40,587 bases of DNA, taken from positions 1 through 40,587 of the forward strand of contig CAMUZL010000002.1 of NCBI GenBank assembly GCA_947165185.1, read 5' to 3'. The stretch is from an uncultured Selenomonadales bacterium (GTDB lineage Bacteria > Bacillota > Negativicutes > Selenomonadales > Selenomonadaceae). The position numbers and the translations under genes were made by a program. The notes below the pieces were generated by a model, which saw only the letters and a list, made by a program, of their open reading frames with translations, searched no databases and was not told where the DNA came from. Below, one piece after another: positions 1-40,587 of this stretch; the stretch's first letter is position 1, and each line of letters begins with the position of its first letter.

Positions 1-1
1 G

Positions 2-721
2 ATAAATCACCACGACGAACTTTTCGGGAAGATAACGAACCTGTACACCAAGGGCGACATTCAAAACAACGTCGCCATGATGATTCGTTGTCTTACTGCG
101 GCGGACGTTTTGCGCGGCTCGGTGGTGGGCATTCAAGGCGATTTGACGGACAGCCGATTTTTGGACACGCTTTACGCTCTCGAATCGCTCGGCGTCACCG
201 TCGTCCCGTTCGGCACGAATCTTCGCCGGTGGATGGAATTAATGGACTCTTTCAGCGTGGACACGCTCATCAGCACGCCGCAATTCGTCATGCAACTGAT
301 TGTCCAAATGCAGTCGGAAGAACGAAATTTAACGGACTACCCACTGTCGAAAATCATCTGCATAAATCCGAACAACATTCAAAACCCGATGCAACACCTG
401 CTTGAAGAGCGCACGTCCACGAAATTTTTTAATTTGTTCGCGCCGCCGGAAATCGGTAATGCCGCAATGATTTTTCAATGCGAAGAAACCGTCGGTCAGC
501 ACGTGCAGGAAGATCATTACCTTTTCGAGTTGCTCAAGTTCAACAGCGACGAAGTTATCGAAGAAAATGACTGCATGGGCGAATTGGTCGTCACCACGCT
601 CACCGCGCAGGCTATCCCGCTGATTCGCTACCGAACGGGGCAGGCAGTGCGACGCATGAGCGAGCCTTGTTATTGCGGACGAACTTTCGCACGAATCGCC
701 ACGCCGTACACGAATACTTAA
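2..721 (+). CDS. PaaK-like adenylate-forming enzyme (phenylacetate-CoA ligase family), 5' end missing
   Basis: The reading frame is already open at base 2, so the N-terminus lies outside the window; 239 codons are visible. The segment GELVVTTLTAQAIPLIRYRT followed by CYCGRT matches the end of the large domain of PaaK/F390-synthetase-like ligases, which activate an aryl or acyl acid with ATP before CoA transfer. The upstream AMP-binding region (FNLFAPPE, in place of the usual YG.TE) fits less exactly. In ordinary PaaK proteins about 100 residues of a mobile C-terminal domain follow the CGRT motif. Here the protein stops only 11 residues later and a terminator follows at once. It is therefore either a natural short subfamily member or a truncated gene. 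Substrate cannot be named. Confidence 0.75.
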   Translation: MNHHDELFGKITNLYTKGDIQNNVAMMIRCLTAADVLRGSVVGIQGDLTDSRFLDTLYALESLGVTVVPFGTNLRRWMELMDSFSVDTLISTPQFVMQLIVQMQSEERNLTDYPLSKIICINPNNIQNPMQHLLEERTSTKFFNLFAPPEIGNAAMIFQCEETVGQHVQEDHYLFELLKFNSDEVIEENDCMGELVVTTLTAQAIPLIRYRTGQAVRRMSEPCYCGRTFARIATPYTNT

Positions 722-735
722 AACGTAATCGAAAA

Positions 736-773
736 AGCCCGAGGGTCTTAACCTTCGGGCTGTTGTTGTCTTT
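736..773 (+). terminator. Rho-independent terminator of the PaaK-like gene
   Basis: A 10-bp stem (736-745 with 752-761, one G-T pair) is followed by a T-rich run. It starts 14 bases after the stop codon at 721. Confidence 0.85.
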
Positions 774-1160
774 ATGGTGGAAGTGGGGGAGTACCGCCCT
801 CCCCGTCCGAAAATGAAGACGAAAAAATTTCTCCAAGCTCAGTTGCTGATTAATCTCGACCCTGCAAAGTTCAACAACAACCTCTGCAAAATCCAGCACT
901 TTGGAATTTTCCGCGCTCTACAGTGCGCTCAAACGCGGTAGCCTGTTATTGACCCTTGACCTTGACCTGACAGGCGGAATCAGTCAAGCAAGGGCGCGGC
1001 TTAAGCCGCGAGTGCGTACTCTTCGTTCGCAGTTATAAAAAGTTTTCCGCTTGTCAATCGGTTGCGGAGCCGATGCTTGCTTATTTAACCCCGTTCATCC
1101 CCGTCGAACCTATTTCACTCCCGTAAAAAATTTTGCCGAATTTTATCACGCCGAAAATTT
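774..1160. other. Intergenic gap with a palindrome and possible gene remnants
   Basis: No convincing gene lies between the terminator and the Rpn gene. A 55-codon frame at 774-941 (ATG to TAG, containing MKTKKFLQAQLLINLDPAKF) has no Shine-Dalgarno site. A hairpin of ggggag/ctcccc type lies near 790-810, and a perfect 16-bp palindrome, CGCGGCTTAAGCCGCG, at 995-1010. A CTTGACC-type direct repeat lies just upstream of it. The region looks like decayed sequence rather than a structured RNA, but this is a guess. Confidence 0.3.
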
Positions 1161-1177
1161 CTTGTCAACTTTTATTG

Positions 1178-1186
1178 TGTTATAAT
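1178..1186 (+). promoter_or_regulatory. Extended -10 promoter of the Rpn-family gene
   Basis: TGTTATAAT is a perfect extended -10 element (TGnTATAAT). No good -35 sits at 16-18 bp; TTGTCA at 1162 is only 13 bp away. A Shine-Dalgarno GAGG at 1193-1196 precedes the ATG at 1204, giving a short leader. Confidence 0.6.
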
Positions 1187-1203
1187 TCTGTCGAGGTGAA
1201 ATT

Positions 1204-2070
1204 ATGTCTGACGCAAATTCGCAATACCGCGATTCAGTTTTCAGATCTTTCTTCAACGAACCGACGCGCTTGCTGTCGCTGTGCAATGCAATTCTTGGCA
1301 CCAATTACGACGACCCCGGCAAGTTGGAAATTAACACGCTGGAAGGAATTTTTTTCGACAGCCGCAAGAATGATATTTCCTGTTCAATCGACAATCAATT
1401 TTTGGTGCTCGTCGAACATCAAAGTTCCGTCAACAACAACATGCCGTTTCGTTTCCTCGCTTACGTCGCCGAATTGCTCAACAAACTCGTCACGGACAAG
1501 CGCAAACTGTACAAAGAACAGCTGATAAAATTTCCCGCGCCGAAATTTTTCGTGCTGTATAACGGCAACGAATTTGAGCCGGTCGAAAAAATTATGCGTT
1601 TGTCGGACGCGTTCGGCGGTGATTCTTCGTCGCTGGAATTGATAGTTACGGCGTTCAATATCAATCGCGGAGTTGATGCGCCGCTGTTGGGCAAATGTCC
1701 GTATCTTCGCGACTACAGCACGTTGGTCGGCGAAGTCAAAGACGGTCTTACCAAAGGACTGCCGCTTCGCAACGCGATTATTCGTGCCGTCAAAGTCTGC
1801 CTCGACAACGGAATCATGGGCGATTATCTGATCAAACATTCGGAGGAGGTTTTTGATATGTTGGCATTGGAATGGAATTTGGACGACGCAAAACAAGCTT
1901 GGTTTGAAGAAGGCATGGAAAAAGGATTGGAAAAAGGATTGGAAAAAGGACGCGAAGCTGTTGCTGTTAAGCTTATTCGTTGCGGGCGTCCCTTCGACGA
2001 AATTCACGAGCTTACGGAACTGCCTTTGCAACGAATTCAAAAACTCGCAAACGAAAATCTCGACGTTTGA
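1204..2070 (+). CDS. Rpn family recombination-promoting nuclease / putative transposase (PD-(D/E)XK)
   Basis: 288 residues. The N-terminal nuclease fold shows YRDSVFRSFF at 8-17, then D57 in NDISC and E71-x-Q73 in VEHQSS, matching the D...ExQ catalytic pattern of the Rpn/PDDEXK_2 transposase-31 family. The C-terminus carries the family's typical EGMEKGLEKGLEKGREAV segment (about residues 237-256), with three GLEKG-type repeats, followed by a small helical tail. In E. coli these proteins are DNA endonucleases that can be toxic, restrict phage and stimulate RecA-independent recombination. Inside the gene, GGAGGAGG at 1842-1849 sits 8 bp before an in-frame ATG at 1858, which could produce a separate 70-residue C-terminal protein. 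The gene appears monocistronic with its own extended -10 promoter, and is followed by a copy of its own tail. Confidence 0.85.
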   Translation: MSDANSQYRDSVFRSFFNEPTRLLSLCNAILGTNYDDPGKLEINTLEGIFFDSRKNDISCSIDNQFLVLVEHQSSVNNNMPFRFLAYVAELLNKLVTDKRKLYKEQLIKFPAPKFFVLYNGNEFEPVEKIMRLSDAFGGDSSSLELIVTAFNINRGVDAPLLGKCPYLRDYSTLVGEVKDGLTKGLPLRNAIIRAVKVCLDNGIMGDYLIKHSEEVFDMLALEWNLDDAKQAWFEEGMEKGLEKGLEKGREAVAVKLIRCGRPFDEIHELTELPLQRIQKLANENLDV

Positions 2071-2210
2071 TTTAGTCAAACATTCGGAGGAGGTTTTTGA
2101 TATGTTGGCTCTGGAATGGAATTTGGACGACGCCAAACAAGCTTGGTTTGAAGAAGGCATGGAAAAGGGACGCGAATCTGTTGCTGTTAAGCTCATCCGC
2201 ATGGGATTGC
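1832..2210 (+). repeat. Tandem repeat of the Rpn 3' region
   Basis: Bases 1832-1974 and 2076-2194 are close direct copies, starting TCAAACATTCGGAGGAGG and running through the start codon. The first copy has two extra GLEKG repeat units. Downstream of GTTGCTGTTAAGCT the copies diverge at DNA level while still encoding similar protein. This suggests that a tail of a different paralog was joined here, not a simple recent duplication. Confidence 0.85.
1858..2070 (+). CDS. Possible intragenic small protein from the Rpn C-terminus
   Basis: The ATG at codon 219 of the Rpn gene is preceded by GGAGGAGG with 8-bp spacing, stronger than the site of the full-length gene. Translation from here would give 70 residues starting MLALEWNLDDAKQAW. 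E. coli rpn genes are known to express such C-terminal small proteins, which block the toxicity of the full-length nuclease. Whether this one is made is inference. The SD bases also encode Glu-Glu-Val, so part of the match may be coincidental. Confidence 0.45.
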   Translation: MLALEWNLDDAKQAWFEEGMEKGLEKGLEKGREAVAVKLIRCGRPFDEIHELTELPLQRIQKLANENLDV

Positions 2211-2290
2211 AATTCGCTGATATTCAGAAAGCAACCGACTTGCCCATTCAATATATTCGACAGTTGGCTCAGAATAATTCTGTGGACTAA
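2102..2290 (+). CDS. Free-standing copy of an Rpn C-terminal tail
   Basis: 62 codons from an ATG with GGAGGAGG 8 bp upstream (2086-2093). The protein begins MLALEWNLDDAKQAWFEEGM, nearly identical to Rpn residues 219 onward, then diverges (QFADIQKATDLPIQYIRQLA against PFDEIHELTELPLQRIQKLA). It lacks the nuclease domain. It is either the remnant of a second rpn paralog joined by recombination or a dedicated C-terminal partner protein. The preserved SD, start codon and intact frame fit expression but do not prove it. Confidence 0.5.
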   Translation: MLALEWNLDDAKQAWFEEGMEKGRESVAVKLIRMGLQFADIQKATDLPIQYIRQLAQNNSVD

Positions 2291-2308
2291 AAATCTGCCG
2301 TTGTGCCG

Positions 2309-2345
2309 AAAAAAATTCCTCGGCGTCGAGATGAGCGTCGAGGAA
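2309..2345 (-). terminator. Terminator of the aldo/keto reductase gene
   Basis: Read on the minus strand, TTCCTCGACG pairs with CGCCGAGGAA around a short loop and is followed by seven T residues. It lies just downstream of the reductase stop codon at 2368. Confidence 0.75.
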
Positions 2346-2367
2346 CTGTTTCGTCGTCAATGAAAAT

Positions 2368-3495
2368 TTACTTGCCGAAAGCCTTCGCGACTTGAATGAG
2401 ATTTTTCCGGATGGGTAAGTGCTGAGGGCAGACTTTTTCGCACGCGCCGCATTTGACGCATTCGCTCGCGTTTTTCTTGCCGTGCATTTCGACAAGCCAT
2501 TTGTATTGGTGAGCCGCCGCCGCTTTGTCGCCGTAAAGCGTCAGCATGTTCATTGCCGTGAACGAACCCGAAATGCCGATGTTATGTTGACACGCGTCAT
2601 TTTCGCAATATCGGCACGTCGTACAGGCGATAATCGGAATGCCCGACAAAACTTTTCGCGCCTCGGTGACGGTTGCTTGTTCGGAGTCGTCAAGTCGCTT
2701 GAAATTTTCCATGTACGCGACGTTGTCTTTCATCTGATCAAGCGTCGACATTCCCGACAGCACGGTTATCACGCCGTCCAAACTCGCCGCGAAACGAATT
2801 GCCCACGACGCCACGGAAGTTTCGGGATTGGTGCGCTTGAAAACTTCGGCGACTTGTTCGGGCGGATTCGCCAACATGCCGCCTTTAATCGGCTCCATGA
2901 TGACAATCGGCTTGCCGTGCTTGCGTGCGACTTCGTAACAGCCGCGTGACTGAATCGCGGGATTTTCCCAGTCCGCCCAGTTGATTTGCAACTGAACGAA
3001 TTCCGCTTCGGGGTGACGCGTCAAAATTTCGTCGAGAACATCGGGCTTGTCGTGGAAAGAAAAGCCGACGTGTTTAATCAAACCTTCGCGCTTTTTCTCA
3101 AAGACGAAATCCCACATTTTGAACCGCTCAAAAAATTCCGTGCGCGTCTCGCCCAAATTGTGCAACAGGTAAAAATCGAAGTAACCCGCGCCCGTCTGTT
3201 TGAGCGACGTTTCAAATTGCGCGATTGCGTCTTCACGAGTTTTGCAGTTAATCCACGCGGCATTTTTCGTCGCCAACGTAAATTTTTCACGCGGATAACG
3301 TTCGACCAACGCTTGACGAATTGCGTCCTCGCTGCCGGGATAAGCCCACGCCGTGTCAAAATACGTGAAGCCCTTCGACAGGAATAAATCAACCATTTGT
3401 TTGACTTGCTCAAGGTCAATGGTCTCGTCCTCGAGCCGGGGCAGTCGCATAAGTCCGAAGCCCAGCTTTTTGACATCTTCGCCGAGATAGCTCAT
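2368..3495 (-). CDS. Aldo/keto reductase with C-terminal 4Fe-4S domain
   Basis: 375 residues from the ATG at 3495, chosen because GGGAGG lies 7 bp upstream; the longer open frame beyond it only covers promoter and neighbouring gene. The NADPH-dependent reductase barrel keeps its tetrad: D47 and Y52 in FDTAWAYPGSEDA, K77 in LATKN and H112 in YLLHN. Near residue 290 a CTTCRYC cluster appears, and the last 35 residues hold CVKCGACEKVCP (C346, C349, C352, C356), a typical 4Fe-4S motif. This is the COG1453 type of anaerobe reductase in which the iron-sulfur domain may pass electrons to or from ferredoxin. Substrate is unknown. It has its own promoter and probably its own operator, so it is transcribed apart from the permeases upstream. 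Confidence 0.9.
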   Translation of the reverse strand: MSYLGEDVKKLGFGLMRLPRLEDETIDLEQVKQMVDLFLSKGFTYFDTAWAYPGSEDAIRQALVERYPREKFTLATKNAAWINCKTREDAIAQFETSLKQTGAGYFDFYLLHNLGETRTEFFERFKMWDFVFEKKREGLIKHVGFSFHDKPDVLDEILTRHPEAEFVQLQINWADWENPAIQSRGCYEVARKHGKPIVIMEPIKGGMLANPPEQVAEVFKRTNPETSVASWAIRFAASLDGVITVLSGMSTLDQMKDNVAYMENFKRLDDSEQATVTEARKVLSGIPIIACTTCRYCENDACQHNIGISGSFTAMNMLTLYGDKAAAAHQYKWLVEMHGKKNASECVKCGACEKVCPQHLPIRKNLIQVAKAFGK

Positions 3496-3508
3496 GTTAA
3501 AACCTCCC

Positions 3509-3538
3509 AAAAAGTATTGCACTACAAATATACTTTTT
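3509..3538 (-). promoter_or_regulatory. Candidate operator in the aldo/keto reductase promoter
   Basis: A perfect 9-bp inverted repeat (AAAAAGTAT at 3509-3517, ATACTTTTT at 3530-3538, 12-bp spacer) overlaps the -10 box and expected start of transcription. A repressor bound here would block the promoter. The regulator is unknown. Confidence 0.45.
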
Positions 3539-3555
3539 GCGGCGCGTCCTGTCAA
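3527..3555 (-). promoter_or_regulatory. Sigma-70-type promoter of the aldo/keto reductase
   Basis: On the minus strand a consensus TTGACA (3550-3555) and TATATT (3527-3532) are separated by exactly 17 bp. The -35 box overlaps the last codons of the upstream permease gene. Confidence 0.85.
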
Positions 3556-4685
3556 TCGGCAGTCGAACGTTTCAGGCGTTGCGCAAGCTTGTATCTGAAC
3601 ATGGCGTAAAATGTCATCAGCGTCAACATGCCGCCGACCAAAAAAATTTCCACGTGCGAACGAATGTCCGCGTTTTCGCCGACAAGCGTCAAGTCGCGGA
3701 AGTCCATGGCGATATAGTGAACGGGTTGCAGGAACGACAGCCACTTAACCGCGTCGAACATGCCGATTTCCGGCCATATGTAGCCCGAAATCAAAAACGC
3801 CGGCAACGTATAGAAAACCATGCATTGGCATAGCCCGATTTTCGTTTGGAAGTACAACGCCGCGATACCCGACAAATTTTCGACGACAAACAGGAACGCC
3901 AAGCACAAAATAATCGTCAAGAATATATCGCCTTTGAACGGCAGCTTGAACAACGCCGACAGGAAGAACATCCCAAGCACAATCGAGCCGAAACTCATGA
4001 ACAGGTAGAAAATCGACTTCGCCGCCAAAATTTTTTCGGCGTTGCCGTTGTCGAAGAACCCGCCGTTGAAGTCTTCGTACATCGACATCGAAAAGCCCAT
4101 TATCATGCCGATTTGCGTCGCCATAAGCATGACGCCGTAAACGTAAAACTCAAGATAACTTTGCGTCGGGTTGCCGTAAGTCCTCACGCTCACGGAAATG
4201 GCTGACGGCGAAAGTTGCGGCGTGCCGTTCGACATTGCTGCGTTCGTCGCGAACTGCGCCGAGAAAACTCCTACCGTCTGTTGCATGGGCGAGGTGGCGT
4301 AGCCCGCTTGCAAGGTATTGGCTCCGTCCTGCATGAACGCCAAATCTATCGGCTGTTGCGTGTAAAATTTTTTCGCGAAGTCTTCGGGGATTATCAAGAC
4401 CGCCGCCAATTCGCCCGAACGCAACTTTTCAACCGAAACAAATTCGTCCGTCAAAGTCTCGCGGTAGTCGTATTGGTCGGCGTCCATGACGGCTTTAATC
4501 AGTTCGCGGCTAAGCGGCGTGTCGTCCAAGTCGCAGACCGCCACGGGGATATTTTGCACCGTCTCGTTGCGATAAAGGTTGCCAATCAAGAGCGCGTAAG
4601 CAGAAGCCGCGCAGACCAACACGAACATCACAGACGGCCGCTCATGAACCAACAGCCGCCATTCGCGCAGTATCAGTTCCAACAT
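3552..4685 (-). CDS. ABC-2 type transporter permease (second of a pair)
   Basis: 377 residues. N-terminal REWRLLVHERPSVMFVLV leads into one membrane helix, then a periplasmic domain of about 150 residues, then five or so helices in the C-terminal half, with a conserved FLISGYIWP turn. This is the YbhS/YbhR/YhhJ topology, in which two permeases and an HlyD adaptor export a substrate with the help of an ATPase. The start overlaps the upstream permease gene by 44 bp, so the two are translationally coupled and probably form a heterodimer. No nucleotide-binding subunit is encoded in the operon. Confidence 0.85.
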   Translation of the reverse strand: MLELILREWRLLVHERPSVMFVLVCAASAYALLIGNLYRNETVQNIPVAVCDLDDTPLSRELIKAVMDADQYDYRETLTDEFVSVEKLRSGELAAVLIIPEDFAKKFYTQQPIDLAFMQDGANTLQAGYATSPMQQTVGVFSAQFATNAAMSNGTPQLSPSAISVSVRTYGNPTQSYLEFYVYGVMLMATQIGMIMGFSMSMYEDFNGGFFDNGNAEKILAAKSIFYLFMSFGSIVLGMFFLSALFKLPFKGDIFLTIILCLAFLFVVENLSGIAALYFQTKIGLCQCMVFYTLPAFLISGYIWPEIGMFDAVKWLSFLQPVHYIAMDFRDLTLVGENADIRSHVEIFLVGGMLTLMTFYAMFRYKLAQRLKRSTAD

Positions 4686-5793
4686 AGCGTCTCACCCCGA
4701 TAAATGCCAACACAAAAAATATTCCGCCAAGCAACAGCATCATCGCCGAATCGTATTGCAAGCCCGCCGCCGAGCCCTTGACTAGCAGACTGCGCAGGTT
4801 GTCGGCGGAATAGCCGATCGGCATAATGTACGACAGGAACAGGCTGAAATTGTCCATGGACGTGCGCGGCCAAATCGCTCCGCTGAACAAAACCGACGGC
4901 ATGATATAAAACAGCGGCAAGGTTATCGCTTTTTGCGGGATATTGACCCACGCGCCCACGAACAGCGAAAACGCCATCATGCACGCGACGAACGTCAGCA
5001 AGAGGAACATTATTTCGCCGAAGTTGCCGCGACAAATCATCTTGAAGCCGCCGATGCCTATCGCTAAGCAAATCGCCACGACCGTCGTCTCGTAAATGAC
5101 ATAGACGAACAATTTCGCGGCGAGGACTGTGAACGGACTTTCCGCCAGTTCCCGCCTGCGATATTTTTTTTCCAGCGAAAACGACGGAGCCATCGTGAAA
5201 ACCGTCGCGATTTGTCCGCTGTGCACAATCAGTGCCGCCAAGAAAAAATCTATGTAACCGCCCGTCGGATTGTAGAGCATTCGCGAAGACAGATTCAACA
5301 CGCTCTGCGCCTGCGCGGACGACCAGCCCGCCGCCATTCGACGATTGACGACGGTTGTTGAGTCGTGTGCGCCGACGACCGATTGAACCGCCCGTGAAGC
5401 CGTGCCGCTCAAGACCGTGTTCTTATTGTCGACAATAAGCTCAATGACGGACGCCTTGCCGCTCAAAACGTTTTTGGAATAATCCTTCGGGATAACGACG
5501 ATTGCCGAAACTTTTTCATGAATAATCGTCTGCTCAAAATCCATTGGCGACGTCTGCACGAACTTAATCGCAACTTCCGGCGTGTCGTACAGATCGCGAA
5601 TCAGCCCTTGACTGCGGAAGCCGTCATCCAAGTTGCAAACGATAATCGGCACGTCGGTCAACGTGTTCTTGTAAAACAGCCCGCCGAAAATCAGCGTGAA
5701 CAGGACGGGAATAAAAAACAGCACGCCCGCTATCCGCAAGTGGACGGTGTACATCATGCGAATTTCTTCAAAGACTTTTGCAAAAAATTTCAT
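4642..5793 (-). CDS. ABC-2 type transporter permease (first of a pair)
   Basis: 383 residues with the same layout as its partner: one N-terminal helix (IAGVLFFIPVLFTLIFGG), a periplasmic domain beginning VPIIVCNLDDGFRS, and a C-terminal helical block containing VLFSGAIWPRTSM. The shared NIPVAVCDLDD / DVPIIVCNLDD segment shows the two permeases are paralogs. The ATG at 5793 follows the hlyD stop by 4 bp, with a GAGGTAA ribosome site inside the hlyD end. Likely substrates for this family include drugs, dyes or envelope lipids; none can be chosen from sequence. Confidence 0.85.
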   Translation of the reverse strand: MKFFAKVFEEIRMMYTVHLRIAGVLFFIPVLFTLIFGGLFYKNTLTDVPIIVCNLDDGFRSQGLIRDLYDTPEVAIKFVQTSPMDFEQTIIHEKVSAIVVIPKDYSKNVLSGKASVIELIVDNKNTVLSGTASRAVQSVVGAHDSTTVVNRRMAAGWSSAQAQSVLNLSSRMLYNPTGGYIDFFLAALIVHSGQIATVFTMAPSFSLEKKYRRRELAESPFTVLAAKLFVYVIYETTVVAICLAIGIGGFKMICRGNFGEIMFLLLTFVACMMAFSLFVGAWVNIPQKAITLPLFYIMPSVLFSGAIWPRTSMDNFSLFLSYIMPIGYSADNLRSLLVKGSAAGLQYDSAMMLLLGGIFFVLAFIGVRRYVGTDTARMAAVGS

Positions 5794-5797
5794 GACG

Positions 5798-6802
5798 TTA
5801 CCTCAGCAATTTGAAACGCATGCCGGGATAAATCCGCTCGTCGTTCGTGCGCACTTTGAGATTGAACGCGATAATATCAACGTCGCCGCGTTCGGAAGTC
5901 GCCTTTTGTGTCGCGAAGTCGGCTTTGCGGCGAATGCTCTCGACCGTGCCGTCAAGTTTGACAGAATCGTTGCGCCCCTGCATTTGAATTTTGTCGCCGA
6001 CAGCGAAATCGTTTATCTCGGTCTCCTTGATTTTGAAGTCAACCCAGTTGTCCGTCCTGTCCTGCAAAGAGTAAAGCGGCACGCTCGACGAAATGAGCGA
6101 ACCTTCCTCGACGTATTTGTTGGTGATAATTCCGTCGAACGGCGCGTGAATTTCGGTTTCGTGCAAGTTCAAGTTCGCGCTGTCCAGTTGGCTTTGCAAG
6201 GCCTGCGCCTGTTGACGGGCGGCGGCGATTTGAGCTTGATTCTGTTCGTTCTGCAACAGCGCGGCCTTTGCACTGTCGACGCCCGCTTGAGCAGCCGCTT
6301 GAGCCGCAAGCGCGTCGTCCAGTCGCGATTTGTAGCTGTCGTAGAGTGAAACCGAAATTGCATCCGCCTGCAACAGCTCGCGGTAACGAACTTCCTCTTT
6401 CGCCGCCAAATCGACGGCAGTCGTCGCCTGATTCAATTTTGCCTCCGCCGCGTTCAAGTTTGCGTCAAGCGTTCCCTCCGCGCTTTGCGAAGCGATTATG
6501 ACTTGCTGAAGTTGTGCGTTTTGTGCCGCCAATGACGCTTGAGCCTGTCGCTGTTGAGGTTCCTGGTAGTCGCTGTCGATTCGTGCGATAACTTGCCCCT
6601 GCTTGACAACGTCGCCTTCGTCGACAAGCAACGACACGACGCGCCCGCTGACTTTGGAGTTGATGTTGATTTCCTTGGCGTCCGCCATGCCCCACGTCTC
6701 TACGACGTCCGCCCGCGCCGCACGCACCTGCCAATAAAAAAGACCGACGCCCGCCGCCACAACGATGATTGCAAGAATGATTTTCGTTAGATTTTTGTTC
6801 AT
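5798..6802 (-). CDS. HlyD/EmrA-type membrane fusion protein
   Basis: 334 residues: a single N-terminal helix (ILAIIVVAAGVGLFYW, about 9-24), a lipoyl half-motif with INSKVSGRVVSLLVDEGDVV, a long alanine/glutamine-rich coiled-coil hairpin at about 80-215, the second lipoyl half (IHAPFDGIITNKYVEEGSLI) and a beta-barrel end. It would bridge the two permeases to an outer-membrane channel such as the TolC encoded elsewhere in this window. It is the first gene of a three-gene operon with a strong promoter and a palindromic site just downstream of the -10 box. Confidence 0.9.
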   Translation of the reverse strand: MNKNLTKIILAIIVVAAGVGLFYWQVRAARADVVETWGMADAKEININSKVSGRVVSLLVDEGDVVKQGQVIARIDSDYQEPQQRQAQASLAAQNAQLQQVIIASQSAEGTLDANLNAAEAKLNQATTAVDLAAKEEVRYRELLQADAISVSLYDSYKSRLDDALAAQAAAQAGVDSAKAALLQNEQNQAQIAAARQQAQALQSQLDSANLNLHETEIHAPFDGIITNKYVEEGSLISSSVPLYSLQDRTDNWVDFKIKETEINDFAVGDKIQMQGRNDSVKLDGTVESIRRKADFATQKATSERGDVDIIAFNLKVRTNDERIYPGMRFKLLR

Positions 6803-6831
6803 GCCGCTCGCCTCTTTCCGTTGATATTAAC

Positions 6832-6857
6832 GATACGCAAAACAGTTTTCGCGTATC
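6832..6857 (-). promoter_or_regulatory. Probable TetR-type operator in front of hlyD
   Basis: A 26-bp near-perfect palindrome: the GATACGC arms are exact, with A/T-rich inner arms. It begins 1 bp beyond the -10 box and covers the expected transcription start of the hlyD-permease operon. Size and symmetry fit a TetR dimer site, and a TetR gene lies immediately upstream. Confidence 0.7.
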
Positions 6858-6858
6858 A

Positions 6859-6887
6859 AATTTATCATGCACCCGCGCCGGTGTCAA
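6859..6887 (-). promoter_or_regulatory. Promoter of the hlyD-permease operon
   Basis: Minus-strand TTGACA (6882-6887), a 17-bp spacer and TAAATT (6859-6864). It lies between the tetR terminator and hlyD, so export genes are transcribed separately from tetR. Confidence 0.8.
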
Positions 6888-6900
6888 TCATTGCCGCAAC

Positions 6901-6924
6901 AAAAAAGCCGCTCGTCGGAGCGGC
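6901..6924 (-). terminator. Terminator after tetR
   Basis: A perfect 7-bp stem GCCGCTC/GAGCGGC with a 4-base loop, followed on the minus strand by six T residues. It begins 5 bp after the tetR stop codon. Confidence 0.9.
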
Positions 6925-6929
6925 AATGT

Positions 6930-7481
6930 TTATCGTGTCTTCAATCCGTACAAGACCAAATCGCCTACGGTGTCCGTCGCCTCTTTGTAGGAAAAATTTG
7001 TTCGGCTTAAAAATTCGGAACTGCCCAAAGCCTCGAACAGCACCGTCAAAATTTCTTCGACGACGGATAAATTTGCGTTGCGGTAAAGCCCTTCGTCCGT
7101 GCCGATTTTTATCAGCTCAATCACCGTGTGAATCGTGCGCCGATGAAAATCTTGCCAGCCTTGCCAAATGTCGGGGTACATGCTTTGCAGGTCGCGCCCG
7201 ATGTGGTTGCCCATTGTCCCGAAGGTGTCGGCGTACAGTTGCAAGATTTTTTTTATCTTCGTGTCGGTGTCGTCCGCGCCAGCCAAAATTTTTTCCTCAC
7301 GCTCGGCAAAATGCGTCGTCTTGCAGTCGATAACGCTTTTAATCAGCGCGTCCTTTGAGGAAACGACTTTGTAAAGCGAATTCCTGCCGATATGAAGTCG
7401 CCGCGTCAAGTCTTCCATGGTGAAGCGCAACGAATGAATTTCCATTTCCGTCAGCGCGGCGGCGATGATTTTGTCTTTCAT
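6930..7481 (-). CDS. TetR family transcriptional regulator
   Basis: 183 residues starting MKDKIIAAALTEMEIHSLRF. The helix-turn-helix occupies about residues 18-45, with GRNSLYKVVSSKDALI as recognition helix and following turn. The rest is the usual helical ligand-binding and dimer domain. The ATG at 7481 overlaps the aroH stop codon (ATGA) and has GGAGA upstream; the longer frame runs into aroH and is not used. The regulator is placed just before the HlyD/permease operon, whose promoter holds a TetR-sized palindrome, so it very probably represses that exporter. Its inducer is unknown. Confidence 0.9.
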   Translation of the reverse strand: MKDKIIAAALTEMEIHSLRFTMEDLTRRLHIGRNSLYKVVSSKDALIKSVIDCKTTHFAEREEKILAGADDTDTKIKKILQLYADTFGTMGNHIGRDLQSMYPDIWQGWQDFHRRTIHTVIELIKIGTDEGLYRNANLSVVEEILTVLFEALGSSEFLSRTNFSYKEATDTVGDLVLYGLKTR

Positions 7482-7846
7482 GATGTCTCCAAGTCCGGGC
7501 GCAGATTTTTCGCGCCGTCCAAATATACGTGATGAACTTCGCGCTGTTTCTTGTCGACGTCCGCCAAAATCAAAACGCGAATGCACAGCGGCAACGAATT
7601 TTCTATCGCCGGTTCAATCGTGTCGAACAGCGGCACGAGACGCAAGCCGTTCAGTTGCCGCACGCCCGTCGACGGGAAAGCCGCCGTCAAGTCTTGCGTC
7701 GACGAAAAAATTATCGCGCCGACGTCTTCGCCGCGCAAACCGTTCGACGACATGATTTTCGTGACGAGCCGTTGTGCCGCCTGCCAAATTTTTTCTGCAG
7801 AATTTTCGTCAACAGTTATCGCGCCGCGAATTCCTCGCAGTGCCAT
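7478..7846 (-). CDS. aroH: Chorismate mutase, monofunctional AroH type
   Basis: 122 residues from the ATG at 7846, preceded by AAGGAGT at 8-bp spacing. It aligns throughout with the small trimeric AroH enzyme of Bacillus, usually about 127 residues: RGIRGAITV with the active-site arginine near residue 6, a TQDLTAAFPSTGVR segment, the catalytic glutamate in DTIEPAIE, CIRVL with the second arginine, and HVYLDGAKNLRPDL at the end. It converts chorismate to prephenate for phenylalanine and tyrosine synthesis. It sits between an ABC-F-like gene and tetR in one operon, away from other aromatic genes, which is unusual. Confidence 0.92.
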   Translation of the reverse strand: MALRGIRGAITVDENSAEKIWQAAQRLVTKIMSSNGLRGEDVGAIIFSSTQDLTAAFPSTGVRQLNGLRLVPLFDTIEPAIENSLPLCIRVLILADVDKKQREVHHVYLDGAKNLRPDLETS

Positions 7847-7859
7847 TGAAACCAACTCC

Positions 7860-8930
7860 TTAAATCTTGTACTTCTCTTTAATCTGCAACTTAACTGTTT
7901 CATTCGCCAAAAATTCTTCGTAAGTGGCGATTCGGTCAACCGTGCCCTGCGGCGCGATGTCCATGATTCGATTCGCTATTGCCTCGACGAAAGCGCGATC
8001 TTCGTCGACAAAAACAATCGTGCCGGGAAATTCGACCAAACTTTTTTCAAGAGCCTCAATCGTCGGCAAGTCAAGGCAAGCCGTCGGATTGTCCAACAGC
8101 AAAAAATTCGCCGTGCCTAACGCCAACTTGTCGAGTTCAGCTTTCGCCGCCGCAGGGGAATAAACTCGCGGCATGTAAAAAATTTTCACGCCGTCCGCAA
8201 ATTTCGCACGTCCGCGCAGACAACCGCCCGTTTCGTCGCCGTCGGCGGCAATCGCCAACGCTTTAAGCAATTTCGACTTGCCGAGTTCGTTTCGTCCGAC
8301 AAACGCAACTTTTTGCCCTTGGCGGAGCGTGAAACTTACGTCCGAAAATAATGATTCGCCGTCGCGATTTTTCAGCAAGTCGTTCGCTTCCAAAACAATC
8401 GGCTTCGCGCCAAAAGGTGTTGGCGGCAAAAGTTGAGCGCAGTTGATTATCACCGGCTCGACTTGCGTTGTGCCCAGCTGAATCATTCGCGAACAGGTTT
8501 GGCGCAAAAAATATCTGTCGCTGCTGACGATGACCGTCGTCAAGTTCGCGTGTTCGCGCAGGAAATTTATCAGCCACTCGACGCCGTCCGCTTCCAAATT
8601 TTTCGTCGGCTCGTCCAGGAGCAAAATTATTTCGTCGTCTTTAAGCCCGCGCAGTGCCCGCTTGAGTTTTTCGACAGCCGACATTTCCGCCTTGCGCAAG
8701 TCCGAAAAATCCGCGTAGACACTGCCGTTGACCGAGAGCACTTCGCCCGAAATTTTAATTTCGCCGGACGTGGAAGGCAGGCGCCCCGCCAAAATGTCAA
8801 GCAATGTCGACTTGCCCGAGCCTTCGCCGCCGATTATGCCGACTTTTTCGCCGCGAGAAATTTCAACGTCGAGTCCCGAAAAAATTTCGCGCTTGCCAAG
8901 CTTGAGTTCCAAATTTTTTATCCGTATCAA
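7860..8930 (-). CDS. Small degenerate ABC-F-like protein with two ATP-binding domains
   Basis: 356 residues from a TTG start (SD AAAGGAG about 10 bp upstream); ABC-F proteins usually have 500-650. Domain 1 has a good Walker A (GGEGSGKST, 34-42) and Walker B (IILLLDEPT, 101-109), but the signature LSGGE is replaced by MSAVE and the switch motif SHDRYF by SSDRYF. Domain 2 has GRNELGKSK (212-220), YSPAA in place of the signature, and LLLDNPT, where the catalytic glutamate is asparagine. There is no membrane part and no normal ABC-F linker. ATP binding is plausible but ordinary turnover is doubtful. First gene of the operon with aroH and tetR. It could conceivably serve the ATPase-less permease pair nearby, but its ABC-F-like features make that unlikely. 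Confidence 0.75.
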   Translation of the reverse strand: MIRIKNLELKLGKREIFSGLDVEISRGEKVGIIGGEGSGKSTLLDILAGRLPSTSGEIKISGEVLSVNGSVYADFSDLRKAEMSAVEKLKRALRGLKDDEIILLLDEPTKNLEADGVEWLINFLREHANLTTVIVSSDRYFLRQTCSRMIQLGTTQVEPVIINCAQLLPPTPFGAKPIVLEANDLLKNRDGESLFSDVSFTLRQGQKVAFVGRNELGKSKLLKALAIAADGDETGGCLRGRAKFADGVKIFYMPRVYSPAAAKAELDKLALGTANFLLLDNPTACLDLPTIEALEKSLVEFPGTIVFVDEDRAFVEAIANRIMDIAPQGTVDRIATYEEFLANETVKLQIKEKYKI

Positions 8931-8953
8931 AATGTTTTCACTCCTTTTAACGA

Positions 8954-8982
8954 AGGATATAACAACGCCTTGCCGCTGTCAA
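8954..8982 (-). promoter_or_regulatory. Promoter of the ABC-F-like/aroH/tetR operon
   Basis: Minus-strand TTGACA (8977-8982) and TATCCT (8954-8959), 17 bp apart. The -35 box is consensus and the -10 matches four of six positions. Confidence 0.6.
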
Positions 8983-9045
8983 CTTGCGCCAAAAACTTCG
9001 CCGCCGCAAAATAAATTTTTAACTTGCGACTGTCGAAAAAAATTT

Positions 9046-9076
9046 TTGTGTCATAAAGCAAATTTTGTGCTATAAT
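9046..9076 (+). promoter_or_regulatory. Promoter of the yitT-like gene
   Basis: TGCTATAAT (9068-9076) is a perfect extended -10. Upstream TTGTGT (19 bp) or GTGTCA (17 bp) may act as a weak -35. It diverges from the aroH operon promoter. Confidence 0.7.
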
Positions 9077-9112
9077 TTTTCGCACATGTTGAAGGGAGGA
9101 AAATCACACGAA

Positions 9113-10063
9113 ATGAGACTGACCTCAATCCTCGTCGAATGGAATCCACTAAAGTATATCGGAATTTTAATCGGGTGCCTTATTGCCGCGTGCTCAATAA
9201 ATTTGTTCGTCGTGCCGAGCAGTTTGTTGACGGGCGGCGTCACGGGTATTGCGATTATTTTTTATTTCCTAACGGGCTTGCCGATCGGTCTTCAAACGCT
9301 GATTTACAATGTGCCGCTGTTAATTGCGTCGTACAAACTTCTGGGCAAAAAATATACGCTCGACGTTGTAATCGGCACGATAATGTTTTCGTTCGCGCTG
9401 GACGCCACAAAATTTCTTAACGGCATGTTGCCCGTTGATGAAATGATGCTTGCGTCGATTTACGGCGGAATTTTCAACGGCATCGGTTACGGCATAGTTT
9501 TTCGCATGAACGGTTCGACGGGCGGTTTCGACATCCTCGGCGCGATTTTCAAAAAATATTACTCGATGGAAATCGGCTCCGTTATTTTCGGCTTCAACTG
9601 TTTAATCGTCGCGGTTGCGGGCGTAATCTTCAACATTCAAAGCGCAATGTTTACGCTGATTTGCATGTATGTCACGTCGCAAATGACGAACAAAGTTATC
9701 GACGGCTTCAATCAGCGCAAGGCGATTTTGATTATCTCCGACAAGGCAAAAGACATTGCCGACGGGATTATTGCCGACTTGGGGCGCGGCGTCACTTTCC
9801 TCAACGGCGAAGGCGCATACACGGGCGAGCCGAAAAAAATTGTCATGGTCGTCGTGAGCATGACGCAAATCGCCAAAATAAAAATTATCGCCAACACGGT
9901 TGACAAAGGCGCATTTATGCTGATACTTTCGGCAAGCGAAGTTGTCGGGCGCGGCTTCACCAGTCCGACGCGGCAAAATGTCAAATTCCGCAAAGGCAAC
10001 GCGATTAATCCGGAAATCGAGCAACAGATTCAAGACGCTCTTGCTCACAAAGGCGAAGATTAG
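9113..10063 (+). CDS. YitT family membrane protein with C-terminal DUF2179 domain
   Basis: 316 residues. The first 190 or so hold five to six hydrophobic helices with the family's FVVPSSLLTGGVTGIA and MNGSTGGFDILGAI motifs (the YitT/DUF161 membrane domain). The last 90 residues are the soluble DUF2179 domain (GRGVTFLNGEGAYTGEPKK). Members are common in Firmicutes; their function remains unclear although a transport role is usually assumed. The ATG at 9113 is the first after a strong GGAGG at 9095-9099, although the 13-bp spacing is long; an ATG at 9086 lacks any ribosome site. It is transcribed alone. Confidence 0.9.
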   Translation: MRLTSILVEWNPLKYIGILIGCLIAACSINLFVVPSSLLTGGVTGIAIIFYFLTGLPIGLQTLIYNVPLLIASYKLLGKKYTLDVVIGTIMFSFALDATKFLNGMLPVDEMMLASIYGGIFNGIGYGIVFRMNGSTGGFDILGAIFKKYYSMEIGSVIFGFNCLIVAVAGVIFNIQSAMFTLICMYVTSQMTNKVIDGFNQRKAILIISDKAKDIADGIIADLGRGVTFLNGEGAYTGEPKKIVMVVVSMTQIAKIKIIANTVDKGAFMLILSASEVVGRGFTSPTRQNVKFRKGNAINPEIEQQIQDALAHKGED

Positions 10064-10125
10064 GGACTAGGGACTAGGGACTAGTTTACTCGTTCCTACT
10101 AATTCTCCAGTCCCCAGTCCCTACA
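10061..10125 (+). repeat. GGGACTAG-type intergenic repeat, copy 1
   Basis: Three tandem GGACTAG units directly after the YitT stop can pair imperfectly with CCAGTCCCCAGTCCCT about 30 bp downstream, forming a long hairpin. Related sequences occur at 22905-22958 and 28968-29030. It may also end yitT transcription, but no U-tract follows. Confidence 0.65.
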
Positions 10126-10317
10126 CGAAAATTATCGTCAACGCGGCAGACAAACCATTTTCAATCAAGCAACGAACAATATTGTTCCGCTACGACGAAG
10201 ATATAAAAAAATTCACGACGACGGGAGGCGATTCTTAAAATTTTTTTGACGGTTTGAAATTCGGGGACGGTCGCCCACACAAAAAACATATACACAGACC
10301 GAGAGAGGAAAATTTTT
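10126..10317 (+). other. Gap between yitT-like gene and the MBL-fold gene; possible coding remnant
   Basis: In one plus frame 10125-10238 reads as plausible protein (contains VNAADKPFSIKQRTILFRYD and ends at TAA) but has no start codon. It may be the tail of a lost gene. The last bases carry GAGAGAGG, the ribosome site of the next gene. I see no convincing promoter. Confidence 0.3.
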
Positions 10318-11025
10318 ATGGAACTTACGTACTTGCTTAACAGCGGATTCATGGTTCGCGACGAAAAAGTTTTGTTGGTCTTCGACGATTACGCCGATCC
10401 TGCGGGCGCGGTTGACGCCGCCTATGACCAAAACGATTTCGACAGACTTTACATCTTTGCCACGCACGCGCATTTCGATCACTTCGGCACGCGCATTCGC
10501 GCTTACGCGCCCAAAACCACGCGCTACATTTTCTCCAGCGACATCAAGCACACCAAGCGCGTCAAAATTTTCCCGACGAACAAAATCACTTACGTCAAAC
10601 GCTACAGCCGTTGGGAAGATGACATGATTAAAGTCACGTCGTTTGATTCGACGGACGTGGGCATTTCGTTCATGGTCGAAACTCCTTCCGGCGGAAAAGT
10701 TTTCCACGCGGGCGATTTTAACTGGTGGCATTGGGTTGACGACACGCGGGAAAATCTTGATCTTGCGGAAAAAATTTTCAAACGTCAGCTGAAACGCCTT
10801 GACGGGCTTGAAGTTGACGCGTCGTTTTTCCCGATTGACGGACGACTCGGCGCGTCGCAGGAAATGGGCGCAATCGAATTCGTTCAGCGCACGAAATCAA
10901 AAGTCTTTGTCGCAATGCACCGCGAAGAATTCCCGCAATGGGAGCCGTCGCCCGCGTTCGTTCAACTGTCGAAAAATGTTCCGACGTGGGCACCCGTAAC
11001 GCCCGGCGAAACGCTTACAATCTGA
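10318..11025 (+). CDS. MBL-fold metal-dependent hydrolase
   Basis: 235 residues. The metal-binding motif THAHFDHFG (about 50-58) is the HxHxDH signature of the metallo-beta-lactamase fold, and HAGDFN (about 130) supplies the further histidine and aspartate ligands. MHREEFPQW near the C-terminus provides the last histidine. The short form without extra domains resembles UlaG-like or COG2220 hydrolases; the substrate cannot be predicted. GAGAGAGG precedes the ATG. It lies 24 bp before greA on the same strand and is probably cotranscribed with greA and purD. Confidence 0.85.
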   Translation: MELTYLLNSGFMVRDEKVLLVFDDYADPAGAVDAAYDQNDFDRLYIFATHAHFDHFGTRIRAYAPKTTRYIFSSDIKHTKRVKIFPTNKITYVKRYSRWEDDMIKVTSFDSTDVGISFMVETPSGGKVFHAGDFNWWHWVDDTRENLDLAEKIFKRQLKRLDGLEVDASFFPIDGRLGASQEMGAIEFVQRTKSKVFVAMHREEFPQWEPSPAFVQLSKNVPTWAPVTPGETLTI

Positions 11026-11049
11026 AAAAGTTTCGAGAGGTTTTAGCAC

Positions 11050-11523
11050 ATGGCAGAAAAAAAAATCATGCTCACGCAGGACGGCTACGACAAACTTGTC
11101 GAAAAGCTCGATTACCTGAAGAGCGTGCGCCGCATTGAAGTTTCCGAACGTTTGAAAGCCGCCATTGCGCTCGGCGACTTAAGCGAAAATTCCGAGTACG
11201 ACGACGCCAAAAACGAACAGGGCAAACTCGAAGGCGAAATTGTCGAACTCGAAGCCAAACTGCGCAACAGCGAAATAATCCAGTCGGCGGCGGTCGAAAC
11301 GGGCAAAATCTCAATCGGCTCAACCGTCACCGTGCGCGACGTGGAACTTGATTTGACGGATACTTATATGATTGTCGGCTCGACAGAAGCTGACCCCGAC
11401 GACAACAAAATTTCCGACGAATCGCCGCTCGGTGCCGCACTCATTGGAAAAACTGCGGGGCAGACCGTGCAATTTCACGCGCCGGCCGGTGTCATTGAGT
11501 TTGAGATTTTGGAAATTAAATAA
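11050..11523 (+). CDS. greA: Transcription elongation factor GreA
   Basis: 157 residues, the normal family length. The N-terminal coiled-coil carries the acidic tip GDLSENSEYDDAK (about 43-55), whose Asp and Glu residues reach into the RNA polymerase secondary channel and trigger cleavage of backtracked RNA. The C-terminal FKBP-like domain ends GVIEFEILEIK. It lies 24 bp after the MBL-fold gene and 14 bp before purD, so the three probably share a transcript. Confidence 0.96.
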   Translation: MAEKKIMLTQDGYDKLVEKLDYLKSVRRIEVSERLKAAIALGDLSENSEYDDAKNEQGKLEGEIVELEAKLRNSEIIQSAAVETGKISIGSTVTVRDVELDLTDTYMIVGSTEADPDDNKISDESPLGAALIGKTAGQTVQFHAPAGVIEFEILEIK

Positions 11524-11537
11524 CGCGGAGGTTGCTA

Positions 11538-12797
11538 ATGAATGTTTTGCTAATCGGCGGCGGCGGTCGCGAACACGCGTTGGCATGGAAAATTTCCCAA
11601 AGCCCGCGCCTCGAAAAAATGTTCGCTATCCCCGGCAGTCCCGGCATAAAAAATTTTGCCGAATGCGTCGAAAACATTTCAATCGACGATAACGCCGCGT
11701 TGGTCGATTTCGCCGCGTCGAAAAAAATTGACTTGGTCGTCGTCGGTCCCGAAGCTCCGCTCGTCAACGGTTTAGTCGACGCGCTTAAATCTGCAGGCAT
11801 TAAATCTTTCGGTTGCACGCGTGACGCCGCGCAGATTGAAGGCTCGAAAATTTTTGCAAAGCGGCTGATGAAAAAATACAACGTTCCGACAGCCAAGTTT
11901 GAAGTTTTCGACAACGTTGACGCCGCGAAAAATTATATCCGTCAAAAAGGCGCACCGATTGTCGTCAAAGCTGACGGACTGGCGGCGGGCAAAGGCGTTA
12001 TCGTCGCGCAAACTTTGGACGAGGCGTTGACTGCCGTCGACGAGATGAAAACTTTCGGCGCGGCCGGCAGTAAAATCGTCGTTGAAGAATTCATGGACGG
12101 CGAAGAAGCATCCGTTCTTGCGCTGACGGACGGCGAAACGATTTTGCCGCTCATCGCCGCACAAGATCACAAGCGCGTTTTCGACGGCGACAAAGGCTTG
12201 AACACCGGCGGCATGGGAGCTTACGCGCCCGCGCCCGTCGTCGACGAAAAAATTTCCGCGCTCGTCACGGAAAAAATTCTCAAGCCGACGATTGCCGCGC
12301 TCAAAGCCGAAGGAATTATTTATCGCGGTTGCCTTTACGCCGGCTTGATGATTTGCAACGGTCAACCGAAAGTCGTCGAATTTAATTGCAGATTCGGCGA
12401 CCCCGAAACTCAAGTCGTGTTGCCGCTTTTGGAAAGTGATTTGCTTGACTTGATGGAAGCCTGCGCGTCGGGCATGTTGAGCGGCAAAAAACTTTCGTGG
12501 CGCGACGAAAGCGCGGTTTGCGTGATTTTGGCAAGCGGCGGCTATCCGAAGTCTTACAGAAAAAATTTACCGATTGACGGCGTGACAAAGGCCAAAAGTT
12601 TGGGCGCGCTGATTTTCCACGCGGGCACGAAATTTCACGGCGACGAACTTGTCACAAACGGCGGCCGCGTTTTGGGCGTCACGGTCACGGCACCGACATT
12701 GCGCGAAGCCGTCGACAAAGTTTATCGTTGCGCGGACGTGATTCACTTCGACGAGATGCATTTTCGTCGAGACATTGCCGCGAAGGCTTTGAAGTAA
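11538..12797 (+). CDS. purD: Phosphoribosylamine-glycine ligase (GAR synthetase)
   Basis: 419 residues. The ATG at 11538 follows GCGGAGG by 6 bp; a TTG six bases upstream is not needed. The N-terminus MNVLLIGGGGREHALAWKI is the hallmark of PurD, followed by the ATP-grasp domain (VKADGLAAGKGVIVA, GLNTGGMGAYAPAPVV, FNCRFGDPETQVVLP). It joins glycine to phosphoribosylamine with ATP, the second step of purine synthesis. No other purine genes lie beside it in this window; a terminator follows. Confidence 0.97.
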   Translation: MNVLLIGGGGREHALAWKISQSPRLEKMFAIPGSPGIKNFAECVENISIDDNAALVDFAASKKIDLVVVGPEAPLVNGLVDALKSAGIKSFGCTRDAAQIEGSKIFAKRLMKKYNVPTAKFEVFDNVDAAKNYIRQKGAPIVVKADGLAAGKGVIVAQTLDEALTAVDEMKTFGAAGSKIVVEEFMDGEEASVLALTDGETILPLIAAQDHKRVFDGDKGLNTGGMGAYAPAPVVDEKISALVTEKILKPTIAALKAEGIIYRGCLYAGLMICNGQPKVVEFNCRFGDPETQVVLPLLESDLLDLMEACASGMLSGKKLSWRDESAVCVILASGGYPKSYRKNLPIDGVTKAKSLGALIFHAGTKFHGDELVTNGGRVLGVTVTAPTLREAVDKVYRCADVIHFDEMHFRRDIAAKALK

Positions 12798-12810
12798 TTC
12801 GTTTCCAACA

Positions 12811-12847
12811 AAAAAATTTCCCCGTCGAATGTGGCGGGGATTTTTTG
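12811..12847 (+). terminator. Terminator after purD
   Basis: A TCCCCG/CGGGGA-based stem with a short loop, followed by six T residues, about 20 bp downstream of the purD stop. Confidence 0.85.
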
Positions 12848-12860
12848 TCATAGCTCACTC

Positions 12861-12948
12861 GTAACTTTTGAGTTTATTGAACTTACTTTTTTTGCTTGCT
12901 TGAATAGTCAAGCGAAGTGCAACATAGCGGAAAAGCAAAGAAAGTAAC
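12861..12948 (+). repeat. Related copy of the hairpin repeat family (truncated)
   Basis: Starts GTAACTTTTGAGTTTATTGA and continues ACTTTTTTTGCTTGC, like the head of the elements at 14248 and 19253. Its ends (TTACTTTTTTTGCTT and AAGCAAAGAAAGTAA) form a 15-bp inverted repeat with one mismatch. Confidence 0.55.
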
Positions 12949-12998
12949 ATTAAACAAACTTAAAATTTCTATTCGATTGTTCAGCTTGTCGGCACACG

Positions 12999-13038
12999 AA
13001 AAAACCGCTCCCCGAAAAGAGGAGCGGTTTTTTTTGTT
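12999..13038. terminator. Bidirectional terminator between purD and fba
   Basis: Perfect stem ACCGCTCC/GGAGCGGT with six A residues on one side and eight T residues on the other, so it can act in both directions. It lies about 20 bp after the fba stop codon. Confidence 0.9.
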
Positions 13039-13056
13039 TGGATTGTGTCCGAAAAA

Positions 13057-14055
13057 TTATTTCGCGTTTGCAATTTCCATGATTGCCGCTGCGGTGCCTT
13101 CGGAGCCGAGAACTTCTTTAATCTTGTGCGCAACGAGTTCCTTGATGTAGTTGCGAGCCGGCGTGAGATATTGACGCGGGTCGAAGTGTTCGGGGAACTG
13201 GTCGAAGTGTTCACGGATACCGGCAGTCATTGCAAGACGGAGGTCGGAGTCGATGTTGATTTTGCAAACTGCGGATTTCGCGGCTTTGCGGAGCTGATTT
13301 TCGGGAATACCGACAGCATCTTTCAATGCGCCGCCGTGTTCGTTGATGATTTTGACGTATTTCGGAATAACCGAGGACGCGCCGTGAAGAACAATCGGGA
13401 AGCCCGGGATTTGTTTTTCGATTTCGGCAAGAATGTCAAAGCGCAGTTCGGGCGGCTCAAGAACGCCGGTTTCGGGGTTGCGCGTGCACTGTTCGGGCGT
13501 GAATTTGAATGCGCCGTGGCTGGTGCCGATGGCGATTGCCAACGAGTCGCAACCGGTCTTGGAGACGAATTCGACGACTTCTTCGGGTTTGGTGTAGTGA
13601 GCTTTGTCGGCGTCAACGGAAACATCATCTTCAACGCCCGCGAGCTGACCGAGTTCGGCTTCGACAACTACGCCGTGCGCGTGTGCGTATTCGACAACTT
13701 CTTTGGTCTTTTCGATATTTTCGGCGAACGAATAATGCGAGCCGTCGAACATAACGGAAGTGAAGCCGCCGTCGATACAGGATTTGCAGGTTGCGAAGTC
13801 GGGGCCGTGATCAAGGTGCAGAGCAATCGGAATGTCGCTGACTTCCAAAGCCGCTTTGACGAGATGGACGAGGTACTGATGATTTGCGTACTTTCTTGCG
13901 CCGGCGGAGCATTGAAGAATGACGGGCGATTGAAGTTCGGCCGCGGCACCCGTGATGCCTTGGACGATTTCCATGTTGTTGACGTTGAACGCGCCGATTG
14001 CGAAGCCGCCTTCATGAGCTTTCTTGAACATAGCTTTGGTCGTAATCAATGGCAT
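13057..14055 (-). CDS. fba: Class II fructose-bisphosphate aldolase
   Basis: 332 residues; AGGAGGTAA precedes the ATG at 14055. The zinc-site motif ALHLDHG (about 77-83), the VMFDGSHYSFAENI segment, VEAELGQLAGVEDD and the phosphate-binding HGASSV identify the zinc-dependent class II enzyme that splits fructose-1,6-bisphosphate in glycolysis and works in reverse in gluconeogenesis. The length suggests the long FbaA-like form. Codons are more regular than in neighbouring genes, as expected for a highly expressed enzyme. It is transcribed alone; its leader holds a GGGGC(GCAA)GCCCC hairpin at 14093-14108. Confidence 0.95.
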   Translation of the reverse strand: MPLITTKAMFKKAHEGGFAIGAFNVNNMEIVQGITGAAAELQSPVILQCSAGARKYANHQYLVHLVKAALEVSDIPIALHLDHGPDFATCKSCIDGGFTSVMFDGSHYSFAENIEKTKEVVEYAHAHGVVVEAELGQLAGVEDDVSVDADKAHYTKPEEVVEFVSKTGCDSLAIAIGTSHGAFKFTPEQCTRNPETGVLEPPELRFDILAEIEKQIPGFPIVLHGASSVIPKYVKIINEHGGALKDAVGIPENQLRKAAKSAVCKINIDSDLRLAMTAGIREHFDQFPEHFDPRQYLTPARNYIKELVAHKIKEVLGSEGTAAAIMEIANAK

Positions 14056-14122
14056 TTGGCATTACCTCCTAAAAATATCTCACAGAATCGCGGGGCTTGC
14101 GCCCCCTTTAATCAACGCGCAC

Positions 14123-14152
14123 ATTTTAACACATTCGCGGCGGAAGTTGCAA
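14123..14152 (-). promoter_or_regulatory. Promoter of fba
   Basis: Minus-strand TTGCAA (14147-14152), an 18-bp spacer, and TAAAAT (14123-14128) preceded by TGTGT. It gives a leader of about 60 bases that contains a short GC-rich hairpin. Confidence 0.65.
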
Positions 14153-14247
14153 CCTGCAGTTGAAAAAAATATTTCGACAATTTTATCGGCGAGCATTTGT
14201 TTTTGTTTGTTCGGACGGCGATTTCGATTCGGCTCGTTCGAGATTTT

Positions 14248-14515
14248 GAGTTTTTAGTTGTTACTTTTCTTTTGCTTGCCCAAAAGACCCGCTTTAAAAG
14301 CGGGGGAACAGTTTGGTTTAGCTGATTCGCCATTTTAGCGCAGAACTTTAACCAAATTGGATGCAACGTCCACGTTGCCAAAAGAAAAGGGCACGCCTGC
14401 GCGGCGGGCGTTAGTCTTTCATCGCCGAAATGTTATCGCTACGGTCAGCCGCGTGTGCCCGCAGGTGAAACATCCTGTTTCAACTGCGGGCGAGGCCGAC
14501 ATCCCTGTCGGCCTC
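14248..14515 (+). repeat. Multi-hairpin intergenic repeat, left copy
   Basis: About 270 bp directly downstream of the giant glycosyltransferase gene. It contains at least four hairpins: CCCGCTT/AAGCGGG near 14289, TTTGGTT with AACCAAA (14310-14357), a 16-bp stem at 14457-14472/14476-14491 with loop TCC, and a perfect 9-bp stem at 14492-14500/14507-14515. The head (GAGTTTTTAGTTG, CTTTTGCTTGCCCAAA) and the second half match the right copy at 19074-19253 in opposite orientation. Relative to that copy it has roughly 95 extra bases in the middle. Confidence 0.8.
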
Positions 14516-14545
14516 AAATAACGGTGATGTTCATGACGACATCTT

Positions 14546-17500
14546 TTAAATTTCGGCGGCGTTTAAAAGTTCCTCAAATTTTTGTTCAAGCAAGCGGGCA
14601 TATTTCATCGGGTCGAGCGCGGGCGAATTGACGAACATGCCGCGTAAATTTTTGTGCAACAGATCTAAAGTTTCGGTGTCGCGGGCAAGTCCGACGGCGC
14701 GGGCAATGTAATCGTCCGCCGAATCAACCGACAAGTCGCCCAGACCGATACCCGTCAAAATGCTCAGCCCGAAACGTGTCGAGCGTCGTTCGCCGTGAAA
14801 ATTTATGACGGGCACGCCCATATACAGTGAGTCCAAAGTTGTCGCGCCGCCGACGTAAGGATAGGCGTCAAGAATTATGTCGAGCTTGCTGATTGCGCGG
14901 AAATAATCCGGCACGGCGGGACGGAAAATAATTTGCTCCATGTCGAATCCGATTGACTTCATGCGCCGATAAAGTTCGTCGACGGTTCGGTTGCTGATGT
15001 ATTCTTGCGCACGCATCAAAAGTTTGGCGTCGGGCACGCGGGCAAGAATTTCGCGCCACACGGTCAAAATGTCGTCGTTGATTTTCGAGTAGCGACAAAT
15101 TGTCCCGAACGTCACATAACCGTTTTTGACGCAGGGCGCGCCGTCGGAGTTCGGCAAATCTTCGCGGCGGGCGCATGAATATTGCGCGGGCATGTATAAA
15201 AGTTTTTCGCTGAAAAATTTTTCATTGCCGGGCGGGTCGACAATTTTGTCCGTGACGAAATAATCAATCGTCTTTGAACCGGTCGTCGACATGTAACCCA
15301 GCCCCGAAATTTGCACGGGCGCGGGACGATACGCCAACGCCTGCAACGCATTTCCGCCGCTGTGCCCCGACAAATCAAAGGCAATGTCAATTCCGTCGTC
15401 GTGAATTTTTTTCGCGAGCTGTTCGGCGTCAAGTTTGCTCACGTCAACGAAATGTTCCACGCCGCGCCGATAAAGTTCCGTGTAGTTGTCGCGGGTTTTG
15501 CTTCGGCTGTAACAAAAAATCTCAAACTTGTCGCGGTCGTGGCAGGTGACGAAACCGAAAGTCACCGCGAACATTGCGTGCTTGCGGAAGTCGCCCGAAA
15601 TGTAGCCGACTTTGATTCGGTCGCCGCGCTTGCGGTAAGTCGTGAAAGGTTTAATCCCGTCCAAAAGATTTTGATAGTCGAAATGGAACGCCGCCATCTC
15701 TTCGCTTGAAATGTCCGTGAAGTGCAAGTTCAACAAAATCGCGTCGTAAAATTCCAGTTGCTTTTCCAACGAATCCGCAAGCTCAAACGCCCGTTGCAAA
15801 TTTTCCACGCCCTCGACGTAATGTCCGTTGCGGTTCGCGAATTTCGCCAACTTCGCATGATATTCCGCAAGCAGTTCATGCGAAAAATTTTTGCCGCGAT
15901 TTTTCGGCGGGTAACAATATTCAACGGCGGTGTGCATGATGTCATACGCGCCTTTGCCGTCGTCGGTCATGAAGCGGCGGTCGGCAATCGTCAAATAAAG
16001 TTGCGCGTCACGAACGGCGTCGCATTTTTCGGCAAGCTCGGCGAAATAAAGCGTGCGTTTGAAATCGAATCGGCTGGGAAATTTGCTACCCTCGGAAGTC
16101 TCCAACGGTACATAACTCAATGCTCGTTGATAATATTCGCGGGCAATTTTTTCGGTAATCGGCGCGGGATTTTGCGGGAAGTCGGGCAACGATTGATTTT
16201 GAGTCCACGCGGCGAAAATTTTTTCGTAAGCCAATTCAATTTCGCCCATGTAAATCGTATCGTTCATGACGGGCGAAACCTCCAGCTTGCGGCGAATTGT
16301 CAAATGATATTCGCGCAGTCTCGACAAATCGTTGGCAAGTTCAACGGCCTTTTGAACGTATTCATCGGGCGTGAACGCGCAAAGTTCGGCAAGACCCGCG
16401 TTCGTCAGCAACGAATAGCCGAAGCGCGAATTGTGCCGCTCGCCAACCAAAGTGATGACGGGCACGCCCATATACAGCGCGTCGCAAGTCGTGCCGCCGC
16501 CGGGGTATGGGAACGTGTCAAGCGCAATGTCGACTTGCTCATATTTGCGAACGTAATCAATTTCGTCCGGCTCGAAGTCCACGCGCTCAACGTCAAGTCC
16601 CGCGTCGATCATGCGCTTGCGAACGAGTTCAAGACCGCAATTCGGGCGGAACGTGCGACTTTTCAGCAACAGACGGGAATTCGGCACGGCGTCCAAAATT
16701 TTCGCCCAAAGTTTTAACATTTCATCAGTAACTTTCGCGAAGCCGTTAAAACTTCCGAACGTCACAAAATTTTTTTTCGCAACGGGCGCGGGCGTCGTCA
16801 TGAATGGAAAATCGTGCCACGTGTAGCAAAAATGACTGTGTTGCAGGCGCAGAATTTTTTCCGTGAAAAATTTTTCGTTCAAACCTTCGGGGTCGGTGAA
16901 CTTGTCGGCAATAAAATAATCCACCGCGTCAAGTCCCGTCGAATCGAAATAGCCGATGCCCGAAATTTGAATCGGCGCGGGTTTGTACGCCAAAACCGCA
17001 AGCGAATTGTTTGCGGTGTGTCCCGCCAAGTCAACCAGAATATCAATTTCGTCGCGGAAAATTTTTTCGGCAACCTCGCGGGCGGGCTTGTCCAAAATGT
17101 CGCGGAAGCCGTCAACGTCCGCTTTGAATTGCGCGGTGAGCTTGTCGGGCTGATTGTTCGCGTAAATGAAAACTTCAAAGCGCGTGCGGTCGTAGCTTTT
17201 GAAAAAATGTGCGCTGAAAAATGCGACGACGTGAAATCGCACGTCCGGCGAAATGTAACCGACGCGAATTTTTTTATGGCGGGCGTGATTTTTCGGGCTG
17301 TGCTTGTAACGAGGAATCTGCGCGAAAAATTTATTGAAGCCGCAAGTCTCCGCAAAAAGTTTTTCCCTCGTGACATTGATATTGTGCAGGTTGAACAAAA
17401 AATTATCGTACTCATCAACTTGAATTCGTTTTGCCTGCTCAAGTTGCGGCGAATCTTTCATCGGGCTCAAATCCAATTTCGCGTTGATTTCGTAATGCTC

Positions 17501-18979
17501 AACCGCTTTTTGCGCCTCGCCGACAAAGCGATAAGCCTGCCCCAAAATGTTATGAATCAACATCCGCGTTATAAAATCCGCGCCGTTTAAAGTCAATGCA
17601 CGTTCGCCGAATTCGATACAGTCGCGCAGATTTTTCGCAAGCCGACACGCGCACGCCCGCAAATATAAGCGATACGGCGACGGCGGGAAATTTTTTTCCA
17701 GATAATCGACGGCAAGATTCGCCTCGTCAGCCATTTCGTAATCGAGATACAGCGACGCAACTTTTTCGACGGGTGCGGGCTCGTCGGGTTGCAATGCGAA
17801 AATTTTTTCCGCCGTGCGAAGAATTTTTTCTTTGTCGTGAAACAGTTCGCGGCCTTGAATCAATTCGTCGGTCAGCGCGGAAATTTTTTGTCGACGTTCT
17901 TCGGGCGTTAGCTGAATTTTTTCCGTCCACTGCGCCAAAACTCCGTTGCAATAATCCCGCGTCGCCTCGTTAAAAGTTGACGATTCAATTTCGTCGCCGT
18001 AGTTGTCGGCTTTTTTTAGGGCGCGTTTCATCTCGTCGACCGCCGCCCGATAATCGCCGCGTCGCGCCAATTCCTCGGCAAGTTTCGCGGAAAATTCGGG
18101 CGTCTTCGGGTAACGTTCGACCGCCACGCGCAGATATTTCAAAAATTCATCGGCACGGGAATTGTCCTGCGACAAAATTGCAATCAAAATCCGAATCGAG
18201 TTGCTGAAAAAATTCGTCCCCGCCTCAACGTCCGCACGCGCAAATTTTTCGGCGTTCACGGCGTCGCCCAAAGCGTTGTAAGTTTCCGCCAAATAGCTGT
18301 AAATTCTTTCGGGCTTGTTCGTTTCGGCTAATTCTTCCAAAAGCGCGGCAAGGTTGCGTTCCATTTTCGAGCGGTAAATTTTTTCGGAATAGCCCGTGTG
18401 CCAAATCGTAAGCATTTCGGCGGGCACGATAATAAAATCCGTCAACAATTCGTCGCCGACAAAAACTTGTTCGTGAATCTTGCCGACGTAGCGAACGCCT
18501 GCCGAATTCGCGAACAGTCGCATTACCGTACTCGTGTTTTGAATCTCGTTGTAGTTGTCCGCATCGACGTTGACGATTTTCACGAAGACCCCGCGAACTT
18601 TTTCGGCTTGAGCGAGTTTCACGGCGGCGCGCAGATTTTTGGCGGTGTCGTCGATAAAAAATTCGTCCGCGTCAAGAAAAACAATCCAATCGCCAACCGC
18701 CGCACGAAGCGCAACATTTCTGGGCGTCGCGAAATCGTTTTGCCACGGCGAGTGAAAAATTTTCGCGCCGAATTTTTTTGCAACGTCAATCGTGCCGTCG
18801 CTTGAGCCGGTATCGACGACAATAATTTCGTCGACGCGGTGCGCCAAACTTTCCAGCGAGCGCGCCAAATCTTTTTCGGCGTCCTTGACGATATAACATG
18901 CGGAAATTTTAATCCGTTCGGGTTTCTTGACTTTGCGTTTCGCCAATGAATTCACGTCCTCAGAAAAATTTTCCGTCAT
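14546..18979 (-). CDS. Giant glycosyltransferase: GT2 - TPR - GT41 - TPR - GT41
   Basis: 1477 residues from the ATG at 18979. Residues 24-235 are a GT2 domain (SACYIVKDAEKDL, VVDTGSSDGT, and a DxD metal site LDADE at 102-106). Residues about 225-520 are TPR-like helices. Residues 570-925 are a GT41 catalytic unit like O-GlcNAc transferase (GYISPDVRFH with H583, LVDLAGHTANNSL, FVTFGSFNGFAKV with K749, DTFPYPGGGTTCDALYMGVP). Residues 940-1110 are more TPR-like helices. Residues 1120-1470 are a second GT41 unit (GYISGDFRKH with H1134, YSKI with K1299, DAYPYVGGATTLDSLYMGVP). Both GT41 units keep the key histidine and lysine. It probably glycosylates surface proteins such as flagellin or adhesins, or builds a glycan in steps. 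No good Shine-Dalgarno precedes the ATG; a TTG at 18946 with GAGGA about 10 bp upstream is an alternative start. Confidence 0.88.
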   Translation of the reverse strand: MTENFSEDVNSLAKRKVKKPERIKISACYIVKDAEKDLARSLESLAHRVDEIIVVDTGSSDGTIDVAKKFGAKIFHSPWQNDFATPRNVALRAAVGDWIVFLDADEFFIDDTAKNLRAAVKLAQAEKVRGVFVKIVNVDADNYNEIQNTSTVMRLFANSAGVRYVGKIHEQVFVGDELLTDFIIVPAEMLTIWHTGYSEKIYRSKMERNLAALLEELAETNKPERIYSYLAETYNALGDAVNAEKFARADVEAGTNFFSNSIRILIAILSQDNSRADEFLKYLRVAVERYPKTPEFSAKLAEELARRGDYRAAVDEMKRALKKADNYGDEIESSTFNEATRDYCNGVLAQWTEKIQLTPEERRQKISALTDELIQGRELFHDKEKILRTAEKIFALQPDEPAPVEKVASLYLDYEMADEANLAVDYLEKNFPPSPYRLYLRACACRLAKNLRDCIEFGERALTLNGADFITRMLIHNILGQAYRFVGEAQKAVEHYEINAKLDLSPMKDSPQLEQAKRIQVDEYDNFLFNLHNINVTREKLFAETCGFNKFFAQIPRYKHSPKNHARHKKIRVGYISPDVRFHVVAFFSAHFFKSYDRTRFEVFIYANNQPDKLTAQFKADVDGFRDILDKPAREVAEKIFRDEIDILVDLAGHTANNSLAVLAYKPAPIQISGIGYFDSTGLDAVDYFIADKFTDPEGLNEKFFTEKILRLQHSHFCYTWHDFPFMTTPAPVAKKNFVTFGSFNGFAKVTDEMLKLWAKILDAVPNSRLLLKSRTFRPNCGLELVRKRMIDAGLDVERVDFEPDEIDYVRKYEQVDIALDTFPYPGGGTTCDALYMGVPVITLVGERHNSRFGYSLLTNAGLAELCAFTPDEYVQKAVELANDLSRLREYHLTIRRKLEVSPVMNDTIYMGEIELAYEKIFAAWTQNQSLPDFPQNPAPITEKIAREYYQRALSYVPLETSEGSKFPSRFDFKRTLYFAELAEKCDAVRDAQLYLTIADRRFMTDDGKGAYDIMHTAVEYCYPPKNRGKNFSHELLAEYHAKLAKFANRNGHYVEGVENLQRAFELADSLEKQLEFYDAILLNLHFTDISSEEMAAFHFDYQNLLDGIKPFTTYRKRGDRIKVGYISGDFRKHAMFAVTFGFVTCHDRDKFEIFCYSRSKTRDNYTELYRRGVEHFVDVSKLDAEQLAKKIHDDGIDIAFDLSGHSGGNALQALAYRPAPVQISGLGYMSTTGSKTIDYFVTDKIVDPPGNEKFFSEKLLYMPAQYSCARREDLPNSDGAPCVKNGYVTFGTICRYSKINDDILTVWREILARVPDAKLLMRAQEYISNRTVDELYRRMKSIGFDMEQIIFRPAVPDYFRAISKLDIILDAYPYVGGATTLDSLYMGVPVINFHGERRSTRFGLSILTGIGLGDLSVDSADDYIARAVGLARDTETLDLLHKNLRGMFVNSPALDPMKYARLLEQKFEELLNAAEI

Positions 18980-18992
18980 TGTACAACGCAAC

Positions 18993-19031
18993 AAAAAAAA
19001 ATTCCACAGCCCGCAGACCGTGGAATTTTTT
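18993..19031. terminator. Bidirectional terminator-like hairpin at the start of the giant gene
   Basis: A perfect 12-bp inverted repeat (AAAAAATTCCAC/GTGGAATTTTTT) with T-runs on both strands. On the minus strand it ends 14 bp before the ATG of the glycosyltransferase. It may end alsT transcription, or act as an attenuator if the giant gene is transcribed from further upstream. Confidence 0.75.
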
Positions 19032-19073
19032 AACGCGTGACGAAAATTCGACCGTCACACGCAAAGGTAAATC

Positions 19074-19253
19074 CGGCCGTCATGGATGACGGCCGCGCCT
19101 GCAATGAAAACAGGATGTTTTCTTTGCAGGCACACGCGCTGACCTTAGCCGATTACATTTCGGCAACGAGTGAGCAACGCCCTCCGCGTAGGAGTGCCCT
19201 TTCTTTTGCAACTTTTCTTTGGGCAAGCAAAGAAAAGTTGATCAAAAAAACTC
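19074..19253 (-). repeat. Multi-hairpin intergenic repeat, right copy (inverted)
   Basis: Reads on the minus strand in the same order as the element at 14248-14515. It holds a perfect 13-bp hairpin (19209-19221/19228-19240), a 16-bp stem with loop TCC (19097-19112/19116-19131, one mismatch) and an 8-bp stem (19075-19082/19087-19094). Compared with the left copy, paired bases change together (GCCTGCA/TGCAGGC here, GCCCGCA/TGCGGGC there), so the structure appears conserved. Confidence 0.8.
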
Positions 19254-19307
19254 AACAGTTACGAACAAACTTAATCGAAGTCAACGCACCGACAACCGTC
19301 ACGTTAC

Positions 19308-20687
19308 TTATTTTCCCTTCGCAATAAATTCTTTTTGATAGTCAAAGCACTCGTTGGCGATGTCCTTGTTCAAAATCAGCAAGCACAGCAAATTCGGAAT
19401 CGCCATCAAGCCGTTCATTGTGTCGGAAAAATTCCAGACAATGTCAAGCGTTTGCGTCGCGCCAATGAAAGTTATCAGGCTGAAAACAATTCGGTAGCCG
19501 ATAATCACGGGACGCGCTTTGACGAGATATTCAAGCGATTTTTCACCGTAATATTCCCAGCCGAGAATCGTCGAGTAAGCGAACAGTGCCAGCGCAATCG
19601 ACACGATATATTTCGCGCCTTCGCCGTAAACCGTGCTGAACGCCAAAATCGTCAGCGGTGCGCCCGAAATCAATTTGCCCGTTTCGGGGTCAACGGAGCC
19701 AAGCACGCCCGAACTTGCGATAACCAAGCCCGTCAAAAAGCAGATAATCATCGTGTCGAAAAAAGTTCCCGTCATGTTGACGTAACCTTGTCGCGACGCG
19801 TGGTCGGTGCGAGCCGCCGCCGCCGCAATCGGAGCCGAGCCGAGTCCCGCCTCGTTGCTGAAAACGCCGCGAGCCACGCCCCAGCGCATTGCCGTCAACA
19901 TGCTTGCGATAATCGAGCCGCCGACGCCGCCCGCAACCGCGTCAATCGAAAATGCCATTTGGAACATCACGGCAAAACCTGAAGGAACGTTTTCAAAATT
20001 TTTGATGACAATTATCACGGTGAACAAAATATAAAAGAACGCCATTGAAGGCACGATGAAACTTGAAACTTTGCCGATTGAGTGCACGCCGCGAATCAAA
20101 ACCGCCAGCGAACAGACTACCAAAACAATTCCCGTGACTTCGGGCGAAATGTCCAGCGAGCTGAACGCGGAGCTGATTGAATTCGCCTGCGTCATGTTGC
20201 CGATACCGAACGACGCGCAGACCGCGAAAATTGCGAACGCCGCCGCCAAAAATCTGCCGAGCCCGCCGCCGATGCCGTTTTTCATTGCGTACATGGGGCC
20301 GCCCGCCATTTCGCCGACGGAATTTGTTTCGCGATACTTGACCGCCAAAACGGATTCGCCGTATTTGGTCGACAAACCGAACGCCGCCGAAATCCACATC
20401 CACACAATCGCGCCGGGGCCGCCCAAAACCATTGCCGTTGCGACGCCGACGATATTACCCGTGCCGACGGTCGCCGACAGTGCCGTCATGAGCGATTGAA
20501 ACGGTGACAGGTCGCCTTGATTTTCCGTCTTATGTTGCAGAATCATTTTGATGGCGTACCAAAGATTAATCCACGGCAAGAACTTTAAACGAATCGTCAG
20601 GAAAATGCCCGTGCCGACGAGGAACGCCAGCATTATCGGTCCCCAGACAAAATCGTTTATGTCGTTCAAGAGTTGCGATAGATCCAT
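19308..20687 (-). CDS. alsT: Sodium:alanine symporter, AGCS family
   Basis: 459 residues with about ten membrane helices. Family motifs are clear: FQSLMTALSATVGTGNIVGV near residue 65, GGPGAIVWMWISAAFG, KYGESVLAVKYRE, GGPMYAMKNG and the highly conserved RGVFSNEAGLGSAPIAAAAA near 270. It imports alanine or glycine with sodium at the inner membrane. The ATG at 20687 follows GGGAGGG. It is transcribed alone from a perfect consensus promoter, so expression is probably high. The symbol alsT is used in the general sense for this family. Confidence 0.93.
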   Translation of the reverse strand: MDLSQLLNDINDFVWGPIMLAFLVGTGIFLTIRLKFLPWINLWYAIKMILQHKTENQGDLSPFQSLMTALSATVGTGNIVGVATAMVLGGPGAIVWMWISAAFGLSTKYGESVLAVKYRETNSVGEMAGGPMYAMKNGIGGGLGRFLAAAFAIFAVCASFGIGNMTQANSISSAFSSLDISPEVTGIVLVVCSLAVLIRGVHSIGKVSSFIVPSMAFFYILFTVIIVIKNFENVPSGFAVMFQMAFSIDAVAGGVGGSIIASMLTAMRWGVARGVFSNEAGLGSAPIAAAAARTDHASRQGYVNMTGTFFDTMIICFLTGLVIASSGVLGSVDPETGKLISGAPLTILAFSTVYGEGAKYIVSIALALFAYSTILGWEYYGEKSLEYLVKARPVIIGYRIVFSLITFIGATQTLDIVWNFSDTMNGLMAIPNLLCLLILNKDIANECFDYQKEFIAKGK

Positions 20688-20738
20688 AAAAAAAATTCCC
20701 TCCCGATAAATTAAACGATAAAACTTTTCACGCCGCGA

Positions 20739-20767
20739 ATTATATTTAACTTGTGATAGCTTGTCAA
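20739..20767 (-). promoter_or_regulatory. Perfect consensus sigma-70 promoter of alsT
   Basis: Minus-strand TTGACA (20762-20767), exactly 17 bp, then TATAAT (20739-20744). Confidence 0.93.
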
Positions 20768-20796
20768 ATTTCGGCCTTATGAATACATAAAAAAAC

Positions 20797-20878
20797 GACG
20801 CGCAGATTTTAGCTTGTAGCTTGAAGCTTTTAGCTTTTAGCGGTTAGTTGTTGACGAAAAAAAAGACGCGCAGATTTT
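20797..20878. repeat. Short direct repeats between alsT and bamA
   Basis: GACGCGCAGATTTT occurs twice (20797-20810 and 20865-20878), each after an A-run. Between them lie AGCTT-type units ending AGCTTTTAGCTTTTAGCGG; a near copy of that unit occurs in reverse at about 32264-32281. Confidence 0.6.
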
Positions 20879-20885
20879 GCACGCC
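20857..20885 (-). terminator. Probable terminator of the envelope operon after bamA
   Basis: On the minus strand GGCGTGC pairs with GCGCGTC (two wobble pairs) around a 7-base loop and is followed by eight T residues, 22 bp after the bamA stop. Confidence 0.5.
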
Positions 20886-20906
20886 GTTTTAAAATTTTTG
20901 TCGTCG

Positions 20907-22886
20907 TCAGAACATGCCGCCAACCGAGAAATGGAATCTGCCGCCCTGTGAGCCGCGCCCGTAATCCAAACGCAACGGCCCCATCGGTGTATTCAGCGCA
21001 ACGCCGATACCGATACTGCCTTTGATATTTTTCGGCAAAAAGCCCGAATTCCACGTGCCGCCCCAGTCGGTGAAAAACGCGCCTTGAATTTTTTTCATGA
21101 GCGGGAAACGATATTCAATCGAGCCCATAAACATTCTGTCGCCGCGAAATTGGTCGTCACGGTAGCCGCGCAGGGAGCCTTGTCCGCCCAAACGAAATTG
21201 GTTGAACTCCGTCATCTCGCCGTGCCCGAAGCCGTAACCCGCACGCATTGCCCAAGTCTGTTCGTGGTCGCCCGCCTTGCGGTAAAATTCGTGATCAATC
21301 GAAGCTTTTTGGAATTTGAAATCGCCGCCCCAAAGTCCGCCTGCCTCAAGCGTGAGTTTAACTTTGTTGCCGTCGGTCGGATTGTAAATATTGTCGCGGG
21401 TGTCGGTGATGTGCTCAAAAATTAAACTGCGCGTCAAGCCGAAATTTTTCTTGCGCCACCAATCGTATTCGCCACGGGAACGGTCGCCCGCGTCGCCGCT
21501 TGAAACGTGACGGAGGTACCTGTCTTTGCGACTGCGAATCGTGAAGTAGTTCGTGGAATATTCGCTGACGGGTCTGCTTATCGTAATTTCGCCGCCGGAA
21601 TATTTTCGCATGTACTCTTCCAAAAAGTCGCCCGAAGTGTTGTAGTCGTTGAAAGCGTAAGCGCGGTTGTACAGCTGAAATTTTATTCCCGTTTCGTGAC
21701 GGTCGAGCCACGGCTTAAAAAAAGTGAACGTGTAACCTTGAGCGTCATTTTCGTCGCCGCTGCGTTCGTAGGTTACGCTGATTGTTTCGCCACGTCCGCG
21801 AAAGTTCGTGTCGGTTAATGAAATCATGCCGACAATGCCGTCGCTTGTGGAGTAGCCCGCACCGATACCGAAAGTGCCCGTGCGTTTTTCCTTAACGTCA
21901 ATCTCCATGATAACCGCGTTCGGCTCAACGCCGGGTTGCATTTTGACGTTGACATCTTCAAAAAAGCCGAGGTTGTAAACGCGTTGCATTGAACGGCGGG
22001 CAAGTTTCGCATTAAACGGCGTGCCGACTTCCTGACGCATTTCGCGCAGGATAACATAGTCTTTGGTTTTTTTGTTGCCTTTGACGGCGTAACCTTCCAA
22101 AATGCCTTCGCTGATTCGGAGCGTCAAAACACCGTCGTTGTCAATATTCATGTCGGTGACTTTCATCAGGATAAAACCTTCGCGCTTGTAGTCCTCCTGA
22201 ATTGCGGCAATGTTGTCGTGCAACGTGTTGGAGTTCAAAATTTCGCCGCGCTTGACGGTCATCATTTCGTCGAGTTCTTCTTTCGTGTAAAGCGTGTTGC
22301 CCGTGAAGACGACATCTTTCAAGACGGGATTTTCCAGTACGTGGAAAGTTATGATGACGCCTTCGGGCACGACTTCAAACGTCTGATAAGCTTCGTAAAA
22401 ATAGCCCGTGTTGATGAGCGCGTTTCTGTCGCGAAGAGCCGCCGCGCCGCTGAATGTGTCGCCGACATTTTCCAAAACAGCCGCCTTGACTGTCGGAGCC
22501 GTCACGGAACTTGCGCCCTCGTATTCAATGTCGACAATCGTCTTGCCCTCGAATTGTTTCATGTAGTCAAGCAAAGTTTCCGCCACCTGCGAGCGATAAG
22601 GTTCGTCGGCAGGTTTTTCTTGCGGCGGAATGTCCGCGGGTTTCGTCGGGTCGACAGTTGCTGATTCGTCGGCGGGCTTCGTCGTGTCGGCGGGTTGTTC
22701 GACTTGTGACGTGTCAATCGTCGGTTGGTCGACGGGTACGGGTTCCGTTGATTCTTTTGTTTCGGGGTCGGTGACGGTGACGGGTTCGGGTTCGGCCGCC
22801 GCCGTTGCAGTACCGAATATTAACGGCAACGCCATCGCCGCGACAAGTGCCGAGCGTTTTCGGCGCGAAATTTTTTTGACGTTCAA
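20907..22886 (-). CDS. bamA: Outer membrane protein assembly factor BamA
   Basis: 659 residues from a TTG start at 22886 (GGAGG 8 bp upstream). A signal peptide (MNVKKISRRKRSALVAAMAL, cleavage after the AAA near 33) is followed by a Pro/Thr/Asp-rich linker to about residue 95. Three POTRA repeats follow (about 110-345), then the 16-strand barrel. GSLRGYRDDQFRGDR near 590 corresponds to the VRGF lid motif, and the chain ends in phenylalanine, as expected of a barrel recognised by BAM. Proteobacterial BamA has five POTRAs. It inserts beta-barrel proteins into the outer membrane. Last gene of the envelope operon, next to tamB, its usual partner. Confidence 0.93.
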   Translation of the reverse strand: MNVKKISRRKRSALVAAMALPLIFGTATAAAEPEPVTVTDPETKESTEPVPVDQPTIDTSQVEQPADTTKPADESATVDPTKPADIPPQEKPADEPYRSQVAETLLDYMKQFEGKTIVDIEYEGASSVTAPTVKAAVLENVGDTFSGAAALRDRNALINTGYFYEAYQTFEVVPEGVIITFHVLENPVLKDVVFTGNTLYTKEELDEMMTVKRGEILNSNTLHDNIAAIQEDYKREGFILMKVTDMNIDNDGVLTLRISEGILEGYAVKGNKKTKDYVILREMRQEVGTPFNAKLARRSMQRVYNLGFFEDVNVKMQPGVEPNAVIMEIDVKEKRTGTFGIGAGYSTSDGIVGMISLTDTNFRGRGETISVTYERSGDENDAQGYTFTFFKPWLDRHETGIKFQLYNRAYAFNDYNTSGDFLEEYMRKYSGGEITISRPVSEYSTNYFTIRSRKDRYLRHVSSGDAGDRSRGEYDWWRKKNFGLTRSLIFEHITDTRDNIYNPTDGNKVKLTLEAGGLWGGDFKFQKASIDHEFYRKAGDHEQTWAMRAGYGFGHGEMTEFNQFRLGGQGSLRGYRDDQFRGDRMFMGSIEYRFPLMKKIQGAFFTDWGGTWNSGFLPKNIKGSIGIGVALNTPMGPLRLDYGRGSQGGRFHFSVGGMF

Positions 22887-22904
22887 AAGTGAATCCTCCT
22901 TTTT

Positions 22905-22958
22905 AAGGGACAAGGGAAAAGGGACAAGGGACAAGTTTGTAGTTCCTATTCCCTAGAA
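22905..22958 (-). repeat. GGGACTAG-type intergenic repeat, copy 2
   Basis: On the plus strand it contains repeated GGGACAAG units followed by TAGTTCCTATTCCCTAG. It fills the gap between the tamB stop and the bamA ribosome site and can fold into an imperfect hairpin. Confidence 0.55.
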
Positions 22959-25900
22959 TTTATATCGAGCTTCAATGCCGAAGATGTAATGCGAACCTTC
23001 GCGCTCAATCGTAAAGCCGAGGTTGTCGTTAAAATCGTACTGAACGCCGAAACGGTGAACTTTGTGACTGCCGCCGAATCCGTGCGTGTAGCGAACCATT
23101 AACTTATCGTTGATGTACTTGCCGATTGTGACGTTGTAACTTTTTTCGCGGTCGGAATTTTCTTTGTCGTTGTGCGTCGAATATTTTTCAAACATGGAGC
23201 CGGTGCCGCGTGAAACTCTGAATTGGTCAATGCCCAAAGATTTCTTCAGCGCGTCTTCCAAGTCCGCAAGAACCGTCATTTGCAAGCCGATTGCCAACGC
23301 GTCCGCCGCAGTCAAGCCGCCGCCGCCGTCGCGATAAGCTTCGCGCAGGGTGAGCAGTCTCAAAATTTCCGTTTCGTTCATTTCGGGGCTGGATGTAAGC
23401 TTAAATTTCATGTTGCCGGGCGCGCCGTCGATAGACAGGAAAACTTTCGTCGTGCCAATTTTCGTGTCCGCGTAGAAGTGCAGGGACGGCATGAAAGTTC
23501 CGACCTGATTGAAATGCGCTTCGCCTTCACGAATATTAAACACTGATTCTAAATAAGTCAAGGTGCCGCCGCGCTTGACGCTGATTGAGCCTGAAGTTTT
23601 CGGGTGCAACGTCGTCCCCTCGAAACGCGCCGAGCCGACAAGATACATATCGAAGAGCCGCGAGCTGTAGAAATGCGCTTTTTCGCCGAGATTCAACGTC
23701 ACGTCCAAAATGATATTCGGCATCGGCGAATCGTCGTCGGGGATTGTCGGAATGCCTACGCGACATCTTTCCAAATCAACTTGTCCCGTGATTTTCGGCA
23801 GTCGCCAATGGAAAATTTCGCCCTCGCTGAAATTAAAATTCGCGTTGAACTTGCCGCCGTAAAAACTGCTGTCAATGTCCAAATCTTTCGCCACTAAATC
23901 AAAGTTGTAATTCGTGAACTCAAGCGCGGGGAAGCTGAAACCGCCCGTCAGAGTGAATGTGCCGCCGCCCATGTTGCCCGAAAATTTTTCGAGGTCGAAG
24001 CGTTCGCCTTTGAAGACAGCCGCAACGTTGAAATGCTCAATCAAAGTTTTCATGCCTTTGACTTTAACGGAGCCGTCAATCAGCGAAACTTGCCCGTCAA
24101 CCTGCGGGTGCGCCGCCGTGCCCGTGATTTTAATTGCGCCCTCCAAATTGCCGACGCCCCACGCAACGTAATTGCTCAACACGGGGAGCAAACTCAAATC
24201 CGCGCCGTCAAGCGACAGTTTTAAATCCAACTGTTCATCGTCAGGGAGATTTTCTTTTTTGTCCGCAGTCAAAGCTTTAATCGGGATAAATCCTTCGGCG
24301 TTCGCGGAAACAACTTTGCCGCCGAGTTCGCGCTCAATCCGCAATTCCTCAACGTTGACGCGCCTGTCTTTAAGCAGAAAATGCCCGTGCAGTAAATCAA
24401 ACGTCGAGCCTTTAATCGAGCCGCTTGAAGTTATCAGCACTTCGCCGAACGGGTCTTCAGCCGTGCCCGAAAGTTGCGCAACGATATTCGTCGTGCCGGA
24501 AACGTCGTCATTTTTGTATCCCGCCGCTTTCGCGAACATGCCGAGCGCAATATCTTTGGCGATTAATTTCACGTCCAACGAGCCGCCCAAGTCCGCCGTG
24601 CCGCTCATGGAAATTTTGCCCTTGTCGCCCTGATAACCTTCGAGCTTGTTGACGTGGACGACGTTGTTGGCAAGGCTTGCGTCAAGATTTATGTTGCTGA
24701 TTTCGTAGCCCGCGAAAGTACCGCTGACAATTTCGCCAATCAACGAGGCTGACGGCTTCCGAAACGTGCCGCCGATTAAAATCGTGCTGTCGAGTTTGCC
24801 CGTGATTAAGTCCGTTTTCTGGTCGGCGATTCTGAACAAGTTCGGGATGTCGGCTTTCGTTACGACAACTTCGCCGCTCATCGCTTCGCTGTCGAGATTC
24901 GCATTCCAGTGAACTTTATATTGTCCGTCGCCTTCGGTGAAGTGGAATTCCTCCAAAAAAAGATTGTTCCCGTTAAGCAAAACATGACCGTAAATGTCGG
25001 TGAGAGACACGCCGTTAAGAAAAATTTCGTCTGACTTCAATTCGCCTTCACAGATCGGAACGGCGGGCGTGCCTTTGATTAGTCCTTCAAATTTCGCGTG
25101 ACCGGTGGCGACGTAGGTGTCGGGCAATTTCGCCTGAAAACGGCGCAGATTTATATCGTTGCCCTGCACGACGAAATCCATCTGTTGCGTCTTCGTGTTA
25201 AATGTCCCGTTAAAAATTGCGTCAACCATCGGCGAAGTTATTTCAAAGTTTTGGAGCCGCAAAATTTCTCCGTCAAGAAAATATTCGCCCTCCATGCCGC
25301 TCAACAAGACGCCGTGATAACTGCCGCGATTGAATTTGATAATGCCTGCAACCTGCGGTTTGTCGAGCGTGCCCGTGACTTTGACGGTGTTCGTGACGTT
25401 GCCCGTTATCGGTTGGTCGGGCGCGACAAGCGCGGCTATATCTTCCGCACGCGCCAAATTCGTTTGCAGTTCGACGTTAAGATTTTTTTCGCCCGTCAAG
25501 CCGACGGTGGAATTTTCCGCAACTGTCCACTTGAGCGAGCCGCCTTTTTCGAGGTTGAATTTGTCGATGTGCACGCCGTCCAAATTGCCCGACGCCGCAA
25601 GCTGAATCGAGTCAAACGGTTGCTTGAAAAATTCCCCGACGTAATGATTTCCTTCGCGGGCGGAATTGTCCACGGCGGAAAGTTCCAACGCAACGGCGGG
25701 ATTCGACGCCTCACCTTTAACCGTGCCTTTGAAGTCCATCAAGCCGCTCATGCTCAGTTGGTCGTTGAAATTTTTGGCAATGTTCATGTCCACGTGCGCG
25801 CCGTAAAACTTCAAGTCCAGTTTGCTCAAGTCCGTTATCGTGCCTTCAAGTCCGAGCGTGCCCCTGTTCGGCAAGTTCGCGCTCAGATAATCAATCGTCA

Positions 25901-27380
25901 AATCTTTGTCACGCAGGAAAAACGAGGCGGCGGCTTCGGTAATTTCCAGCCCTTCAAAATTCAGCGCAACGGCGTTTGCGGTGCCGAAAATTTTCATGTT
26001 GTCGGCGTTACTGCCGTCAAGCCCCAAGTCCGCCGAAAGTTGCCCGTCAACAATTTGGTCGGTGCCGGCAAATTCGCACAAGGTCGCCGCGTCCAGCCCG
26101 TCAGCTTTCACGTGCGCCGAAAAAGTTTTGTCTGCCGTTTTGATTTCAGCCGCGCCCGAAACTTGCCCGCCGAAAACGCTTGCCGACGTGTCGTTGAGGT
26201 AAAGCATTTCGCCGACGTAACGGAATTTTGTCGAGATATTTTGCGCAGATAAATTTTCGTAGCCGAGCCGGTCGGAAAAAATTTCGCCGTCGATTTGCGG
26301 ATTGTCAACCGTCCCGACGAGGTGCGCCCGAATCGCCGCCGCCCCGTCAATGCCGATGTCGCTCATTACTGCCGTGGGCGTGAAACTGGGCGTTTCGGCG
26401 TAAACGTCCAAAAATGTTTCGTCCGTGTCGAGCCGAATTTTCCCGTTTGCCGACGCGTATTGACCGTTTGCCACGGCGGAGGCGTCAAAGAAGATTTCGC
26501 GTTCGTTGAGCGTCACCGTGCCGTTGATGTCCCCGATGTCCGTGCGTTCGACTTTCACGGCGGCATTTTTAACGTCGACGCTTGCCAGATAATTTAACGT
26601 GTCGTTGTCGTCGTGCAGGACGTGTACTTTCAGATTTTGCGCCAAGCCGCGCAGAATTTGAACGCCGTCGGGGATTTTGTCGGCGGGCAGATACGGCAGA
26701 ATTTTTTCCGCGTCTACGGCGTCAACTTCGGCATTGATAATCTGTTTGGCGGCTCCGACAATGCCTGTCGCCTTGACTTGTGCGCCCAAAGTTTTCGCTG
26801 AAAGTTTCGCGTCTATGGCTTTCATGTCCGCACAATCCGCCGTGCAGGAAATTTCTTCGATTGAAATATCTTTGCCGTCAACGTGCGCATTCACCGTGCC
26901 GCGTTCCAAAAAAATTTTTGCGCCGAAAGTGGATTCGCCTTCGCTTTTAGGTATTTCTATATCGTCGAAGTTCCAAGTTTTTTCGTCGCGCTGAATGACG
27001 TTGACAAGTGCGCCGTCAATTTTTATTTCGTCGAGAGCGGCAACGGGGTCATCGCGCAGAGCGAGCGGCTTGAGGTTGATTTTTACTTCGTCGACGCGGG
27101 CAATAAGTTGCGATTTTTTGTCGAAGACAGCCGCGTTGTGAATTATCAAGTCGGCTTCCTTGTCGAGATTAAAAACTATGTCGAACAGGTCGCGGTTGCC
27201 CAAATCGACGCTGCCGATTTTGACGGGCACGCCCAATTTTTCCGAAACGATTTCCTCGGCTTGCGGCAAAAAATGTGCGATTATCGCCAGTCGATTGGCA
27301 TTGGCGTAAAGTGCGACGCCGATAAGCAAGGCGACAACGGCGATTAACGAACCGCCGACGATTTTAAAAAGTTTGCTCAT
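22953..27380 (-). CDS. tamB: TamB/AsmA-like translocation and lipid-transport protein
   Basis: 1475 residues from the ATG at 27380 (AAAGGAG 8 bp upstream; a GTG nine bases earlier is less well placed). One N-terminal helix (VGGSLIAVVALLIGVALYA) anchors it in the inner membrane. The remainder is a very long series of amphipathic beta strands, the TamB taco-like groove spanning the periplasm. The C-terminal DUF490 region starts about residue 1150 (LERCRVGIPTIPDD) and ends in the strand-rich GIEARYKF. TamB-type proteins conduct phospholipids toward the outer membrane and work with TamA or BamA. No TamA is seen, so BamA may be its partner, as proposed for many diderm Firmicutes. Confidence 0.92.
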   Translation of the reverse strand: MSKLFKIVGGSLIAVVALLIGVALYANANRLAIIAHFLPQAEEIVSEKLGVPVKIGSVDLGNRDLFDIVFNLDKEADLIIHNAAVFDKKSQLIARVDEVKINLKPLALRDDPVAALDEIKIDGALVNVIQRDEKTWNFDDIEIPKSEGESTFGAKIFLERGTVNAHVDGKDISIEEISCTADCADMKAIDAKLSAKTLGAQVKATGIVGAAKQIINAEVDAVDAEKILPYLPADKIPDGVQILRGLAQNLKVHVLHDDNDTLNYLASVDVKNAAVKVERTDIGDINGTVTLNEREIFFDASAVANGQYASANGKIRLDTDETFLDVYAETPSFTPTAVMSDIGIDGAAAIRAHLVGTVDNPQIDGEIFSDRLGYENLSAQNISTKFRYVGEMLYLNDTSASVFGGQVSGAAEIKTADKTFSAHVKADGLDAATLCEFAGTDQIVDGQLSADLGLDGSNADNMKIFGTANAVALNFEGLEITEAAASFFLRDKDLTIDYLSANLPNRGTLGLEGTITDLSKLDLKFYGAHVDMNIAKNFNDQLSMSGLMDFKGTVKGEASNPAVALELSAVDNSAREGNHYVGEFFKQPFDSIQLAASGNLDGVHIDKFNLEKGGSLKWTVAENSTVGLTGEKNLNVELQTNLARAEDIAALVAPDQPITGNVTNTVKVTGTLDKPQVAGIIKFNRGSYHGVLLSGMEGEYFLDGEILRLQNFEITSPMVDAIFNGTFNTKTQQMDFVVQGNDINLRRFQAKLPDTYVATGHAKFEGLIKGTPAVPICEGELKSDEIFLNGVSLTDIYGHVLLNGNNLFLEEFHFTEGDGQYKVHWNANLDSEAMSGEVVVTKADIPNLFRIADQKTDLITGKLDSTILIGGTFRKPSASLIGEIVSGTFAGYEISNINLDASLANNVVHVNKLEGYQGDKGKISMSGTADLGGSLDVKLIAKDIALGMFAKAAGYKNDDVSGTTNIVAQLSGTAEDPFGEVLITSSGSIKGSTFDLLHGHFLLKDRRVNVEELRIERELGGKVVSANAEGFIPIKALTADKKENLPDDEQLDLKLSLDGADLSLLPVLSNYVAWGVGNLEGAIKITGTAAHPQVDGQVSLIDGSVKVKGMKTLIEHFNVAAVFKGERFDLEKFSGNMGGGTFTLTGGFSFPALEFTNYNFDLVAKDLDIDSSFYGGKFNANFNFSEGEIFHWRLPKITGQVDLERCRVGIPTIPDDDSPMPNIILDVTLNLGEKAHFYSSRLFDMYLVGSARFEGTTLHPKTSGSISVKRGGTLTYLESVFNIREGEAHFNQVGTFMPSLHFYADTKIGTTKVFLSIDGAPGNMKFKLTSSPEMNETEILRLLTLREAYRDGGGGLTAADALAIGLQMTVLADLEDALKKSLGIDQFRVSRGTGSMFEKYSTHNDKENSDREKSYNVTIGKYINDKLMVRYTHGFGGSHKVHRFGVQYDFNDNLGFTIEREGSHYIFGIEARYKF

Positions 27381-27416
27381 GGCGTTCACTCCTTTACACT
27401 AATTTTTCGGGACAGC

Positions 27417-28949
27417 TTATTTAAAAGCTTGATCTGTTGTGAATTCGCGTTTGGAGTCTTCCGCAACGGTGTCGGAAGGCAGGGGCGATTCGTTTTCAAA
27501 GTCAATCGTGACGACGGGCGCAACTTCGTCGATTTCGGGAACTTCGGCGGCGTCGGGCGTCAACGCGGCTTCTTCGCGAGATTCTTTGGCGGTTTTGCCT
27601 TCCTCTTCGCTTTCAACGTAACGGGTAACGTCAATTTCGACGGGCACGCCCATGTATCTGTCGAGCGACGCTTTTGCCGTGTTGTAGTTGTAAAGCGCGG
27701 TGAAATAATTCGAGCGCGCTTCGGTGAGTTTACGCGACGCGTCCATAACGTCCAAGTTTGTGCCGACGCCCGCCGCGTAACGAACCTGCGCAATTTTGTA
27801 GTTTTCTTCCGCCAGAGCAACGGAGGCTTGAGTTGTGCCGATATTTTTTTCCGCCGCGTGAAGTTCAAGGAAATATTGTTGCACTTCGAGCTGAATTTGT
27901 TCGCGGGTCTGTGCGGCGACTTCTTTGGCGCGTGTCAAAGCTGCGTCTGCCTCGTGAACTTGCGCGCTGGTTATGCCGCCGTCAAAAATATTCCACGACG
28001 CGGAAATTCCCGCCGTCCATTGGTCGGTAATTTTTTTCGAGACGAGATTTTGATTGGTCAAACCTTTTGAAATGGATGCGCTGACTTGCGGGCGGTAACC
28101 GGCTTTTGCGGACTTGCGAGCGGATTCGGCCTGCTTGACGGCGTAATCGGCCATTGCGGCATCTGCGCGGTTTTCCAAAGCGTAAGCCGTGCAATCGCCG
28201 AGATTCAATTTGTATTGCTTGTAAGCCAGCGTATCTTGCGGACGGAGCACGGTGTCTGCCGGCAAGCCGATAAAATTATTCAGCGTGGCGACGGCGACAT
28301 CGTAATTGTTTTGAATGTTGACGAGATTTTGTTGAGCGTTGGCAAGTTCAACCTGTGATTCAAGCACGTCAACTTTCGCAACGGTACCGACGCGGAATTG
28401 AGCATTGACGTTGCGCAAATGTTCCTGAAGGGTAACAACTTCCTCTTCGTAAACGCCGATTAAATTTCGATACTGCAGGACGTTGAAATAATAAATCGTC
28501 GACTGCAGGCGAACATCTTGCAACGTGTTTTCAAGCGACAAATCCGCCGAACTCAAAGCGAATCGCGCCGAGCGACGACCTTCCTTGAGACGCCCGCCCT
28601 GATAAATCGGCATGGAAATTGTGCCCGAATTGGTGAACGAACGATTGTAACCGTAATTTTGATAGTAAGAACCGCCGAAACGTTGCGCACTGAAATCCCA
28701 GGTGAGTTGCGGGTTGCCTTGACGACGTGCCTCGCTCAACTGCCAATAAGCGCGTTCGCGGTCTGCAACGGATTCTTTAATCGTGCGGTTGTTTTCGTAG
28801 GCGCGTTGAATTGTTTCGTCAAGCGTGACGTTCAAAATTTGCGCCGCGTCAACGGAGCCGAATCCGATTGAAAACGTCATTATGCCCGCCGCCAAAGCCG
28901 CCGCCAGTTTTTTGCGAAAATTTCTTTTCAAACGTTTGGAAATTTTCAT
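27417..28949 (-). CDS. tolC: TolC-like outer membrane efflux channel
   Basis: 510 residues. The signal peptide ends near GSVDA-A (about residue 36). Two OEP repeats follow: coiled-coil helices rich in Ala/Gln/Arg (TLDETIQRAYENNRTIKES; ALTRAKEVAAQTREQIQLEV) and short barrel strands. The helical repeat ends at DRYMGVPVEID. A further 65-residue acidic tail (EEEGKTAKESREEAAL and onward) has no counterpart in E. coli TolC. It would form the outer-membrane and periplasmic tunnel for the RND pump encoded just upstream, and perhaps for the HlyD exporter at 5.8 kb. AAAGGAGG precedes the ATG. Confidence 0.92.
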   Translation of the reverse strand: MKISKRLKRNFRKKLAAALAAGIMTFSIGFGSVDAAQILNVTLDETIQRAYENNRTIKESVADRERAYWQLSEARRQGNPQLTWDFSAQRFGGSYYQNYGYNRSFTNSGTISMPIYQGGRLKEGRRSARFALSSADLSLENTLQDVRLQSTIYYFNVLQYRNLIGVYEEEVVTLQEHLRNVNAQFRVGTVAKVDVLESQVELANAQQNLVNIQNNYDVAVATLNNFIGLPADTVLRPQDTLAYKQYKLNLGDCTAYALENRADAAMADYAVKQAESARKSAKAGYRPQVSASISKGLTNQNLVSKKITDQWTAGISASWNIFDGGITSAQVHEADAALTRAKEVAAQTREQIQLEVQQYFLELHAAEKNIGTTQASVALAEENYKIAQVRYAAGVGTNLDVMDASRKLTEARSNYFTALYNYNTAKASLDRYMGVPVEIDVTRYVESEEEGKTAKESREEAALTPDAAEVPEIDEVAPVVTIDFENESPLPSDTVAEDSKREFTTDQAFK

Positions 28950-28967
28950 TGTGGTTTTCCTCCTTTG

Positions 28968-29030
28968 TAGGGACTAGGGACTAGTAGGGATTAGTAAACT
29001 ATTTACTAGTTCCTATTTACTAGTTCCTAA
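28968..29030 (-). repeat. GGGACTAG-type intergenic repeat, copy 3
   Basis: GGGACTAGGGACTAGTAGGG followed by a TAGTAAACTATTTACTA palindrome and two TAGTTCCTA units. It fills the gap between the RND pump stop and the tolC ribosome site. Confidence 0.6.
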
Positions 29031-29031
29031 T

Positions 29032-32000
29032 TTATTTTGCCGTCGCCGGTTGATTGGCGTCCGAAGTTTTTTTGCCAAAAAGTTTTTCAACAATTACCTG
29101 CACAACGACGAAGAACACGGGGATTAAAAATATTCCCAGCGCGGTTGCAACCGTCATTCCGCCGACGACCGCGACGCCCATTGAGTTACGAGCCGCCGAG
29201 CCTGCGCCCGAAGCCGTCGCCAAGGGAACGCAACCGATGATGAACGCGAACGAAGTCATCAAAATCGGGCGAAGTCGCAAGCCCGCCGATTCAAGCGCGG
29301 CTTTGATAGCGTCCATGCCTTTATCGGTGCGAACTTTGGCGAATTCGACAATCAAAATCGCATTCTTCGCGGCAAGCCCCATAATCATGATAACGCCGAC
29401 TTGCATGTAAATGCTGTTTTGAAAACCGGGGTTGCCGACGCCGAAAGTGTTCGTGTAATAATTCAAGATGAATTCGGAAGCGAGCGCGCCGAAAATTCCT
29501 GTCGGGACAGTCATCAAAACGGAGAACGGCACCGACCAACTTTCGTACAGCGCGGCGAGACACAGGAACACGAAAATCAAAGCCAACGCCATAACTTGTC
29601 CCGTGGAGCCGGAAGCTTTTGCCTCTTCGCGGGATTGTCCCGACCACTCGACGCCGAAGCCCGTCGGCGCAACTTGGTAAACGACTTCAGTCAAAGCTTG
29701 CATTGCTTGCCCCGAAGAATAACCGTCGGCGGGTTGCCCCTGAATCAAAACGGAGCGTTTGCCGTTAAAGCGCGTGACTTGAAGCGTGCCCGTGTTGAGC
29801 TTGTGACTGATAAGCGTGTCAAGCGGAACGGCTTGCCCGTTGGAGCCTTTGACGAACATAAATTTCAGCATGTCGATTTCACTGCGAAAGTAAACGTCGG
29901 ATTGCATGACGACTTTGTAAGTGCGCCCGAATCTGTCATAGTCATCAACCTGCATACCGCCGAAATTAACCTGCAAGGCGGAGTACACGTCCGAAAGTTG
30001 CACGCCGAGCATCTCAATTTTTTGCTGGTCAATTTCATATTTGTAACTGGGCGAAGTGACGCTGAAAGTAGTGGAGACGCCCTGCAATTCGGGACGAGCA
30101 TTAGCCGCGTTGACGATTTTATCTGTGATGTCGGAAAGGTCTTCGTCGGAATGACTTTCCTGGTCAATCAGTTGCATAGTCAAGCCGCCGACCGCGCCAA
30201 GCCCGGGCAGAGCGGGAGGATTGAAGCCCATAACGAACGCCTCAGGAGCGACGCCGTTACCGACCATGAAAACATTTTGGATAGCGGAATTAGCCGACAG
30301 CGCGGGGTCAGTGCGCTCAGCCCACGGGTACATACTGAAAAACAAAGTAGCCGCCGAAGATTTCGTGCCGCCGGAAACGACGTTGTAACCTGCGATAGAA
30401 ATAACGTCTTTGATACCCGGAACTTTATCGCGAATCGCCGCCGCAACTTTATCGGTAGTAACGGACGTGCGGTTAAGTGACGTGCCTTCGGGCAACATAA
30501 CCGCCGCCATAAAATAGCCTTGGTCTTCGTCGGGCACGAACGTCGAAGGCAAAACTTTAAAGAGCCACCCCGTCAAGCCGCAGACGATGAGCAAGAAAAT
30601 AATCGCGAGTTTTGAGGCGGAAACAGCTTTGGCGACAATGCCGACATAAGAATTTTTCGTGCGCTCGAACCAGTTGTTAAACGCGTCAAAGAATTTGTCG
30701 AAGATATTTTTCTTGTGATTCGGATCATGCGGTTTCAAAATCATAGCGCACAATGCCGGCGTCAAAGTCAACGCGACGAACGCCGACAGAGCCATTGACA
30801 CGGCGATAGTCAGCGCGAATTGCCGATATAAAATGCCCGTCATACCGCCGAGAAATGCAATCGGGATAAAGACAGCCGACAAGACGAACGCAATGGCGAC
30901 AACGGGGCCTTGAACTTCAGCCATAGCGACTTCGGTTGCCTCGACGGGATTAAGTCCGCGCTCCATGTGCTGTTCGACGTTTTCAATAACGACAATGGCG
31001 TCGTCGACGACAAGCCCGATAGCCAAAACCATCGCGAACAGTGTCAGCGTGTTAATCGTGAATCCCAAGACGGTGAACGCCGCGAACGTTCCCAAAAGCG
31101 ACACGGGCACGGCAAGCAGCGGGATAACCGTAGCGCGCCAACTTTGCAGGAAGATAAAAATAACCAGCACGACAAGTACGAGTGCTTCAAAAAATGTGTG
31201 CGCGACCTCTTCCATTGAGGCGGTGATAAAGCGCGTGTTGTCCAAAATTTGACCGTAATGCATACCTTCGGGCAGATTTTTTTCCGCCGCCGCAAGAATT
31301 CTTTTGACTTCGCCGACGGATTCAAGGGCGTTGGCGTCCGAAGTCAGATTGATTATGAACGGCACGGAGGCATAGCCGTTGAATTTGCCGACGTAAGTGT
31401 TTGATTTCTGACCGATTTCGACGCGGGCAACATCTTTCAAGCGCACGAACGCGCCCGCGCTGCCGGTCTTCAAAATGATATTCTCGAATTGTTCGGGCGT
31501 TTCAAGGCGTCCCTGAATTTGTCCCATGTACTCTTTTTCTTGCCCTTGAGCGACGGGAAGTTTACCGATTGAGCCTGCCGCCGCTTGAGCGTTTTGAGTT
31601 CGTATGGCGGCCTGCACGTCAGCAACCGTCAAGCCGAAGTTCGCCAATTTTTCGGGATTAATCCACACGCGCAGGGCATAATCGGCACTCATGACTTGAA
31701 CTTGACCGACGCCCTTGACGCGTTTCAAATCGTCCGCGACGTAAATGTCCGCGTAATTTTTTATAAATGCAGTGTCATAAAGCCCGTTGTCGCAGTAAAA
31801 AGCAAAAACCATCGCCATATCTTGCGACGATTTTGTTGTCGTGACGCCCGACGATACCACGGTTTCGGGCAAGTTGGCGTTGGCGGCGGAGACGTTATTT
31901 TGAACTTTGACGCTGTCCATGTCGCCATCAGAGCCGACCTCGAAATAAACATTGAGCGAATAACTTCCGTCGTCGTTTGAATTTGAAGTCATATAGTCCA

Positions 32001-32223
32001 TGCCCTGCGTGCCGTTGACTTGCTTTTCGATAACCTGCGCGACAGATTGATTGACGACGCTGGCATTCGCGCCCGTGTAATATGCGCTGACGTTGATTGT
32101 GGGCGGCGAAATGTTCGGGTATTGAGCAATCGGCGTGTTAAGCCCCGCAATCGTCCCGATGATGACAATCATAATTGAAATGACTATGGCGAAAACGGGT
32201 CTGTGAATGAAAAACTTTGCCAC
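29032..32223 (-). CDS. RND efflux pump of the AcrB/HAE1 family
   Basis: 1063 residues from a GTG start (GAGG 10 bp upstream). The N-terminus FFIHRPVFAIVISIMIVIIG and PIAQYPNISPPTI are diagnostic. Twelve helices and two large periplasmic loops are present. The proton-relay residues are kept: two aspartates in AIGLVVDDAIVVIENV (helix 4) and the lysine in GLAAKNAILIVEFAK (helix 10). It exports drugs, bile salts or lipids with proton motive force, together with the adaptor encoded before it and TolC after it. Specificity cannot be set from sequence. Confidence 0.95.
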   Translation of the reverse strand: MAKFFIHRPVFAIVISIMIVIIGTIAGLNTPIAQYPNISPPTINVSAYYTGANASVVNQSVAQVIEKQVNGTQGMDYMTSNSNDDGSYSLNVYFEVGSDGDMDSVKVQNNVSAANANLPETVVSSGVTTTKSSQDMAMVFAFYCDNGLYDTAFIKNYADIYVADDLKRVKGVGQVQVMSADYALRVWINPEKLANFGLTVADVQAAIRTQNAQAAAGSIGKLPVAQGQEKEYMGQIQGRLETPEQFENIILKTGSAGAFVRLKDVARVEIGQKSNTYVGKFNGYASVPFIINLTSDANALESVGEVKRILAAAEKNLPEGMHYGQILDNTRFITASMEEVAHTFFEALVLVVLVIFIFLQSWRATVIPLLAVPVSLLGTFAAFTVLGFTINTLTLFAMVLAIGLVVDDAIVVIENVEQHMERGLNPVEATEVAMAEVQGPVVAIAFVLSAVFIPIAFLGGMTGILYRQFALTIAVSMALSAFVALTLTPALCAMILKPHDPNHKKNIFDKFFDAFNNWFERTKNSYVGIVAKAVSASKLAIIFLLIVCGLTGWLFKVLPSTFVPDEDQGYFMAAVMLPEGTSLNRTSVTTDKVAAAIRDKVPGIKDVISIAGYNVVSGGTKSSAATLFFSMYPWAERTDPALSANSAIQNVFMVGNGVAPEAFVMGFNPPALPGLGAVGGLTMQLIDQESHSDEDLSDITDKIVNAANARPELQGVSTTFSVTSPSYKYEIDQQKIEMLGVQLSDVYSALQVNFGGMQVDDYDRFGRTYKVVMQSDVYFRSEIDMLKFMFVKGSNGQAVPLDTLISHKLNTGTLQVTRFNGKRSVLIQGQPADGYSSGQAMQALTEVVYQVAPTGFGVEWSGQSREEAKASGSTGQVMALALIFVFLCLAALYESWSVPFSVLMTVPTGIFGALASEFILNYYTNTFGVGNPGFQNSIYMQVGVIMIMGLAAKNAILIVEFAKVRTDKGMDAIKAALESAGLRLRPILMTSFAFIIGCVPLATASGAGSAARNSMGVAVVGGMTVATALGIFLIPVFFVVVQVIVEKLFGKKTSDANQPATAK

Positions 32224-32263
32224 AGATAAAGCACCTCATTTCAGCGAAAAATTTTGACTGACG

Positions 32264-32281
32264 GCTAAAAGCTAAAAGCTC
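32264..32281 (-). repeat. AGCTTTTAGC-type short repeat
   Basis: Two tandem CTAAAAG units directly after the adaptor stop codon. In reverse they read AGCTTTTAGCTTTTAGCCG, nearly identical to the unit near 20826-20843. Confidence 0.45.
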
Positions 32282-33494
32282 AATTCGCCGCGTTTTTTTC
32301 AACGTCAAAAACTTTATCGCTGGGATTGAACGAAAAGCCCATGTCTTTGGCGGTAACCTGCGTCACTTCAAGCGGCATACCGTCGCGCAAATTCGTCAAG
32401 CCTTCAACGACAACCCAATCGTCCGCCTTGAGACCTTCTTTAACGACGTAATACGAGCCGATTTTGTCGCCGAGAGAAATTTTGCGCACGGCGGATTTAT
32501 TGTCGGATTGAGCGACGATAACCATTGTCTCGCCCAAAAGTTGTTGCAAGGCGCGTTCGGGCACGAGCAAAGAATTTCTGATTTTCAAGCCGTCAATTTC
32601 CACGCGGGTGTACATTCCGGGCACGAGCAATCCTTGCGGGTTTTGGAAAATCGTGCGCACGGTTAAAGTTCCCGTTTCATTTCCGAGCGTGCGGTCGAAT
32701 TCCGCGAAACGTCCTTGATACGGATATGACGAGCCGTCAGCGAGCGTCAAAGTAATTTTCCAATCGGGTTCCGATTGTCCTCTTGCCTGAGCTTCTTGCG
32801 CACCGTGCGACAAGCGTAAATATTCCTGTTCGGAAACGGCGAACTGCACATAAACGGGGTCGACGATACCGATTGTCGCGAGCGCGGTATTTCCCGCCGT
32901 GGAATAAGTTCCGACGGGCACGTCGTCAATGCCGAGCCGTCCCGACATGGGCGCGTAAACCATTGTGTCCGCCAAATCATCTTTGGCTTTTTGCAACAAG
33001 GCTTCATTGGCGGTGACTTCCGACTCCTGCGCTTTGACCGCCGCACGTTGATTGTCAAGCGACTGTTCGGAAATTGCTTGTGATGCCCAAAGTTCCTCGT
33101 CACGTTGCAAGTCAACTTTTTCTTTCGCCAAAGTCGTCATTGATTTCGCAAGATTTGCCTGCGCCTGCAAAACTGCCGATTCGTATTGTCGCGAATCGAT
33201 TTTGAATAACGGCTGACCTTCTGTGACGTTTTGCCCGCCTTTGACGTATTTTTCGGTGACGTTGCCGGAAACTTTCGATTGTACTTTGACTTCGTCACGG
33301 TCGACGACTTGTCCGCTGTAAGACATAGTCAACGGTGCGTCCGTCGACAAAACTTTAATCGCCTTGACGCGTGTAGCCATTTCCTGTTGCGGCTGTTCGG
33401 ATTGAGCTTCTTCGTCGCCGCAGCCCGTAAAAAGAATTCCCGTGGCGCAAACAAAACCTAGGACGCCGAAAAAATTTTTCAGTGGAGACATCAT
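32280..33494 (-). CDS. RND periplasmic adaptor lipoprotein (AcrA-like)
   Basis: 404 residues. A lipoprotein signal with lipobox LFTGC (Cys25) indicates N-terminal lipid attachment. Then come the barrel-sandwich segment (VKVQSKVSGNVTEKYVKGGQ), an alpha-hairpin (about 100-170), the second lipoyl half (TMVYAPMSGRLGIDDVPVGT) and membrane-proximal beta domain. It links the RND pump 56 bp downstream to TolC. Two adjacent ATG codons are possible starts; AGG-rich sequence lies upstream. Confidence 0.93.
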   Translation of the reverse strand: MMSPLKNFFGVLGFVCATGILFTGCGDEEAQSEQPQQEMATRVKAIKVLSTDAPLTMSYSGQVVDRDEVKVQSKVSGNVTEKYVKGGQNVTEGQPLFKIDSRQYESAVLQAQANLAKSMTTLAKEKVDLQRDEELWASQAISEQSLDNQRAAVKAQESEVTANEALLQKAKDDLADTMVYAPMSGRLGIDDVPVGTYSTAGNTALATIGIVDPVYVQFAVSEQEYLRLSHGAQEAQARGQSEPDWKITLTLADGSSYPYQGRFAEFDRTLGNETGTLTVRTIFQNPQGLLVPGMYTRVEIDGLKIRNSLLVPERALQQLLGETMVIVAQSDNKSAVRKISLGDKIGSYYVVKEGLKADDWVVVEGLTNLRDGMPLEVTQVTAKDMGFSFNPSDKVFDVEKNAAN

Positions 33495-33530
33495 ACAATC
33501 AACCTACTTCCGTAAATATTTTTGGGGGTA

Positions 33531-34838
33531 CTAAAATTCTTGCTTGAGACCGAAATAAAAAGCGCGGTCATCGTGCTTGTTGACGTTGTGCCACTCGCCG
33601 AGAACGTAAGTTGAATCTGCAACTTTGAATTGCGATTTCAAGCGAACTTTGCCGTCATTGGGGTCGTAAGCTTCAGCGGAAAATTTCCACTTGCTGCCGG
33701 CGTAGGCGTCGAGACCGATACCGGGCTTGCCCGCGATAATTCCCGCACGCGCACCGAAATTTTTATTGAACTTTTGACCTGCCTGCAAATTCCATTTCGT
33801 ATGGTCGCCGATGTCTTCCGCGCCGATTAGCAAATTTTTGTTTCCGCTCGACACGTCCAAATTAAAATTCGTGTTCCAGTCGTGCGCCTTGCCGCTGTAT
33901 AGTATATCAACGGAAGGGGTAACGTCAATCGCGGAAACTTTATCCGCAGCGCCCTGCACTTTGCCCAAAAGTTTATCGGCGCGTTCGCTGATGCTTCGGG
34001 CGTTGCTGACGGTCTGTTTCAAATCTTCGGCAACTTTCGGGTCGCCCGCAAATTTGTCGATATTCGATGTCATGTGCTCAATGTTTTTCGACGTGGCGGC
34101 AATGTTGTTTAGCGTTGTCCTTAAAGTTTCGGCGGTCTGTGGGTCGCCCGCGAACGATTCAATATTTTTCGCCATACTTTCGACGCTTGCCATTGTGCGA
34201 TTCATGCCCGCCATTGCCTCGTTGAGTTGGGCAACGGTGTCGTCAAACACGCCCGCATTTTTGGCAACCGTGGCGTCGAGTGTGCCCATCAATTCGTTGA
34301 CGTGAACCGACGCGCCTTTCATGTTTTCGCTCATTTCGACGACGGAAGATTTAAAAACGTCATCGCCGATAATTGCGTGCACATCCTGCAAAAGAGTTTC
34401 GACCTGCGTCATAACTTTGCTCAAGCCGTCAAACATTGCATCCATGCCGGCTTCGTCCGTGCCGTAAAGATATTCGCCGTTCTTCAGATATTGCCCGTTG
34501 TCGACTTTGGGTTGAAAGTTGACGAATTTTTCGCCCATGACGCCGCTTGACGCGATGGAAACTTTGCTCTCTTTCGGAATTTGCACGTCGGGATTAATCG
34601 TCATCGTGACGGTGACGCCCGTGCCTTCGTTTGCGATTTTGATAACTTTGCCGACCAGCACGCCGCTCAAGCGAACGTCCGATTGCGGCTGAAGTCCCAC
34701 GACCTGTTTAAAGCCCGCGTATAAAATCATGTCGTCGTTTGAACCGAAATGGAAATTGCCGAGACCCGCCGTCGCGCCGCCCAGTAACATTAATCCGCCG
34801 ACGGTGAACGCTCCGACTTTTGCTTCAACTGACATCAT
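33531..34838 (-). CDS. mlaD: MlaD-like MCE protein with predicted C-terminal beta-barrel
   Basis: 435 residues (E. coli MlaD has about 180). One N-terminal helix (VGAFTVGGLMLLGG) is followed by an MCE domain at about 36-125 (VVGLQPQSDVRLSGVLVGKV, GVMGEKFVNFQP), a long coiled-coil of about 170 residues, and a C-terminal region from about 315 with alternating beta strands ending in phenylalanine (DDRAFYFGLKQEF). The same design is described in Veillonella, where MlaD is thought to span the periplasm and insert its own barrel in the outer membrane, doing without MlaA and MlaC. None of those is seen here. GGAGG lies 4 bp before the first and 7 bp before the second ATG (34835), which is probably the true start. 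Confidence 0.9.
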   Translation of the reverse strand: MMSVEAKVGAFTVGGLMLLGGATAGLGNFHFGSNDDMILYAGFKQVVGLQPQSDVRLSGVLVGKVIKIANEGTGVTVTMTINPDVQIPKESKVSIASSGVMGEKFVNFQPKVDNGQYLKNGEYLYGTDEAGMDAMFDGLSKVMTQVETLLQDVHAIIGDDVFKSSVVEMSENMKGASVHVNELMGTLDATVAKNAGVFDDTVAQLNEAMAGMNRTMASVESMAKNIESFAGDPQTAETLRTTLNNIAATSKNIEHMTSNIDKFAGDPKVAEDLKQTVSNARSISERADKLLGKVQGAADKVSAIDVTPSVDILYSGKAHDWNTNFNLDVSSGNKNLLIGAEDIGDHTKWNLQAGQKFNKNFGARAGIIAGKPGIGLDAYAGSKWKFSAEAYDPNDGKVRLKSQFKVADSTYVLGEWHNVNKHDDRAFYFGLKQEF

Positions 34839-34847
34839 GTCGCCTCC

Positions 34848-35339
34848 TTACGGTTTTTTTATCCGTGCCGATTCGGTTATCGGAATGCCCGCTTCGGTTG
34901 GAATGTAAATAACTTCGTTTTGACTTTCTTTGAGAGCTTCGACCCAAAGATAGTGAATATACGCCTCGTTGTTTTGCAAACTGTCGCCGATAATCTTGTT
35001 GGCTTTGGCGACACCTTCGGCGCGAATGACTTCGGCGTTTGCAAGAGATTTGGCGGATTCTTCTTTGGCACGCGCTTCTTGAATTGCAATTTGACGATTT
35101 TGTTCAGCCCGCGCAAGTTCAGCCTCGCCTGCTTTATTCTGTTGCCAAACGTAATATTGCGGCATTGCGAACAAAATTATTCCCGCCGTCACGAACGCGA
35201 AAACCGCACTGCCGATACCCGCCTTGATGAAAAATTTCGCATTGCCGTTGTCGCGCTTGTTTGCCTCTTTTGCCGCGAAAAATGATATTGCCAAAATTAC
35301 GAAACCCGCAACGACCAAAACTGCCGGAACCATAATCAT
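34848..35339 (-). CDS. Small membrane protein with SPFH/prohibitin-type tail
   Basis: 163 residues from the ATG at 35339. Two hydrophobic helices (about 4-24 and 35-56) are followed by an Ala/Glu-rich coiled-coil (AGEAELARAEQNRQIAIQEA, then ANAEVIRAEGVAKANKIIGD) and VEALKESQNEVIYIPTEAGI. That tail closely resembles the C-terminal part of stomatin/prohibitin proteins, but the SPFH core domain is absent. It lies directly upstream of mlaD, and could organise or scaffold the lipid transporter; this is inference. A TTG at 35381 would add 14 residues of no clear merit. Confidence 0.65.
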   Translation of the reverse strand: MIMVPAVLVVAGFVILAISFFAAKEANKRDNGNAKFFIKAGIGSAVFAFVTAGIILFAMPQYYVWQQNKAGEAELARAEQNRQIAIQEARAKEESAKSLANAEVIRAEGVAKANKIIGDSLQNNEAYIHYLWVEALKESQNEVIYIPTEAGIPITESARIKKP

Positions 35340-35377
35340 GAAATCACCGCCCCGCTTTAAATCGTAATGGTATAAAA

Positions 35378-35791
35378 TCAATCGAATTCACGTTCATAAA
35401 GTAATACCTCGTCTTTCCGAATCTCCGCCAAAAAATTTTTATCGGAAATGCCTTTGCTGATTAAATCGACGTGACAACCGAATTCGCTTTCCAAATCTTG
35501 AATCAATCCGGCATATGCAAACATGCCGCGCAGATTTTTTGCACCGTCAACCAAAAAGTCAACGTCGCTTTGAGCGTCCGCTTCGCCGCGTGCGTAGGAG
35601 CCGAAAAGCCACATGCGCCGCACGCCGTACTTTTTCGCCAGCGGAATGACTTTATCGCGAATCTCGTCGATTGTGTAAATCTTGTCGCCTTTGTCGCCGC
35701 GCAGAATTTCTTTTGTCGCCCGCAAAATTTTTTCAAGCGATTGTTCTGTCGCGTTGTCCAGCAAATCTATTATGTCGGCTCGTGTGCTCAT
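35378..35791 (-). CDS. MNT-type minimal nucleotidyltransferase (MntA-like)
   Basis: 137 residues. GSYARGEADAQSDVDF at 64-79 matches the GSx10DxD catalytic motif (G64, S65, D76, D78) of minimal nucleotidyltransferases, which commonly act as antitoxins by adenylylating a partner HEPN ribonuclease. No HEPN gene is next to it. An additional N-terminal segment (residues 1-35) precedes the domain. The ATG at 35791 sits 8 bp after GAGG; a GTG at 35800 is poorer. It lies between mlaF and the SPFH-tail gene with almost no gaps, so it shares the mla transcript. Confidence 0.82.
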   Translation of the reverse strand: MSTRADIIDLLDNATEQSLEKILRATKEILRGDKGDKIYTIDEIRDKVIPLAKKYGVRRMWLFGSYARGEADAQSDVDFLVDGAKNLRGMFAYAGLIQDLESEFGCHVDLISKGISDKNFLAEIRKDEVLLYEREFD

Positions 35792-35801
35792 CGTTGTCAC
35801 C

Positions 35802-36527
35802 TCAATCGATTATACGGAAAAAATCTTTGATTCGCGGGTCGTCGATTTTCTTGAAATTGTCGGGCGTGTCGACGGCAAGCAGTTCGCCGCCGAAAACCAT
35901 TGCGATTCTGTCGGCGATTCGGCACGCGCTAACCATGTCGTGCGTGACGACAATGCTCGTGACGTTCAACGTCCGTTGCGTGTTGATAATCAGTTCGTCG
36001 ATTTTGTTTGTCGTAATCGGATCGAGACCGCTTGAGGGTTCGTCGTAGAAAATAATTTCCGGCTCAAAAGCGATGGCCCGCGCAAGTGACACGCGTTTTT
36101 TCATGCCGCCCGAAAGTTCGTTGGGCATACGATTTTCGACGCCGTCAAGCCCGACTTGCTTGAGTTTTTCGCGGACAATTTCGTTGATTCGTTCGCGGCT
36201 GTAATTTGTGTGTTCGACGAGACCGAACGCGACATTTTCGCCGACGGTCATTGAATCGAACAGCGCGCTGTATTGAAAAACCATGCCCATGCGCAAGCGC
36301 ACGCGCATAAGTTCTTTTTCGGTCATGTGTGAAATTTCGTCGTTGCCAATCCAAATTTGCCCGCTTGTCGGCTGAATCAAACCAATCATCAAGCGGAGCA
36401 AAGTTGACTTGCCGGAGCCGGAGCCGCCGATTATCGCCAAAGTTTCGCCGTCCGCAATTTCCAGATTGATACTTCGGAGCGCGACTTTCAGCCCGAAAAT
36501 TTTTGTCACGTTGATAAGTTTAATCAT
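35802..36527 (-). CDS. mlaF: Mla-type phospholipid transporter ATP-binding protein
   Basis: 241 residues with every catalytic motif intact: Walker A GGSGSGKST (34-42), Q-loop MVFQYSALFDSMTV typical of the Mla family, signature LSGGMKKR, Walker B IIFYDEPSSGLD and the switch histidine in VVTHDM. It powers the MlaE permease and MlaD MCE protein, moving phospholipids between the membranes. It begins 4 bp after the mlaE stop. Confidence 0.95.
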   Translation of the reverse strand: MIKLINVTKIFGLKVALRSINLEIADGETLAIIGGSGSGKSTLLRLMIGLIQPTSGQIWIGNDEISHMTEKELMRVRLRMGMVFQYSALFDSMTVGENVAFGLVEHTNYSRERINEIVREKLKQVGLDGVENRMPNELSGGMKKRVSLARAIAFEPEIIFYDEPSSGLDPITTNKIDELIINTQRTLNVTSIVVTHDMVSACRIADRIAMVFGGELLAVDTPDNFKKIDDPRIKDFFRIID

Positions 36528-36531
36528 GCCG

Positions 36532-37305
36532 TCACCTGTAAATAACGAACGTCAAAAGCGCGTTCAAAATAAAAATTACGATGATTGATGTGACGACGGT
36601 TTTTGTCGTGGCAATGCCGACACCTTCCGCGCCGTTGGGACAATTCAGCCCGTAATAGCAGCCGAGTACCGCGATAACGTTGCCGAAAAAAATTGCCTTA
36701 ATCATGCCGCCCGTCAAATCCGAAATGACCGCGAACATTTTTATCGAGTTGATGAACAGATACGAACTGATTCCCGAATATTGCGTCGCGACGACCCAGC
36801 CGCCCGCCACGCCGATTATGTCGCCGAAAACCGTAAGGAGCGGCACGACAATCATGCAGGCTATCATTCGCGGAACGATTAAATAATTGACGGGGCTGAC
36901 TGCCATAACTTTGAGCGCGTCAATTTGTTCGGTGACTTTCATTGTACTGATTTCCGCCGTGATTGCCGCCCCGACGCGTCCCGCACAAACAACGCCGACG
37001 AGTACCGGACCGAGTTCGCGACCGATTGCGATTGCGATAATTCCGCCGACCGTCGATTGTGCCCCGAAGCGAATAAATTCGTGCGCCGTCTGCAACGTGA
37101 AAACCACGCCCGTGAATAAAAGTGTCAGCGATACAATCATTAATGAATCAACGCCCAAATGCGACATCTGCGCGATTATGTGTTTGATTCGCGGCTTATG
37201 AGTCAGCTGTTTCATTGTTTCGACGTAGAGCAGAATTATCGTGCCGAATTCCTCGAAACGGCGAATCACGAAGCCGCCGATTGCCTCGAAAAATCTTGTC
37301 AGCAA
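36532..37305 (-). CDS. mlaE: Mla-type phospholipid transporter permease
   Basis: 257 residues from a TTG start at 37305 (GGAGG 7 bp upstream). It shows the MlaE/YrbE pattern: an amphipathic N-terminus, then five or six helices with GRELGPVLVGVVCAGRVGAA, ISTMKVTEQIDALKVMAVSP and GCYYGLNCPNGAEGVG. It forms the inner-membrane dimer to which MlaF and MlaD bind. First gene of the envelope operon. Confidence 0.95.
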   Translation of the reverse strand: MLTRFFEAIGGFVIRRFEEFGTIILLYVETMKQLTHKPRIKHIIAQMSHLGVDSLMIVSLTLLFTGVVFTLQTAHEFIRFGAQSTVGGIIAIAIGRELGPVLVGVVCAGRVGAAITAEISTMKVTEQIDALKVMAVSPVNYLIVPRMIACMIVVPLLTVFGDIIGVAGGWVVATQYSGISSYLFINSIKMFAVISDLTGGMIKAIFFGNVIAVLGCYYGLNCPNGAEGVGIATTKTVVTSIIVIFILNALLTFVIYR

Positions 37306-37329
37306 TGTGCCGCCTCCTTTCGGGCAGGT

Positions 37330-37338
37330 ATTATATCA
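37330..37338 (-). promoter_or_regulatory. Extended -10 promoter of the envelope operon
   Basis: Minus-strand TGATATAAT (TGnTATAAT) ends 25 bp before the mlaE start. No good -35 at 17 bp. It is the only strong promoter I see before the ten-gene operon. Confidence 0.6.
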
Positions 37339-37470
37339 CAAAATTTATTTCGTTATGGATTGAAGCTGAAAAATTTTTTCCGCAGTTTTCGAGGTGATTT
37401 TGTCGGTTTTTGGTTGCGCGGGCGTTGAATTCGATTTTGGCGAGACATTTTGATTGAGCGAACACATTTT

Positions 37471-37520
37471 ACAAATTGGATGCCACGTCATGTTGCCCGT
37501 CATCCGTGACGGCCTCTTTT
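37471..37520 (+). repeat. Partial copy of the hairpin repeat family
   Basis: ACAAATTGGATGCCACGTC resembles the inner part of the left element (ACCAAATTGGATGCAACGTC at 14351). It is followed by a hairpin CCCGTCA/TGACGGC like the last stem of the right element. A T-run after it could make it a terminator. Confidence 0.5.
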
Positions 37521-37530
37521 GTTCGCGGCG

Positions 37531-37559
37531 TTGACAGCAACGAATCAATCATTTAAAAT
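37531..37559 (+). promoter_or_regulatory. Promoter of the lytic transglycosylase gene
   Basis: TTGACA (37531-37536), 17 bp, TAAAAT (37554-37559). Confidence 0.8.
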
Positions 37560-37591
37560 TCAGTTAATTAATCGGCGCGGAGGTGAATTGC

Positions 37592-38224
37592 TTGCAAAAA
37601 AAATTTTTGAAAATCTGCGCGGCACTTGTCGCGATATATTTTTTGATAAGCCTGCCCGTCGTTCAGAAAAAATTTTTGTACCCGTTCCCGTACCGCACGA
37701 CCGTCGAAGATTATTCGGCTCGCTGGCAAGTCGACAAATTTTTGACAATCGCCGTGATGAAAGTCGAAAGTAATTTTTCCGAGGCGGCACGCTCCCAAAG
37801 CGGGGCTGTCGGCTTGATGCAAATCATGCCCGAAACTGCCGCGTGGATTGCCTATCAGCTGAACGAGACGCCCGAAGAATTTGACTGCGACATAAAAAAT
37901 CTGCGCGAACCCGAAACGAATATCCGCTACGGCACGTGGTATCTCGCCGAGCTTGAAGACGAATTCAACGGCAACGACGTTTTGGCTTTGGCGGCCTACA
38001 ACGCCGGGCGCGGCAACGTTCGCGAATGGATGGCGAAAAATAATTGGGACGAAAATTTTTCCGACATCGACAAAATTCCTTACGCCGAAACCCGCGATTA
38101 CGTCAAGCGCGTACTTCACTGCCGCGAAAAATACGCCAAACTTTACGGCACGAACGATTTTGTTTCGACGCCCATTGCCTTACACGAATTGCGTTTCGCC
38201 CGACTGAAAAATCTTTCACTGTAA
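37592..38224 (+). CDS. Lytic transglycosylase, SLT domain
   Basis: 210 residues from a TTG start at 37592; GGAGG lies 8 bp upstream, whereas the GTG at 37583 overlaps that site. An N-terminal helix (ICAALVAIYFLISLPVV) anchors the protein in the inner membrane. The transglycosylase domain has the catalytic glutamate E59 in VMKVESNFSEAARS, then GAVGLMQIMPETA, the NIRYGTWYLAEL segment and ALAAYNAGRGNV. It cleaves peptidoglycan glycan strands to 1,6-anhydro ends and helps insertion of envelope machines. Transcribed alone and divergently from the envelope operon. Confidence 0.92.
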   Translation: MQKKFLKICAALVAIYFLISLPVVQKKFLYPFPYRTTVEDYSARWQVDKFLTIAVMKVESNFSEAARSQSGAVGLMQIMPETAAWIAYQLNETPEEFDCDIKNLREPETNIRYGTWYLAELEDEFNGNDVLALAAYNAGRGNVREWMAKNNWDENFSDIDKIPYAETRDYVKRVLHCREKYAKLYGTNDFVSTPIALHELRFARLKNLSL

Positions 38225-38236
38225 AATTTCATAATG

Positions 38237-38273
38237 AAAACTTCCGTTGACAAACATCGCGGAAGTTTTTTTG
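38237..38273 (+). terminator. Terminator after the lytic transglycosylase
   Basis: Stem AAAACTTCCG/CGGAAGTTTT with a 13-base loop and T-run, 12 bp after the stop. Confidence 0.85.
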
Positions 38274-38295
38274 TGCAAAAAATTTTCAAAAAGTC

Positions 38296-38326
38296 TTGAC
38301 AACACGGTTTAGGGGGGGGGTAAAAT
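38296..38326 (+). promoter_or_regulatory. Promoter with a G9 tract between -35 and -10 (candidate phase-variable)
   Basis: Consensus TTGACA (38296-38301) and TAAAAT (38321-38326) are 19 bp apart, and the last nine bases of the spacer (38312-38320) are all G. Loss of two G residues would give the ideal 17-bp spacing. Such homopolymers slip during replication and switch promoters on and off in other bacteria, for example in Neisseria. Confidence 0.8.
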
Positions 38327-38362
38327 AAGTGGGAAATTACAGTTTTGAAAGGAGCGATTGTT

Positions 38363-38572
38363 ATGGATTGGGTTATGGATTGGGACGCCAAACACCCGTG
38401 CCCGAGTTGCGGCAAAGAACACGAGGAACGCGAAATGCTCAACAAGTGCACGAACTGCGGACAAATTTATTGCGGCGATTATCGTTGCAGCGGTCAGGGT
38501 CAATGCCCCCGTTGCGGCAACAGCGGCGTGGTTCCCGTCGCGTGGGATCCGATTAACAGACGCTGGGGCTGA
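38363..38572 (+). CDS. Small cysteine-rich zinc-ribbon protein
   Basis: 69 residues from the ATG at 38363 (AAAGGAG 8 bp upstream). Eight cysteines fall into CPSC, CTNC, YC, RC and CPRC, consistent with two zinc ribbons (about 13-40 and 43-58). It ends in VAWDPINRRWG. No signal peptide or membrane helix is visible, so it is probably cytoplasmic. I do not recognise the family. First gene after the G9 promoter and probably cotranscribed with the two TPR genes. Confidence 0.75.
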   Translation: MDWVMDWDAKHPCPSCGKEHEEREMLNKCTNCGQIYCGDYRCSGQGQCPRCGNSGVVPVAWDPINRRWG

Positions 38573-38647
38573 TTCGTCGGCGTAAACAAAATTTTTGGCG
38601 GCGCGGTCTATCAAGGTCGCGTTGCTTTTCGTTAAGGAGGTTTGCCA

Positions 38648-39055
38648 ATGAATTCGGAAGCTGAAAAAAATTTTAATTCGAGATTGGCTCAATGCAACCA
38701 ACTTTTGACGTCGGCGAACGAACATTTTAATCAAAAGCAGTTCGACCAAGCCATCAAAGATTTTACGAAAGTCATCATGTTTGCCCCGAATTTTGAAGAG
38801 GAAGCCGACAAAAGCGGAGTTCCCGCCGAAATTCGCGGAATCTACATAGATGCCATACAGTCGGCTTATGCCGGACGCGCCGCCTCGTATCTTTCCATCG
38901 GCGAAAAAACGAAATACGAAGCCGATTTTAAAATGAGCCAAAAATTGTTGAGCGACAAATCTTCCTTGAGACAAAGCGTGAGCGACGACGACGACTCCTG
39001 GGGTTATTGGATTATCGGTATCGTCGGATTTTTGGCATGGAAATTTTTTACCTGA
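38648..39055 (+). CDS. Small TPR protein with C-terminal membrane anchor
   Basis: 135 residues; TAAGGAGG lies 7 bp before the ATG. Residues about 10-100 are TPR-like helices (NEHFNQKQFDQAIKDFTKVI, YAGRAASYLSIGEKTKYEAD). An acidic stretch SDDDDS then leads to a single C-terminal hydrophobic helix (WIIGIVGFLAWKFF), so it looks tail-anchored with the TPR domain in the cytoplasm. Its TPR region is homologous to the first 110 residues of the next protein. Function unknown. Confidence 0.75.
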   Translation: MNSEAEKNFNSRLAQCNQLLTSANEHFNQKQFDQAIKDFTKVIMFAPNFEEEADKSGVPAEIRGIYIDAIQSAYAGRAASYLSIGEKTKYEADFKMSQKLLSDKSSLRQSVSDDDDSWGYWIIGIVGFLAWKFFT

Positions 39056-39077
39056 TTGATGTCAAGGGAGTTTACCA

Positions 39078-40322
39078 ATGGCTTTTTATATTGACTTGAA
39101 CGAGTTAAACGCGGGCATTTTGGAATGTGAGCAACTTGCGAAATCCGCCGGTCTTCATACAGAACGAAAAGAACACAATTTGGCAATTCAAGATTTAACG
39201 CGGATAATTGAACTCGTCACGAAATTGAGTCCGATGTTTTCTGCCAAAGGCGAAAGCTTGGATGTCAAACTCGCCGAAGTGTACAAAGAACCGTACATGG
39301 CTCATCTGAAATTGGCTTATGCTACGCGGTACAAGCTGTATTTTGACATTGGCGAAAAAGCGAAAAGCGACGCCGATTGGGCAATGTGCCGAAAGTTGGG
39401 AGTCAACCTTCCCGTACTGAACACGCCGAATAAACAGGACGACGATAGCATTTTGACTGATTCTGTTACGACGCCTGCGAAAAAATTTCCGTCGGTTGCA
39501 AACGTGAATGAATACCAAAAATTGGCAGACCAAGCATTTGCGTCCGATAATTACGAAGAAGCCATAGTCTATTGCGACAAAGCTTTGGAGCAGGAGCAGC
39601 ATAATTGGATTGCGATGTTGACTAAGGCGCAGGCTATCGGATTTTTGGCAACACCGGAAAATTCACGGGGCACCTTGAATGGCACCAATACAAATTCAGT
39701 TCTGTTCAAATCGTTCACGTGGTTTCAAAAGGCGCAAATTACCTACGTTGAAAACTTCGAGGAAATAAACTCGTCGGGTAAAGAGTTCGACCCCGATTTT
39801 ATAACATGGAGCCAAGCTGTCTATCAGGCCTCAGTGTTTATGGTAGTTGACAATTTTGAAGGCAAGATACCGAGCACAGATTCAACGCAAAAAAAATTTT
39901 TGTCGTGGACAGAGCTTATTCCGTTGTATGTTCTTCTGCTTTCAGTAGACCCCGATACCGCAGATGACATTGAAAAGGAACAACTTCGGGACAGCGCGCA
40001 ACGTTTTAGAAACAAATTCAGCACATTTTTTGAGTCGTATGATGCCTGCGATTTGATTCAGAAATATTTGCCCGAAGTCCGAGTTTGGCTCCATACTCTT
40101 AACCGCGCCGAAACAATTCTGAAGAGCTTTAACCCGAATTACAACAGCATTCTCGTCAGAATAAAAAATAGCACACTCATTGAGCTTGACGCCGGTCTTG
40201 CCGCAGAACTTGACAGCCACAAATCGCTCGTGTCGCAGAATTCGTTTAACTCGTCGCGAGGCTCCGGATGTTTGGGCGTAATCGTGTGCGTGATTATCGT
40301 AGCGTATTCACTTATCGCTTAA
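39078..40322 (+). CDS. Larger TPR protein with C-terminal membrane anchor
   Basis: 414 residues; AAGGGAG precedes the ATG. Residues 10-110 repeat the pattern of the preceding protein (LAIQDLTRIIEL, YKLYFDIGEKAKSDADWAMC). A second TPR-like part follows at 145-200 (YQKLADQAFASDNYEEAIVY). The region 200-380 is helical and matches nothing I know. The last 20 residues are hydrophobic (CLGVIVCVIIVAYSLIA), again a tail anchor. It sits 22 bp after its paralog. The pair plus the zinc-ribbon gene look like one functional unit of unknown role. Confidence 0.75.
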   Translation: MAFYIDLNELNAGILECEQLAKSAGLHTERKEHNLAIQDLTRIIELVTKLSPMFSAKGESLDVKLAEVYKEPYMAHLKLAYATRYKLYFDIGEKAKSDADWAMCRKLGVNLPVLNTPNKQDDDSILTDSVTTPAKKFPSVANVNEYQKLADQAFASDNYEEAIVYCDKALEQEQHNWIAMLTKAQAIGFLATPENSRGTLNGTNTNSVLFKSFTWFQKAQITYVENFEEINSSGKEFDPDFITWSQAVYQASVFMVVDNFEGKIPSTDSTQKKFLSWTELIPLYVLLLSVDPDTADDIEKEQLRDSAQRFRNKFSTFFESYDACDLIQKYLPEVRVWLHTLNRAETILKSFNPNYNSILVRIKNSTLIELDAGLAAELDSHKSLVSQNSFNSSRGSGCLGVIVCVIIVAYSLIA

Positions 40323-40336
40323 AAAATTCTGCAATT

Positions 40337-40375
40337 AAAAACCTCCGCAGTCAGTTGACCGCGAAGGCTTTTTTA
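40337..40375. terminator. Terminator shared by the TPR operon and the converging partial gene
   Basis: CCTCCGC/GCGAAGG stem with one mismatch, A-run on the left and T-run on the right, lying between two converging genes. Confidence 0.6.
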
Positions 40376-40587
40376 TTTGCTCAAGAAAATTTTTCCTTGA
40401 CGTTTAAGTTGCCAATCGTCGCCGACAAGCTCGAAGACAGCCGCCGAGTCTGCGCGGACACGCAAATAATTTTCGCCGTCAAAATTCGACTCGAAAACCA
40501 AACCGAAAGCCCGTTCAGCGTGATGATTTTCGGTGTAAGTCTTCAAGTTCGGCACGACCGCGAAAATGTTTCCGTCAACGTGGCACG
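40373..40587 (-). CDS. Unknown protein, 5' end outside the window
   Basis: The frame is open from the right edge to the TAA at 40373; 71 codons are visible. The sequence (AERAFGLVFESNFDGENYLR, ending GKIFLSK) has a beta-rich look and no motif I recognise. A GTG at 40555 is only an internal codon. Codon use is like that of the neighbours, so it is probably a real gene. Confidence 0.55.
   Translation of the reverse strand, partial: CHVDGNIFAVVPNLKTYTENHHAERAFGLVFESNFDGENYLRVRADSAAVFELVGDDWQLKRQGKIFLSK

Follow-up and report, generated by a model that had tools for sequence, protein, structure and literature searches.

A G tract in the promoter spacer of a zinc-ribbon/TPR operon is a probable phase-variation switch of a design that recurs in a genus of rumen Selenomonadaceae

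This work describes a promoter with a run of nine G residues between its -35 and -10 elements, located upstream of a three-gene zinc-ribbon/TPR operon of an uncultured Selenomonadaceae bacterium. We consider it probable (roughly 85%, for both statements jointly) that this is a sigma-A/sigma-70-type promoter with its -35/-10 spacing set by a slippable G tract, and that the operon is phase-variable at the transcription level through this tract. The design recurs at dozens of promoters, which points to a random on/off switch acting via run-length changes of one or two bases. The window, i.e. the whole stretch of 40,587 bases analysed here, is contig C2 of the source assembly (G000; 285 contigs, 71% complete).

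All promoter elements lie on the forward strand. The -35 element TTGACA (38296-38301) is followed by a 19-bp spacer, ACACGGTTTA-GGGGGGGGG (38302-38320), which ends in the G9 tract, the proposed variable element (38312-38320), and the -10 element TAAAAT (38321-38326) abuts this tract. The ribosome-binding site AAAGGAG (38348-38354) lies 8 nt before the ATG at 38363. The initial annotation had described TTGACA and TAAAAT flanking a 19-bp spacer that ends in nine G, together with a good ribosome site before the next gene; all of these are present at the positions it gave, and the span that it delimited (38281-38362) correctly takes in the promoter and leader. Its claim that such a run is not expected by chance also holds, as 0.005 G runs of nine or more bases are expected under a first-order model of the window and G9 is the sole G run longer than five bases in it. 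The tract reaches the length that permits slippage (from about 8 bases upwards) and is placed between the -35 and -10 elements. TAAAAT also ends a promoter-like site with a 17-bp spacer at 37531-37559, found in a consensus scan of the window.

The upstream gene encodes a lytic transglycosylase (SLT domain; 37583..38224, forward strand; Pfam PF01464, E 2.5e-32) and lies outside the switched unit. It is likely closed by an intrinsic-terminator-like hairpin (38236..38270, forward strand; fold -14.5 kcal/mol, z -4.0, then a T-run) that is absent from the output of a consensus terminator scan. Because this hairpin precedes the promoter at 38296-38326, a separate transcription unit probably begins there. 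The three genes that follow are all on the forward strand. Gene 1 (38363..38572) encodes a 69-aa double zinc-ribbon-like protein with paired CxxC motifs, whose Pfam matches to zinc-ribbon models are sub-threshold only. Genes 2 (38648..39055) and 3 (39078..40322; 414 aa) both encode TPR proteins that have a hydrophobic segment at the C-terminus. The Pfam TPR_1 match has E 1.1e-6 for gene 2 and E 4.8e-5 for gene 3, where it falls short of the gathering score; the N-terminal part of the gene 3 protein is 36% identical to gene 2. A further terminator-like hairpin lies 3' of gene 3 (40337..40373, forward strand; fold -12.0 kcal/mol, z -2.6), and a three-gene unit is plausible because the two hairpins bracket genes 1-3. 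Searches of Pfam, NCBIfam and PADLOC placed the operon proteins in no family beyond generic zinc-ribbon and TPR, and the operon was rejected as a known anti-phage defence system since its three proteins gave no PADLOC or NCBIfam match.

A perfect 12-bp tandem duplication, GTTATGGATTGG (38360-38384), lies over the start codon of gene 1, resulting in two in-frame ATGs (38363 and 38375) and the protein start MDWVMDWD; relatives of gene 1 begin with MGWTDKHP or MSWNDKHP, without the duplication. Short tandem repeats of 7 bp and 14 bp are located in the window at 10061-10084, 20810-20841, 22905-22935 and 28999-29034.

Genome-wide counts were obtained by pattern searches. Seven G/C runs of nine or more bases were found in the source genome, three of which form TTGACA-N9/10-G9/10/11-TAWAAT promoters, i.e. 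the promoter in the window and two further ones, TTGACA-N9-G10-TAAAAT on contig C242 and TTGACA-N9-G11-TATAAT on contig C93, which precede a TPR-type gene and a gene with acidic, RTX-like repeats, respectively. On contig C95, a C11 tract lies between TTGCGA and TAAAAT before a gene; another of the seven runs, on contig C11, is ambiguous. Two other long runs, within the reading frame of an ATPase-like gene (G000:C84:4993-5002) and near the start of a radical-SAM-like frame (G000:C176:3620-3630), possibly reflect translational phase variation.

The pattern TTGACA-N5..14-G7-N0..8-TAWAAT was searched in 66 genomes of the genus and matched 55 sites in 29 of them, with up to seven G-tract promoters per genome. 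The reversed pattern gave no matches in the same 66 genomes and a C-tract control pattern gave four, a large excess of G tracts over chance in promoter position. The G run mostly abuts the -10 element, and the distance from the -10 element to the likely start codon is 22-59 bp at most sites. Outside the genus, only 6/314 members of the class match, four of which are from one other genus of the family (29/66 versus 6/314, Fisher p 1.5e-19). Two contigs of genus members match Selenomonadaceae records from red deer and water buffalo rumen (300 bases compared). The four C-tract control matches (G054:C36:31274, G054:C38:19927, G061:C10:40427 and G076:C12:39076) themselves resemble slippable promoters.

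A stricter pattern, applied more widely to species genomes, returned at least 116 stretches. Among the matches listed, the taxa are mainly gut Clostridia, Bacilli and Lachnospiraceae, and also include Treponema, Helicobacter and Streptococcus, the spacers of 17, 18, 19 and 20 bp number 9, 39, 51 and 21 (the pattern being limited to 17-20 bp), and the downstream families are diverse, with BspA-type leucine-rich repeats as the commonest (6/66). The taxonomic breadth of the design that the matches of this uncontrolled scan suggest is a lead.

Poly-G read artefacts occur, for example in two-colour sequencing, and the source genome is a fragmented metagenome assembly, so G9 might be an assembly or sequencing artefact, or else a chance run. 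We regard this as highly improbable, as G9 has unique sequence on both sides, 0.005 such runs are expected in the window, 55 sites share the placement between -35 and -10 against almost none for the controls, and the design is also present in named strains of other taxa. The recurrence refutes an artefact as explanation of the whole promoter class; the exact G count at 38312-38320 could be off by one.

Across the genus sites, the tracts are 7-16 bases and the spacers 14-26 bp long, with a spacer mode of 19 bp (22/55). Tract-free CTTGACA..TATAAT promoters in four genus genomes have a mode of 17 bp, and the share of 17-bp spacers is 5/55 with and 15/31 without a G tract (p 9e-5, to be read with caution since the searches differed slightly in -10 and range limits and the sites are partly non-independent). 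Homologous promoters of a radical-SAM gene have spacers of 20, 18 and 19 bp and those of an AAA gene 16, 19 and 20 bp, and two near-identical promoters of genome G060 (193/197) differ at the tract, G10 versus G12. All of these length comparisons are between species or paralogs, and part of the differences is therefore ordinary divergence. A comparison of tract length among related genomes had been proposed as a check in the initial annotation; at the between-species level it agrees, with both tract and spacer lengths differing between homologous promoters. Likely phase variation, as first suggested for this locus, is thus supported by the 55-site recurrence, the near-zero controls and the homologue length differences, from which we infer the switching itself.

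Relatives of gene 1 are found in four other genus genomes, with 60-72% identity for the close ones. The relative in G063 is preceded by TTGACA-N10-G9-TATAAT with a 19-bp spacer, that in G046 by an interrupted tract (G6AG3) with TATACT and a 20-bp spacer, and that in G002 by TTGACA and a TA repeat. In a divergent G046 copy, the tract position is occupied by a T run. The G075 copies sit close behind other genes and have no adjacent tract promoter. In G002, G046 and one of the G075 copies, the gene 1 relative is followed by a TPR-like gene. These operon relatives show no conservation in the non-G half of the spacer. Because they carry different slippable repeats in the same position, slippability is favoured over any one sequence or shape.

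The tract could instead be structural and fixed, acting as a stiff G:C spacer that has its optimum at 19 bp or confers supercoiling sensitivity and does not slip frequently. Such an element would fit the sharp 19-bp mode in the genus, the 18-19 bp among the matches listed in the wider sample (limited to 17-20 bp) and the influence of spacer G+C content on the supercoiling response in E. coli (PMC8695583), but it is unlikely given the wide spread of tract (7-16) and spacer lengths (14-26 bp) across the genus sites, homologous promoters that differ in length, and relatives that swap G for TA or T runs, which are slippable, not stiff. Much less likely still is activation through spacer twisting by a regulator of the MerR family. 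The window promoter has its 19-bp spacer in common with the mer promoter, which is silent without its activator (PMC11049809), and low basal activity may be expected by analogy. However, mer has a symmetrical operator and an activator and neither is seen here: the dyad symmetry of the spacer is no higher than that of shuffled spacers, no merR-like gene lies beside the promoter among the neighbouring SLT, zinc-ribbon and TPR genes, and relatives do not share the non-G spacer half. MerR-type control is therefore disfavoured for lack of a palindrome.

In the proposed slippage mechanism, replication strand slippage at the G run would add or remove bases, so that the 19-bp spacer would shorten to 18 or 17 bp (stronger) or lengthen to 20 bp (weaker), and the changed spacer lengths would give mixed populations. 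Promoter-spacer slippage as such is already known. Expression of porA falls from 11G to 10G to 9G (PMC3639595), a TA repeat sets promoter spacing at hif (PMC3899988), and the mer promoter, the clearest precedent for a 19-bp spacer, is silent at 19 bp without activator, strong at 18 and 17 bp and weak at 16 bp (PMC11049809). The G9 form in the assembly is probably one of low expression, which would increase if the tract lost one or two G. An E. coli library built on consensus hexamers gave high expression at all spacer lengths of 15-19 bp, with 17-18 bp best (PMC8695583); because output was still high at 19 bp, the G9 promoter may be weakly active instead of silent. Another reading of the clustering at 19 bp is that G-tract promoters tolerate or favour this length, which would then be no resting off state. 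Of 31 genus genomes examined, 28 have MutS, by which mononucleotide slippage would be slowed and the switching rate may be moderate; missing mismatch repair was accordingly rejected as the cause of tract instability.

Among the closest known counterparts is porA of Neisseria meningitidis, likewise with a run of 9-11 G between -35 and -10, and graded expression might be expected here by analogy. Unlike porA, a single outer-membrane gene, there are up to seven such promoters per genome in Selenomonadaceae, with the G run mostly abutting the -10 element. A TA repeat sets the -35/-10 spacing of hifA/hifB in Haemophilus influenzae, and the G002 operon relative has a TA repeat in this position, but hifA/hifB is a bidirectional fimbrial promoter whereas the window promoter has one direction and a G run. 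The fetA (frpB) gene of N. meningitidis has a poly-C tract in its core promoter, and its expression is tuned by a mononucleotide tract as may hold for the genus; the fetA tract is C on the coding strand, whereas the genus has 55 G-tract sites against 4 with a C tract.

Beyond this operon, we give about even odds to a broader proposal. In it, a whole Selenomonadaceae genus of uncultured rumen bacteria has sets of promoter switches that share one design and act stochastically and independently of each other, with a typical resting spacer that is two bases too long (19 bp). Within populations, these switches would create diversity in RTX-repeat proteins, enzymes of peptide maturation and TPR/zinc-ribbon operons, and the design would be widespread in other gut Bacillota. 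We found no report of promoter-spacer slippage as a genus-wide switch set in rumen Selenomonadaceae and, in the literature searched, no paper on phase variation in this family. Most known cases of phase variation through promoter-spacer tracts come from a few pathogens, and here it would operate in uncultured commensals. If so, rumen bacteria would have the expression of their repeat-protein and peptide-modifying genes decided cell by cell, and assembled genomes would show only the commonest state. The recurrent 19-bp length poses the question of an off state or a G-tract optimum.

The genes downstream at recurrent loci are unrelated to one another. RTX calcium-binding repeats are present in 15 of 47 downstream proteins in the genus, radical-SAM domains in four, AAA domains in three and glycosyltransferase domains in two; that RTX genes are enriched is a judgement and not the outcome of a test against the genome background. 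Seven promoters in G060 (L192-L198) have another layout, TTGACAATT followed by a G run in mid-spacer and then TTTATAAT, and several of them precede large RTX-repeat genes. At L176, L207 and L211, G-tract promoters lie before an IetA-like AAA ATPase gene that is followed by several small genes. The G-tract-controlled AAA ATPase of G017 resembles IetA (PADLOC E 1e-39) but was rejected as IetAS, being far below the NCBIfam cut-off and followed by small genes with no protease-sized partner among those listed.

Poly-T tracts were also observed in TTGACA..TATAAT-type spacers, at G000:C162:2390-2416, G016:C69:179411-179441 and G063:C1:113641-113673 (spacers of 14, 18 and 20 bp, respectively) and at L238, possibly representing a second class of slippable promoters.
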